Below are positions 1 through 64,000 of a DNA stretch of 64,000 nucleotides, piece by piece. The position numbers and the translations under genes were made by a program. Source of the DNA: Pyropia yezoensis. Taxonomy: Eukaryota > Rhodophyta > Bangiophyceae > Bangiales > Bangiaceae. The stretch lies in NCBI GenBank assembly GCA_009829735.1, contig CM020620.1, positions 23,658,020-23,722,019 on the forward strand. Reading direction: 5' to 3'. The notes under the pieces are model-generated. The model made no database searches and was not told the origin of the DNA. It worked only from the letters and a program-made list of their open reading frames with translations. Positions within the stretch are counted from its first letter, which is position 1. Each line of letters begins with the position of its first letter.

Positions 1-60
1 CACAAGCTGTCGGTCATGTGGCAACACTCTCCCTGCTCGTGCCACACGGCTAGACAGCCG

Positions 61-571
61 CTAGCTTCCCCAGTCCATGCTGCCCGTCGCAGAGAACGGC
101 AACCCGAGAAAGTTGGACCTGTTGGTGCCCCAAATATTGAGGCAAGGAGAGACGACAGGTACGTACCGAATGAGCACCTCCCCAATCCTCCCTGCCATGG
201 CACCGCCCACCCATTCCTCCGCATCCCCTAGCAGCACATTGAAGTAGGCGTCGGTGGATGTTAGGCGACCGCGGTACTCCATACCCCACTTGAGCCGCAC
301 GACCACTGGAGACCCGACCAGGGAGGCGAGAAAGGGTTTGGGGTTAACGGGGTCCGGCGCGCGCCCGCCCCCTGCCTGTGGAAGACCATACCAGCCAAAC
401 AGAGGAGAGCGTGAAAAGAAGAGTCAGCCTCATGCTCTGTGGGGAAAACAAGCGAGCGACCGGCCAGTCGTGGTGAAACAAGGGGGTCCACGCGCGACAA
501 GCAAAGAGCGAAGAATCACAGCAGCAACGGTGCTGGCCACTCCCCCCAAATATACAAAAGAGGCGTACCAT
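61..571 (-). CDS. SNRPF: Small nuclear ribonucleoprotein SmF, spliced
   Basis: SmF is a subunit of the heptameric Sm ring on the spliceosomal U snRNAs. The main exon (375-167) reads VNPKPFLASLVGSPVVVRLK, then GMEYRG, and ends in GEVLI plus two bases of an Arg codon; these match the Sm1 fold and the SmF N-terminal signature NPKPFL. I infer exon 1 as just the ATG (571-569) followed at once by donor GTACGC, and exon 3 as 118-61. Intron 2 (166-119) is only 48 nt, starts GTACGT and ends CAG. Joined exons give 89 aa, close to the usual 86. Intron 2 is a multiple of three without a stop, so the unspliced frame also stays open. Family identity is secure; exon 1 and the divergent C-terminal exon are less so. 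A CCAAT box lies at 762-766, upstream on this gene's strand. Confidence 0.82.
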
Positions 572-954
572 GCTAACCCGCCAGACGGGCACAAAGACAC
601 TCGTCAACGGCTCACGAAGTCCCCAGTGAAGAGAGGCGCACACAAGCAAGGTCGTAAAGCGGTAGTGACGAGGCAACATGCGCCGGCCACCACGGCAGAG
701 TTGATAGTGGCACAACGTGGGCGCGGGAACGCGACGCGGCATGAACCATCCGTGATCCCAACCAATAGGAAGCTGAGAGGGTAGGAAAATACAATGAAAA
801 TGAAACGACCTGCGACTATCTTCGCACGTGGCACGAAATGCTGACTTTGAGAGTGGCGAAAATGGTGTTTAGTGCATTAAATGTCACGTGTCTCTCCTCG
901 GATTCCGACAGGCCACGTCAGTCACAAGTCGCGTGTGTCCCGCCCCCGCCTCCC
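572..954. other. Intergenic: SmF promoter side / V-PPase 3' side
   Basis: No gene seen. The stretch holds the presumed promoter of the minus-strand SmF gene, including a CCAAT box at 762-766, and the 3' flank of the pyrophosphatase gene. Confidence 0.5.
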
Positions 955-3900
955 TCACCGGGTCGACGTATCACCCATCAGGCGCGCTGGCGTGCGGCCG
1001 AAGTCAACCTCTTCCCGGCTGCTCAGGCCAGGCAGCGTGTCCGCCAACGCATGCTGGGGCATCCCCACGGCGTGCAGCGCCTCGTGCAGCTGAGAGCCTG
1101 GGATGACAACGTCGGGGGTGGCCATGGAGCGGCCGTCTTCGAAGAAGGGGCTGACCATCTTTGGTGGCGCCTTCACCTCGGCCTCAGCGCGGGCCGCCTC
1201 AGCCGCCGCGTGCTGTGCCGCCGCCGCCGCTGCCGCCCGTCGGTGGTCGCGATTGAGCTTGATGTTCCACATGCCAAAGAGCGCCACGATGAAGAGGGTG
1301 ACGCCAAGCAGGATGGCGCCCACCCACCCGTCCTCCCGGCCCTCGTTCATCAACCCAATGGTAACCAGGCCGATGGATGTCATGAGCTTTTGTAGGATGT
1401 TGAGAGATGGGCCCGCTGCGTCCTTCATCCCATCGCCCAGCGTGTCGCCCGCAACCGTCGCCTTGTGCCACTCGGAGGACTTACCGTGGCGGGTGCCGAA
1501 CTCGCCCGACTCGACTAGCTTCTTGGCGTTGTCAAACGAGCCGCCAGCGTTGCCCATCATGGTGCCTAGCACGAAGCTGGAGGCGATCGCCGCCAGCAGC
1601 ATCCCGATGAGCGCCTGCTGGCCAAAGCCAAAGCCGAGGATCAACGGCGCCATAAACGCAATGATGCCGGGAAGAACCATCTCAAACAGCGCCGCGCGCG
1701 TGGCAATCGCCACGCAGCGCACGTGGTCAGGACGGACGCCCACGGCACCGTCACGGAGGCCCGGAATCACTCGGAACTGGTGACGCACCTCGGCAATCAT
1801 GGCCTGCGCCGCCCGGCTGACCGCGAGGATGACAAAGGCGCCAAACAAGAAGGGCAGCATGACACCCACCAGCACAGACACCAGCACGTACGGGTTCAGC
1901 AGGGACACAATCCGAAGCTCGCTAATAAGCGCCGTTGGCGTTTCAAAAATGGAGCCGACCAGCGAGCGCGGCGACGGCAGCTGCCCCGAATCCTGCAGCA
2001 GCGCCGTAAGAAGCGCAAACGCGGTGAGAACAGCAGAGCCATTGGAGAACCCTTTGCCCGTCGCCGCCGTGGTGTTGCCAAGCGCGTCCAGCGCATCGGT
2101 CGTCTCGCGAACCGATGGGGGAAGCTTGGCCATCTCAGCAATACCGCCAGCATTGTCCGCAACCGGCCCGTAGGCGTCCGTGGCCATCGTAACCCCGAGT
2201 GTGGACAGCATTCCCACAGCCGCCAAGGCGATGCCGTAAGGCCCAAACAGGGCGTGTGCACTAAGAATGGCAGAGACAACAAACGCGAGCGGCATGAGGG
2301 TGGATAACATTCCAACGCCCAGACCCTGAAGCATCACCGCCCCCGCCCCAAACGCCCCCGCAGACGCAATCCCCTGCGTCGGCCCGTACGCAGACGACGT
2401 GAAGTACTCAGTGACCCAGCCAATGCCTAGGCCCAGGCCAAGCCCAATGAGGATGCACAAAAACAGGCGCCACGGCGTCTGGTGAGCAGCGCCATGCTGG
2501 AAACCCAGCACTGTCGTGGGCTTGTACACCCCGTCGACGACCTGACCCAGCGGCAGCATTACTGGGTCAGCGGGGTTTGACTCAAACTGGCCGCGGCATG
2601 GGTTGGCGACAGTCGTATCCAGTTCAAACACCGGTACAGGGGCTCCGTCCAGGCTAAACCCGCGCTGCGCTTGGAAGTGCGAGTTACCACCAAAGAAACC
2701 CCAGCACAGGCCTACCGAGCCAAGCACCACCAGCACCGCGGTGATGAGCACGTTGGTGCGCAGCGACCACAGGAGACCACCCGTCACATGACTACGCTGC
2801 TTGGCATCGCTGAGGTCCTCGTCAAGCGACGACGACACGCGCAGGCCAACAGTGCCGACTGCGCACGCCATGACACCAACTGCGGCTAGCATGAACGGAA
2901 GCGCCACAAAGATCGAGTTGGACGCCCAGGTCGTCGAGGTGGGGTACTCGAGGTAGCGATCGGCCTGAATGCAGATGAAGCGCGCGTACGAGAGGGTCTC
3001 GGGGTATCCCACCGGTCCACACTGCCGATCAATGTGGAGATGGTTAAACACGCACAGAGCAAGCGGGCTGCGGTAAAAGTAGGGCAGGCCCGCGCCCAGG
3101 ATAGCAGTTGAGATGATGGAGCCCACAAACGACTCAAATAGGTCCGCGCCCATGCCGGCTACGTCGCCCACATTGTCGCCCACATTGTCTGCAATCGTGG
3201 CGGGGTTGCGCGGGTCGTCCTCAGGGATGTTCGCCTCGACCTTGCCAACCAGGTCTGCGCCAACGTCCGCGGCCTTGGTAAAGATTCCTCCCGCCACGCG
3301 TGCGAACAGCGCAATCGTGGACGCGCCCGCCGAGAACCCCGCCAGCGCGCGTACGTCCTGGAACATGAGGTATGCTGCCGAGACGCCGGCCAGCCCGATG
3401 CACACGACCGCCATGCCCATGACTGAACCCGACCGGAAGGCCACCCCCAGCGCCGCGGCCAGCCCCTGGTGCGCCGCCGCCGCTGTGCGCACATTCCCGC
3501 GCGTCGCGATGGCCATCCCCACCGCCCCCGTCAGCGCCGAAAGGGTGGCACCCATCACGTAGCAGCCCGCCAGCCGCCAGTTGGTACCCACCCCGAGGAG
3601 CACGAAAATGCCCAGGCACAACAGGAAGAGGTAGCGGTACTCCTCAGAGAGAAAGGTGCTGGAGCCCTGGCGGATGGCGGTGGCGAGCTCCACCATGCGA
3701 GGGGTGCCCACGTCCGAGCGCACCACCTTGATGGCGTGGAAGGTGGCCACCGCCATGCCCGCTGTTGCCACCGTCAGCGCCGCCCAGACGTACACTGACG
3801 GCAAAAGGAACTCAAACGCCCTAAAGCGGTAGTCTCGGTCGCCAATGACGGTCGAACGGTCCAGCAAGCGGCATAAATCACCCGTCCTGCACGTGGCAAT

Positions 3901-4236
3901 GAGGATGAGCCAGATGAACAGGACAAGAAACGACACAAGGAAGAAGGCGGCGCCAATAAGCAGGCGCTTGGACGTACGCCCACGGTCCCGCAGCATGCGC
4001 TCATTCACAAAGTGCGACTCGCGAGCACTGGGGCTCATAGGACCGCGCTCCGCCTCCTCCGCCGCGGCCCGCGCGTCGACATCCTCCGCGTAGGGGTAAT
4101 CGTCGGGCGAGACGGGGACGTAGCCGTAGTAGCCACCATCGACAGCCGCGTCGGCCGAAGGCGCCACCACTGTCGACGGGCTCGACACGTTTTGCACACC
4201 CGCGCGGTCCCGGGGGCCCTCCGTTGCCGTCTCCAT
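955..4236 (-). CDS. Membrane H+-translocating pyrophosphatase, K+-dependent type
   Basis: V-PPase hydrolyses pyrophosphate to pump protons into vacuoles or acidocalcisomes. The catalytic loop DVGADLVGKVE is near residue 325, followed by DNVGDNVGD; the late acidic motif GDTLGDGMKD and about 16 hydrophobic segments are present. The signature GNTTAATGKG near residue 720 has Ala where K+-independent enzymes carry Lys, so this should be the K+-dependent class. I start at the ATG at 4236 (METATEG); the frame is open further upstream, but that part is low-complexity Arg/Pro sequence. From here the protein is 1093 aa, against roughly 670-800 for the family. The excess is an acidic N-terminal tail, two extra loops between membrane helices (one with several Cys) and about 100 residues at the C-terminus. 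Confidence 0.95.
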   Translation of the reverse strand: METATEGPRDRAGVQNVSSPSTVVAPSADAAVDGGYYGYVPVSPDDYPYAEDVDARAAAEEAERGPMSPSARESHFVNERMLRDRGRTSKRLLIGAAFFLVSFLVLFIWLILIATCRTGDLCRLLDRSTVIGDRDYRFRAFEFLLPSVYVWAALTVATAGMAVATFHAIKVVRSDVGTPRMVELATAIRQGSSTFLSEEYRYLFLLCLGIFVLLGVGTNWRLAGCYVMGATLSALTGAVGMAIATRGNVRTAAAAHQGLAAALGVAFRSGSVMGMAVVCIGLAGVSAAYLMFQDVRALAGFSAGASTIALFARVAGGIFTKAADVGADLVGKVEANIPEDDPRNPATIADNVGDNVGDVAGMGADLFESFVGSIISTAILGAGLPYFYRSPLALCVFNHLHIDRQCGPVGYPETLSYARFICIQADRYLEYPTSTTWASNSIFVALPFMLAAVGVMACAVGTVGLRVSSSLDEDLSDAKQRSHVTGGLLWSLRTNVLITAVLVVLGSVGLCWGFFGGNSHFQAQRGFSLDGAPVPVFELDTTVANPCRGQFESNPADPVMLPLGQVVDGVYKPTTVLGFQHGAAHQTPWRLFLCILIGLGLGLGIGWVTEYFTSSAYGPTQGIASAGAFGAGAVMLQGLGVGMLSTLMPLAFVVSAILSAHALFGPYGIALAAVGMLSTLGVTMATDAYGPVADNAGGIAEMAKLPPSVRETTDALDALGNTTAATGKGFSNGSAVLTAFALLTALLQDSGQLPSPRSLVGSIFETPTALISELRIVSLLNPYVLVSVLVGVMLPFLFGAFVILAVSRAAQAMIAEVRHQFRVIPGLRDGAVGVRPDHVRCVAIATRAALFEMVLPGIIAFMAPLILGFGFGQQALIGMLLAAIASSFVLGTMMGNAGGSFDNAKKLVESGEFGTRHGKSSEWHKATVAGDTLGDGMKDAAGPSLNILQKLMTSIGLVTIGLMNEGREDGWVGAILLGVTLFIVALFGMWNIKLNRDHRRAAAAAAAQHAAAEAARAEAEVKAPPKMVSPFFEDGRSMATPDVVIPGSQLHEALHAVGMPQHALADTLPGLSSREEVDFGRTPARLMGDTSTR

Positions 4237-5742
4237 TTCGCCGCAACGTGCGTCGCGGCGGCACGTGCCGCGTGGGGGGCGATGACAGGGAAAGCAACAA
4301 GCGAACGGCCACAGACGGCGGCTGCCGAGCCGACGAAGACGGGGCCGCGGGTGAAGACGGGAGCAACGAGGGGACAGGAGGGGGGCGGGAGGGGAGGGCG
4401 TGGCAGCAGTGAAGGTAGGGAGGGACGGTAGCCGTCCAGCGTCACGTCGGCGGCGCGTCCCGTGACGCGACGCGCCCCAACGCCGGTGCCGGGGACCGAC
4501 AAAACGCCGACCAGACAGCGGCACCACCGCGGTGACGGCAGCGACGGCTTTTCCTGTCGAGAGGCGGGGCACGCCAAAAAAAAAATGAAACGCGCGCGCA
4601 GGCGGCAGGGGAAACGAGGCGTGCGGCGTCTGCGCACACCGCGGGTAGGCAGCAACAACGAAGGAAGAGAAAAAAATAAAACACCAGCCACGCGTCGAGA
4701 AGGGGAACCCTGCGGATGGAGGCGCGGACACCCCCGCCACGGGGGCGGCGTGCGCGGTGGGCAGTCGTTCCCCACGCCGCCGCCGTCCCACCGCCCCCCC
4801 CGCCACAGCCGCGCCGCCGCAGCAGCCGGCCGAGCCTCAGGGCCGCACCACAGCAGCTGTGCCCGCGGGAGTCATGGAAGTCCTGCCGGGAGCTTCAAAG
4901 CCCCCACGTACACAGCCAGTGGGGGGGGGGGGGGCTAGAGGAGTGGCGCGAGTCGGGCGCGCCGTTGCCGCCGTCGGGCGCCAAACGCCGTTGCCGGGCG
5001 GAGTGGCGGCCGTTTCCGCTGCCGGGCGGCGTGGCGCCGTCGCCGCCACGGCCCCGCTGCCTGTACGCATCGCGCACCGCGCCGGCTGGCGCGATTGTCA
5101 GTCGGGGGGGGCGGCGCGCACCGGCAAGACGAGCGGCCGCGGGTGGTCGTGGAAGCTGGTCGAGAACGTAGAAGACGCGGGTCTGATGGGCATGGGGATA
5201 GCGTGGGCGTGGCGGCGGGCGGGTGCTTCTGGCCGTCAAGAGGAACCTGGTCGCTAGTCCCCGAAATATTTCTCGTCATGGTTGACAAGTCTCCAACGTC
5301 CGTGGATAAGTACGTACATTCGCCACGTGTTCATAGTGGCACTACGAAGCTCCATGGACTGTGGGCGAGCGGTGAAAGGGCAGGCAGCATTGTCGTGTCC
5401 TATAGATATCGCCGTAGCTGCGTGTAGGCGCACGGTGCCGTTGGTGCCCCATGCAAATCGACCACGCCCAACACCCTCGGACCACGCCGACGCTGACGCT
5501 GACATCGATGTATACCTGTACGCGGAAATCCCAAGAAGTCTTGTGTCGTTCGGCTGCTTTCTCCAGTGGGCTGCCATGGACCACCGATGCTGCCGATGCT
5601 TCGTAGTGGTCTTCTTCCTGTGTGGAGCGGCCTTATCGCCCCTGCCGAGTGAAGCTTGCCCAGTGAAACCTCCTCCTCCCACTCTGCCGTGACGCCGCGG
5701 TCAACACACCGCCCCCCCCCCCCCCCCCCCCACTTGCCTCCC
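4237..5742. other. Intergenic, V-PPase upstream region
   Basis: No gene supported. Open frames here are short and GC-driven. The stretch should contain the V-PPase promoter and 5' leader. It holds a 20-nt C run at 5712-5731 just beyond the tyrosinase stop codon. Confidence 0.5.
5712..5731. repeat. 20-nt poly-C tract
   Basis: Uninterrupted C run 12 bp from the 3' end of the tyrosinase coding frame. Confidence 0.9.
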
Positions 5743-7390
5743 TCACTTGGCATGCGGCGCAACGGCTTGCGCTTCCTCCTCGGCCTTTGCCTCGGCGGCC
5801 TCCTCGGCGACCTCCTCGGCGGCTTCCTCCTCCCGCTCCAGCTCCCCCTCCACCGCGTCCACGACCGCGCCCCCCTCCACGGCGGCATTTAGGTCCATGT
5901 CGTTGACCGCCGCAAAGAGCGCTAGCGTCGCCGCCCGTGTGTACTGCGTCGCCGCCAGCCGCGCCATCCGCACGGCGCGCTCCGCCGCCGCCGCCTTGCG
6001 GCGAGCCGCCCAGGCGTCCCGCCGGGCCTTTGCCGCCGCCGCCGCCGCTGCCTTTACCGCCGCGGCGGGCGCGCCGTCTGCGGCGGCGCTGTCGCCTGCG
6101 GGGTCGGCAGCCGCTCGTACGGCGCGGCGGGCCACCCCCGCCTCCCCTTCCCCCACGGGGGGGTCACGGTGGCCGCCCCGGGTGGCGGTGGCGGCCGTTG
6201 CCACTTCGGCGACCAGATCCCCCTGTGCCGCCGCCGCGACGGCGGTGGCGGCCCGCGCGGCGGCGGCGGCCGCCGCCGCCTTTGCAGCCGCTGCCGCCAC
6301 CGCTGCGGCGCCGTCTGCACTGGCCGCCTCTGCCTTGGCATTGAGGCGGGCGAGGAGCTCCGCCTTGGACTCCCTCCGGCCGGCCATCGGTTGGTGCGCG
6401 GGGGGTGGTCGGCGGCGCTGCTGCTGCTGCCTCTGTCGTTGCCGCTCATTGCGCGGGCCGGCCGCGGCGGCCTCCCCTCCGCCGTGGGGACCCTTACCAG
6501 CAGGCGGCGGTGTCGCGGTCCCGGCGCCTGCCTGCCGGTGGTGTGGCCACAAGGACCGCACCGTTCCGCCGACCGTGGCTGCCTCCCCGCCGGCCGCCCT
6601 CGCCGGGCAGTCGCCTTGCACGGTGCACAGGTCGGTGACGGCGTCGGCAGCGTCGGCAGCGGCGGCGGCAGCGTCGGCGGCCGGCGCCTCGCGCACCGCT
6701 CTGCACAGCTGTTTTGGGGCGTGCGAGTGGACAGGTGGGGGGGTGGTCAGTTCAGCTGCGCCCGGTGCCTCTGTTGCGGGCGCGCTTGTCGTTGGCGGCG
6801 CCCCTGTGCGCGTCGACGGTGTGGGTGATGGCACCGTTGGCGACCGGGTTGGCGGGGTCATGGCAGACTCCAGCGCCGCCTGCGGTCCATCTGTGCGGGT
6901 GGATGGTGTAGGCGCCGGTGCGGTGGATGACCCTGATGGCGGCGTCGCTGATGCGGTCGTCGGCGGGGACGCGCCGGTGGGCGCGCCTGCTAGGGCCGTC
7001 CCGCCCGGCGGCGAAGGCGTGGGCGATGGCGCCGTCGGCGACCGGGTTGGCGGGGTCATGGCAGACTCCAGCGCCGCCTGCGGTCCGTCTGTTTGCGTGG
7101 ATGTTGTGGATGTCGGCGCACTGGCTGACCCCGATGGCGGCGTCACTGAAGCGGTCGCTGACGGGGCCGCCGTGGGGGATGCGCCGGCGGGGGTGCCGGC
7201 CGGCGATGTCAGCGTCAGGGACGGCCCGTTCGTCTGTGTTGGGCTAGTCGAGGGCGATTTGGACGACTCTGCCGTTGACGACGGCGTCGGGGACGGTGAA
7301 GATGATGGCGGCTTGGTCTCTGACGATGGCGACGGTGTGGCTGGTGACGACTGCGACGGCGATGGCGTTGACTCGGCCGCTGATGATGGT

Positions 7391-7423
<33 letters not shown>

Positions 7424-8826
7424 AGTGACGGCGACGGCTCGCTCGTTGGCGACGGCGACGGCGTCGGCGTTCCCTCCCCCCGGGTCATCCGTGGGTCCAT
7501 CTCGTACCGCACGCAGTCGAGGTCAATCGCAGCAGCGGCGGGGAGGCCAAACGGCCTGAGTGTGGTGTCCCGGCTCGCCCAGACGGGTTCGCCGGCCCCC
7601 CCGCCGGGCGGCCACACCCACCCCCCGTACGCGCGGGGGTCCACCCCCGGCGCCGCCTGCCGTGCAGCCCACACCGCGTCAATATACGTGTGGTGCGCCC
7701 AAAAGGCCGGGTCAGCCGCCGCACGCTCCAGGCGGTACATGTTTGCTTGGATGCGCGGGTGCCCAATGGCCACATGCGGGTCCCCGTGGGCGGTCTCGAG
7801 GCCCCGAGCAAAGGCGTCAAAGGGGAGGGACGCGTTGGCGGCGAGCGCCCGCATCGCCCGCTTGGTGCGGAAAAGCCCGCCAAGGGCGCCCGGCTCCCCC
7901 GACGTGAACCCCCTGCTGACGCAGTGGCTCCCATTGTTGACGACGGACCACCGCCGAAATGGGCCGTCGGCAATGCACCCGCCGGTGACGGTGCCGCCGA
8001 GCATGGCGGGCGCCCACACGGGCGCCACCGCCGGGTCCGCCGCGTCCATGGACCAGTCCCAGAAGGGCAGCGTCACCGACGGGTCCAGCCGGCGGAGCGC
8101 GTTCTCCAGACCCAGTAGGAGCAGCCGGTGCCAGGCGAGAAAGTGGGCCCCCCCGTGGGCCTCCCCCGCCCACGCGGCGTGCATGCCCACAAACGATTCA
8201 AAGGCGTCCCAGGTGTCGCCGCCGCCGCCACCGCCGCCGCCGCCCCGCCCGGCCGCGGCCGCCGTCTCCTCCCGCCCGTAGCCGGGCGGCGCGCCCACCG
8301 TCCGCAGCCGCACCATCGCGGCGGTGTAGGCGTCCCGTTGGGCAGCCGTCAGCGACCCATACTCCCGCCGCACCCGCACCCCCGTGTCGCAGGTGACGTC
8401 CAGGGGGGGGCCCGCCGACGACGGCGCCGCCGCCGCCGCCCCCGCCGGCGCGGCAGCCTGCCGCCCCGACAGGGGTGGCACCCCCACCCCGACTCCCGCG
8501 CGAGCGGCGTCGGGGGGTGTCCCGCGGCCGCCGTCGCGGCCGCTCCCAGCAGCAGCACCGCTGCTGCCGGTGCGGGGTGGCGCGGCGGTCGCCACCCCTA
8601 CCCCCAGCCCAATGCCCACCACCGCGGCGGCCAGCACCGCAACTGTCATGGCCGCACGGCCACCGGCGGGTGGGCAGACCCGCCGTGACGGCCGCCGCGG
8701 CCGCCGCGACGAGCACCGGTCGGCCTGCAGTGGCGGTGGTAGTGGCAGCGGCGCGCCGGTGGGGGGGGCACCTCCCAGAGCCGCCATCCTTGGCGCGAGC
8801 CAGTCACCAAGCAGCACCACCCCCAA
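5743..8826 (-). CDS. Tyrosinase-family copper oxidase with long Ser/Pro-rich tail
   Basis: Tyrosinase-type type-3 copper proteins oxidise phenols. The CuA site shows an early His (GMHAAW) then AHFLAWHR near residue 230. CuB shows HGDPH near residue 345 and DPAFWAHHTYID about 35 residues later, matching the HxxxH...DPxFxxHH pattern. The frame opens at 8826; Met14 (8787) or Met60 (8649) could be the true start. Met60 begins a hydrophobic stretch (MTVAVLAAAVVGIG) that looks like a signal peptide or anchor. After the catalytic domain comes a several-hundred-residue Ser/Pro/Thr tail with (SP)n, including a 67-codon unit present twice (genomic spacing 201 bp, near 6868 and 7069), then an Ala-rich end. 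The tail resembles wall-type hydroxyproline-rich linkers, so a secreted or wall protein is likely. Substrate unknown. Confidence 0.88.
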
Positions 8827-10390
8827 TGGCCGCCCCGACGGGTGCGGACAAGGTGGGGGGGGGGAGAACGGAGTGTGTCACCAGCAGCGCCGCATGGACA
8901 GCGGGCCGGCGAGCACGCACGCTCTAAAAGAGGGGGCGGTCACCTCCCCCCCTCCCTCCCCCCACACGCTCAGCCCCGCATCGCGTGCGCGCGCAGCACG
9001 CGTGGTCCAACAGCCTCCTCGGCTGCCCACCCGGCAGGCCGTGCCAATGCGCTTGCCGCGGGTGACCGACCGCCCGCTTCCGACGTCAGGCGCCACTGGC
9101 TCGCCTGTACCCCCGGTGGGCCTCGTCCCTTCTTTCTCTGTGGGACCCGCTCTTTCTCCGTCCTCCGCGCCCCCGCCCCGTTTTCCTGGCGGCGGCGGGC
9201 GCGTCCACCGTCGACCCCCTCCCGACCGTCCCCTCTGACAGCGCCCCCCCACCTTCCCCCCCCACCCTCTCACCCTTCCCTGCCATGCGAGGGAAGAGGA
9301 GCCGCCACGACGACGCACCGCGCCATGTGGAGCCGCCACGGGGCACGCCAGCGGGAGGTCCCTGCCGCCGCCGCGGCCGTGGGGCGGTGGGGTGTGTGCA
9401 TGACGAGGGCCCCGCCCGCCGGCGGCAAAAACGCCCGGCCCGATCGGGGCGCATCTCGCGGGGGGTCGCCGCGGGAAGGGGGGCGCAACGAGAATGAATT
9501 TTTGCGGTGGCCGTACGCGAATTTCAGGGCTATGATGCAAGGATGGCTATTCTCCCAATTATGCTCGACTTGGCCATCAATTCAGCCGGAGAGAGACCTT
9601 TGACCAATGGTAGGTTGGCTCAGCCCTTATTTTTCACCAAGACAGCTGAAAGCTTGGTATCTAATCAGTCTTGATCTTGATCTTGACTTGCACATTCGAC
9701 GAAAATGGGAAAATAGCAACTTGTACTTCAGCCTTTCCTTCAGCTGAAGTCGCTCTGGGAGGGCGCCTGCAGAGGATGCTATGTATCTATGGTCTCTTGG
9801 GCAACAGGACATCCACCCCCATCGGTTCACTCCAGCCCCTGGCTCGGCACTTGCCCTCGTGGACCAGCCTCCACGCCCGCCCGCCATGGTCGCCAGCAAG
9901 ACAATGATGGCGGGAGGGGGGAAGGTGGGGCGGTGCAGGCGGGCACGCCTCAATCCGCCCAGCTGCACTCCCCTCCACAACAAATAACACGGGCTAGCTC
10001 GCGTGCATAACGACCGCTGTGGTGGCCGACACGTGACGGGGACCGTATGGCCGTCTTGTCCAATTAGAGGGGTGGAGGACGGCGGGCGGCCTTCCACGAA
10101 GTCTATCCGCTCGGACGTCAACACGCAGCGGGGCAGGTTTGGACAAGACAGGACGTGGAGGCGCAGCACGCGTAGGAGGCTCGTCAAGGGGGCTCGGCTA
10201 CGGGACCACCAGGGGGTGAGGTGCGTTGGGGAAGAGGGACAGGGGCCGGGTGCGGGGTACAACCGCCACGATGAGCACGGACGTCTTGACCTTCTTCCTC
10301 CTCCCCGGTGTTTCGGCGAGCCACCTTTAGCTACGAACTCTCCGGCCACCATACTCAAGACACAAAGCTCTCGAGGGATCCACGAGCGGT
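8827..10390. other. Intergenic, tyrosinase upstream region
   Basis: No convincing gene. Overlapping open frames on both strands are GC artefacts. 9490-9800 is less GC-rich than its surroundings. The stretch should contain the tyrosinase promoter and the 3' end of the transporter gene. Confidence 0.45.
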
Positions 10391-12179
10391 CTAGTGCCCG
10401 CTGGAGATGTTTGCAATGTGCCGTGGGGCGGCCTTTCCTCCACCCTTGTCGCCCGCCACGCCCACTACCACCTCGAGGTTGCCCAAGGGGTCCGCACCGG
10501 GGGGCCCCGTCTCGGGCGGAGCCGCGTGGCCGCCGCCGTCGCTGGTCGACAGCATCACCCGCCGGTACGCGCCGCCCGTCCCGGTGGAGCCCGCCGCCCC
10601 CCCCCCGCCATCGGCAGCGGCGGCGGCGGCGGCGCCCGCCCCCCCTCCCCCCCCGGGGGCGCCGCCTTGCCCCTCCCGCACCACCGCCTTGGACCGCACA
10701 AACAGCACCCCTGCCACGATGGACAGCGCCACCCCCACCCACCCCCGCGCGCTCACGGGCGCGTCAAAGAGGAGGCTGCCGAGTACCACTATGGGGATCT
10801 TGTTGAGGCCGCCTAGGAACGAGTAGGTGCTCCCATTGGTCTCCCGGAGGCACCAAAAGCCCGATGCGCAGATGGCTGTCGTCAGCATCCCCGACGCCAC
10901 GTACGCAGCCAGGAACCACCCGCTGGTGGCGGCGAGCGACGACGGCGCCGCCGATGGGAGCTCCCCCGACGCCCACGACAGGGGCAGGATGGGCGCCAGC
11001 GCGAGGAGGTTGGAGTGGAGGGTCATCTCGAGGGGCGTATGGCCGCCACCGCCCCGCACAAAGTGGCGGAGGGAGGCCAGGTAGCCCACATTGGCCGCCA
11101 CGTTGGCCGCCGCCCACCCATAACCGGTGGCCGAAAAGGCCAGGTCACCAGCGGCGGTCACCACCGTCGACGCTGCCACGAGAAGCATGCTCGCATACAC
11201 CGCCGGCGGGAATACGTCCCGGAACACAGAGCGCTCAAAGAGGGTCACCGCTATTGGGCCGGCGCTCTTGAGCACCGTCAGCACGGGGAGGGACACGTAC
11301 CGGAGCGCCTGCGCGTTGGAAAAAATGAACAGAACAAAAAAGGCAATCGGCACCAGCAGCTGCCGGCACAGGCGGGGAGAGAGGCCACTCCACCGTATAA
11401 CCCCCAGCCGCGCGAGGATGCCGAGCAGGAAGATGGACATGACGTTTTGGCACGCCAGCGTGAACCAAGGGTAGTGAAAGGTGGCCTGCGAGAAGACCGT
11501 CTTGTTCAGCAGCGTGCTGGTGGTGGATGACAGCCCATACGCCACACACGACGCCAGCGCGCGACGGGTCAGAGGTGCCGAGTCTTTCAGCACCCGTAGA
11601 GGTTGGGACGCTGGTAGTGACAACGGCGGCACCGCGCCTCCGCCACCGCCGCCGCCGCTGCTCAGCATGAGCACCTTGGAGGGCGTCAGTGCTGGGGACA
11701 GGGACGGTGACAGCGGGACGGTGATTGCCTTTGTTGGCGGAGAGCGTGAGCCAGACCGATGCCGGGGGTTGGCGGGTATTGTCGCGGCGACCGGCAGTGT
11801 GGTGCCCACAGCAGCGTCCACCCGCACCCCGCCGCCACCTCCACCCCCATCGCCGCCATTGACAGCAGGGCCACCCGCTGTCACCACCGGTCCTGCCGCC
11901 GACAGGGACTCTCCGAGCCCCTCCCCTGGGGCGCCCGCCCAGCTAGTCTCATCCGCAGGACCCTGGCCCCCCCCATCACCGCTGTGGATGCCGCCACCGC
12001 CGCCGCCGCCGCCGCCGACACCGCCTCGACCACCCCCTTCTCTGTCATATCCCCGTGCGGCCGCAGAGCCGGGTGAGCCGGCAGCGTCGCGCCCCCCGAG
12101 CATCTCGGCGCCGCCGAACGCCCGGCCGACTCCGCCCCCAGGCGAAGACGACGCCGCACAGGGCGAACCGCCGCCACCA

Positions 12180-12210
<31 letters not shown>

Positions 12211-12316
12211 CGCCGCCGCCGCCGCCCCCACCCCTCGGAGAGGCCGCGGGGGAAGGCGGTAGCCGCATCAGCGACGGCGCGCTGCGCGCCGGCACCGCCC
12301 GGGGGACGACAACCAT
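10391..12316 (-). CDS. Nucleotide-sugar transporter, GDP-sugar (GONST/VRG4/SLC35D-like) group
   Basis: This Golgi-type antiporter would exchange a nucleotide sugar for the nucleoside monophosphate. The C-terminal part has about ten hydrophobic helices. FLGGLNKIP near residue 500 corresponds to the GALNK motif that binds the guanine nucleotide in GDP-mannose and GDP-fucose transporters, which favours a GDP-sugar substrate. I start at the ATG at 12316 (MVVVPRAVP), after which roughly 270 residues are low-complexity Gly/Pro/Ser before the first membrane helix. That tail is unusual, since family members are normally 300-400 aa; this one is 641. A start nearer the membrane domain is possible but no better ATG context is obvious. 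A 33-nt G run lies just upstream. Confidence 0.85.
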
Positions 12317-12369
12317 GGCACAGAGGTATCCCGCGGCTGCGGCGGGGGCGGGCGGATGGCCTTGGTGGG

Positions 12370-12370
<1 letters not shown>

Positions 12371-12403
<33 letters not shown>
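12371..12403. repeat. 33-nt poly-G tract
   Basis: An uninterrupted run of 33 G immediately upstream of the transporter start codon (C-rich on the gene's own strand). It could form G-quadruplex structure and is a likely site of length error in the assembly. Confidence 0.9.
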
Positions 12404-14647
12404 CGATGAAAACCGCGGCAGGGGGTGGTCCGCGTGGCGGGGCGCTGTCACGGATGGCCGGCGGCGGCGGAGGCGGCAGCGGCGGCCGGCCGGGCAAGGG
12501 GCGCGGTCAGAGGGAGGGGAAAGACGAGCAGCGCCGGGGGCCGGGGCCGCGGGAGGTCTCCCAGGGCGACGCCGTCCCCCTCCGCACCGCGGCCGGCGGC
12601 CACGGCGGGGCAACGACTGCCGCAGTCAGGGACGCGGGCGGCGGTGACGGCGGCAGCGGCAGCGGCAGCAGCAGCAGCGACAGCGACGGCGGCGGCAGCA
12701 ACCGGCGGGCGAGCGGGCGGGCGGGCGGACGCCCCACTGGCGGCGGCGAGTGGCGAGAAGGGTGCCGGGCAACACCCAACCCCCCCGCCCCCCACCGCCC
12801 CGCCCCCCACCCCCGACCCCCCCTACCCCCCCCCCTCGACAAGTCCACCTACCACAGGCGGAGACCACCCGGCCTGGCGGGCGCGGTCCGTGTTGAAACA
12901 AGCGAAGGGACGGTGGGGGTGGGGGGGGGGGTATCTAGGACGGGCGGCCGGGACGACCAGGTTCGCAGCGTGAGCGGAAGGGTGGGGGCTGGGGGGCCTG
13001 CGAGTGGGAGTTCAGGCATACCCCTCTGTCCGCGGTGGTTGTGGACCCGCCGCCCGCGTTTGCCACCCCGCCCCACGCCGCCGGTCGATCCCGCCGGCCG
13101 TCGACCGCCGCGCGGGCGCTGCAGCGCAATGGCGCGGCTCGAGGCTCGAATGCGGGCTCCTAAAATAAATTGACCACGCTGGCAGGGGGTTGGTTGGTCC
13201 CTCTGCACGGCGCTGCCGGCCGCTCGAGCGCGCGAGCCACGTCTGTGTCCGTTCGTTGGGGTGGGCGCACTGCGCGTCACCACGCGGCTCCGTGCCACCT
13301 CCTTCCCGCTCCCGGTCGTGCCGCGGGCGTGCGCCGGGAAGGGGGTTCCCATCGTTCGATTGGGGGAGGGGGGGGTGGGGGGGGCAGCACGTGGGGGGGG
13401 GGGGATGGAACGGAGTGGGGAGCGGTTGGAACGCGGGGCTCTGGCCAGCCAGTGTCCCAGCTGCAGATGGGAACATGGCTCCCGCGGGGAGGGACGCCGG
13501 TGCGGGCGTCTGGGCAGTGTGCCCTGACGTTCTGGTCGTTGCGGCGGCGGGGGCTGTGGTGAGGGGGCGGGCGGGCGCCAACCCCACGAGCGTGTCGGTG
13601 GCGGTGGGGGGGTGCCGGCGGGGGTGACCACAGCGACGGTGAACCCTTTGACCCCCCTTCCCCGCGCAAAGGCTTTGCTGCTCCCACGGAGCTGCTGGGC
13701 GTAGCGCTGCCGCCCCGCGGCCGAGGTGCCAGCGTGGCATCCCCGCAACGGGCAGCTGGGTCAGCAGCGGGGGGGGGGGGAGGCGGGGGTACTGAGCAGA
13801 CCCACTCCTCGTTACACTGGGGATACATGTAGGCCACGGGGGCGAGGGGGGCGTGATGGTGCACAAAAATGGGCGGCCAGATGGAGAGATGAGGCGTGGA
13901 CAGGCTCTTTGCGGTGGCAGGGGTGGGTCCCCTAAACGCATGAACCGGTGGCGGGAGGCGAGGGTGTCTTCGGCGATGGCGGCGGCGGCAGCGCGTGTGC
14001 CTATGGCCGGCGCCGCCCGCTCTCCCGTCCCCCGCGTCATGAGGGGTGCCGTGTGACGCTTCAGATGAGGGGAGGAATCTTTGGTCCATCCACAGAGAGG
14101 GGCGCTTCCTCGTGGTGAGCTCGGCACGCCAGAGTGCGAGTACGCCCAGGAGGGGAGCATGTCCCAGCGAGGGGCTTTGCACGCCCCACGAGCGCGGCTC
14201 GTCGTGACGTCGATGAGCCGAGCTGGTTTCGTATTGAGTCGCGATCGCAGTGACCCATGCAGGGTGTGTCGTTGACGGCGTCGTGCGGGGGCCGCCGGCC
14301 AGCTGCCCGTAGTGCGGTAAGAAGCCTCTTCGCGCCAGCAACAAAAGCCAGATAGACCTAAATCCGAGCGCAAGGGCTAAAATACGATCGATACGAGCGG
14401 AACATTCACTTTGGAAAATGGGATGAAACTGGTGCTCTCGTTCAGATCCGTCTGCACCCGCCAATGGAGATGCCTCCCTGCCCTTTTAACGATCGCTTGG
14501 AAGTCATTCCGCCTCCCTTGCCTGCGGCTCGATCGATCCGCCGCTCGGCTGTATCTCATGGGCACGCCATGCGCCCGGTCGACGACGTTGTTCGAGCATG
14601 ACCTCCGCGTGAGATCGTTTGCGCCCCACATTCGGGCCCGCTGGGGC

Positions 14648-14669
14648 CCAATGCCCTGCAGGGCATTGG
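14648..14669. promoter_or_regulatory. 22-bp perfect palindrome with a CCAAT box in each arm
   Basis: Each arm reads CCAATGCCCTG, joined at PstI-like CTGCAG. It lies about 245 bp upstream of the atpC start codon. A duplicated, inverted CCAAT pair is a plausible NF-Y-type promoter element. The role is inferred from sequence and position only. Confidence 0.5.
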
Positions 14670-14913
14670 CTGGGCACCGTCCTCTCGTGTGGGTGAGACC
14701 CCGCTTGGGAGGGGCCTCGGGGCTCGACTTCCATCAGCGTCACCCGATTCGCCTGTGCCGCCGCCGTCGTCGCCACCACTCTTGCTTCCCCCCCGCCGCC
14801 GCCGTATCCCCAGACGCGCCTAGTTACACCCACCCCCACCCCCCTCCACTCCTCTTGTGAGCCTCGTCCGCTCCCTCCGTCTTCCTTGTTTGCTTCACTT
14901 CTCTCCACCCGCC

Positions 14914-16544
14914 ATGGATTCCCGGCCTGCCTTCGTCGGCGCATCGACGGGCGCCTTTGTGGCGGCCACGTCCAGCAAGTCTGCGGTTTGCGTGTATGTT
15001 TGGGCTCGGAGCACATTTGCATTCTTCTCTGCAGTGGCGATGGAAAGCGCCGGCGGTTGAGCGCAAAGGGGTGGGCGAGTGGGGAGGGGGCTCAGCGTAC
15101 GCGTCTCGTGGACTGAAGCGGCTTGTGGGGGCTGGGTGATGGGATAGATTCCCTGTGTGAGTGCGCGAGGGGGCAGTTGAGGTCCGTGGTGTGGTTTTGA
15201 TTGCCGTGTGCTTTGGCGTCTCCGTCTGCCCGGCTGTTTCGGTTTATGCTTTGACATTTTCCTTGGCGCTCGATGCTGACCTCCATTGTTACCTCCACTG
15301 CTACTGCATCTGTGCTGTATTTTACCTCTTCGGATCGATCAGGCGTTTCAACGGCCTGCGCCGCGATGCTGTGCTGCCGGCCGGTCAGGCAGCTGCGTCG
15401 GGCGCGGCGTCAGTGACGATGGGGGGCAACATCCGTGAGATGCGTGAGCGCATCTCGACGGTGAAGAACACGGAGAAGATTACGGAGGCCATGCGTCTTG
15501 TGTCGGCGGCGAAGGTGCGGCGCGCGCAGGACGCAGTGCTGAAGACCCGCCCATTCTCTGAGACCCTCCAGAAGGTGCTTGGTGGCCTCATTAAGCGCCT
15601 GAAGGCGGATGCCGTGGAGCTGCCGCTGCTGGCGGAGCGCACAGTGAACAAGGTGGTCCTCGTGGTCATCTCTGGGGATCGTGGCCTGTGCGGCTCGTAC
15701 AACAACTACATCATCAAGAAGACTGAGGCGCGCATCAAGGAGCTGAAGGCTGAGGGTCTTGAGGTGGAGCTGGTCTGTGTCGGCACCAAGGCCAACACCT
15801 ACTTCCGCCGGAGGGAGACGCCTATCCGCCAGTTCTTCAACTGCCCCCAGGCACCCTCGGCTGAGAACGCTTCGTCCATCACTGACGAGCTGCTGGCGGA
15901 GTACCTCTCTGGTGAGGTTGACCGTATCGAGCTGCTCTACACGCGCTTTGTGTCGCTCATCTCGTGTGAGGCGTCCATCCGCACCCTGCTGCCGCTTTCC
16001 CCCTCGGGTCTGGAGACGGAGGGTGACGAGATCTTCCAGCTCACGTCCGTTGGCGGCCAGTTTGTGGTCAAATCGGAGACCGTGCCGGTGGCTGAGGCGG
16101 AGGACTTCCCGTCCGACATGATCTTTGAGCAGGAACCGCTCCAGATCCTCAATGCCATCCTGCCCCTGTACCTGAACGGGCAGCTGCTGCGGACCCTGCA
16201 GGAGAGCGTCGCGTCCGAGCTTGCCAGCCGCATGAGCGCCATGTCTTCTGCCTCGGACAACGCCAAGGACCTGGGCAAGTCGCTGAGCAAGGAGATGTAC
16301 GTTATGGCTTTATCTTTAGCGTGGCTGTCTGCCCTGGTCCGTGTACTGCTATCGATATGTTGGATGGCGACTGCTTATCTCTTTACATTGTTCATGACCA
16401 CTGACTTGTTGATGAATCTGGCCGCGCGTGAACTGTGTTTTGTTCTTGCCTTTCTCCCCGGTGCTTTGTTATTGCAGGAACCGGGCGCGCCAAGCTGCCA
16501 TTACACAGGACCTCATGGAGATTATTGCCGGATCTTCGGCTTAG
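14914..16544 (+). CDS. atpC: Plastid ATP synthase gamma subunit, spliced
   Basis: The gamma subunit is the rotor shaft of CF1. Exons are 14914-14993, 15343-16296 and 16478-16544; donors are GTATGT and GTACGT, and the phases join exactly to give 366 aa. Exon 2 starts the mature protein at GGNIREMRERISTVKNTEKI and carries SGDRGLCGSYNN. Exon 3 supplies the conserved C-terminus NRARQAAITQDLMEIIAG. Residues after TLLPLSPSG match plastid/cyanobacterial gamma, not mitochondrial. The short loop there lacks the two redox-regulated cysteines found in green plants, as in cyanobacteria and red algae. The N-terminus MDSRPAFVGASTG looks like a transit peptide with an early Phe and no preceding signal peptide, so import across a primary plastid envelope is inferred. 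The exon 1 donor could instead lie a few bases earlier. Confidence 0.95.
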
Positions 16545-17159
16545 ACTGTCTCCTACGGCACCTGTGCTGGAGTACAGGTCTAGTTTTTTCCGTGCATGTT
16601 CATTATGGGTCGCTCATGCGGGCTTGCTACTTTCTTCCCTCTGGCACTCATCGCCGTTTCCTTCTCGTTGCGGACGGCCTGAGTCAGCCGTCACCCTCTC
16701 GCGTGGCTACACGAACAGTCTTTTACAGTACTTTTTTGCCCTGTTCCAACTGTCGCGTGGAAATGTTTTGCTTGCCCAATGCCTGGGCTTGCGAGAGTCA
16801 GTCGGTGGTCAGCGTTATCTGGGTCCTTGCTGAAGAGTCTGCCGTCCGTCGTCCACCCCTCCCCTCCCTCTTTCTGTTGCGTCACGTTTTGAAGTGCGAG
16901 ATGATCCTCATCAATGCCCATGCTCTCTTTCAGAAAATACCCACTATTGGGAAGTCCAACGTTATTTATAATGTTCTCTTTGCGGAGTCGTTCATTCAGC
17001 ATTCCTCGTGGAATGAAGGTGGACTGGACGCCTCACACTCCACCCCGCTTCGCCCAGTTCCACACCTTCCTCCGCGGACATCTGGCGCTACAGGCTTCGT
17101 CCGCTTCGCCAGGCTTCTCTCGCATCTGACCTCTTCTGTCTTCATTTGGGTCGCCCGTC
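16545..17159. other. Intergenic atpC to NDUFS8
   Basis: No gene seen. T-rich sequence with the 3' end of atpC and the presumed NDUFS8 promoter; pyrimidine-rich just before the NDUFS8 start codon. Confidence 0.5.
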
Positions 17160-18770
<1,611 letters not shown>

Positions 18771-19914
18771 TGCGCCTGATGCGCGTGTTTGCATCTTTTG
18801 CATCTTTTGTACCCTTCTCCCCGTCTTTGGGGCTCATCTCTTTCTGGGCTACTCTTTGGATACGTGCGCATTGAAAGGCGCATGTACCCATAGTTGGAGT
18901 CGGTGCCCCGTTTTGGCAATCGTCGTTTCCCAAGATGCACTAGTACTCGTCATGATTACGAGGATGTCCACCGCGGGAGTATGACAGCGGCGGCGAGGGC
19001 GGCGAGAAGGATAGCGGCGCCTTCGGCGGACGTGCGGGGATCATACGGGGGTGAGAAGTCGACACCGCGAACACCCCTCCACCATCAGCTGGCACATGCC
19101 GCAGGCTGACGTGCCCGCGAGGCCCTCCGCGCCAGCGCACCACCAAGGTCCGACACACAGCCGCTTGTGTCGGCAGCGGGCTGCAGCCACCACCCCCGCC
19201 CCGTATCGCGTCGCCCGCGCGGTGCCTTACAGCTGTCGCACGCCCACCCAAATCCGGCCATCCAGCCCGGAGCGTACGTAGCCGATGCGGTGGACACAGT
19301 CGGTGGGGCCCGTCGGTTTTCACTGTCGCCCCCGACCACACCCCCGGTTGGCCCGACACGAGAAAAAACGGCCGTTCCGGGTGCTCTTTCCCTTGCGCAC
19401 TGTCCCGGTCTTTAGGCCAAAGACTCACCGCTGCTGGCCGGGGCCCTTTGGGCACACACCCTTGGGGGGGGAGCAACACGCCGGGTCTCTTTTCCTTCCT
19501 GCTGGTTCTTGCTGGCGGGCGGCTGCCGCCCCGGCGGCAGGGCGGCGGCTGTGGCGGCGGGTCCCGCCAGCCTTTGGTACTCCGCACCCTGCCGCGGCTG
19601 GCGAGCTACGTTCACGTGCTGCACTCACGTCGGCGGTGGTGGTGCCGCTCCCGCTGTGGGGGTTCTACCCTGCGCGACCTTGCTGCCCGCTGCCCGCTGC
19701 CGCTGGTGCCTGCCAAGGGGGCGAGGACTCTGTTGGACCCGCTCCCTCACAGCGCCTGGCTCGTTCCTGCGCCTCTCCTCCCCTCACCCCCCTTCTGTTT
19801 CCCCCGCCCCTTCCCACCTTCCCACCTCCCTTCACTCTTCTCCGCCTTCCCCCTTCACGCCCTCACCCCGCGGCCCCCCCCTTTTTCCCTTTCGCCGGTT
19901 CCTCCTCGGCCACA
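18771..19914. other. Intergenic NDUFS8 to copine-like gene
   Basis: No gene supported. The last ~170 bases before the next start codon are strongly pyrimidine-rich, as in front of many genes here. Confidence 0.45.
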
Positions 19915-21857
19915 ATGGCCAAGCCGTTTTCAACGACGGCTCCCCCCTCCCCAATGGTTCTTCAACCCCCCCCCCCCCTACCCCACCGCCGTCGGCCATC
20001 CCCCCCGGTGCCTCGCCAAACCAGTACCTCGAGGTTCGTGTGGCGGCGTTTGAGCTGTCCCTCACCACCGGCCGCTTCACCCCCCCCCCCGACGCCGTCG
20101 GCTACCACCTGCAGCTGCTGCGGCGGCGGCCGGGCCGGGCGCCCGACGATGGCGGCGGCGGCGGCCGGGGCGTGAGTGGCCAGGCCGCTTCAACGCTGGC
20201 CGCCCAGCCCCCACGTCGGTCCATGCTGCGCGGCAGCTCTTCGCTGGCCGCCGCGGCGGCAGCGGCGTTGGACCCGTCCGCGGCGGCGTCCGAGTTTGAG
20301 CTCCTCGGCTCCACGGAGACCGTGCGGGGGGACCCCAACCCGTCATGGGTGACGGCCTTTCGGCTGCCCGCCGCGGCGGTGCTGGGGGAGCCAGGGGGGG
20401 GGGGGGGCGACGACTACCGGCTGGTTATTCGCCGCGTGGTGGGGGAGTACGACGACGGACCATCGTGCGCGGGGGGGGGGGGGTCCGCCGCCGCGGGTGG
20501 CCGCCGCGGCGGTGGCGGTGGCAACAGTGGGGCGGGCGGCCGCCCCCGCGGCGGGGGCTCCCCCGCCACGGGTGGCCGCTCCCACTCATGGCTTGCTTCG
20601 CTGCTCCCCGGCGGCCGCCGTCGCCTTACCGTCTCCATCGTCTCGTGGGCAGACGTTTCCCTCGCCGACGCGGCCCGCAGGCGGGACGGGTGTGTCGAGC
20701 GGCAGCTTGTGGACGTGGCGGTAGGGGTGCCAACACCCTCGTCGGGCGTGCTGGTCGTCTGCACCGAGGCGTTTGTGCGGCGACGGGTGCCGCATGCGCT
20801 GCGGATGCGGCTGGCGGTGGACATGGCGTGTGACATGCACGGAGGGGGCGGGGGCGACGGCGGCGCTGGCCGCCGCCGAAATCGTCCGTCGTCTGCCCGC
20901 AAAGGAGGTTCGGGGGGCAGCGTCGCACGGTCTCGGGGTGGCCGTGGCGACGACGACGGACCCGGTTTGTCACTGCTCTACGTGGTGTACAAAGACCTGC
21001 TGGGCAGCACGCAGGGCGAGTTCCTCCCCGTCTTTCGCTCTCCCCCAGTGGAGCTCCCACCGCCCTGCCGCCGTCGCCCCCGGCCCAGCGCATCCGCCTC
21101 TGAGGCTGGCGTCAGCCTTGACGACGACAGCGTCGGCGCGACGACGGTGGCAGCTGGGGGCCCTGGCGGCACAGGTGGTCCCCGCCGCAGCAGCACCGCG
21201 GTGCCGGCATTTGAACTGGAACCCGTCCTCCTTGACGTCGACGGCCTCGTTGGCGATGTGCCCGGCCGGGCACTGCGGCTGGAGCTGTTCCTCTCTCGCC
21301 CGAGTCCGGGCGCAGGGGGGGGGGTGTCCCCGATTGGTTACGTCTTAACATCGATGGGCGCCCTCGCGTACGCGCGGCGAGGCTCTCGGCTGGCGGTGGA
21401 GCCCAGCCCTGGGAGCGCCCTCCTGGGCGGCCAGCTCGTTGTGGATGATGTGCGGGTGGCTCGCCCGGGTGGCAGCAATGGCGACGCGGGCGGCGCGCGG
21501 GGGTTGGACTCTGCGCTGCCGTTGGGAGACGCCAAGCCGCTCGTCTCCCGTGTCAAACTCCGCGCCGTCCACTTTCGGTGGTCGTCTGGCGGCGGCGGCT
21601 GGGCAGCGGCAGTAGCGGCCGCTGCCGCAGACGCGCCTGTGGTCGTCGACACATACGGGCGGGGGGGGTTTACCGAGGGGGTGGACCCCCTGCCGTCACG
21701 GCCTGGGGGCGTCGGCCTGTCGCGCGGGGTCTCGTACATTTCGCCGACGCGGGTGGCGAGCTCCAAGGCCGTAGCCGCCACCGCCAGTCGGGAGGGGCGG
21801 GGGGGGGACGCCCCTCCTCTTCCTTACGCTGGTGCGGCAGACGGGCTGGCCTCTTGA
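19915..21857 (+). CDS. Copine-like protein with two C2 domains (frame break at a C run)
   Basis: Copine-type C2 domains bind membranes in a calcium-dependent way. The first C2-like region starts at YLEVRVAAFEL and has GSTETVRGDPNPSW then FRLP, matching the copine C2A core (TEV..NxNPxW). A second follows with LSLLYVVYKDLLGSTQGEF and FRSPPVE, then LRLELFLSR and IGYVLTSMGALA, like C2B. Gly-rich insertions interrupt both. No vWA domain follows, so it is shorter than animal or plant copines. The best start context is ATG 19915 after a long pyrimidine-rich leader, but this frame differs from the C2 frame. They join if the 13-C run at 19966-19978 were one base longer. A diverged non-copine C2 protein remains possible. 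Confidence 0.55.
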
Positions 21858-22592
21858 CGCACCGGGGATGTTTCCGGCGGGAGAGGCCGGTGGTGGGTCC
21901 CCACGTTGGGCAAGCCGGGGGGTTGCGTGGGTGGGGCGGATGGTTTGTGGTTCTTTTTTTACTCTGCCACGAGAGAGCCGGGTTAGTTTGATAGCGCGCT
22001 GCAATCTCTGCAGCGTCGGGTCACTTCCAGCATAGAGGCACACGCCTCGACCGAGGCTTCCGGGGCGCTCCGACTGGCGCCATCAGCCATGCGGCAGAAG
22101 GCCCAAACTCCCGCCGTCCTTATCGTTAGTTTTGGGCTGGCCCTTTCAACGTGTTCTTTGAACGTGTTCTTTGAACGGAGTCCTAGCGCATCGTGCCATA
22201 GCGCTGGCTGGCTAGCTAGCATGCATGCATCCACCCGCTAAGTAGCATGTGCACCAGCACATCCCTGCCCAACTCTCGTAAGTGAAGAGCACGGGGTCGG
22301 CGACAGGCACGGCGGCGCCGTCAGAGCTGGTCAACGCCATCATGAGCGTGACTGCCGCCGTGAGTGCACTCTCTGCCCATCCCACCATGGCGCAACGGCT
22401 CCCATTGCCACGCTTGCTCCTCCACCACCTCGGCGGGCGGGGTGCCCCCCGCCCGCGGCCCAGCTCCCACCCCCGGCAGCTGTCTGGGCTGGCCTCCCCA
22501 CCTCCCCCCTCCCGTTTCCCGCTTCCTCACCCACGCTCACTGGCGAGTGCTCCCCCCCTGCCGCAGACGCTCCGCCCTCCTCCCCACCCTCA

Positions 22593-22743
22593 TTGATCCA
22601 GCTTCACTGAAGCCGCGGCTTCATTGTCGTTGATCCGGCTTCACGAAAGCCGGCGGCTTCCGGCTTCATTGAAGTCGCCGGCTTTCTTGATCCCCACCCG
22701 CTGGGCGTGCGGCTGCCGCTGGGCGTGCGGCTGCCGCTGGGCG
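22593..22743. repeat. Short imperfect repeats: TTGATCC/GGCTTCA units and an 18-bp tandem
   Basis: TTGATCC occurs at 22593, 22630 and 22687, twice followed by a CGGCTTCA or CAGCTTCA variant. Small palindromes CTTCACTGAAG and CTTCATTGAAG lie between them. Directly after, GGGCGTGCGGCTGCCGCT is tandemly repeated about 2.5 times. This could be a remnant of a small mobile element. Confidence 0.55.
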
Positions 22744-23388
22744 CGCTGGTGGCCGCGCCGAGCGCCGGCCCGGCACCGAGCGCCAGCACCGCACCGGGCG
22801 CGTCCCCTGCCCCTGGCGTTGGTGCGGGCGGCGGCGGCGGTGGCGGCGGCGGTGGCGGCTGCGGCGGCGGCGGCGTGCAGTACAGGTCGCCCACAACAAG
22901 CACGAGACGGCCTCTGATCCTGAGGAGAGCAAACGGGGGCTCATGCACGCGCGAACTCCGCAGCCACGACGGCCGTGGCATCCTCGGCCATGGCCGGCGT
23001 CAGCAACACGCGGCCGTGCCCAGCCCCTGGAACACCCCGATAGCCGGTCCGCCGCCGCCGCCAGAATGGTCTTGTCAACCTCGCCGCGGAGGATTACCAT
23101 GGGCGTGGCGGTGGTGGTGGCGATCGCGCCGGCAGCGTGGAGGTCCGCCAGCGGGAGCAGGCCCGACACGGCCACGAGGCTGCTGAGGCGGTCGCCTACG
23201 CCCAGGGGGCCCGCCCTGGCACCCACGGCGGTCAAGTGGAGGCGCGCGCCAGAACCCAGGAAAATGCGAGCCACGACCACCCGTCGGCCGGCGGCGGCTT
23301 CGGTGGCAACGATGTGGATCAGGTGGGGGGTCGAGAGGACCAGGCCGAGGGAGTCACCCGCCCACGGGTGCGTAACGGCAACGGCCAC
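22666..23388 (-). CDS. Unrecognised open frame, possibly an exon
   Basis: I do not recognise this 240-aa frame. Its first ~110 residues (starting MAVAVTHPWAGDSLGLVLST) have a varied composition, alternating Val/Ile-rich strands and Ala-rich helices, unlike the Arg/Pro-rich shadow frames elsewhere. After about residue 115 it becomes Arg-rich and loses that character, so if real it would be spliced there. Sensible sequence (GRVLLTPAMAEDA) resumes in another minus-strand frame near 23000. It could equally be chance coding potential in a GC-rich intergenic region. Confidence 0.2.
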   Translation of the reverse strand: MAVAVTHPWAGDSLGLVLSTPHLIHIVATEAAAGRRVVVARIFLGSGARLHLTAVGARAGPLGVGDRLSSLVAVSGLLPLADLHAAGAIATTTATPMVILRGEVDKTILAAAADRLSGCSRGWARPRVADAGHGRGCHGRRGCGVRACMSPRLLSSGSEAVSCLLWATCTARRRRRSRHRRRHRRRRPHQRQGQGTRPVRCWRSVPGRRSARPPARPAAAARPAAAARPAGGDQESRRLQ

Positions 23389-24653
23389 CCGCTCTACGTC
23401 CGCGGTGGTCGCGATGGTGGCTGCAATGCCCTCGGTTCCACAGGGGTCCCCACGTTGATCTCCTGCTCGCCGACGCCGAGGGGGTCCCCTCTGCCGCCGC
23501 TATGCGCGCGCAGGGGGCTGCACGATGGTGCTTTTAAGGGGCTGCACAGGGCACCGCGCCCCCTCCCACCCATGTGGCACTGACACTGCCATTGGCTGTA
23601 CAAGGCAGCCCTTGCTCTGTTCCGACCGGAATCTGAGCACAGCCAGATGCGCATCAGTGCCGAGAAACTGGAAAGGCGTGACGGGGTCATGCCTGGCGGA
23701 CAACGGAGCGTCTCTGTGGGAAGCCTCGCGGGTAACATATAGGTACCATGCAGATGATGTTTCAGCGGGAAACCACGCTGACGGATGGGCTGCCGTACTA
23801 CAGTACTGCCTGCTTTCACTGCGGCCCCTCCCTGTGCGTCCGTCATCGACTGGCCAGCAGAGTGTGTCACGTCATAGCCCGGACCCTATGCGGTGGAACT
23901 TTCGGTGCCACAAAGTCCACCTCTCTCCGGAGGAGGGGTATCGGTGAGCGCGGGGAGGGTGTTCGATGAGGTGTACTGTACGTACTTCAGCGACTAAGAG
24001 ATAGGTGACATGGGCGCCTTCCAGACCTCACTGGTAACCATTCTGTTCTCTTGTCCAATCATTGGGTGGGGGGTGGAGGGTTGACTATTTCCCCAAAGGC
24101 AGCGGCCTCTTGAGACCTGCTATGTAGCTCCTGTACCTGCCCAGTTCGGTTTTGCTGCTGGCCTCCGGCGTAGCCACCCCCAAGAAGGTCTGGGTAAATG
24201 GTCGGCGGGGCTACCACCATTGCAACCATCTCGACATCTCCAGTTTTGTTTTTCAGAGCCTGCGCGGTATTTTTGCGGTGGCATCCATTTTTGTTTCGAG
24301 CGTATTTTTCGTTTTTTTGTTTACTGTGGCTCACATTTCATGTACTTGACACTGGACAGCTCATGTACTTCTGTCGTGGCGAGTCTGGCCGACTGGCTGG
24401 CCGCAACCGCGCGCCGCGCGTACCCCCTCGGAGGAGTTCATCGCATCCCCCATCAACCCCACTGCCCGCGCTCCGCCCCCACGCCGCCCGTCCCCCCTGC
24501 CACGAACGCCCATCTTTCCCGCCTCTGACACGCAGCCTCTTCACCTGCTCGTAAACCACCTCTCCCACCCCGCACTCTCCCCCTTGATCTCACTCACACC
24601 TGACCTCTGCGCCCATTCGTACCTATAACGCTCTGCGCTGCCTCCCTCCCCCA

Positions 24654-25930
24654 ATGTCGACATTTGGGGGATTTGGAAGCACCCCTGCCGCGGCGGCGGC
24701 CACCCCCGCGGCGACCACCCCGGCCTTTGGGAGCGTTGGTGGCTTCGGCGGCGGCACCACCGGCGGGGGCTTGGGCGGCTTTGGGCCCACCCCCGGCGGG
24801 GGCTTTGGCGCCCCCGCCGCCGCCCCCTCCGCCGCCGCCCCCTCCGCCGCTCCGTTGTCGCTGTTTGGGGCGCCCGCGCCTGCTGGTGGCGCCGCGGCGG
24901 GGTCCCTGTGGGGTGCGCCGGCCGCGTCGACGGCCGCCCCCGCCAGCGCTGCCGTCCCGACGGGGGGTCTGTTTGGAGGGGGGAGCTGGGCCACGCCTGC
25001 CGCGTCTTCGGCGGCCGCCCCGGCGGGCGGCGGGCTGGGTGGCTGGGGCGCCCCCGCGGTGGGCGCCCCGGCGGGTGGCGGGCTGGGTGCGTTTGGGGCG
25101 GCCGCCACGGCGGCAGCGCCCCCCCCCCCCCAAGCGCCGACGCTGCCGGCCGCCCTCGTCGGCCTCGTCAAGGCGGTTGACCCTGCGTCTGCAACGTGCA
25201 CCCTCCGGACGGCGCTGTACAATGTGGTGCCGGACGGCACGCCCGGCCGGCACGTGCGGCCGCCTGACTTTGAGCCGCGCCTGTGGGCTGACGCGGTGGC
25301 GCGCAACCCCGACCCGGCGTCGCTGGTGCCCGTGCAGGCGGTCCTCTTTGACGACCTGTCGGCGCGGACGGGCCTGCAGGCGGACCGCTTGGGCGGCCAC
25401 GCCGCCGTCCTGGGCGAGCTGGACGACCGCCTCGCGGGCATCGCCGCCGAGCTCGACGGGGACATTGCGGCGCGCCTCGCTGCCGCCCGTCGCCGCCACC
25501 GTGCCCTCTCTTCTCGTGCGGTGGCAGTGGCTGGGCGGGTGGCGACCGCCCGGGGGGGGCGCTCCCCGCTGACCGCCGCCGAGGTGGGCCTCGCGCAGAC
25601 GCTGCAGGGGCTCGTGTCCACGCTGCAGGGCGCGACCGGCCGCGAGGCCGTCGCTGACCTTGCCGACGAGGCGCGGGCGGTGGCAGAGCAGCGGTCACGG
25701 GAAGGAGGTGGGGGGATGGGGGGGGGGGGGGCGGGCGTGGTGGTGGGGGCGGCGGCGGACGCGGGGGAGGGGCGGGCGGGCTGGACCCCGCCGGCGTGGC
25801 GCGCGTCAAGGCGGTGCTGGTCGAGCAGCTGAGCGCGATTGAGAAGCTGGTGGAGGAGCAGCGCGTCCTTGGCCGGGATGTCGGGCTCGTCGTCGACGGG
25901 TTGGCTGCCGCCGGGGCGGGGGGGGGTTGA
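24654..25930 (+). CDS. NUP54: Nucleoporin NUP54-like, FG repeats (frame break at a G run)
   Basis: NUP54 is a central-channel nucleoporin in the Nup62-Nup58-Nup54 complex. The first ~155 residues hold scattered FG/GLFG-type dipeptides in Gly/Ala/Pro-rich sequence. The conserved domain follows: an alpha/beta part with LYNVVPDG and RPPDFEPRLWADAVARNPDP, then LVPVQAVLFDDL and coiled-coil helices with LGELDDRL. The ATG at 24654 follows a pyrimidine-rich leader. The frame breaks in the 14-G run at 25718-25731; beyond it the sequence VKAVLVEQLSAIEKLVEEQR matches the NUP54 C-terminal helix in another frame and ends at TGA 25928-25930. One added G restores one frame. An assembly undercall is more likely than a pseudogene, since both sides are otherwise intact. 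Confidence 0.85.
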
Positions 25931-26446
25931 CGCCCCCGCCGCCCTTGGGGGGGGGAGGGGTTGACGCCGCGGGGAGGTTGTACCGGGTTTTCGCGCTCTC
26001 TTTGGTACTTGGGGTTGGCCGAGGAGGGTGAGGGGGGGAGTGGTCGGACGGCGGCGGGGGTATGTAGTCCGTACGTACAGCCGCTGGCGGGCCCGGCGGT
26101 TGCGGGGCATGAAACACACTGCGAAAAGCGGCCACACATTTTGCCAGAAAGATACGAACGTGGGCATCTATTTCCTCGGATCTGCTGTGTTTCGACTGTC
26201 TGGGCGGTCCTGGTGGCCTTGGTGTCGACGCCGCCGGCCGGCAGCAGACCGCCGCACCACCTGCGGCCGCGGCGCCGTCACCCCGCCTTCTGCTCGCCAA
26301 CGCCGTCCTGTGGTGCTGCCCCCGCCGGCAGCGTCGACGTCGCATTCATTCATCTTCCTCTGCCCCTCTGCCACTCTCAGCCCCCGCCCCCTTCCTCCCT
26401 TCAACCTCTCAGATCCGTACCTGCGGCCCCTGCGCTGGCGGCCGTC
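25931..26446. other. Intergenic NUP54 to prefoldin
   Basis: No gene seen. The segment just before the prefoldin start codon (about 26345-26446) is C/T-rich, like other leaders in this window. Confidence 0.5.
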
Positions 26447-27917
26447 ATGTCCGCTCCCGGCGCGGAGCGCAGCCAGATGGAGCAGCTGCGGGAGCTGCAG
26501 AACCGGTCCATGGAGCTGCGGCGGCACCTGACACAGGTGCGTGGTGAGGGACCCTGTGGGGGGGGGGGGAGCTAGCTGGATGGGAGGAGCGCAGAGCGTG
26601 GTGGTAATTGCCCTGGCATATGGAGGGCTCCGCTACGCACTGGCACGTGGGGAGGGGCTTGCACTCGGTGGGAAGCGGGGCGGGGGGGGGGCGAGATGAG
26701 GAACCGGGAACGGGGGGGCCGTTGTGGCCGCGCTCGTGTCGCGCTCGTGTGGCGCGCCGCGTGGCGGTTGACGGGCATGTGGGGAGCCCCCGCCGAGGCC
26801 TTGCGCGCGGCGCTCGGCGGGGAGGGGCCGTGCACCATGACTGGCGCGGCTGTGGGGGGGCGCGCCAGCGGGGCGCCGGGCGTCAGGGCGGGCTGGCTGG
26901 TGGGTCCACGGATGGCGGGGGGGGGGGGGGTGCAGGGCGCGGCACGGGTCTGTCCGTCCTCGTCTCACCGTGGGCCCGCCGGCTTGTGGGGCGTCGCCGC
27001 GCTCGTGCCGGCTGAGGACGTTGGCTCACGGCCGAGGCTGTACCTGACACCCGCGTGGTATGATTGGTTGTGTGGCCTGGATGGACGCTCTCGCCTTTGC
27101 GCGGCCGTTGTCGGCGTGCGCGGTCGGTCTGCTTCCTGTTTTTTCTTCCGTGGATGGATGCCCTTGTACCCCCTCCTGGCTTCCCCCCCCGCCCTCTGCC
27201 TCCCCCTTTCCCCGCGTGTCGTACCCAACTCCAGCTGTCTGGCCAGGTGGACGCCGCGGCGCACGAGCGCCAGGCGCTGGAGCGCACCCTCAAGGAGCTG
27301 TCTGCAATGAAGCCCGAGACGGAGACCTACAAGGTCATTGGCAAGATGTTCCTACTCCAGTCCCAGGCGGAGCTGTCGGCGCAGGTGACGGCCGAGCTCG
27401 CTGAGGCGGTGTCGTCTGTGGAATCCCGGTTGGTACGGATGCGGTGCGGGGGGGTTCGCGGACGCGGCCTTGTTTTGTTGTTTAGTTGTTGCCTTTTGTC
27501 ATTGACACTCGACTCGGCGGGGGAGCACGGGCTGGGGCCATGGAGGAGCGGCTGGTCGGGTTGGCTTGCGGGTGTGCCGTGAGCGTGCGCTGCGTCATGG
27601 GGAGGGCTTGCTGGCACACCCCTCTGCATGCCATCGGTCGTTGCGAATGTTTGATATCCCTGTGCACCACGACTAACGCTTGACCTTTTTCATGGATCGC
27701 TCATGGCCGCTTCCGTCCGTTGGTCTGCCTCTCAACGGGCGCATTCTCGCCGCGGCTGCTTCCGTTTCCCTCCCCCCATCCCTGTTCAACTGGTTGGTCG
27801 TGTGTGGTGTCTGGGTGTGTGGCGTCGCAGAAATTGCGGAGCCAGTTTGTGGAGAAGCTCAAGGAGAATGAGAGTGAGATTGAGGAGCTCGTCTCCACCT
27901 ACGCGGCCCAAAAATAG
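26447..27917 (+). CDS. PFDN1: Prefoldin subunit 1 (beta class), three exons
   Basis: Prefoldin is the hexameric chaperone that hands unfolded actin and tubulin to the cytosolic chaperonin. Exons are 26447-26536, 27235-27432 and 27831-27917, all phase 0, giving 124 aa, the normal length. Two amphipathic helices flank the hairpin: ELQNRSMELRRHL before it and FVEKLKENESEIEEL after it. The central YKVIGKMFLLQSQAEL matches the family signature (xYxxxGRMFxLxs). Donors are GTGCGT and GTACGG, introns 698 and 398 nt, both ending in CAG. The first intron is rich in G runs. Assignment to subunit 1 rather than other beta prefoldins rests on the GKMFLLQS core. Confidence 0.85.
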
Positions 27918-28680
27918 GGACCATCGCGCCGCGCGGTTGCGCCATGGCGCACGTCGCCCTTTGTGGGTTCCCGGGGGGTATGTGTGTCTGGCGCCAGCGG
28001 TGGCGGCGGGTGTCCCTCCCTCTCTTGTGCTTGAATGCGATCGCGCGGGTGCCATCTTCTGCCCTTTTTTCTTTTCTTTCTTCTCTTTTTTGTTCTCTGC
28101 CTTCATTTGCGTGCTCAATGGGGAGTCTTCCCAGGCAGCCACGCAGGGCCACCGGCTGATGCCTACAGCCCACCCCGCAGGGACGGTCAGGGGTGCCCGT
28201 CACACCCGCCCCGGCGCTCGATTAGCCGGAGTCAGCGGCAGGTGCCGCCCCGTCACGGCCGGCGTGCGCGCGTGGTCGCCTCCGCGAGTCCGCCCGCGGT
28301 GGGCGCCATCCCTCCGGCCCCCTTTCGTACAATGCCCAGCCTCCTCTCTACCGACGGACAGGCAGTCACACGTGCCCGCGTCGAGGGTGACAGGCAGGGA
28401 GGAAGCCCGACGAGCCCTCAATTCATGTCGTTGTGAGAGCCGACGTGGTCGTAGGGCTCCCATTGAGCAAGGCCGCCAACCCCCCCCCTCCCCGTAACCA
28501 GTCACGCTCCTTCAAGATCTCCGCCTTGACCGCCAGCTTGCTATTGACCCCCCCCCGCCATCCCAGCAGTCCCCCCGGCCCCAGCAGTCTTCCCCAGCCC
28601 GCCCCCCCCCCCCCCGGCTCATATATGCAACTGCAACCGGCGTGTCCTCGGCGCACGTTCCCCGCCGAGTCTGCGGCCCC
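27918..28680. other. Intergenic between convergent prefoldin and GPN3
   Basis: No gene seen. T-rich tract near 28050-28100 downstream of prefoldin, and C runs near 28540-28615; both gene 3' ends lie here. Confidence 0.5.
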
Positions 28681-29742
28681 TCAACCCCCCTCGTCCGCGT
28701 CTTCCGCTTCCCGCGCTTCCCGCACCTCCAACCCTTCATGGTACTGTAGCGCCATGTCGACGTGCAGCAGCACCGTGGAGAGGCTGTCGGCGGCGGCCTC
28801 GTCGTCCCCCGCGCCATCGTCATCTGATGGGGGCCCCCCGCCCTCGCCGTCGCCCACTCCCGACAACCCACCAACGACGCCGTCTCCGCGGTCGCCCAGC
28901 GCGAGCGGCACAAACGACACCATGTTCCAGTCCTCCAGCAGGCTCCCAATCGCAGCGTTGAGCGTCGCAAACGTGCCCCCGCGCATGCCCGCCAGCCGCC
29001 TTCCGCGGGTGGGGACGTTCCCGGCGGCGGCATCCCCGTCTCGCCCACCGACGGCTGCCGCACCCCTCCCCAACGGCTCACCGCCGCCAAGACCCACCGG
29101 TCGTCCGACAGTGGCGGCGGTGACCATCTCCCCCACCAGCGACGGGATGTCCATCTCAAGGAGCTCGTCCAGCTTGGCCCGTCCCCCCGGCCGACCCGCC
29201 GCCAGCAAGTCCGCCTTGGACAGGACGCTCACGTGAGGAACCGCAAGGCGGACCATGGTGGCCAGAGCGGCGAGCGCGGCGCCAAGAAATTTGGCGCCGT
29301 CCCCTAAAAACTGGGCGTCCATAAGAAACACAGCTGCCAGGCGAATGTCCCATGAGGTCAGCTGGCTTACCAGAGTCGCCATACACTCGTGGACGGTGTA
29401 TAGCTCAATCTGTCCAGGCACGTCGAGCAGCAGCGTGTCGCCGTCAATAAAGGCGTCCAGCTGGTCCTCAAGCCAGCTAGGGTTGGCTACCAGATACTCC
29501 ATGCACCAGACCAGCGCGCCGTTTGGGCCCAGTCCATGCTCAGACGCAGCACCCTCGGCAGTGATAAGCGTGCGGATGTCTACGGTGGGGACGTAGGCCA
29601 GCTCCGTCGCCGCGGGGTCCAGGTTGACCACATGCACATGTCGGTGGGGGTCAGTAGCCTTTATATGCGCGTGCAGAGCAGCGCAGTAGGTCGACTTGCC
29701 CGTGCCCGCAGGCCCCAGCACGAGCTGTGCAAAGCGGGGCAT
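28681..29742 (-). CDS. GPN3: GPN-loop GTPase 3
   Basis: GPN GTPases assist assembly and nuclear import of RNA polymerase II. Motifs in order: P-loop GPAGTGKST at residues 10-18, LDPA just after, the hallmark GPN insertion in GPNGALVWCMEYL near residue 72, switch DVPGQIELY near 105 and the guanine-specificity motif SKADL near 180. The N-terminus MPRFAQLVLGPAG matches GPN3 rather than GPN1 or GPN2. It is 353 aa against about 280 in animals; the extra length is a Gly/Asp-rich insertion in the C-terminal third. The end, MALQYHEGLEVRE then acidic, resembles the GPN3 C-terminus. It starts divergently from the CRAL-TRIO gene across 554 bp. Confidence 0.93.
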   Translation of the reverse strand: MPRFAQLVLGPAGTGKSTYCAALHAHIKATDPHRHVHVVNLDPAATELAYVPTVDIRTLITAEGAASEHGLGPNGALVWCMEYLVANPSWLEDQLDAFIDGDTLLLDVPGQIELYTVHECMATLVSQLTSWDIRLAAVFLMDAQFLGDGAKFLGAALAALATMVRLAVPHVSVLSKADLLAAGRPGGRAKLDELLEMDIPSLVGEMVTAATVGRPVGLGGGEPLGRGAAAVGGRDGDAAAGNVPTRGRRLAGMRGGTFATLNAAIGSLLEDWNMVSFVPLALGDRGDGVVGGLSGVGDGEGGGPPSDDDGAGDDEAAADSLSTVLLHVDMALQYHEGLEVREAREAEDADEGG

Positions 29743-30296
29743 GACGGGAGGCAGGAATCCTGGAGTCTGCTTTGAGGCAGAAGGGAGGCGTCAAGGAGGA
29801 GGGTCGTCGCGAAGAAACGGGGCACAGCAGTAGTACACTCTTGAGTTGACTGGACGGGAGAGAGAATGTACGACGCACACTCCTCTAGACCGAGAGCGAG
29901 GATCAAGACTAGGTTTCAATGTTTTCACCAAATAGTAGGTTCACTCTCAGATGACATGCCCGCCCGCCAATCATAGCTGAACATTGCTGCCATCCGGGCC
30001 CTCCGGGGTCCCGCTTGGGGATGCCCGTGCCATCATATGTCGCCTGATCCTACGAGGCACAAGGTGTGGTCCAAATCGCTGCGCGGGAACACCAACGCTC
30101 TTCCCCGAACGACCATATGTATCCCCGAACGTCGACCATCCCCGAGCCACGTCTGTACGCAGACTGTCTTTTCTGCTGGTCAAAGGGTGACTGACCCCCG
30201 AGCGTGCACCGCCTTCCTCCTCCCGCCGTCTGACATTCCCTCCTCCGGACATCAACGCCCCTATCCGCCCTGGCCTCCCCCCTCTCCCTTGCCATC
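29743..30296. promoter_or_regulatory. Likely bidirectional promoter, GPN3 / CRAL-TRIO
   Basis: 554 bp between two divergent start codons, with no other gene. The middle (29880-29960) is clearly less GC-rich than the flanks. No TATA box or known site stands out. Function inferred from arrangement. Confidence 0.5.
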
Positions 30297-31268
30297 ATGG
30301 AAGAAGTCCCGCTTCCCACGGAGGCAGACCTGCACGCTGAGGCAGTGGCGCTGGCGCCACCCCCCGAGTGGCAGGTCCGCTCCTGGGAGGACCTTGGGGA
30401 GACCCTCGAGGGCCGCCGGTCCGGCCTCAAGGTGCTCCGCTCGGCCGCGCGCGCCGAAGCCTACCGCCTCTCCCAGCGTGCGGGGCGGTCCCCCAAGACA
30501 GCGGCCGCCGCCCCATCACCCGCCTCTGCCAATGCCGCCGCGGTGGCGGCGGCACTTGTAACCATGGCCGACCACGATGCGCACTTCCTGCTCTCTTTCC
30601 TCCGACATGCCAAGTTTGACGCTCCCGCCGCGTGTGCGCGGCTGCGCAAGTTTGCGGGCTTTATGGTTAACAACCCGTGGACGCTAGCCCCCGACCGGGC
30701 GGTGCTGGAGGAAACGTTTGGCGGCCGCGCGGGGCCACTGTCACTGGTGCCGACGCCCGCGCTGGGCGGCGAACGGGTGTTGGTGCTGACCATCCAGCGG
30801 GTCCGCGGCCTCACGCCGGCGGACATGGGCAGCGTTTTCAACCGCGCCATCTTTTGGGGCCTTGTATGCCTTCTGCGGGAGCCGGTGGCACAGCTTGGGG
30901 GCGTTTGCTTTGTGGATGACATGGCGATGATGGCACTGTCGCAGCTCCGGCTGGTTGGGTCCGAGCCCAACCGATACATGTGGTTCATGCTACAGCAGAT
31001 CCTTCCCCTACGTTTGCGCGGCATGCACGTGTTCCGGCAGCCCGCCATATTTTCGCTTGTGTGGGCCATTGCCCGCACGTTCATCGCGCGCAAGGTACAA
31101 GACCGTCTGCAGATGTATGGACAGGACACCGCAAAGCTGATTGAAACGGTTGGCGCGCACGCTGTTCCTGTCTCTGCTGGGGGGACAGCAGTAGTGACAT
31201 CTGACCGCACACTGACGGCGATGGTGAAGGGCATTGCGGCCACGCCGTGGCTGAATGCAGCACGGTGA
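30297..31268 (+). CDS. CRAL-TRIO (Sec14-like) lipid-binding protein
   Basis: CRAL-TRIO proteins carry a single lipid between membranes. The protein is 323 aa and intronless. An N-terminal helical region contains FLLSFLRHAKFDAPAACARL, the CRAL-TRIO-N type repeat. The lipid-binding domain, about residues 145-290, shows GGVCFVDDMAMMAL, ILPLRLRGMHVFRQPAIF and ARKVQDRLQMYG, matching the conserved strand, PxRxxxxHxxN-like helix and hinge. The closest feel is the retinaldehyde-binding / alpha-tocopherol-transfer branch rather than yeast Sec14. The ligand cannot be told. A pyrimidine-rich leader precedes the ATG. Confidence 0.85.
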   Translation: MEEVPLPTEADLHAEAVALAPPPEWQVRSWEDLGETLEGRRSGLKVLRSAARAEAYRLSQRAGRSPKTAAAAPSPASANAAAVAAALVTMADHDAHFLLSFLRHAKFDAPAACARLRKFAGFMVNNPWTLAPDRAVLEETFGGRAGPLSLVPTPALGGERVLVLTIQRVRGLTPADMGSVFNRAIFWGLVCLLREPVAQLGGVCFVDDMAMMALSQLRLVGSEPNRYMWFMLQQILPLRLRGMHVFRQPAIFSLVWAIARTFIARKVQDRLQMYGQDTAKLIETVGAHAVPVSAGGTAVVTSDRTLTAMVKGIAATPWLNAAR

Positions 31269-31910
31269 CGTGAGTGCCATTGTCTGCTGGAGTGGCGGCG
31301 GCGGTGATGCGCTAAGTGCGTATGGCGATGATTTTCTGGGATATGGGGATAGCGGGTGTTGCGGCCAACGCCGGGGGTGACTGCCGCTGTGCCCACTAAA
31401 CCGTCGTCGCGGATTTGGGGAAACAGACAGGTAGAGGGCCGCTGCGGGCTTGCCCTCTCATACGAGAAGAAGCGTTGTGGCGTGCACTTCACGCCCATCC
31501 CAGTTGCTCACGTCGCTATCGACCGCGCCGATACCTGTGGGCAAGTATTCCCTCAAGGACAGCCATAGAATCCGCTGTCCGCGACGAAGGGCACAGTTCT
31601 GGCGCGCGTGGCCCGCGCGGCGTGGGTGACGGGGCCTCTTCGCCACGTGGCAGTCGACTACGGGTAAATCGGAGGATCGCTTTTCAAATGATTTTTCGCT
31701 GAGTTTGACCGTGCTATTTTCACGCACGTGTCTACTGTGGGGAGACTGATTCCGTCTTCGACCTTTGGCCATCAACACGGCCGCCGCGCTCGGGCGCAGC
31801 GTCGTCGCCAAGCAGCGACTGAGGCGTCGCTGTCGACGCTGCGGACCTCTCTGCCCGGTTTCATTGTCCAGGCTTGTTATCTGGTGCTGCCTGTGGGCGA
31901 CCCCACCGCC
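31269..31910. other. Intergenic CRAL-TRIO to SmE
   Basis: No gene seen; presumed SmE promoter. Confidence 0.5.
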
Positions 31911-32747
31911 ATGGGCTCCCGTGTGCAGAAGATTATGCTGCAGCCGATTGTATGTTGGCGCCCGGTCGTCTTGAGTGTGGTTGCATTGACCCTGTCTGCT
32001 ACAGTGGGCTTCTTGCGCGGCGGCGGCCTTTGTGGCGCGAGCTGGTCCTGGTGTCTTTTGTTCTCGAGGCTTGCTAACCGCATCCATGCCTCCTCTCTTT
32101 TCTGTTCCCGTGCTCTTACTCGCTCCGTTTCTGCTGTTGTGCCCCGTCCCTTCTTGTGGCCAATTTGGCTTGTGTGTCGCGGGCCGCTGGCACCTCTCCG
32201 CTGGACTGGCTCCGCTTCTTCGCATTCTCCCCTCTCCCCGCTCGTCCAGAACCTCATCTTTCGGTTTTTGCAAACACGGCAACGAGTGGAGGTGTGGCTG
32301 TACGCTGCCACGGATATCCGCATGCGCGGCTTCATTGTCGGCTTTGATGAGTACATGAACGTGGTGCTGGACGAGTCGGTGGAGGTATCTGTCAAGCGGA
32401 AAACGTACGTTTGCGTAGACGACCGCCTGTTAGGGGTCGGTACCTGCGAGCCTGGCTGTATCGGTGGGGCGTGCATTGGGGTGGCGGTGGATGGGCAGTG
32501 GGGAGCGGACGTGTAGCGATGTTACTGGGGCCCGTGACGACTAACGGTTGTTTTCTGGTGTGAGGTACTTGCTCTGTTCCTGCTTGGCCTGGTTGGCTGT
32601 TCTCCCCCGCCCTCTCCCCTTCTTTTTCTCCGCAGGGCGACACCACTAGGACGGATTCTGCTGAAGGGTGATACCATTTCCCTCTTGTGTTCCGCCCCAG
32701 CCGACGATTCAGCTGAAGGGACAGCCACAGGGACGGCCGTAGGGTGA
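31911..32747 (+). CDS. SNRPE: Small nuclear ribonucleoprotein SmE, three exons
   Basis: SmE sits next to SmF in the Sm ring. Exons are 31911-31949, 32250-32404 and 32636-32747; introns are 300 and 231 nt with donors GTATGT and GTACGT. The spliced protein is 101 aa. Exon 1 gives MGSRVQKIMLQPI, exon 2 NLIFRFLQTRQRVEVWLY then MRGFIVGFDEYMNVVLDE (Sm1), and exon 3 LGRILLKGDTISLL (Sm2). All are diagnostic for SmE. A short Thr/Gly/Ala tail of about 20 residues extends past the usual C-terminus. Its ring partner SmF is at the left edge of the window. Confidence 0.96.
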
Positions 32748-33047
32748 GGTTGGCCACATCTCCGCTATGGAATTCTGTGTGGATAGCGGCTGGCGTGTGT
32801 ATTGTTTTCTTTCGTGTCTCGTCTTGATGATTTTGCATCCCCTGTTTCTCTGGCATGTCACTGATGTTGTTGTTGCCTTACTCGCTCCCTGGCTGGCTCT
32901 GCGGCCCCGTTGAGCTGGGTGGTGTTGTGGACACGCCCACGATATACGTGAGCCTTGTAGTCCGCCTGCCCCATGAACAAATTACTCTTCCGACGGCCCC
33001 CAACGACCACCCAGTCGCCCACCCCCCCCCCCCCCCGCCCAACGACT

Positions 33048-34535
33048 TCATCCTTCCACGCCATTGACCTTCCCCGTCCCCGCCAATACCGCGTCCACAA
33101 ACCCACCTACGTTGTCCCAGTACACGTGGTGTCCCGCATCTGGCACTACCACCACCCTCCCCTGCCGGGTGGCCCTGACCACCGCCTGCCCTCCAGAGCA
33201 GTCCATCCAGTCCCGTGCGCCGTAGACAAACGTCACACCGCGGCGCTCCCACATCGAGATGGCGTCTACAGGGTCCACCGGCGGCGGCGGCTCAAACCCG
33301 ACGGACGGGGGCCCCGGAACAGCCCCTAAGGCCACACAGCGGCGGATGAGGAGGCGCCCGAGGGGCACCTGCGCCCATGCGCCGACGCCCAGAACGCTGG
33401 TCAGGGCCGCCTCGCCGCTGCCCTCCCGCACGCTCATGTGGTAAATGTAATTGACGAGGGCAGCGACGCCCGCCCGCCCATCGCTGCCATCGCCGCCACC
33501 ACCACCGCCGACGCCACCTTTAGCCGCGGCCGCACAAATAGCGGGCGCGGGCGACGACTGCCCCCCCCCCCGGACGCGCCCCCCCACCATGCGCGCCACA
33601 AGCCGGTGCCCCACCCCGACGGGCAGGAGCCGGAGGACCCCCTGCGGGGTCCACCCCCCCGCCCACAGCCAAAAGACAACCGCAAACAGGAGGCGCTTGG
33701 CCAGCGGTGCGTCTGCCGGCGGGTGGATGCGCGGCGGTGCGGGGGGCAAGCCCACCGGCGAGACGAGCGTGAGGGACCAGACGCGGCCCGACTGGGACGT
33801 GTGCGCCCGCCCGCCGGGCCACGCGCGGAGGGCGTACATGCCCGCGAGATAGCCGCCCAGGCTGTGGCCCACAACGTGGAAGCGGCCGCCCCAACGGGAC
33901 CAGCCGCCCTCGGCCGCCTCCAGCGCGGGCAGCATCCCGTCAAGGGCGGTGAGGAACCACGACACGCCCGGGCCGCCGAGGTCGGGCCCGCCGTCATTGT
34001 CGGCGGCGGCGAGGACCGCCGACGGGTGGGGTGGCCGACTGCTTGCCCCACACCCCAGCCAGTCCACCGCGTGGACGCGAAAATGGGCGGCGAGGCGGGG
34101 GAGCGCGGGCGCAAACACCGCCGCCCCCGCCCCCCAGCCGTGGAGCAGCAGCAGCGGGGGGGCGGTGAGGGGGCCCACGGAGATGACGTGCAGCGCCGCG
34201 CCCCCGCACCCCCCCCCCCCGCCACCGCCGCCGCCGTCGCCGCCGCCGCTGCCGCCGTCAATGGGAATGGCCCGCCGTGTATGGGGGGTGCCCGCGGGGT
34301 AGTGGGCGAGCAGCGCCGCCTCTGCAGCAAGGGTGGACGCCAGCAGGGGGTCTGCCGCCGGCGCTGCGCTGGGCCTCGCGGGGGGGGGGCGCCGGGAGGG
34401 GGGGGGGGCACCCGCCCCTGACAGGGCGGCCGCGTCCATTGACGGGGTGCCCGCGGAGACCGCCCCGGCGGGGGGGGCCATGAGGTAGGACAGCGGCGAC
34501 GGGGGCAGCCACAGCCACCGCCACAGGCTGTTCAT
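33048..34535 (-). CDS. Alpha/beta hydrolase of the ABHD4/ABHD5 (CGI-58) group
   Basis: Relatives act in lipid-droplet and N-acyl-phospholipid metabolism. The oxyanion region reads LLLLHGWGAG, followed by HAVDWLGCGASSRP. The nucleophile elbow is GHSLGGYLAGMYALR with Ser present, so it may be catalytic like ABHD4 and plant CGI-58, unlike animal ABHD5. Later come LVSPVGLP, FVYGARDWMD and the C-terminal His in DAGHHVYWDN. I start at ATG 34535 (MNSLWRWLWLPP); the open frame extends 36 codons further upstream without family support. Gly-rich inserts near residues 100 and 330 make it 495 aa, longer than the usual 350-420. It converges with SmE, 300 bp apart, a gap that holds a run of 16 C near 33023. 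Confidence 0.85.
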   Translation of the reverse strand: MNSLWRWLWLPPSPLSYLMAPPAGAVSAGTPSMDAAALSGAGAPPPSRRPPPARPSAAPAADPLLASTLAAEAALLAHYPAGTPHTRRAIPIDGGSGGGDGGGGGGGGGCGGAALHVISVGPLTAPPLLLLHGWGAGAAVFAPALPRLAAHFRVHAVDWLGCGASSRPPHPSAVLAAADNDGGPDLGGPGVSWFLTALDGMLPALEAAEGGWSRWGGRFHVVGHSLGGYLAGMYALRAWPGGRAHTSQSGRVWSLTLVSPVGLPPAPPRIHPPADAPLAKRLLFAVVFWLWAGGWTPQGVLRLLPVGVGHRLVARMVGGRVRGGGQSSPAPAICAAAAKGGVGGGGGGDGSDGRAGVAALVNYIYHMSVREGSGEAALTSVLGVGAWAQVPLGRLLIRRCVALGAVPGPPSVGFEPPPPVDPVDAISMWERRGVTFVYGARDWMDCSGGQAVVRATRQGRVVVVPDAGHHVYWDNVGGFVDAVLAGTGKVNGVEG

Positions 34536-35647
34536 GGCGCGGGGGCGATGGGGGGGGGGGGCAAGAGAGGAGAGCGGGCGGGGGACGGACCGCGGGAGGG
34601 GCAGGGAGGGTGGGGAGGTCGGGGCCCACAAACCCCACCGCAATGGTTGCCGCGGCCAGGACCGCGGGGAGGGGGAGAAGAGGGGACTGGCGATGGGACC
34701 CTCTTGTATTTAGCGCCGCCGCGAGGTCAGCGCCACGACGACGGCGGCGATACGCGGGCAGGGGGGCGAGCGGGCAGCGGCACGGTTGGGGCGTGGCCGC
34801 CAGACGCCCCGCCCACCCCCCGCCCTTTGCCAGTTGTCGCGCAGGAGGGGGTGTGGGCGCACGGGCGGGCTGGGGGGGATGCGAGCGGCGGTTGCCGGCC
34901 GCGGGGGACGCGGCGAGGGAGGGCAGCTGCAGTCTAGCCAGCACGGTCACGTGGGGGGAGGGTGGGGGGAGGGTCGGCCTGGCCAGCAGGAACGTCGGCG
35001 GTGGTCCAGTTTCGACGGTGGCGTGCGGTTTGTGGGGGGCAAGGTGCCTGCGCCGACCACGCCGCCACCGCGCCGTGGGGATCAGGCCACGTGTCACGTA
35101 CGATGGGAGAAACGGTGAAAAGAGATCTGTCCGCTCTCGTCAAAATCCACCATGTCCGTGGACGACCATGCTGTATTTCACGTCAGTACCCAGTGTGTAC
35201 TTGAACGATGGACGGCAGTCCACAAGAGGCGCGTGTCTGAGAACCGACGTCTCTTCGACGAACAGGCGACAAAGATGCGAGGCAACGTACAACACACGCG
35301 ATCATACACAGGAAGCAACCAAGCGAAACGCTTACGAAACGCAGCACATCAAGGATACGCCACGCCCGCCTGAAGATAAGGCTGGGCGTCGACGACAAAC
35401 AAGCCACAACACGGAGAAACAAAAAACAAGAACTACACCCTGCCACAACACAAGAAAAAGCCCACAATCAAGAGCGGCCAACAGTCTCCAATGGCACGGG
35501 CACCAGCGCGTACACAATAATCGCCCAGAAAGACGCACATAAACAGCCCTCGACCGCTCGTCCCCAACCCCAGTTACCACCTACCACCGCTCCTCAACCC
35601 TCCTCGCTGGTCTCCATCCAGCAATCAACCCCAGACCCGACCACACA
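34536..35647. other. Intergenic, ABHD-like gene upstream region
   Basis: No gene supported. The left half is GC-rich and should hold the hydrolase promoter; 35100-35560 is unusually A/C-rich on the plus strand and less GC-rich. Confidence 0.45.
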
Positions 35648-36934
35648 TCAAGTGGCCTCTGGGAAGGGTGTGGTGCCAAAATCACCCATGACGGCCTCCC
35701 CGCCGCCGCCGCCGCCCTCCCCTCCCTCTGGGGCGTTGAGTGTGGCGGCAACCGCACCATCGCTGCCCGCGGCCTCGCCCCCTTCCAGACCCCCACCGTC
35801 GAGCATGGGCGAGTTGGCCACAGCCTGGGCAGCCAGCCCCACCGGCTTGGTACGCTTGACGGTGGGCATCACCGCGTCGACGCCCGCGTGCTTGGCCACC
35901 AACTCAAGCCGCTGCTCTCGGTTGAGTGACTTCCACAACGCCACCTCCACTGACCGCGGCCGGGTGAGGTACGTCTTGGGACGGCCGGCCCCACTGTGAT
36001 TGCCGCCGCCGCTGCCACCACTTCCACCCACGGGGGGTGTGTCCATGTCGGCCGACACTGCGCCCGTCGACAGTGGCGCACCGCCCGCACCGCCGCCACC
36101 ACCATCCTCCATCACATTCGCAGCCGCGGCCGCCGCAGCGACCGCTGCATTGGCGATCATTGCCGCCTCATCGCCCGCAGCGGGCGCGCCGCCGGGGCTG
36201 GCAGCCGGCGCCGCAGCAGCCGCCGGTGCCGGCGCCGCCACCGCCGGGTCGAGCTTCGCCCGCTTGGGCGCCCCCACAACTGCGTTGTACTGAGACACAG
36301 TCTCAAGCCGCTGCTCACGGGTAAACGACTTCCACGTCTCACGGTCCACGCCCGTGGGGCGGAGGAGGTAGGGCGCACGCTTGCGCGTCACCGGCTCGGT
36401 GCCCGGAGTTGTCCCCGGCGTAGACGCTGGGGTGTGGCCAGACGGAGTTGTGGCAGTGGTAGCGCCAACATGTGCTTGCTCGGCCGAGAAAGACAGCCGT
36501 CGCTGCTCCGTCGCCGCCGGGCTGGCGTCGTAGCCCGCGGCCACCGACGTCTGGGGCACCGCCGCAGCGGCGGCCGTATAGTCGGGCTGTCCATTGACGC
36601 CCAGTCCCGGCGTGGCCACGTGCACCTTGGTCCGTACCAGAGGCGCCCAAGCATGGCGGAGAGCGGCCGAAAAGGCGTCGCGGGCAGCCGGCGTACCCGC
36701 CCGCATGCCGTCGAGGGACTCGTGCAGCCGCGCCCATACCACATCCGAGTTGTCCGTCAGGTTGGACAACTGCACATGCGCACGCGCACCGCCAGCGGCC
36801 GTCTCAAACGCTTGCGCAGCCTCAAGCAGCCGCAGCGCCGCCACCGACGCCGTGTCCAGCCGGTGCTCGGGCACACCCAGCGCCTTGACGCGGCGGCCAA
36901 CCAGGTTGGCCGCCGCCCCGTCAAGGGAGGCCAT
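35648..36934 (-). CDS. Unrecognised protein with a duplicated WKSxxREQRLE motif
   Basis: I do not recognise the family. From ATG 36934 (MASLDGAAANL) the protein is 428 aa. The first ~110 residues look folded and helical. Then come Thr/Pro-rich and Ala-rich linkers holding two copies of a motif of about 45 residues. Copy 1: YLLRPTGVDRETWKSFTREQ followed by RLETV. Copy 2: YLTRPRSVEVALWKSLNREQ followed by RLELV. Each is preceded by basic residues and followed by a short KR-containing patch. The pattern YLxRPxxVxxxxWKSxxREQRLExV is stronger than chance and suggests a small helical module, perhaps protein- or nucleic-acid-binding. Low-complexity Gly/Glu sequence ends the protein. It points away from the THOC1-like gene across a 2-kb gap. 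Confidence 0.7.
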   Translation of the reverse strand: MASLDGAAANLVGRRVKALGVPEHRLDTASVAALRLLEAAQAFETAAGGARAHVQLSNLTDNSDVVWARLHESLDGMRAGTPAARDAFSAALRHAWAPLVRTKVHVATPGLGVNGQPDYTAAAAAVPQTSVAAGYDASPAATEQRRLSFSAEQAHVGATTATTPSGHTPASTPGTTPGTEPVTRKRAPYLLRPTGVDRETWKSFTREQRLETVSQYNAVVGAPKRAKLDPAVAAPAPAAAAAPAASPGGAPAAGDEAAMIANAAVAAAAAAANVMEDGGGGGAGGAPLSTGAVSADMDTPPVGGSGGSGGGNHSGAGRPKTYLTRPRSVEVALWKSLNREQRLELVAKHAGVDAVMPTVKRTKPVGLAAQAVANSPMLDGGGLEGGEAAGSDGAVAATLNAPEGGEGGGGGGEAVMGDFGTTPFPEAT

Positions 36935-38921
36935 CGTGAATGGACGGGGGAGGGGGCAGCAGAGGGGACGCCCACCAAAGAGGGAGGGCTGAGGACGGCA
37001 GTCCGGCGAGCCAGGTGCAGACCGCGCAGACCAAGGCAGCCGCGGTAGCCGACTCTGTCGACAGAAGGTGGACACCAACCAGCACAGGTGCTCCGCACAG
37101 ACCACCCCCGACGACGACGAGGCCAGCACAGGCGTCGCCAACCCCGGCGAGGCTCCCGGCAACGGGCGGTGGGTCGCCTGAAACGGCAGGCCCACGGCAC
37201 CCGGCCCACCCGCCCGCCCGCCCGCCCGCCCGCCCGCCCGCCCCACCCGCCCGCGCCCGCGCACTCGCACCCCGAGAGCCCGCGCAGTTGACCCGCGCCA
37301 AAGCAAAGTCGCGACCGAAACGGTGTGGGTGGGGGAGTTGGGGCGGGTTGCGCGGTTTGGTGGCGCTCGACCAGAGCGCAAACCGGCCCTCGTGAAAGTG
37401 GGCGGGTGGGTTGGTGAAACGGAACGATGTTGTCTTTGGCGGGGGGGGGGCGGGGTTGGGGTGAAGGCGAGGAGTTGGGTGGGGCCGGAGCTGCTTGCGC
37501 GCGCGCGCCAAATCATAAAAGGTGCGAAAACGGGTCAGTTGAGGGGGGTGGGGGGCGGGTTGGGCCACACGAAGAAAGGCCGAAGTTGGTGGGCGCGCGG
37601 TCGACACTCGTCTGGTGATGTGGGTGCGTGGGGGGGGGTGCGCTGCGTGGGGAGTTGTGGTGGCTCCTCCCCGTCGTTTGGCCGTGCCCCAAACGCGCGC
37701 GCGCGCACTTTCGCAGCGCGCTGCTGGCCCACACGCCGCCACGTCGCCCGCAAACGCCGCCAGCCGGGACCGCCAAAATCGGGCGCGGTCGCCACCCCTC
37801 CCCCCCCCACCCAAAAAGAGCCTGGCGGAGGGGTGGAGGCCGCTGCACCCGCGAGGGCCCGCCACCCGCCCCTCTCGGCACGTTGCCGACAGTGCCGAGC
37901 TGGGGCCCCGACACAAAAAGAGAGAACATGACGACGGAGACGCGGGGGACAAGACACAAAAAAAATAGAAAGTGAGACGAGACAACACGCGCTCCCTCTC
38001 CCCTGTCCGGACCTGCCGGAATTGAGTGCCACGCGCACGGGCCCGGAGGTCGGGAACAACCAACCAGCGGAGGTGGTGGCGGGCGAGCAACCGGGTGGTC
38101 GGCTGGTTGGTGCAATTCGATGCGACGGGCCACGCATGCCCGCGAGGGTGCCAAAACCCGCCCCACGGCCACGTCGAGCGCGCGACCAGCCAGCCGCTTT
38201 TGTCGGTCGACCCGCAGGGGTTTGGCGTGGCGCCCCAGAAGCGCCCCTGGAGCAGGGGGCCCCCCACGATACGGGGCCCTCTGCCGATCGAGTGGTGGAA
38301 AAAGCGCGAGCGCGCAAGCGCGGGCAGTCGAGAATTGCGCCGGCTCACAAGTCAAGGGTGGGAAGTGCCCGCAAAGTGTGTGAACAGTACGCTTCGCCCT
38401 GCTCTTGTGCCTGTGCGAAGGGTGGTTGGCCCAGGCCAGCTGCACGCGCGACAGAAAAAATCTATTCGTGACTCGGTCCAGATCTTGTCTTGTCTTGCCG
38501 TTGCTTACACTAGCCGAAAGTGGTCTTCGCAACTTACTTACCCACGAGAGTCGTACAGGCTGTGAAAGCATTGCTGAATAAAAAAAAATCAGTTGAAAAA
38601 AATGATAAACTGATAAAGACTCGAGGCGGCTCAGCCTGACGTCATGCGCTTCGATTGGCAGTGCACTCCCTCGTCAGTCCGCAGGAGAAACATTGTATTG
38701 TTCTTAACTGAGAGTATTCGACAAATGGATGAACTGGGCGAAACATCCAGCCCATCACCTGGCCTCCTCATCGGTAGCGCCCCGTCGTCTTCACCCCCCC
38801 CCCCTCCATCCATCGCCCGCCTATCGTTCTCTTCACCTCCCCTTTACCCCGCCGACGTTCCCTCGTGCAGCGCTTTTCCCGCCTCCCACTCCCTTTTCGC
38901 GCCCCTCCCCCCTCTTGTTCG
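36935..38921. other. Intergenic between divergent unknown gene and THOC1-like gene
   Basis: About 2 kb without a supported gene. It contains a (CCCG)n tract at about 37206-37255 and an A-rich patch at 38575-38625. About 38780-38921, in front of the THOC1-like start, is strongly C/T-rich. Confidence 0.5.
37206..37255. repeat. (CCCG)n microsatellite
   Basis: About ten consecutive CCCG units with slight decay at the right end. Confidence 0.85.
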
Positions 38922-39163
38922 ATGGCCACTCCAGAACGCCCGCCCTTGACCACGCTGTTTGCCGATGCGCTCCAGCACATCCCGGCGTCTGCCGCCGCCT
39001 TGGCCGCTGCCGTCCGCGCGACCGCAGCGGCGGCGGCATCGGCGGGCGCCTCCGCTGGTGCGATTGCCGCCGCGGCAGACGCGGTGATGCGGCGGCGCCT
39101 CAACGCTGCCATTGCAACTGCCGCGGCCGCTGCCGCGGTCGCGGTAGACGAAGCTGAGGATGC

Positions 39164-39200
<37 letters not shown>

Positions 39201-41081
39201 TCTGTCGTCACAGAACCGGGCGGCCCCAGCCCCCCCCCCGTCATCCCTCCCCCCCCTCGGCCCGTCTGCGCCCCCCTCGCCGCCGCTATGGAGAAGTGGG
39301 AGGCGCCTGGCGGCCCCGCCGCGCACCTCGACGCCATCTTTTTGCTCTCCACCCCCGCCCCCGACGCCGCGGTGGTGCTCCCCGCCACCTCCCCCGGCCT
39401 TTCGGTGGAGGCGGCGGTGGCGGCCGTCGCGCCGGGCGCCGAGGCGGCCGCGTTGGCGGCGGTGCTCGTGCGCCGGGCGCCGGCGCTGGCGGCGCTCACC
39501 GGGGGGGGCTCCCACCTCCACCTCATCCGCAGCCTGGTTGGCCTCGTCGACCGGGCGCGGTGGGGGCGGGGGTGCGCCGTCGATGGCGGTGTCGCCGCAG
39601 GCGCCGCCGCCCTCCTTGCCGCCGCGGTCGTGCGGGGAAGTGACCCCAGCTGGGCCACCCCGCGGTTGATGGTGGCTGCGGATATGGTGGCTGCGGTGGG
39701 CGTCGCCGTGCGGGACGTGGGGCCGCTCCAGCCGTCGGTCGGGGAGGTGGCGGACGCCGCCTCCACCACCGCCGCCACCACCCTTGCCGAGGCGGTGGGG
39801 ACGCTCCTCTCCGCGTCGGCGCGTGCACCGGCTCTGGCCGCCCCCGACGCGGACGTGCGGCCAGTGCTGGCCGCCGTGGCCACGATTCTGTCGGAGGTGG
39901 AGCGGGCGGGGACGCCCGCCGACGCCGACCGCCCTGCATCGGGGGGGACGCCTGGCCGTGAGGGCGGCCGCGGCGACCGGGGTAGCAAGCGCCGCCGCTC
40001 AGACGCAGACGCCCCTGCCGGCGCACTGGTCGGCGATCGCGGGGCCGGGGCGGCCGCCGCCGGTGCGGGCACCGCCGGCTGGGATGACGTCCCGTCGCTG
40101 GTGCCGCCGACCATGGCGCGACCGACCCTGGTGTCGGCGGCGGTGGCGGCGCGCGGGCCCGCCCTTGCGGCGCTGCTGGTGCAGGCGCTTCTGCTGCTGC
40201 GCCACCTGGGGGGGGGGGGCACCGCCGCGGCCGACGGCCCCGTCGCCACGCCGCGCGCGGCAGCGGTGGCCGCCACGCCGGGCTGGACAAACGGCCGCCG
40301 CAAGGGCAGCAAGCAGGTATGTGGCCTGGGAATCGGGGGGAGGGAGGGGGGCGGCAGTCGCTGGATGGGTGTTTGGCCCACCCGAGGAGGCGGGTGCGGG
40401 GTGTACTGGTCGCTGCGCGAGGGTCGAGGGGCGGTGGGCGCCCCGCGCACGCACAGAGCCACCACGCGCGCTGCGGCGCAGTCGCGCCGTGGATCCTGAT
40501 CCTGTCCACTCATGTGAATGTACGGACGCCCCGCTGTCTTTGCACGGCCCCCCTTGCTGTTGCCTTCCCTCGCCCTGTTGCATGTCCTGCCCCTGCCCCC
40601 CCCCCCCTTCCCCTCCTCACCACTGCTCACAACAGACACCACTCCCCGCAGACGAGCCCCCTTCCCCAGGCGCCCTCCACCGCCGCGTCCTCGCCGCCCT
40701 GGCTGCCACACACCCGCCCACCGCGGCGGCGGTGGCGGTTGCCGCGGGCGGCGACGGCCCCTACACCGTCTGGGCGACTGCCAAAGCCCAGCGGCCGTAC
40801 GAGCGGGCGCCGGCCGTGGCAGTGGCGGCCACCGACGCCGCCGTCGGCGCTGCCGCCGGCGCGGCCTCCCCCGGTGGCGCCACCGTCTGCGGTCACAGCC
40901 GCCGTCGACTGCTCCACGCGGCGGGCGGCGCTCTCCTCGGCGGTGCAGGGGCGCCCATGCCCCGCGACCGCCGGCTCGCCGCCCTCCGCGCGCCGTCGCC
41001 GGCGGTGATGGCGGCAGCGTCACCCGCACCTGCGCCGACGCTGGCGGCGGCGGCGGCCGCCGCCGCCTCGGTGTCGGCATC

Positions 41082-41119
<38 letters not shown>

Positions 41120-41310
41120 CAACAGCAACGACAACGACTGCGCCGGCGGTCGAAGTGGCAGACGCCTCTGCCGCCGCGGGGGAGGGGGGCGCGCCCGACG
41201 CGTGGCGGCGGCTACGGCTGCTGCGTGGGCGGGATGTGGGCGCTATGGCCGCCGTCGCCGCGGGCGTGGCGGGCGTGGGCAGGCCGCGGGGGGCGGCGGG
41301 GGCTGCGTAA
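38922..41310 (+). CDS. THOC1: THO complex subunit 1 (THOC1/HPR1)-like, two exons
   Basis: THOC1 is a core of the THO/TREX complex coupling transcription to mRNA export. Exons are 38922-40316 and 40636-41310; the donor is GTATGT and the acceptor is the AACAG at 40631-40635, the one keeping the frame. Total 689 aa. The match is distant: residues near 425-440 (ALLVQALLLLRHL) followed by a basic patch and, after the intron, ALHRRVLAALAATHPP with a later GPYTVWATAK resemble the THOC1 region 'LVQ-LI-F-YL ... V..LL....PdG..F'. Near the end DAWRRLRLLRGRDVG resembles its W-RALRLL segment. Long Ala-rich stretches reduce certainty. An unrelated Ala-rich helical protein is the alternative; the gene itself is well supported by the frame-keeping intron. 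Confidence 0.45.
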
Positions 41311-41616
41311 GGTGGCGACCACGGTGCTCACAGGGAGGGGGTGAGGCAGGGGGGGGGGTGCTGGGTGCGGCGTGTACCCTATACTCCGAGCCTGTTTCCC
41401 AGCATGTCTCCTAGCATGTGTCTGTCCATTAGTTGAGCCAAGAGGCCTTTTCTTATATAGCCACCTGGAATGGCAACCGACTGCTTGGAGCATCGGGGTG
41501 AACACACGCCTGCAGTGACGGGAGTTTTGGAGGGGGAGTTTTTAAGCTCGAGGCTCGAGTCATGAAGGCCGACGGGCGGCCCTGGGCAGCTTGCAGGAAG
41601 AGGGCTGTATAGTTGC
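41311..41616. other. Intergenic THOC1-like gene to broken LRR gene
   Basis: Nothing recognised. Confidence 0.4.
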
Positions 41617-42654
41617 ATGGCATGCCTCCTGCTCCTGGAAGCCCCCCCCCCCCCCCTTTGTGATCCACTAATGTCCCCGCCCTCGCATGCTCTGCCGCCC
41701 CAGCCGTCCCCCTTGCCTCCTTCCCGCATATCCCAGCCTACTGATGCCCCTCTGTTCGACCCCTTCGCATTCCTAGAGTGGGATCGGGTCATAGCGGCCC
41801 CGCCCATGCGGCTTATGGACCTGGATGACGACTCATTTGGCCTCATTGCCGAGCTTTCTTGGGACGGCAGCCCGGCAGGGGGCCTGCTCGGCGCCTGCCA
41901 CCGCGCGCAAACAGTGGGCACCGCTGCTCTGCGCTCCGTGTGCTTGTCGATGAACAAGCGGGGTGGAAGGCGGTCCATGCTCGAGGACGCACACACGGCT
42001 GGTCTGACTTTGGATGTGAGAGCCCCACTGACAGCGTGGGTGTCGGTCGTGCTGCGCTTTTTGAACCGCGCCACCAGGCTCTCCAATGTCATCCTCGATG
42101 AAGATGCAGAGCCATTCCCTTTCGCTGAGCGGGCGGCAGTGTGGGAGCGGATTGGGGAGGGGCTGCGGGGCCACCCACTGCGGGTGTTGGATGTGACGGG
42201 CTCCGCTCTTGCGGCGCTCGCTTCCCGCGGGGCAACAGCGCGCCCTTTAAGGGAGCTCGGGCTCTTTTCGTGGCCTCTAGAGAGAGAGGCACCAATTGAA
42301 GCGTCTCTAGCAGCGGTGGCACCATCCCTGGATATGTTGCTGGGGTTGGGCGGCGCATGGTTTTACGATCCAGACGTTCTATTTAGTCGCGGCCGGCGGA
42401 ATACCGCGCCATAGAGAGATGGTCCTGTGGGGGTTTTTCCCGTCTACTGAGGACGTAGCAGGCCTTGCGACCGCCTGTCCTCTGCTCGAGACTCTGGTAC
42501 TCGAAGGCTGTGTTGAGGACGGTGTGGGGCACGAGTAGAGTCGGGCATACGGGCGTCTGCTGCACCTCAAATGCTTTGAGTGGGAGCACACGGTCAATGA
42601 CATGATCCATGGACATGGACATGGATCCTGAGGCCCGTTCGCAGTTGCAATCGG

Positions 42655-43492
42655 CGTGACGGTATATGCGCGTAACGCCGACCTGATTGGCTGTGCCCGT
42701 CCCGACGGTATACCGCAGTATAAACATACGCGGGCGCGCCGCGTATGTTTATACCGCGGTATACCGCGGTATACACTGCAGACGGCAATACTTGCAGCTA
42801 CCAAATTGCGATCAGCGATGAAATTCCTTGAGACAACTCTTTGGCCAGCGTGCTGTCATTGAAATTTGTCACTCAAGGGGTGGCACGCGCAGATGCGCCG
42901 GGCAGGGGTAGAGTTCACAGCGTCCACAACGTCCCACAAGGCGCGGTACAAAGTGGCTGGATGCGCTCCAAACGCCGCGCAAATGTCTATGTAGCTACCG
43001 CCGCCCAAGTAGCGCAGGGCCATAGCCGCACGAATCTCCGCCGAGAAGCCTCAACGCGGCAAGCGAGGGCGCAGGACATCGACCAGGCCGTGGAACGTGC
43101 TCTCGGACATGCGCACAGCGCGTGGAAAGAGGGCGCCGTAGCGAGCCCAGACGTGGGAAAAAGGAACAGAAGTGTATTGAAAGGGGTCCGAGAGAATACC
43201 ACGGCGAGCATGTAGGGCGCCACCTACCGAAGTCACAAACGCACTCGCACGCCAGATAGGAGTGGGGTCCATGATGCTGTTCGCCGCGCCGTGGACGGTG
43301 GATGGTCTCCGGTGGCATCCGACTTGGGCAGGGCTGGCAAACACCCCGCTCTTCTTCTAGTCACACTCATTTGTGTCTGTCAATCTCAAGGAATCTGGAG
43401 AATGTGTAGAATACTTATGTACATGGTATAACGTATACAGCGACCCTGTCTAGTTTCTTTCGCAGCTTTTATACCGTTTATACCGTCGTCAC
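42655..43492 (-). mobile_element. Decayed PIF/Harbinger-like transposon fragment
   Basis: The minus strand from 43344 encodes MSESTFHGLVDVLRPRLPR, then a stop, then in the same frame AEIRAAMALRYLGGGSYIDI and FGAHPATLYRALWDVVDAVN. This is the N-terminal helix-turn-helix region typical of Harbinger transposases (STF..L...L.P... ALRYLA.G....I...FGVS.STV.R...). No DDE catalytic part remains. Possible ends are GTGACGGTATA at 42656 and its near inverse TATACCGTCGTCAC at 43479, but boundaries are not firm. The fragment separates the two halves of the broken LRR gene. A large palindrome sits near its left end. Confidence 0.6.
42707..42765. repeat. 59-nt near-perfect palindrome (hairpin)
   Basis: Arms GTATAAACATACGC and GCGTATGTTTATAC flank an AscI-type GGCGCGCC core. 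The arms extend outward as GGTATACCGCAG / CGCGGTATACC with a single mismatch. It lies at the left end of the Harbinger-like fragment. Confidence 0.85.
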
Positions 43493-44272
43493 ACGTGACG
43501 GTACGCGAACTGCGAACGGGCCTGAACAATGCTCGTGGGTGCAGGAGCTGGGCGAGATACTCGCGGGGCGCACCCTCCAGTCTCTGAACCTCTATGAGAT
43601 GAGGAACTAGCCGCTTGATGTGGGCGTGAGCCTGGCAGACTCCCTCTTGAGCGCTGCCACCCTGCCGGCTTCTTTGCACATTCATGGCGCGCGCTTGTCA
43701 GGAGCGGACGCAAGGCGGCTTGTCGCTGACCCGCGGACGGTTCATGACCTGGACGCCCTTTCACTACCACCCTTGTTGCTTCCCCCCTCGTGGATGGCGG
43801 ACCTCGGACAGTTTCCACGACTACGCTCACTTTCCCTTACCTTGGTGCTCTGCGACGTCCCTTCCGAGGCATGGCGCCGGCGCCATGGGTGGGTCTTCCC
43901 TCGTTGAAGCTCCTGACCGTCCAGCTCAGGTGGGGGGTCGGGCTGCGGGGGGACGAGGCCGGGGATGTGAATGAGGCGGCGCCCCCGTTGCCCATCGTGG
44001 GGTGGGTGGCGGGTAGCGTGGCCGTATCGCACTGCCAAGTCACCCTCAAGGAGCTGCGGCTGAAGGGCCGTTTTTTCAGCGTCCTTCCTGAGGGAGTGTG
44101 CGCTTTCGCACCGCTCGCCTGTGTCCCCCGCTTGCGCTCCTTGGCACTGGACTTCAGGCCGCCTCACACAGCTACGAATCAGCGCTTGACGAATGGTTCT
44201 CGCACCACCCCAGCCGAGAAGGCTGCGCTCCGTGCCCTCCTCCCCTGTGTGTCAGTTCAAGTGTTGGAGTGA

Positions 44273-45213
44273 GGTGGGCGGCAGGCGGCGGGGGGGTGGC
44301 GCGGTGTGCCCGCGTCATCAAACCAGGGGGGGTGCCACCCCTTCGCCCCCTCTCAAGGCCGCCACGGCGGCGGCGCTCGCCCCGTGGAGGTGGGGGGGGG
44401 AGCGCGAGTGCCAAGAGAGGTGGCGTCCATCGCAAGGAGCCTTCCGCACGCGACGCGGCCGCAGGACCGACGATAGCGAGCGGCTGAGCCAAGGGCAGTA
44501 GCGGCTGCTGGGAGAACAGCAGCGTGTGTGATAGGTAGGTGAAAGCCCAAAAAACTACAACGAAGTGGAGGGCACGGAGCATGCGTGAGGAATGTGCCTT
44601 TCTATATACATAGATATATGTGTATTTATATATCGTTTTTTTTTCTCACGCACCCAAGGTTCTTCGTTTGCACAAGTGCGGGACGCTCTGACGTTCTTGG
44701 TGGGCATTTCATTGGTTGAAGCAGACCGCCTCAACCAATGAGATCCCTCTATTATCTTGAACGATCGGTTCAGTGCATGCTACTATAGCTACTGGGGATT
44801 TAGCTTTAAGCTATCTATCTGTTGAAGGGCGAGCCAGCGCCATTCTTGCAGGTCTCCCTGTCCCCGCCACTCTCTTCGCGACACCTGCCCATGTATTGTC
44901 ACGTGCATGCTAGCAACATACCGGTTTGTGTCATTCTGTCCTGACGCCCCTGCTGCTTGCCTTCCCCTGCCTCCTTTCTCTCTCCCGGCCCTTGCCTTTC
45001 CTCCCTCCCCCTTGCTTCTTCCCATTCCCCTCTCCTTCCACGCCGCGTTCTTCTCCTCGCCTCCCCTCTCGTTCACTTTTTTCTCCCGACCCCCTGCTTC
45101 CTCTCCCCCAGCTCTCCATCTTATTGTATTCTCCGCTCCCTTCCCCATTTCAACGGACCGCCACCCGCTGCCTCCTCTGCCTTCATCCCCCACTCCCTTT
45201 CCCGGACGCTGCC
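44273..45213. other. Intergenic, SF3A2 upstream region
   Basis: No gene. An AT-rich stretch at about 44600-44645 (repeated TATATA) is unusual in this genome. From about 44945 to the SF3A2 ATG the plus strand is almost entirely C/T, a presumed leader. Confidence 0.55.
44709..44741. promoter_or_regulatory. Inverted CCAAT pair upstream of SF3A2
   Basis: TCATTGGTTGA (44709-44719) and its exact inverse TCAACCAATGA (44731-44741) are separated by 11 bp, about 470 bp before the SF3A2 start codon. This is the second inverted CCAAT pair in a promoter position in this window. NF-Y binding is inferred. Confidence 0.5.
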
Positions 45214-46188
45214 ATGGCCGACCGGGATGGCTGGGGCGGCAAGACGGGCGGCGGCGGTGCTGCCTCTGCGTCAGTGACCAACGTGGCGCGCCTGTCACGC
45301 CTCCGGTCGCTGACACAGGACACGGTGGACCTGCGGCGGGACCCTTACTTCCTCCGCAACCACCTCGGCTCGGTCGAGTGCAAGCTGTGCCTGTCCCTCC
45401 ACGCCACTGATGGGGGGTACCTGGCGCACACGGCGGGGCGGCGGCACCAGACCAACCTTGCGCGGCGGGCGGCACGGGAGGCGGCGCGGGGAGGGGGATC
45501 CGGGGGGGGGGGGGCGGGGGGGAGCTGGGGGCCGGGCGGCGCGGCCCCGCCCGGCCAGGGGGGGGGGGCGGGCGCCACGCCCGCCCACACGGCGGCGGGG
45601 GGGGCAGGGGGGGGGCTGAAGGGGTCGGCCGGCCGGCGGCGCGTGAAGATTGGGCGGCCGGGGTATAAGATCATCAAGCAGCGGGAGCCGCCGCCGCCAC
45701 CGCCCGCCACCGCTGCTGCGGCTGAGGACGCGGCAGCCGCGGCCGCGGCGCCCCCCGCCCCCGCTGGCTCGGCAGCGGGCGGCCGCGGCCGCGTGACGCT
45801 CGTCTTTTCGCTCGACTACCCCGAGATTGGGGCGGGCCTTCAGCCGCGTCACCGCTTCATGTCGGCGTTTGAGCAACGGGTGGAGCGCCCCCCCGACGGC
45901 CGGTGGGTGTACCTCCTCTTTGCCGCCGAGCCCTACGAGACGGTCGCTTTCAAGATCCCCAACCGGCCCATGGACCGGACGCCGGGGGGGATGACGTCGG
46001 TGTGGGACGAGGCGGCCAAGACGTTTTCGCTCACCCTCACCTTCCTGCCGCTGCCGCCGAGGGAAGGTGGGGGGGGGGGGGGGGGGGGAAGGCCACGGGG
46101 GGGGGGGTGGGGAGCGCCCTCGGCCGGGTGGTTTGCCGGCGGCCGACCCGTTTGCGGGCTTGGCCACTGTCTAGGCCCGCTCTGTTGA
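45214..46188 (+). CDS. SF3A2: Splicing factor 3A subunit 2
   Basis: SF3A2 (SAP62/Prp11) is part of the U2 snRNP and helps branch-site recognition. The N-terminus has GGKTGGGGAAS, then DPYFLRNHLGSVECKLCLSL and the second half of the U1-type zinc finger, GGYLAHTAGRRHQTNLARRA. After a Gly/Ala insertion come VKIGRPGYKIIKQR, then LDYPEIGAGLQPRHRFMSAF, AAEPYETVAFKIPNRP and a final beta strand FSLTLTFLPLP. All blocks match the family in order. The ATG at 45214 begins MADRDGWGG after a long pyrimidine leader. The tail after a G run at about 46069-46088 is Gly-rich and its frame is uncertain, but the conserved domain is complete before it. 324 aa as read. Confidence 0.95.
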   Translation: MADRDGWGGKTGGGGAASASVTNVARLSRLRSLTQDTVDLRRDPYFLRNHLGSVECKLCLSLHATDGGYLAHTAGRRHQTNLARRAAREAARGGGSGGGGAGGSWGPGGAAPPGQGGGAGATPAHTAAGGAGGGLKGSAGRRRVKIGRPGYKIIKQREPPPPPPATAAAAEDAAAAAAAPPAPAGSAAGGRGRVTLVFSLDYPEIGAGLQPRHRFMSAFEQRVERPPDGRWVYLLFAAEPYETVAFKIPNRPMDRTPGGMTSVWDEAAKTFSLTLTFLPLPPREGGGGGGGGRPRGGGWGAPSAGWFAGGRPVCGLGHCLGPLC

Positions 46189-46598
46189 TGTGGTGGATAG
46201 GGGGAGGCAGAAGAGGGAGGGAGAGAGCGAGTGGGGGGGCACTGCTCCTGCCTGCGTGTCCTTCCACCTTGGTCGAGGCGTGTTGCTCGCCAGAGAAGTG
46301 ACAGCTCTTGGCCGCAGTCCCATCGGAAAGAATCCGTTTTCATTGAAGAAAGACAAAAGGTCGCTGCCCACAACGCTTCATAGATAGCAGGGGTTGTCAA
46401 GCGTATCTGGCTCAAGCGTATACGCGCGTATTTTTCAACCCTACTGACGGTACTCGTGCCATTTTCGCTCAGCATTCCGAATACTCACTTGCTTTGCGAG
46501 CGTGCATCCACCATACACTTGCATGGAAATCACACGAGTATTGGCGGCCAGTACTCATGGGATCTTTTCTCGGCCAGTGACACGCGGAGTTCGAAATC

Positions 46599-47520
46599 TC
46601 TCTCCCTTTTCCCCCTAGACAAGCACGGTATTGCTGTTCTCCCAATTTTGGCCGATCCGGACAAGAACAACACTGCATGAACAACTGTGTGAGCCAATCG
46701 CGTGCTGGCAGGTGAGGGCGAGCCAATCGCGTGCTCTAGGAGCCCGATCGCCCAGAGCAGATGATTGGCTGCAGCCACAGTGGGCCTCTTACCAATCGCT
46801 GATTGGTCGAAACACTGTTGTTCTCCCGGCTGAGATCGCCGAAGATTCCCCCCACATCGGCTCGTTCCTCTCCGGAACAGTTGTCCAGCTTGTCTTGGTG
46901 TCTGTTCCACTCAGGTTCTCCCCTCCATGTGCTCGGAGTCCCGGGAAAGTCGCAGATCTTACTGTTTGCACAACAATGGAGGCTGATTCGGAGCTCTCAT
47001 TGGTCAGAGATGCATCCTGTGGGGCATGTCATTGGTCAGTGGACTGTTGTTCTTGTTCTTGTCCGGATCGGCCAAAATTGGGAAAACTGCAATAACTGGG
47101 CACTTACCGGCTCGGGGGATTTGCGGATCCGATTTGGCTGGCGGGTGATGCGAGCCAAGCGGTGGCGGGCGCCGGCTCGAGCCGTTTTGCCCCGCACCCG
47201 CGGGTGGCCTGGCGGCGACGGCAGTGCCCCCTGGCTGCCTTGGCGGGAGCCGCGGCGGGGGTGCCTGCGCGCCGCTGCAGGCGGCACCGGCGGCTCCGGC
47301 CGCCCGCGCCCCCGGCTGCCGCGGCCCGGTCCCGCTGGCGCTGCTTCTGACCGCCGGCGCCCGCGGCCGTTTTGTTTGTGGCGGGGTCTTCGGCTGCGCC
47401 CCTAGAGGGTCGCACGCCGCTCCCGCGCCCCACCGGCCGCCGGGCGTGCCTTCTTGAGGGCCGCCCCGCGAGCCGAGGCCGTCCCACTGCGGGCGGCAGC
47501 GCCCTTTGGCTTGCCCCGCG
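46599..47520 (+). repeat. Left split direct repeat A1 of the DIRS-type element (MITE-interrupted)
   Basis: Matches 52178-52635 over its full 458 bp after removing 46631-47092 and one TA. It starts TCTCTCCCTTTTCCCC and ends TTGGCTTGCCCCGCG. Confidence 0.9.
46631..47092. mobile_element. 462-bp MITE, TA target duplication, 40-bp inverted ends
   Basis: The left end (46631-46670) starts TTGCTGTTCTCCCAATTTTG. The right end (47053-47092), inverted, starts TTGCAGTTTTCCCAATTTTG; the two 40-bp ends differ at only two positions. TA flanks both sides (46629-46630 and 47093-47094). The uninterrupted sequence exists in repeat A2 at 52201-52216, so insertion and target duplication are proven within the window. 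TA duplication points to Tc1/mariner-type mobilisation. The body has no coding capacity and carries seven CCAAT/ATTGG motifs, including GAGCCAATCGCGTGCT at 46691 and again at 46720. Confidence 0.92.
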
Positions 47521-47944
47521 TACGGGGCAAGCCGAAGTTTACCCGTGCTTGGCACGTGGTCTGCGCGGACTGCGCGTCGATTGACGTGAGCATGACTGAT
47601 ACTGAGGCGGTGGTCGCTACCGCGGCGGCGCGCCCTTGGGAGGCCGGCCTGTCCGAGTTGAGGGCGGTGTGGAATATGTGTTACCCAATAAAAGGATATG
47701 GGACCGACCGGCGCCCGGAAGGCAAAGAGGGAGCTATTACCGTAAAGGCAAAGAAGACAGACCTTTAGCTCCAGGACGTTCGATGGGGAGCAAGCCGGCC
47801 GAACGGCAGCGGCGAGCCCCCACGTCGCCTATACCGGGCGAAACAATTATGCCGGTCGAGCGACCGAGCGAAGGCCGGACGGCCGATCGCTACGAGCATA
47901 GCAAACAATATAAAAGATCCCTCCAAAGCAAGGACAGATAAACA

Positions 47945-49071
47945 ATGCAAAACAAAAGTAGTCCCCCAAAGGGCGAGCCACAAGCGGACCCAGACCAACA
48001 AGGCTGGGACCACCAGTCAAGGGGGCTACTTGCCCGTAAATACCGGAAATCGGTACGGTGGGCGGATATGCTGCAGGCGGAGCTGCAGGCGCTAGCCCAA
48101 GCGATTGCGGCCAGCAAAGTCCGTGCGGCGGAGCAGGAGGCGGCAAGATCGTCGACTCCCGAGCTGAGACCGGGGCGCACGCGACTGGAGGTGATGCGGC
48201 TGCGGACGCAGACGGCGCGGCTGCTGGAGCTACGACCGCCACCGGCACCGACGCCACCATCCCCACGGTCCACCCCATCTCTCCCGCTACCGGGGGGGGG
48301 AGCGAGAAGGACTCCCTCCTCTACGACGGCGACGGATCGGACAGCGACGGGCTACATTACGCCGGTCAGGGGGTCGGCTCCAAGCCAAGCAAGGGGGAGC
48401 CCGGCGAGCACCCGGATGGCATGGACAACCCGGGCCTGCCTGCCGCTGGCGACGTCATCACCAGCTTTAAGGTCCCCAAGCGCATCAGGCGAGCGGACGG
48501 TCTGCCCGTCCCCTGCAACCCGACCGACGTGGAGCACCTGGAGAATTTCCCCCGCGGTGACCAGGACCACGAAGAAGCTGGTGCGGTTTATGTTGCTTCC
48601 AGTGGAGCCCAGGACCTTGCCAATGCGGCCAGTGCCCTCTATCACAAGCGGGAGACCCTCTCCGCGGATGCTCTTGAGGCACGTCTCGCGTAGCTCGCAG
48701 TCGCAACGCGACTGCACTACCGCATTACGACGGCCCGCTATGACTACCTCACCGCCGCCAAGACCGACCCCGGGCTCGCCGAGCTCTACCTCGCCACGGA
48801 CGCCGTGCCGCGAAACAAGCGGCGCGGCCCCGACTATCAGCGCTTCCTCAACGCCGTTGCCGTTGACGAAGTGCGGGCCAGCGCCAAGCGGGCGGCCGAG
48901 ATTCGGGCTGGAACGTCTTCCCGGCGCAAGCGACGCGGCGGTGGGGGGGGCGGTGACAAGCCGCCTCCTGGCCCGGGCACTCAGCCTGGCCCAGGCGGAG
49001 GCGGCGTCAAGGCGGCTAAAAAAGCCGCATCAGCCGCCGCCGCAGCGGCCGCAGCCCAAGGCAAGAAGTAG
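47945..49071 (+). CDS. DIRS-element gag-like frame, disrupted
   Basis: Starts MQNKSSPPKGEPQAD, then a helical segment WADMLQAELQALAQAIAASK. At the 9-G run 48292-48300 the sensible frame shifts by one base and continues as SEKDSLLYDGDGSDSDG and ADGLPVPCNPTDVEHLENFP. An in-frame TAG at 48691-48693 interrupts it, after which YDYLTAAKTDPGLAELYLA and a basic Lys/Arg/Gly/Ala tail run to TAG 49071. No zinc knuckle is seen. Its position before the RT and its composition suggest a structural protein; homology could not be checked. Confidence 0.55.
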
Positions 49072-49211
49072 CCACCCCTTTCGGGGGGGCGTCGGCGGGC
49101 TTGGCCCAACCCACCGCACAACAAACGGGCCCGACGGGAGCAGGGGACACCCCCCCCTCTCCCGCCGTACGCGGCTGTACGCAAGGCCGTAACGGCGTGG
49201 CGCGCCCTCGG

Positions 49212-51087
49212 CGCCTCACGCTGGGTGATCAAGAACTTTCTCGACGGGGCGCAGATTCCGTGGTCTCGGCGGCCGGCCTTTCACCGGGCGCGGCGGTTCC
49301 CCGTGGCAGCGGCGGACGTAGAGTTTGCCGAGGCGGAGATGAGGCGCTGCGTGGAGAAGGGCCACTGAACCGAGCTGTTTGGGAAGGACAGGGAGCGCCC
49401 GCACGTGATAGTGAACGGGTTCGTGACCTGGTCGGCCGGCAAGCAGCGCTTCGTCATCGACTGCCGCCACCAGAACCGGTCGGAATTTATGGAGGAACGC
49501 CCGTTCAAGTACGAGGGGCTGTTGGACTTGGCGCAGCAGCTAAAACCAGGGGATCAGCTGATGGGATGGGACGTGAAGGATGCGTACCACCACGTCCCGT
49601 TGCGGGAGGCGGACAAGCCGCTCTTCTGCTTCCAGTGCCTCGGGCGCGTGTTGTAGTGCAACACGATGCCGTTTGGTCTGAAGGTCGCGCCGTTCCTGTG
49701 GACGAAGGTCTGCCGCCCGGTGGTGCAGCAGCTGCGCGCGGAGGGCTTCCGCATCGTCGTGTATGTCGACGACTTTTGGGGGGCGCCGCCGACGCAGGCG
49801 AACGGGCCGGCGACGACGACGGATGTTACCCGGGCGGCAGTTCGGGTGCGCGCCCTCCTCTCCGATCTGGGCCTCACCCTGCACCCAACCAAGGGCGAGA
49901 TGGAGGGGACGACGGCCCTCCCCATGCTCGGCTTTATCATGGACACGCAGCGGCAGCTGTTTCTGCTCCAACCGGGGCGCGCCAAGAAGGTCATGGGGTT
50001 GGCGGGCAGCCTGTTAGGTCACGCCAATTCCCACCGTCGCTGGGTGAGGTACTCCGCCCTTCGCAGCTTCTGCGGAACGGCGGTCTCCACTCACCTGGCC
50101 GTCCCGGACGCCCGCTTTCGCCTCCGCTCCCTTTACACGGCACTGAGGGACCACCACGACGTAGGCAGCCACCGCGTGCGGTTGGGGCGGCAGGCGGTGC
50201 AGGACCTGCAGTACTGGGCGGAGCTGACGCGGCACGCCAAGGCAGGGCGGGCCCTTTGGCCACGGCCGCCGGACGTCACCATGGAGACCGACGCCAGCAA
50301 CTCGGGGTGCGGGGCCACATGGGACGGGCTGGTACCCGCCCGCGGGTTCCACTCAACCGAGCGGAAGGCCCTCCACATCAACCTACTGGAGCTGGGCGCC
50401 GTCCGGCTCGGCTTGCTGTCGTTCGCGGACTTTCTGCGCCAACCCGATACGGTCGTGCGCCTCGAGGTGGATTCGCAAGTGGCGATGGGTGCGATCAACG
50501 CGATGAGCTCAGGGTCGGAGGCTGTTATGGCCGAGCTACGCCGGCTGCACAAGTTGTGCACCCACCTTGGTGTCACCCTCCGCGCAGAGTACCTCCCGAG
50601 CGCGCTCAATTTGTGGGCCGACCGGCTGTCACGTACGGCCGATTCGACCGACTGGTGCCTGACGCGCGCCGCCTTCCGCTCCCTCGACGACGTGTTTGGG
50701 CCCCACACCGTCGACCTCTTCGCGTCCGTGGAGAGTGCCAAGTGCGGCCGCTTTTACTCCAAGCTGCCGTCGCCGGGGGGGAGCGGCGTAGACGCCATGA
50801 ACCGCAGCTGGGCCAACGAGAACGCGTGGGCGAACCCGCCCTTCAACCTTGTTGGCCCGACGGTGGCCAAGATCGTACGGGACAAGGCCACCGTCACCCC
50901 CGTCACCCCGCGCTGGCGCGCTCAACCCTGGTGGCCGGTAGCCGTCGCGGCGTGCAGCGGCTACCGACTGCTTCCTCGGCGGCTAGGCGTCTACCCGCGC
51001 ACCACCCACCCGACCTCCAAGTCGCCAACGTGGCGGGCGGTGGTATTCCGTTTCGTGAACGGCGGCGCAACGCCATCCCCCGCCTAG
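49212..51087 (+). pseudogene. DIRS-element reverse transcriptase / RNase H / methylase-like polyprotein, disrupted
   Basis: In one frame: VTWSAGKQRFVIDCRHQN, then WDVKDAYHHVPL, MPFGLKVAPF and the catalytic VYVDDFW near 49760; RNase H with METDASNSGCGA, INLLELGAV, VDSQVAMGAINA and LNLWADRLSR; then a DIRS-type methylase-like region HTVDLFASVESAKC with WANPPFNLVG (NPPF motif). The frame is broken by TGA near 49366 and by TAG 49654-49656, just before MPFGL, where an intact RT has sense codons. From 49666 to the end it is open. Order RT-RNase H-methylase is the DIRS/PAT arrangement. Confidence 0.88.
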
Positions 51088-51089
51088 AG

Positions 51090-52070
51090 CGGTGGCACGC
51101 GGATGGACTTAGGGCCCGGCGCTTTGGCGTTGGAGAAGGTGCAGCTACGGCGCGCTTGCTGGTGAGGGCCAAGTACCAGCCCTCGACTCAGCGCAACTAC
51201 GTCAACGCGTGGGAGCGCTTCGTCAACTTTTGTGAACGGACGTGTGCGCGGGCGTTACCCGCGTCGCCGGAAACGGTGGTTTGCTACATGGCGTCGCTAT
51301 TCGAGTCTAAGACGTGCCAGCCGGATACGATTAACTCGTACCTAGCCGCCGTCCGCGCCGTTCACCGTTTGGCCGGCGAGCCGTCGCCAGCGGACGACGC
51401 GCTGGTCGCCGACGCCAAAGTCGGTTGCCGACGGCTGCACGTGCAAGTGGAGGGCGCTCTGCCAGCTGTGCGCGGCCCACTCCCGCCTGAGGCAGTGCTG
51501 CAGCTGGCCCACGTCGGTTTGGCCACCACCTCCCCTGACCTGCAACGCAAGTGTGCAGGCCTCGTGCTAGCCCTCCTCATGTTCAACCGCCCGGGAGCGG
51601 AGGCCAACACGCGCGCCATGGACCTCCGCCTATTGCATGGCGGCTTCCAGGCGCAGGTACCCGTGTACAAGATGGGGGTGCTGAAGCGGGGAGCGCGGCT
51701 GGCCTTCACCATCCCTGTGGCGGCTGGCGGGTGGCTCGCTGATCCGGCGCTGCGTCTGGTGCGGCGCGTGTGGCTGGCCCACTACCGTGCTGGCCGCCCG
51801 GCTGCAGCCCACCTGTTTGCGCCGCCCGGCGCCGCCGCGCTGCAGCCGCTGGCCACCCAGGTCGTCACGCGTTGGCTGGAGCACACCCTCCCGTTCACCA
51901 CGTGCGTCCCTCCGCTGGGCGTCAAGTGGACGGGCCACTCTCCGCGCGCGGGCGCCGCCTCTGCCGCTTTCGCCGTGGGATTATCCCCGGCGCTGATTAG
52001 GCAGTGCATGGGCTTGTCCTCCGTTGAGACGGCGCACAAGCATTACATCGACGCGCGCAGTGGTGCTTAA
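51090..52070 (+). CDS. DIRS-element tyrosine recombinase, intact catalytic residues
   Basis: This enzyme integrates the circular DNA intermediate in place of a DDE integrase. The N-terminal core-binding part has YQPSTQRNYVNAWERFVNFC. The catalytic part has the first Arg in FNRPGAEANTRAMDLRL, the HxxR box in GHSPRAGAASAA and the tyrosine in HKHYIDARSG, so the R-H-R-Y set is present. The frame overlaps the end of the RT frame in a different phase; there is no clear own ATG, so the start given is a domain boundary and frameshift expression is possible. It ends at TAA 52070, about 80 bp before repeat B1. Confidence 0.88.
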   Translation, partial: RWHADGLRARRFGVGEGAATARLLVRAKYQPSTQRNYVNAWERFVNFCERTCARALPASPETVVCYMASLFESKTCQPDTINSYLAAVRAVHRLAGEPSPADDALVADAKVGCRRLHVQVEGALPAVRGPLPPEAVLQLAHVGLATTSPDLQRKCAGLVLALLMFNRPGAEANTRAMDLRLLHGGFQAQVPVYKMGVLKRGARLAFTIPVAAGGWLADPALRLVRRVWLAHYRAGRPAAAHLFAPPGAAALQPLATQVVTRWLEHTLPFTTCVPPLGVKWTGHSPRAGAASAAFAVGLSPALIRQCMGLSSVETAHKHYIDARSGA

Positions 52071-52177
52071 CCCCGGCGGCACGGGCGCTGTTCTCGCGCT
52101 ACCTCCCGGTGCGGCTGTGACCCGCGCCGCGCGCCTCGGTCATCTCCCCCTGAATGGCAACCCGACCCCTCCAGCTA

Positions 52178-52635
52178 TCTCTCCCTTTTCCCCCTAGACA
52201 AGCACGGTAACTGGGCCCTTACCGGCTCGGGGGATTTGCGGATCCGATTTGGCTGGCGGGTGATGCAAGCCAAGCGGTGGCGGGCGACGGCTCGAGCCGT
52301 TTTGCCCCGCACCCGCGGGTGGCCTGGCGGCGACGGCAGTGCCCCCTGGCTGCCTTGGCGGGAGCCGCGGCGGGGGTGCCTGCGCGCCGCTGCAGGCGGC
52401 ACCGGCGGCTCCGGCCGCCCGCGTCCCCGGCTGCCGCGGCCCGGTCCCGCTGGCGCTGCTTCTGACCGCCGGCGCCCGCGGCCGTTTTGTTTGTGGCGGG
52501 GTCTTCGGCTGCGCCCCTAGAGGGTCGCACGCCGCTCCCGCGCCCCACCGGCCGCCGGGCGTGCCTTCTTGAGGGCCGCCCCGCGAGCCGAGGCCGTCCC
52601 ACTGCGGGCGGCAGCGCCCTTTGGCTTGCCCCGCG
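52178..52635 (+). repeat. Right split direct repeat A2 of the DIRS-type element
   Basis: Uninterrupted 458-bp copy of A1, and the reference for the empty MITE site. It is followed by ~137 bp of unique sequence and then B2 (52773-52796). Confidence 0.9.
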
Positions 52636-53418
52636 CCCCACTCCTCCCCGCGCTGGTGGCGCGCTTCCTTGTCGGGCGCCTTTGGCTTGTTTCTTGTGTT
52701 GGTTTTTTACCACTGCTTGATTTCTCTTTGAGCCTTTTACTTAGTTTTACTCGTGCGATAAAGTCTGCGTATATGGCAATCCGACCCCTCCAGCTATCAA
52801 GCGTAGCACTACCCTGTCGACTCAGATTCTGATGTGTTTTCGCTCCTCGAATCGACGCCTCCCAGGCGCACCCACCACAACTACCCTGGATACGTTGCCG
52901 AGGTCCCGCGGGCCCTCGGGGCGGTCCCCAGGGTGGGGCGGGTGAGGGGCTGACAAACTTCTTTGCAGCCTGCTGATGAGACGGAAGGTCAGGCGGTGCT
53001 CTCGGGCAAGCCGAAGCCAATGACATTCTCTCTTGCCAGCGCCCGTGCACCGCCTGGCTCTGGAATGTCCCCAGGAATCGTGACGACAGGCAGGCCTAGC
53101 GCAGGATCCCGTGCTCTCTTCGCTTGTCAAGCATACAGAAGGGCCATAAGAGAAGGGAATCCAGTCACGCGGAAACGTAAAGTGCAGTACATCTTCGTAA
53201 ATTGACCTGTCTTTCATGCGCTGAATACTCTTGCAGTACTCGTACTGTTGCCGAAATATACTACTGGATAGGATGCTGGTAAATACTGATGATTTTCGGT
53301 CACGGGCGCCACTACGCTTAGCGAGGAGTCGGCTGGCTGACAGTGGATACTCATGCACAAGCCACGTCTCCCAATACCATACGCTGGACCAAAACTGGTA
53401 CGCTTGACAACCCCTGCT

Positions 53419-54185
53419 AAATATTGTGCGTCCCGTAAAAAGTGGACGTGCACGGGTCGTGCAGTGTGGGTTTGATTGGTCCAGTGGCCGATATTTGACA
53501 TGATCACGACACGAGCAGTACGGGACGCACTATAGATAGTCTGCACCACACGATGGACACACACACAATGCCACGATTGCGTTCCCCCTGAGAAATCATA
53601 ACTGACGGTGCCACGTCATGAAACAAGTCAAAGGTGCGCCCAAATAGAGCATCAGCCAATGAGAGGCCGAGCTCGGCACAAGACCTCAAAAGGGGGGTCT
53701 TAACTAGGGGTGATCTACAAACTGGCGGTCGACGGGGGGGTGTCGCGGCCAGCACCGCCGCCTTCGCCGGGAGAGGGCCCCCTCGTGCTCATGAAGAGCG
53801 CGACAGGGACACTACCACCCTGCCATGTTGCCTCTCCACTTCCCTCCCCCCGCGCTGCCGCTTGCGTGGGCAGCGTGGGGGCACCGCCGCGGCGGTGGTC
53901 AAGAGCGCACGGCTACCGCCGTCGACGGCGGTGGTAGCGGTGGCGTTTGCGTCGCCGCCGCAGCCGCCGCCGCCGCCGCCGCCGCTGCCTGCTCACGGTG
54001 GGTCATGTGGCCACACTGGCGGGGCGGGCGCGCCGTAGAGGGGCCGCCGTGGTGAGACCACCCCCCCCGCCTCTACCCTCCCCCCCTCTCGCCTATCTCG
54101 TCGTCCCTGCCACCGTCCTGACCCCCCCCCCGCTCGTCTCCTCTGCGGGCGACTGTGGCGGACTCCCCCGCGCCGTGGGGCGTCC
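53419..54185. other. Intergenic, DeSI upstream region
   Basis: No gene. GTGCGTCCCGTA (53426-53437) and its exact inverse (53519-53530) form a 105-bp inverted-repeat unit abutting the outer element's right end. CCAAT motifs lie near 53485 (inverse) and 53652, plausible promoter sites for the DeSI gene. Confidence 0.5.
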
Positions 54186-55547
54186 ATGGCCACTGGAGGT
54201 GGTCTGCCGGCGGCGGGGGCGCGCAGCCCGGCGGCGGCGGCGGCTGCCGCCGCGGGCTCCCCGCTGGCGGCGCTGCTCGGGCGGTTCCGGCGCCCCCCCC
54301 CGCTCCCTCCTCCGCCGCCCCCCGTAGGCGATGTGGACGCGGCGGGCGGGCCCGCCGTCCCCACCGCCACTGATGCCGCCGCTACAGCTGCCGCGGACGC
54401 TGGGGCGCCCCCGCTCCCCCCCCCCCTCCCCCGGCCCGTTACCCTCCACATCTACGACGTGGACGCGCGCGCCTCCCCCGGCAGCATCCCCGCGCTCAAC
54501 GCGGTGCTCCACCCGTTTGGCCTGGGCATCTACCACACGGGCGTTGCCGTCGGGGACGTTGAGTACTTTTACGCCGGCGCCGACGCCCCGGGGCCGGGGG
54601 TGTGCGAGTGCGCCCCGCGGGGGGCACCCGACGCGGTGTGGCGGGCGGCGGTGGAGGTGGTGGCGGGCGGCGGCAGCGGCGGGTTGTGCCTGTCGGCCGC
54701 CGCCGAGGACGATGTGCTCGACGCGCTGGCGGCGGCGTTTCCCGCCCGCGGCTATGACCTCCTCACCCGCAACTGCAATGACTTTTCGGCCGCGCTCCTC
54801 GACGCGCTTGGCGAGGTTGCCGGCGGCGCCGGCGCCGGCGTCGGCGCCGCGGCTATGCCCCGGTGGGTGAACCGCCTGGCAGGGCTGGGCGAGGCGGTCC
54901 GCTGCCTCCTCCCGCAGACGGTCACTGCGCCGCTGGGTGAGGACGCCGCCGCCGCCGCCGCCGCCGCGGCGGCTGCCAAGGCCGACGCCGACACGGCTGC
55001 CGCCACCGCCGCGGCGGCCGACGCGGCGGCCAGCTCGGGAGAGGCGGGTGGGGTGGCGGCGGCCGCCGCCGCCGCCGCCTTCGCGGGGCGGCCGTTGGAG
55101 ATTGACGCTGTCGCGCACGTGTCGCCGGTGGCGCCCGCGGCTGACGGCGGGGGGGCGCTGGTGGGCTCTCCCGCCGCCACGCTGGGGGGGGGGGGCTGCG
55201 CGCCAACGCCCCGGCGGCGGCGGTCCGTGGTGCACCCGCCGGTGGCGTCAGTAGGGGCGGCGACCACGGCGGCTGCGGGGGTGGTGGTGACCGCCAGCGG
55301 CGGCAGCGGTGGCGGCGGTGGTGGCGGTGGCCGTGGCGATGGCGGGAGCCCCCCGGTAGTGGCGGGCGTGTCCCCGCCGCCATTTTCCGCTGTGGGTGTC
55401 AAACCCGCCGCTGCAGCGGCGGTGGTGTCTCCTTCGGGGGTGTGGGCAACGGCGGCGGCCGACGCGGGTGATGACGGCGACGGTGGCGACGACGGCGGCG
55501 GAGTTGGCGGTTGGGGATGGGGAGCGCGGGGGGACGAGGCGGTGTGA
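54186..55547 (+). CDS. PPPDE/DeSI-family cysteine isopeptidase
   Basis: DeSI enzymes remove SUMO (some act on ubiquitin or palmitate) using a His-Cys pair. The catalytic His is in LGIYHTGVAVGDVEYFYAG and the Cys in YDLLTRNCNDFSAALLDALG, followed by PRWVNRLAGLG, all diagnostic. The domain begins at VTLHIYDVDARAS, about residue 85. The N-terminal 80 residues are Ala/Pro-rich and the last ~210 are Ala/Gly-rich low complexity, so the 453-aa protein is much longer than the usual 150-250 aa enzyme. Start at ATG 54186 (MATGGGLPAAG) after a C-rich leader. Whether the substrate is SUMO cannot be read from sequence. Confidence 0.9.
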   Translation: MATGGGLPAAGARSPAAAAAAAAGSPLAALLGRFRRPPPLPPPPPPVGDVDAAGGPAVPTATDAAATAAADAGAPPLPPPLPRPVTLHIYDVDARASPGSIPALNAVLHPFGLGIYHTGVAVGDVEYFYAGADAPGPGVCECAPRGAPDAVWRAAVEVVAGGGSGGLCLSAAAEDDVLDALAAAFPARGYDLLTRNCNDFSAALLDALGEVAGGAGAGVGAAAMPRWVNRLAGLGEAVRCLLPQTVTAPLGEDAAAAAAAAAAAKADADTAAATAAAADAAASSGEAGGVAAAAAAAAFAGRPLEIDAVAHVSPVAPAADGGGALVGSPAATLGGGGCAPTPRRRRSVVHPPVASVGAATTAAAGVVVTASGGSGGGGGGGGRGDGGSPPVVAGVSPPPFSAVGVKPAAAAAVVSPSGVWATAAADAGDDGDGGDDGGGVGGWGWGARGDEAV

Positions 55548-56326
55548 GGGCCGCCTGCCTGCCCTGGAAACCGTTTATTGGGGGGGGAAGAGGCGTCGAC
55601 GGTGGGTCGCGCCCGCAACGGCTGGCCTATAGACGGGTAGGACGGGGGGGGATGGGAAGGTGCCTGTTGGCACGGACGGGGCGGCAACGGCGGCCATCAC
55701 CGAGCCGGCAGGGCGGGCGGGGGCCGGCCTACATCTGTCCTCGTGCCCGCCCCCCCTGCTGAGCTGGGAGGTGGAGGGGCTGCGGTGGTGCGCGTGCCAG
55801 TCGCGGCGGCCACCCATCCCCCCGCGTTGGCGCCGCGCGGCCGTGCGGCCGCGGCCGACCGCCGGCATGAGCCGTGCGCCAGGCGAGGGGCCCCCCCATT
55901 CCCTTTGGGCCACCCAGCCGTTAGGCTCGCGCCGAAAGGCGCGCAGAGGGCGGCTGCGCACGGCAGCACGGTTGGGGACGGGTGGGGGGGGAAACCAAGA
56001 ACAAAATGGGAGGGCGGAAGGCGCCCGCCCTGCACGCGGGCAAACCAACCGGCCAAGCATGGCAGCAGCGGCGCTTTCACAACCTCTTGCCCCCGTCCTG
56101 CCCCAACTCCCACATCTCCACGCCTCTCCCCCCTGCCGATAGCTCTCGTACCAAGCGATGCCGGCCGCGACCCACTTCGTCTGGGAAAAAAATAGGAAGA
56201 GAAGCAGCGGACAAACCCGCACCACCCACGGTAGTTCTTCCACCACCCCTACCCCTTCCCCCCCCCAGCCCCTCCCCCCCCCCCCACGCCTCACCCCCCC
56301 CGCTCCCCGCGGCGCACGCCTCCTCC
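55548..56326. other. Intergenic between convergent DeSI and KCR genes
   Basis: No gene supported. It is GC-rich with open frames on both strands that match nothing. C runs lie near 56260-56300. Confidence 0.45.
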
Positions 56327-57268
56327 TCACTTTGCTGCCGCCGCGGCGGCCGCCGCCCGCTTCTTCAGCGCCCGCTTGCGGATCCCCGCGTGGAGGTCCG
56401 TAATGTACCGGATCTGGGAGCGCAGCGGCGCCGCCGACAGGACGGCGCCCATCACCGCGTGCACCCAGTAGGGGTTGAGGCGGGCGCTCCCGCCCAGCGA
56501 CGCGAGGGCGCCCTCGGCAAACGCGTCGGGGGTGCAAACCATGGCGTTGCCGCGGGCGCGGACCTTGGACATGGCGCTCTCCACCATAAACGGCACCAGC
56601 GAGTGCACCGCCACCCCGCGCGCCGCCACCTCCCCCGCCAGGCCGACCGCAAACGCGTCGGCAAACGCCTTGGTGCCCCCGTACGGTGCCAGCATGCACG
56701 CCGGCACGGTGGCGCCCCCACCCGACGACAGGAAGTAGACGGCGCCACGGCGGGCGGCGACCATGGCCGGCAGCAGCGCCCGCGTCATGGCCACCGTCGC
56801 GCGGATGTTGACGTCCACCATGCGGTCCACGTCGGCGGCGGGGGTGTCGAGAAAGTCAGTCGGCTCGGCCACGTTGACGCCCACATTGTTGACCAGCACC
56901 GCCGGGGACAGCGGCGCGAGCGTGGCGGCAAGGGCCGCCCACGCGCCCGCGTCGGCGGTGGCAAAGTCAAACGGCAGCACCCGCGCGTCGACGCCCGCCG
57001 CGCGCACGTCGGCGGCAACGGCGGCGAGGCGGTCCTCAGAGCGGGCGAGCAGCACCACGTGGACACCCCGCGCGGCGAGGCGCCGCGCAAACGCCGCGCC
57101 AATGCCCGCCGACGCGCCCGTGACGACCGCCCAGGAGCCCGCGTAGGGGGCCCAGCTGGTCGGGCGGCGTAGGAAGTGGGTGTAGACAAAGGTGCCAATG
57201 ACGGCGGCGGCGGCGGCAATGGTGACGCCGCCAATGGCGGCGAGGAGGGCAACCGGCATCGTCACCAT
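56327..57268 (-). CDS. KCR: Very-long-chain 3-ketoacyl-CoA reductase (HSD17B12/KCR-type SDR)
   Basis: KCR reduces 3-ketoacyl-CoA in the ER fatty-acid elongase. A hydrophobic N-terminal anchor (LLAAIGGVTIAAAAAVIGTF) precedes the Rossmann fold with TGASAGIG, then NNVGVN, and the catalytic set in FLSSGGGATVP ... PYGGTK (Ser, Tyr, Lys). The C-terminal region SLVPFMVESAMSKVR resembles the P-x-x-V-x-T/S-x-M segment of KCRs. The tail ends in basic residues and Ala, with no perfect KKxx signal. 313 aa from ATG 57268 (MVTMPVALL), the family size. It is divergent from HIS6 across 472 bp. Confidence 0.88.
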   Translation of the reverse strand: MVTMPVALLAAIGGVTIAAAAAVIGTFVYTHFLRRPTSWAPYAGSWAVVTGASAGIGAAFARRLAARGVHVVLLARSEDRLAAVAADVRAAGVDARVLPFDFATADAGAWAALAATLAPLSPAVLVNNVGVNVAEPTDFLDTPAADVDRMVDVNIRATVAMTRALLPAMVAARRGAVYFLSSGGGATVPACMLAPYGGTKAFADAFAVGLAGEVAARGVAVHSLVPFMVESAMSKVRARGNAMVCTPDAFAEGALASLGGSARLNPYWVHAVMGAVLSAAPLRSQIRYITDLHAGIRKRALKKRAAAAAAAAK

Positions 57269-57740
57269 CGTGGGGGGGGCGGGGCGGAGGGGGGGGTTGG
57301 GGCGCTCCGGCAAGTAGGTAGACAAGAAAAAATAAAATGCAGAGGGGGGCCGTGAGGACGCGACGACGAGATGACCACCGCGGGGGAAGCGCACTTGAGG
57401 TGGGGGGGGTTTGAGGGGCGCACCACAGCTGTTGGGAGGGGGCACGAACGGGGCGCTGGGGCAGGGAAGCTCGCCTCGCCCGCCGCCTGTGAGGCCGATG
57501 AGTCAGGGAAACCGCACCTCCGCAGCGCCTGCTGGGGGGCTACTGCTTGATACCGGCAGAGCGACGCCCTTGATCCGCATCGCCCTCTTCTTCTGCCGTG
57601 ACCTCCGCACCTGCTCTTGAGAAGAGCCTTCTGACGTCCCCTTCGCCTCCCCCCCCCGCTCCTGCAGTGTCCACCCACGCACGCCCCAGTCTCCTTTCTC
57701 CCCCCCCTCCGCCCTCTTTCCGCTCCGCGTCCCCTTGGCC
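57269..57740. promoter_or_regulatory. Likely bidirectional promoter, KCR / HIS6
   Basis: 472 bp between divergent start codons. The right third (about 57640-57740) is C/T-rich on the HIS6 strand. No specific site recognised. Confidence 0.5.
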
Positions 57741-58907
57741 ATGACCGCCACGGCTGTGTCCCCGCCTGCCCTTCTCCCTCACCCCCCCCCCACTCCCGCC
57801 TTTGCCCCCTCTCTCCCCGCCCACCTCCCATGCCGTGCCGGCGGGGCCCCCCGCTGCCACCGCACCCGCTGGCACCCCCCCGCTACCCGGCGGAACCGCC
57901 TGTTCATGGCGGCGGGCGCCCCCCCCCCTCCTCCAGGGGGGCTGCCCCCTCTGTCCGCCGACCGCCGGCGGCACACCCGCTTCCGGCCGTGCATTGACCT
58001 CCACGGGGGGCTCGTCAAGCAAATCGTGGGCGGCACCCTCACCGACGAGCCCCCGCCGTCTGCCGACGCGGCCGCCACCGGCGACGCCGCCGGCGGCAGC
58101 GCCGGCCTGCGGACCAACTTTTCCACCACCACCCCCGCCGCGACGTTTGCCGCCCGCTACGCCGCCGACGCCCTCCCCGGCGGCCACGTCATCATGCTGG
58201 GCGTCGGCAACGAGGCGGCCGCCCGCTCTGCCCTCGCCGCCTACCCCGGCGGGCTGCACGTGGGGGGGGGCATCCACCCGGGCAACGCGGGGGGGTGGCT
58301 GGACGCGGGGGCCTCGCACGTGATTGTCACCAGCTACGTCTTTCGGGGGGGGGCCATTGACTGGGGGCGGGTGGAGGAGATGCGCCGGGCGGTCGGCCGG
58401 GAGCGGCTCGTCCTCGACGTCTCGTGCCGCAAGCGGCCCGTCGCCGCAGCGGCCGCGGCGGCTGCCGCTGCTGCCAGCCGTGGCGCCCGCAGTGGCGGTG
58501 CTGGGGACGGGGACGGGGACGGCGACGGCGACACTGTCGAGTACGTGGTGTGCACCGACCGGTGGACGCGCACGACCGACTATGTGCTGGGCACCGCGGC
58601 GGTGCGGCGGCTGGGCGCCCACTGCGACGAGCTGCTCGTCCACGCGGTGGACGAGGAGGGCAAGCGCGGCGGCATTGACGCGGGCCTCGTCGCCCGCCTG
58701 GCGGGCTGGGCGGCCGGCGCCGCCGCCGACGGCGCCGACCTCCCCGTCGTGTACGCGGGGGGGGCGCGGGCGCTCGCCGACCTCGACGCCGTCGACCGCC
58801 TCAGCGGCGGGCGGGTGGACCTGACCATTGGCAGCGCGTTGGACCTCTTTGGGGGGGACCTCCCGTACGCTGATGCGGTCGCGTGGATGCGCCGTGCGGG
58901 AGGGTGA
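57741..58907 (+). CDS. HIS6: Phosphoribosylformimino-AICAR ribotide isomerase (histidine biosynthesis, HisA reaction)
   Basis: HIS6 catalyses the fourth step of histidine synthesis, isomerising ProFAR to PRFAR. The barrel begins with RFRPCIDLHGGLVKQIVGGT and continues GGHVIMLGVGN, YPGGLHVGGGIHPGNAG, GASHVIVTSYVF, RLVLDVSCRKRP, ELLVHAVDEEGKRGGID, VVYAGGARAL and LTIGSALDLFGGDLPYADAV, the eukaryotic HIS6/HISN3 pattern. About 80 residues precede the barrel, including PTPAFAPSLP; a plastid transit peptide is likely. Between beta strands there is an Ala-rich then Gly-Asp-repeat insertion (near residues 235-265) not usual in the family. 388 aa, single exon. Confidence 0.94.
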   Translation: MTATAVSPPALLPHPPPTPAFAPSLPAHLPCRAGGAPRCHRTRWHPPATRRNRLFMAAGAPPPPPGGLPPLSADRRRHTRFRPCIDLHGGLVKQIVGGTLTDEPPPSADAAATGDAAGGSAGLRTNFSTTTPAATFAARYAADALPGGHVIMLGVGNEAAARSALAAYPGGLHVGGGIHPGNAGGWLDAGASHVIVTSYVFRGGAIDWGRVEEMRRAVGRERLVLDVSCRKRPVAAAAAAAAAAASRGARSGGAGDGDGDGDGDTVEYVVCTDRWTRTTDYVLGTAAVRRLGAHCDELLVHAVDEEGKRGGIDAGLVARLAGWAAGAAADGADLPVVYAGGARALADLDAVDRLSGGRVDLTIGSALDLFGGDLPYADAVAWMRRAGG

Positions 58908-59329
58908 GCGCTCGCTGGTTAGGCGTGGTGGCCGGTGCGCATTATGGACCGCCTACAGGTACAGTACAGTGGGTCCAGCCGCGAGCTACGGATGCAACAT
59001 GCAACGCGGTTATCAAAACGGATATGGACCACATTTCGGCGCTTTGGTGGGTATTTAGAGGCAATTCGGTTCTTGACCAGTCCATGGACTGTTGTCTGGA
59101 TCGAGTCTCTAGGCGTGGATCGCCCGTTTTGCAACCTGCTCTCCCCCGCCCCCTTCGAAGCCTGGCGGACCACTAGAGGTAATGGCAGCCTACATTGAAG
59201 GCGGTACCCTACATTGAAGGCTGCGCGGACGCCTGTGATTGGTCAAAACTCAGCTGACGCCATCGTTGGGGAGCCGTCTCCTAGCGCGCAACGTGTCTCT
59301 CAGACCGCAACGTGGCCCACGCCACGCCC

Positions 59330-61030
59330 AACCGGCCACCCACCGCGGCCGCCACCGCCGCGCCCGGCTGGCCACCACCCTCGCCGCCGCCGGCTGGCCG
59401 CTGCCCCCCCGGTGCTGCCGCCTCCGCCGCCGCCGGCTGGCCGCTGCCCGCCCGGCGCTTCTGCCGCCGCTGCCGCCCTCTGGCCGTCGCACCCGCCGCC
59501 GCCGGGCGGCCGCCGCCCCCCCTCCGCGGCAGCCGGCGCCTCCGCGGGCTGCCCATCGCCCCCCCTCCCCGGCCAGCGCGGCCGCCTGCTCGCTGGTGCC
59601 CCCCCCGCCGCCCGCTGGACGGTGGCCCCTGGCCGCTGCCGCTGCCGCTGCCGCCGCCACAGTTGGCTGGCCGCTGCCCCCCGGGCGCTGCCGCCGCCGC
59701 CACCGTCGGCTGGCCGCTGCCCCCCCGGCTCTGCCGCCGCCGCCGGCTGGCCGCTGCCCCCTCGCCTCTGCCGTTGCCGCCGCCGGCTGACCTCGACCGC
59801 AGCCACCGCCAGCTGGCCGTGCCTGCCGCTACCGTCGGCTGGCGGCCGCCCCCGCCGCTGCCGGCTGGCGAACGCCCCCGCCACCGCCGGCTGGCCGCCG
59901 CCCCCACCGCTGCCGACAGGTCGTCCCCCCCCCCCCTGCCGCCGCCACCCCCGCTTCCGTTGCCGCCCGCCCATCGGTCCCCTGCCGCGGCCACCGCCGC
60001 TGCCGCCCGCTGGCCGCTGCCCCACTGCCGCTGCCGCGGCCGCCGCCGGCCGGCTGCCACCGCTGCCGCAGCTGCCGGCTGGCCGCCGCCGCCGCCACCG
60101 CCGGCTGGCCCCCGGCCCCGCCGCCCCCGTTTGCTCGCCGCCCCCTTCCCGCTGCCGCCGCCGTCGCCGCCGCTACCGCTGCCACTGCCTGCCTGTCACC
60201 CCTGCCATCGCTGCTGGTCGCTTCCTCCGCCTCGCCGCTGCGGCTGGTGTCGCTGCTGCCGCCCACTGGCCGCCACCACCGCCGCCGCCCGCTGGTCGCT
60301 GTCCCACCGCCGCTCCCGCAGGCTGGCCGCTGCTTCCCGGCCGCTGCAACCGCCACGGCCTGCTGGCCGCCTCCGCCGCCGCCACCGGCTGGTCGCCGCC
60401 TCGACCCCGCTTCCGCCGCTGCCGATGCCGCTGCCTCCGTCTGCCTGCCACCACCGCCGCCGCCCGCTGGCCGCTGCCCCACCGCCGCTCCCGCCGCCGC
60501 CGCCGCCGACAGCCCATCGCCCCCCTGCGGCGGCCACAGGCCCCGCCTGCCGGCCTCTGCCCTCGCCGCCGCCGGACGGCCGCTGCCCCCGCCGCCGCCG
60601 GCTAGCCGCCCCCGCCGCCGCTGTCTGGTCGCCGCCCCCCCCCCCCGGTGCCGCCGCGGCCGCTGCGTCGTCGCCCGCTGGCGCCCCCCCTCGCCGCCGC
60701 CGGTTGGCCTCTGCCCCCCCGCCGCGGCCGCCGCCGTTGCAGGCTGGCCGCCGCCGCCGTCGCTGCCGCCGGCTGGCCGCTTCCCACCCACCTGTGCCGG
60801 CCGGCCGCCACCCCCGCCACCGCCGGCTGGCCGTTGCCCCCCGGCCGCTACCGCCGCTCCCCCGGCCGCCGCTGCCGCCGGCTGGCCGCCACGCCTCTCG
60901 TCGTCACCGGTTGGTCGCCGCCTCCCCGCCGCTGTCGCCGCCTTCTCCGGCTGTGCCCCGCCTCCCCACCGCTGCGGGCACCGCTGCCGGCTGGCCGCCG
61001 CCCCCCGGCTGGCCGCTGCTCCCTGGCTGG
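59330..61030. repeat. GC-rich degenerate minisatellite, unit near GCCGCCGGCTGGCCGCTGCC
   Basis: About 1.7 kb of imperfect repeats built from GCCGGCTGGCCGCTGCC plus GCCGCC spacers of varying number, interspersed with CCCCCC runs. The repetition leaves several reading frames open on both strands (463 and 584 codons plus, 408 codons minus) with only Pro/Ala/Arg/Gly-rich products. I treat these as artefacts. Confidence 0.85.
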
Positions 61031-62436
61031 CGCCCAAAGCATCGTTTTGTGGCACTTTGCGATTGAGGGTGCTTCAGTACACCGTGTCTTACGTTGTTCA
61101 TGACCACCAGGGGGGTCAAGCCTCGTCGGGCTGTGCATTCAAACGGATGACGCAAAAGTGGTGTCTTTGAGGGTCTCGATGAGGCACTTTTGCTGACCTC
61201 CGCGCACTTCTGACTTCACAGGCATTCTCAGCGACCCTGTTTTGGTCGACCTGGATTGTTACATCACTCGTCGGCAACACTTGGTTTTCGCGTGTTTGGT
61301 CCTGGCTGGTGTTCTGCAGTACTACAACAAGCCATCACCACGCACTCCCCGAAGAACAAAGGTCGGGACCTCTTTGTGAACTGAGTCTCGACAGACCAAA
61401 ACAAGGTCTCTGAGAACGCTCGTAGCGTCAGAACCACGAGCAGACGAGTAGAAGTACGTCTTTGAGGACCTGTTCTGCGGCAGCTTTTGCAGTCGATGAC
61501 CAGGCCGCCGATTGCAATAAACTACGTTTTGCTTGTTCTCATTAAATGACAATTCATTTTGTTCCCGATGTAAAAACCGTGCCCACTCACACCATGTTTC
61601 GCATCTCTGCGAGGATGGCCGCAGTGTTGGTCACAAACGGGGCTGTAAACTCCATTTGGCTGTGCGTAAGTTGCTTTTCTCAGTGACATCGTGCCTAATG
61701 GCCCTGTACATCAGAACGATCGGGTACTGTTCTTCGCAAGCTCCACATCAGAAGGACTTCTCTCACTTGACGACCATACCCACGTGGTCACCTCGCCGAT
61801 GCTGGCAGTGCCGGGGGGTGCGTTCAGGCCGTGCCGGCGGCGGGGGCGGAGAGACCAGCGGGTGATGGGGACGGGGGGGTAGTGGCCGGCCAGTGGCGAC
61901 GATACTCGACGGAGGAGCAGCTGGGGGTGGGGACCGTAGCGGAAATCCGCGGCTGCGGAGGCACGGGGCTGCTAGCCGGCCGCGGTGACGGGGGAGCGGC
62001 CGCTGGCTCACAGCTGTGGCACCGGGCGGTAGCAGATGGGGGTGGGGCGACAAGCTGGCAAACAGGCATGGGCGGCGATCACGGAAGCGGTAGTACAACG
62101 AAGTGGTGACGGGGGAAAGTCAAATCCCGGGGGAGCTGCCGAGTGGGGGCGACGGCGAGAGTGGGGAGGCGCAGCGATGTGGGTGTCCCGTCGACCAACA
62201 GTGGGGGAACAGGGTCCCTCCGGTCGCAGCCGGCCGAGGGGGGGGGCACCAACGAGCTCGTCACAGCAGGAGGGTAGGCCTACGTCCCACGCGCACGCGT
62301 TTGTACGCCCCCCTCTCGAAGGGCCTGGTCATAAGCATAAGATACTGTCAGCCTGGCATGTCCTATTGATCCCCCGATATGGGTACCAGCAGCCTACATT
62401 CTCAATGCGCAGCCTACATTCCCAATCTCACTTGAG
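61031..62436. other. Interior of the TIR element right of the minisatellite
   Basis: No gene recognised. 61040-61800 is clearly less GC-rich than the genome around it; 61800-62270 is GC-rich again. Confidence 0.4.
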
Positions 62437-62578
62437 AATGTAGGCTGCCATTACCGCCACTCGGCGGACCTTCCCCGTCGGCGACTGCCAAACCTTCCCC
62501 CTCACCCTGCGCCGGATCTCCCTGACCTCTCCACTTCAACCCCCCCCGCCCCTCTTGGCGGCACGGCTTGGCGTCGCC

Positions 62579-64000
62579 ATGGCCGACGCGCGGCAGGCAT
62601 TGCCGCTGGCGTTTGCGCCCGCCGCCGCCACTGCCGCCGCCGCCGCTGCCGCGGCGGTCGGGACGGCCGCCCCACCTGGCGGCAGCGTGTCCCGGCAGCC
62701 GCCGCCGCGCCCGCCGCCGACGCCGCCCGTCGCCGTCGGCGACACCGCTGCCCGCGGCGCCGCCGCGGGCGGCGCACCCCGGCGGGCGTGCCTCTCCCAG
62801 CCGGGTGGTGGCGGCGGGCGGGCCGGCAGCGGCGGGCCCGGGTCTGGCGGCGGCCGCGGCCGCCGCCCAGACCCTGGCCATGACAACAACGGCGGCGGCG
62901 GCGGCGGTGGCGGCCCGTATGGCCACGCCGCCCTGTTGGGGCTGCCCAGCCTTGGCGCGCTGCGAGACCGGTGGGTGTCTCCCCTGATGCCCCCCCCCCC
63001 CCCCGTGCGGTCGGTGCTGCTGACGGGCTCGACGGTGCTGCCGCCCGACCTGGTGCCGTCGCTCCTGGCGCCCGTCGCGGGGGCGGCGCTGTCGCCCAAG
63101 GAGCTCTTCACCGCCATTGTGGAGCCGCTTGGCGCGTGGTACGCCGCCAATGGCTACCCCTTTTGTTCCATCGCCGTCGTCGGGCTGCCCACCTCCGCGG
63201 ACGGGGCGTACCGGCTGGTGGCGACCGAGCCGCTGCTGACGTCTGTCCGGTTGGTGGCCCTCGACGCGGAAGCGCCGCCCGCTGGCACCACCGCCGGCGA
63301 CGATGGCGGCGGCGGCGGCGGCGGCGCGTCGGCCGATGCCGGTGGTGGTGGCAATGCTGACGCGGCCTCTCCGCCCACCACCATCAAGACTCGCCCATCG
63401 ACGGTGTGCCGCGTCCTGGGCCTCCGCCCCGGCAGCGTCTTCCGCTGGCACCCCGACGCCTTTCCCCGCCTCATCCGGCTGGGCGTTTTTGAAGAGGTGC
63501 GCGTGGAGGCCGAGCCCGACGGCCCCACTGGCGTGGCGCTCGTCCTGTCGGTAACGGAAAAGCGGAGCGGCCGCCTGGAGCCGGGCGTCGGCATCCGCTC
63601 TGACGGCCAGGCGTTTGGCCACGTTGCCGTCTCTGACGCCAACTGGCGGGGGCGCGCGCAGCTGCTCCGCGCTGACTGGCAGCGGCGGGTGGGGATGGAG
63701 CGCCCCGCCGGGGGGTTGGAGTTTGTCGATCCTCGCCACGGCGCGTCGCGGCCGTGGTCGTACGCGCTGCGGGTGTATCGCGAGCCGGGCGCACACCGGC
63801 TGGCTGGCGCCACGCCAGAAGTGGAGGGCGGGGGGGCGGCGGCGGCAGCGACCGCGGGGGCCCCACGGCGCGCCAAGGACACCGTTGCTGGCGGCCGTGT
63901 CGGCGGCAGTGGCGGCGACGGCGCGTCGGTGGCGGCCTCGCGGGTGGCCGGCCCGCCGGCGGTGGTGACGTCGACCGGCCTGTCGACCGCCGGCGGGGCG
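62579..64000 (+). CDS. Omp85-family outer-envelope protein (OEP80/Toc75-like), 5' part
   Basis: The frame from ATG 62579 (MADARQALPLAF) stays open to the window edge, so the gene is truncated at its 3' side. About 135 Ala/Pro/Gly-rich residues come first. Then a region with YAANGYPFCSIAVV resembles a POTRA repeat, as does VCRVLGLRPGSVFRW followed by FPRLIRLGVFEEVRVEAEP. Next VTEKRSGRLEPGVGIRSDGQ and DANWRGRAQLLRADWQ match the start of the Omp85 barrel (ExxxGxxxxGxGxSS ... N-L-G-x-x-x). This suggests OEP80 or Toc75 in the plastid outer envelope; mitochondrial Sam50 is the main alternative. Gly-rich insertions interrupt both the POTRA and barrel regions. Confidence 0.68.
   Translation, partial: MADARQALPLAFAPAAATAAAAAAAAVGTAAPPGGSVSRQPPPRPPPTPPVAVGDTAARGAAAGGAPRRACLSQPGGGGGRAGSGGPGSGGGRGRRPDPGHDNNGGGGGGGGPYGHAALLGLPSLGALRDRWVSPLMPPPPPVRSVLLTGSTVLPPDLVPSLLAPVAGAALSPKELFTAIVEPLGAWYAANGYPFCSIAVVGLPTSADGAYRLVATEPLLTSVRLVALDAEAPPAGTTAGDDGGGGGGGASADAGGGGNADAASPPTTIKTRPSTVCRVLGLRPGSVFRWHPDAFPRLIRLGVFEEVRVEAEPDGPTGVALVLSVTEKRSGRLEPGVGIRSDGQAFGHVAVSDANWRGRAQLLRADWQRRVGMERPAGGLEFVDPRHGASRPWSYALRVYREPGAHRLAGATPEVEGGGAAAAATAGAPRRAKDTVAGGRVGGSGGDGASVAASRVAGPPAVVTSTGLSTAGGA

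Follow-up and report, generated by a model that had tools for sequence, protein, structure and literature searches.

Nested transposable elements, in which one element lies inside another and the order of insertion can be read, are known from maize. Among the tyrosine-recombinase retroelements, the PAT group is defined by split direct repeats in the arrangement A1-B1-A2-B2, and the Toc3-like PAT elements of algae have a Gag without a zinc finger and a recombinase that is not inverted, as described in the consulted sections of PMC4157794. We analysed a stretch of 64,000 nucleotides from the red alga Pyropia yezoensis (hereafter the window, to which all positions refer) and conclude with high confidence that five separate transposition events are stacked between a gene for SF3A2 on one side and a gene for a PPPDE peptidase on the other. 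An earlier note on this DNA had described a nest of three elements; the nest is real, but two insertions, a solo LTR (47668-48075) and a small TA-MITE (53424-53532), had been overlooked. All components fall into already known superfamilies. No published description of the nest was found, including in the available portions of PMC4157794, PMC7423979 and PMC4455052.

The outermost layer, at 46388-53416, is a non-autonomous hAT transposon. Its TIR measures 18 bp, and dozens of copies occur in the genome. The parts of the element are as follows.

46380..46387, no strand: left hAT target-site duplication ATAGATAG, the 8 bp outside the TIR, where many other copies also carry 8-bp duplications
46388..46598, plus strand: hAT left arm, including the 18-bp TIR at 46388-46405; at least 40 genome matches, window included; TIR pair unique in the window
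52797..53416, plus strand: hAT right arm, with the TIR at 53399-53416; at least 46 matching genome pieces, window included
53417..53421, no strand: probable start, CTAAA, of the target duplication on the right of the hAT element, followed by TA and then by G at 53535; 6 of 8 letters equal the left duplication with the small MITE set aside, 5 of 8 before

The earlier note had drawn this element with a 20-bp inverted repeat at 46386..53418. That repeat is literally present, but it overshoots the element by 2 bp at either end, other copies terminating at the C/G of CAGGGG...CCCCTG. The TIR proper, CAGGGGTTGTCAAGCGTA, forms a perfect pair at 46388-46405 (plus) and 53399-53416 (minus), and these are the sole matches in the window at up to three mismatches (0.04 expected). 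Extended by four bases, it matched at least 107 places in the genome and its reversed pattern none, while the end pattern of the 462-bp MITE described below gave at least 235 matches against 0 for its control, which rules out chance; all genome copy counts are lower bounds, as only the best candidates were scored. Absence of the outer repeat from other loci, or its occurrence around single-copy DNA, had been named as grounds for discarding the element, and the genome-wide search instead found many copies.

Assignment to the hAT superfamily rests on the target duplications and on a coding relative. Among 21 distinct two-ended copies, the 8-bp duplication was exact in 10 and matched in at least 7 letters in 13, against 0.2% in a control in which ends were swapped between copies; four further copies matched in 6 letters and four in 2-3. 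This count omits L018, L019, L029, L030, L032 and L036, which are the same copies as L004, L006, L007, L005, L003 and L002, as well as the window copy (L001, L009) and copies without both ends. A relative at C2:21708038-21716202, known from its ends and a domain match, has an identical left TIR, a right TIR with 2 mismatches in 18, an exact ATATGTAC duplication on both sides, and between its TIRs a match to PF05699, the hAT dimerisation domain, so the TIR is common to an element that encodes a hAT transposase. Among the matches listed, six of the eight TIR places ending in TACTTT lay about 7.5 kb from a PF05699 match. A hAT transposase acting in trans and recognising CAGGGGTTGTCAAGCGTA would have moved the element to this site in the first step and made the 8-bp duplication.

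The duplication of the window copy is itself imperfect, and a short repeat lies beside the right end of the hAT element.

53424..53532, plus strand: small TA-MITE between TA at 53422-53423 and 53533-53534; its length is 109 bp at this site, against 118-119 bp among copies read; 594 first-look candidates, 40 of them scored and 23 copies read

TA flanked this MITE on both sides in 21 of the 23 copies (rows judged by eye), and its removal in silico raised the match of the outer duplication from 5/8 to 6/8. It therefore probably lies inside the right hAT target duplication, having inserted there at some time after the hAT element. The repeat at 53422-53534 might instead predate the hAT element, which would have landed beside it, so that no later insertion took place. 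Small TA-MITEs do cluster with each other and with other repeats (L079, L086, L095), and the outer duplication is inexact with or without the repeat; a match of 6/8, however, was also seen in 4 of the 21 other hAT copies, and six or more matching letters occurred in just 4% of the swapped-end pairs. We consider this alternative rather improbable, and a small TA-MITE younger than the hAT element remains our preferred reading.

The left arm of the hAT element is interrupted by a retroelement of PAT type within the DIRS order, with a tyrosine recombinase, a methyltransferase and split direct repeats.

46599..52796, plus strand: PAT-type tyrosine-recombinase retroelement; ends set from the A1 start, the B2 end, comparison with the sister L070 and solo hAT copies whose site is empty
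46599..46630, plus strand: repeat A1, first 32 bp, from repeat comparison
47095..47520, plus strand: repeat A1, remaining 426 bp, from repeat comparison
52154..52177, plus strand: repeat B1, from repeat comparison
52178..52635, plus strand: repeat A2, 458 bp, with an empty MITE site at 52208-52209, from repeat comparison
52773..52796, plus strand: repeat B2, one difference from B1, from repeat comparison

It measures 6198 bp including two inserts and 5321 bp without them. Its A repeats (458 bp each, 4 differences) and B repeats (24 bp) follow the split direct order A1-B1-A2-B2, and the equal length of the A repeats once the MITE is excised, which had been pointed out earlier, was borne out. 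The label DIRS-type given to the element holds in the broad sense; a Dirs1-like class, with two pairs of inverted repeats, is ruled out because the repeats, terminal as well as internal, are direct.

Solo hAT copies show the site before the retroelement arrived. We cut out 38 outer-element loci, of which 27 were distinct and readable after the same six duplicates had been left out, and the PAT insertion site was empty in all 27, three of which (L003, L004 and L028) carried the exact joined sequence. The integration point lies between ...GAAATC and TCAAGCG of the left arm, and a target duplication is absent. We had considered a right end at 52798 with a 2-bp target loss and dropped it, since 52796 gives an exact match in the three solo copies. 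Eighteen alignments reach query positions 642-645: the last aligned position is 643 (window 52796) in 14 of them, 642 in one and 645 in three, namely the window and two others. The exact empty site is a direct view of how a tyrosine-recombinase retroelement integrated: precisely, with zero duplication and zero loss. In this second step, a PAT circle would have integrated into the hAT left arm through its own tyrosine recombinase. The arms abut the retroelement precisely on both sides and both TIRs have stayed intact, as they would in one composite transposon that moves with the retroelement as cargo. The 27 copies, however, all lack the retroelement, and the sister L070 sits in flanking DNA that differs from that of the window; we rejected the composite on the solo hAT copies and regard it as extremely improbable. 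A later insertion of the PAT element into a resident hAT transposon is thus the reading adopted here.

The coding regions of the PAT element are partly broken.

48081..51087, plus strand: presumed gag region, reverse transcriptase and Dam-like methyltransferase, with RVT_1 and PF05869 matched on pieces
51087..52070, plus strand: tyrosine recombinase, open frame in another phase, PF13495 at 25.6 bits, below the cut-off of 27

The first region is a single frame with four in-frame stops, at 48691, 49069, 49366 and 49654, and its stop-to-stop frame starts at 48040, within the solo LTR. RVT_1 and PF05869 scored above their cut-offs, whereas Pfam at E 0.1 found no integrase domain on the seven PAT pieces, and neither RNase H nor a gag domain was found by Pfam on the pieces. 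In an alignment of the window recombinase with 16 of 31 other proteins (17 sequences), R168 and R287 were invariant and Y320 was kept in at least 90%, while the histidine expected before R287 was absent from the columns conserved in at least 90%. The element therefore combines a reverse transcriptase, a methyltransferase and a tyrosine recombinase, the last with a match just under the cut-off, and no integrase, as in the DIRS order broadly defined. Of the Toc3-like features, the recombinase lies on the same strand, and no zinc finger was detected in the pieces at E 0.1, though the gag region is broken.

Two further elements have entered the PAT element, the first of them in repeat A1.

46631..47092, plus strand: 462-bp MITE between TA duplications (46629-46630, 47093-47094); of 30 copies read, that of the window among them, 28 have TA on either side; at least 235 end-pattern matches

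The earlier note had recognised this TA-flanked MITE in the left repeat and had placed its empty site within 52201-52216; we located that site at 52208-52209 in A2, and both A repeats of the sister L070 are empty as well. In its left 45 bp, the MITE is 93% similar to a locus that carries a DDE_3 transposase. As a complete partner, L072, the candidate source of its transposase, fails because it has a single recognisable TIR, and L075 is a longer relative. In a third step, the MITE would have entered a TA in A1.

47668..48075, minus strand: 408-bp solo LTR, in reverse orientation, from a chromodomain Ty3/gypsy retrotransposon; at least 40 scored places including the window, at 92-100%; full element L071; absent in the sister L070

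This LTR is flanked by the 5-bp duplication GGCGG (47663-47667 and 48076-48080). The corresponding site in the sister is empty, but reads CACGG, two letters different from the window. In the full element L071, two 408-bp LTRs enclose a reverse transcriptase, an integrase zinc domain and a chromodomain, and the duplication reads CTGGG; H2C2, RVT_1 and Chromo scored above their cut-offs and rve below (26.3 vs 32.6). A single LTR like those of L071, with a 5-bp duplication, is what a chromovirus solo LTR looks like. In a separate step, a chromodomain Ty3/gypsy element would have inserted upstream of the PAT pol region, and LTR-LTR recombination may later have cut it down to the solo LTR. Tandem retroelement arrays were noticed as a side lead, including a putative 4681-bp tandem array at C1:28.37-28.40 Mb.

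The insertion order hAT, then PAT, then 462-bp MITE, as the earlier note had proposed it, is supported by the empty sites described above. The solo LTR is also later than the PAT element; from sequence, it and the 462-bp MITE can each be dated relative to PAT, not relative to each other. Identity to the window copy is at most 93% for the hAT left arm and at most 89% for the right arm at full length, whereas the younger parts are more alike: 99.1% between A1 and A2, up to 98.5% for the 462-bp MITE and up to 99% for the LTR. These values agree with the proposed order. The changes between the A repeats fall nearly all on A2 and hardly on A1, 4 vs 0 in the window PAT and 7 vs 1 in the sister. We offer as a doubtful conjecture that A1 and A2 are not equal clocks, and that they might be laid down or maintained differently as the element passes through its life cycle, for example if the internal repeat is copied less faithfully.

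Repeats of this kind can be misjoined, and the nest was read from the assembled sequence, so that separate repeats could have been joined falsely into an apparent nest. The inner junctions nevertheless carry the expected signatures, namely 2-bp and 5-bp duplications and a precise recombinase junction; the lengths of A1 and A2 are identical, though the outer duplication is imperfect. We give an assembly artefact hardly any credence and take the nest as real.

The value of this red-algal locus is that it lets the history of five insertions be read; knowledge of the superfamilies involved is unchanged by it, and the solo LTR and the tiny MITE are examples of insertions that escape reading by eye. 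Compared with the Toc3-like PAT elements of algae, as far as the consulted sections of PMC4157794 describe them, the window element differs in its very short B repeats (24 bp), an RNase H that Pfam does not recognise and a broken frame. The outer element resembles non-autonomous members of the hAT superfamily in its CAGGGG-type TIR, 8-bp duplications and PF05699-bearing relative with nearly the same TIRs, with no notable difference found. The same holds for the solo LTR among chromovirus solo LTRs, which it resembles in its TG...CA ends, its 5-bp duplication and the presence of the LTR in a full RT/H2C2/Chromo element. The 462-bp MITE may be of Tc1/mariner type: it shares the TA duplication and TIRs with such MITEs, and its left 45 bp resemble the DDE_3 transposase locus, but it differs in that its possible source locus has one TIR. 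Like the nested elements of maize, the whole consists of elements within elements in a readable order; unlike them, it lies in a red alga and includes a recombinase retroelement.

The earlier note was right to describe a nest of mobile elements here, yet the nest is larger than claimed, since two layers, a solo LTR and a small TA-MITE, had been overlooked. It lies between genes for SF3A2 (PF16835, 3e-27) and a PPPDE peptidase (PF05903, 8.7e-18), as identified by Pfam. The assembly comprises 107.5 Mb in 11 contigs, including C1 (43.6 Mb), C2 (34.3 Mb), and C3 (29.4 Mb). Published data on the P. yezoensis genome give three chromosomes, a G+C content of 65%, and 48% repeats (PMC7423979). The parts of the nest are as follows.

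46388-46405 and 53399-53416: perfect 18-bp TIR of the outer hAT element, CAGGGGTTGTCAAGCGTA
46599-52796: PAT-type retroelement
46631-47092: 462-bp MITE
47668-48075: solo LTR, 408 bp, between the left repeat A1 and the reverse transcriptase
53424-53532: small TA-MITE

With up to three mismatches allowed, no further site for the outer TIR was found in the window, while the TIR plus four bases gave at least 107 matches in the genome versus 0 for the reversed control. The left arm matched 40 places, the window included (best 40 of 55 candidates scored), and the right arm 46 pieces (best 40 of 76). Among 21 distinct two-ended copies, 16 were 757-866 bp and five 989-1731 bp long, and the flanking 8-bp duplications agreed at all eight letters in 10, at seven or more in 13, at six in four, and at two or three in four. 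When ends were swapped between copies as a control, seven matching letters were reached in 0.2% and six in 4%; such 8-bp duplications are the signature of hAT elements. Among the matches listed, eight TIR places end in TACTTT, and six of these have a hAT dimerisation domain some 7.5 kb away. One of these relatives, at C2:21708038-21716202, has an identical left TIR and a right TIR with 2/18 mismatches, and ATATGTAC flanks the two ends read. Without the retroelement, the window element is 831 bp long and is best read as non-autonomous.

The retroelement has direct repeats A1/A2 (458 bp, four differences) and B1/B2 (24 bp, one difference). It is absent from all 27 distinct hAT copies with a readable site, with variants at the site in 24 and the exact joined empty site GAAATCTCAAGCG in three solo copies (L003, L004, and L028). 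In the window it is flanked by ...GAAATC and TCAAGCG..., and the exact empty site indicates insertion without duplication or loss of target bases. A sister copy (L070; 5342 bp, 95.7% identity across the main block) starts at the same A1 base and ends in ...CAGCTA within different flanking DNA, and 14 of the 18 matches reaching the 3' end stop at that same final base. The internal B1-A2 junction, CAGCTA^TCTCTCCC, equals that expected of a B2-A1 circle, and the retroelement would pass through a circle joining B2 to A1.

The end pattern of the 462-bp MITE gave at least 235 genome matches versus 0 in the control, with nearly full-length matches at 97-100%, the window included, in the best 40 of 382 first-look candidates. 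Of 30 copies examined, including that of the window, 28 had TA on both sides, and neither A2 nor either A repeat of the sister carries the MITE at this site. The MITE's left 45 bp are 93% like those of a locus that encodes a DDE_3 transposase (frame of 433 aa, 9.9e-15), and no right TIR was found there within the 3 kb read; a Tc1/mariner source is likely. Another relative (L075) is 829 bp long, with 362 extra bases mid-element.

The solo LTR starts with TG, ends with CA, and has GGCGG on each side, while the sister lacks window 47663-48077 and reads CACGG at the corresponding place. Identity was 92-100% in the best 40 of 233 candidates, the window's own included; among these 40, nine same-strand pairs spaced 7.8-12.0 kb were counted by eye. 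One such pair (L071) bounds a 9.3-kb full element with CTGGG on either side; both of its LTRs are 408 bp long and match that of the window at 98.8%. Its minus strand encodes a reverse transcriptase (7e-39), an integrase zinc domain (6.3e-14), and a chromodomain (3.8e-8), with a weak match to the integrase core (rve; 9e-6, below the cut-off). A former full element in the retroelement would have shed its interior by recombination to leave the solo LTR.

The small TA-MITE family has 594 first-look candidates (best 40 scored), and TA stood on both sides in 21 of 23 copies from 20 stretches, as judged by eye, the exceptions being L086 and one copy of L095. The window copy starts 7 bp beyond the hAT end. 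The outer hAT duplication agrees at 5/8 letters as it stands (ATAGATAG vs CTAAATAT) and at 6/8 once the MITE and one TA are removed (ATAGATAG vs CTAAATAG). Entry into the duplication after the hAT element is likely but not certain, because 4/21 other copies also agree at 6/8 and 4% of swapped pairs reach six or more. Small TA-MITEs also occur three in a row in L079 and twice in L095, and in L086 one directly adjoins an end resembling that of the 462-bp MITE.

The proposed order of outer element, DIRS-type element, and MITE is borne out by nesting and empty sites: hAT preceded PAT, which preceded both the 462-bp MITE and the LTR. Divergence agrees, with the hAT arms lowest (at most 93% like the window copy for the left and 89% for the full-length right), compared with 99.1% for A1/A2, up to 98.5% for the 462-bp MITE, and up to 99% for the LTR. 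No order can be read between the 462-bp MITE and the LTR because they are neighbours within one retroelement, and the small TA-MITE has a place, a probable one, relative to the hAT alone. Polarised with the sister, all four A1/A2 differences in the window fall on A2 (two-sided binomial, 0.125), and seven of the eight in the sister fall on its own A2 (0.07); 11 versus 1 gives 0.006, a post hoc count over two elements. At three further sites both window A repeats differ from both sister repeats, as expected if each copying makes A1 and A2 alike. The imbalance cautions against A1/A2 divergence as a simple clock.

Four in-frame stops (48691, 49069, 49366, and 49654) interrupt the pol frame of the window retroelement, and its recombinase keeps an open frame. 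The copy is very likely no longer active. The genome holds 122 recombinase matches to this retroelement (best 122 of 199 candidates scored), several in open frames of 1300-1735 codons, which indicates a diverse and partly intact group in this alga. PAT-type retroelements also stand head to tail at C1:28368919-28402645 (eight successive recombinase matches, two partial, about 4681 bp apart), where two adjacent units (L076) are 99.92% identical, each with an open frame of 1373 codons. Spacing is likewise constant at C1:39063244-39079041 (four matches, 4959 bp), and paired matches occur at C3:2365018/2369975, C2:32210195/32215880, and C3:12632004/12637528. These arrays may be an assembly artefact.

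Insertion within insertion is common in repeat-rich genomes, and all parts of this nest belong to known superfamilies; it is a clean case that also offers a good empty site for a retroelement with a tyrosine recombinase. Two pieces of the retroelement gave Pfam matches to reverse transcriptase, 49369-49653 below the cut-off (0.0035) and 49657-51084 right at it (6.5e-7). A Dam-like methyltransferase scored above its cut-off (1.1e-7) and an N-terminal recombinase domain below (1.7e-5; 25.6 bits versus 27), and the pieces gave no integrase, RNase H, or gag family. One of the related recombinases bears a name and is from Pyropia vietnamensis. In an alignment of the window recombinase with 16 of 31 related proteins, every sequence has R168 (in NRPG) and R287, and at least 90% have Y320. 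The histidine expected at 284 from the R-H-R-Y catalytic rule of tyrosine recombinases is present in the consensus and missing from the columns kept at 90% or more. In the scheme of PMC4157794, PAT elements combine a methyltransferase with split direct repeats, and the window retroelement is assigned to PAT because it has both. No zinc finger was recognised in its pieces, whose gag region is broken, and its recombinase is not inverted; it may be of the Toc3-like form described there for algae.
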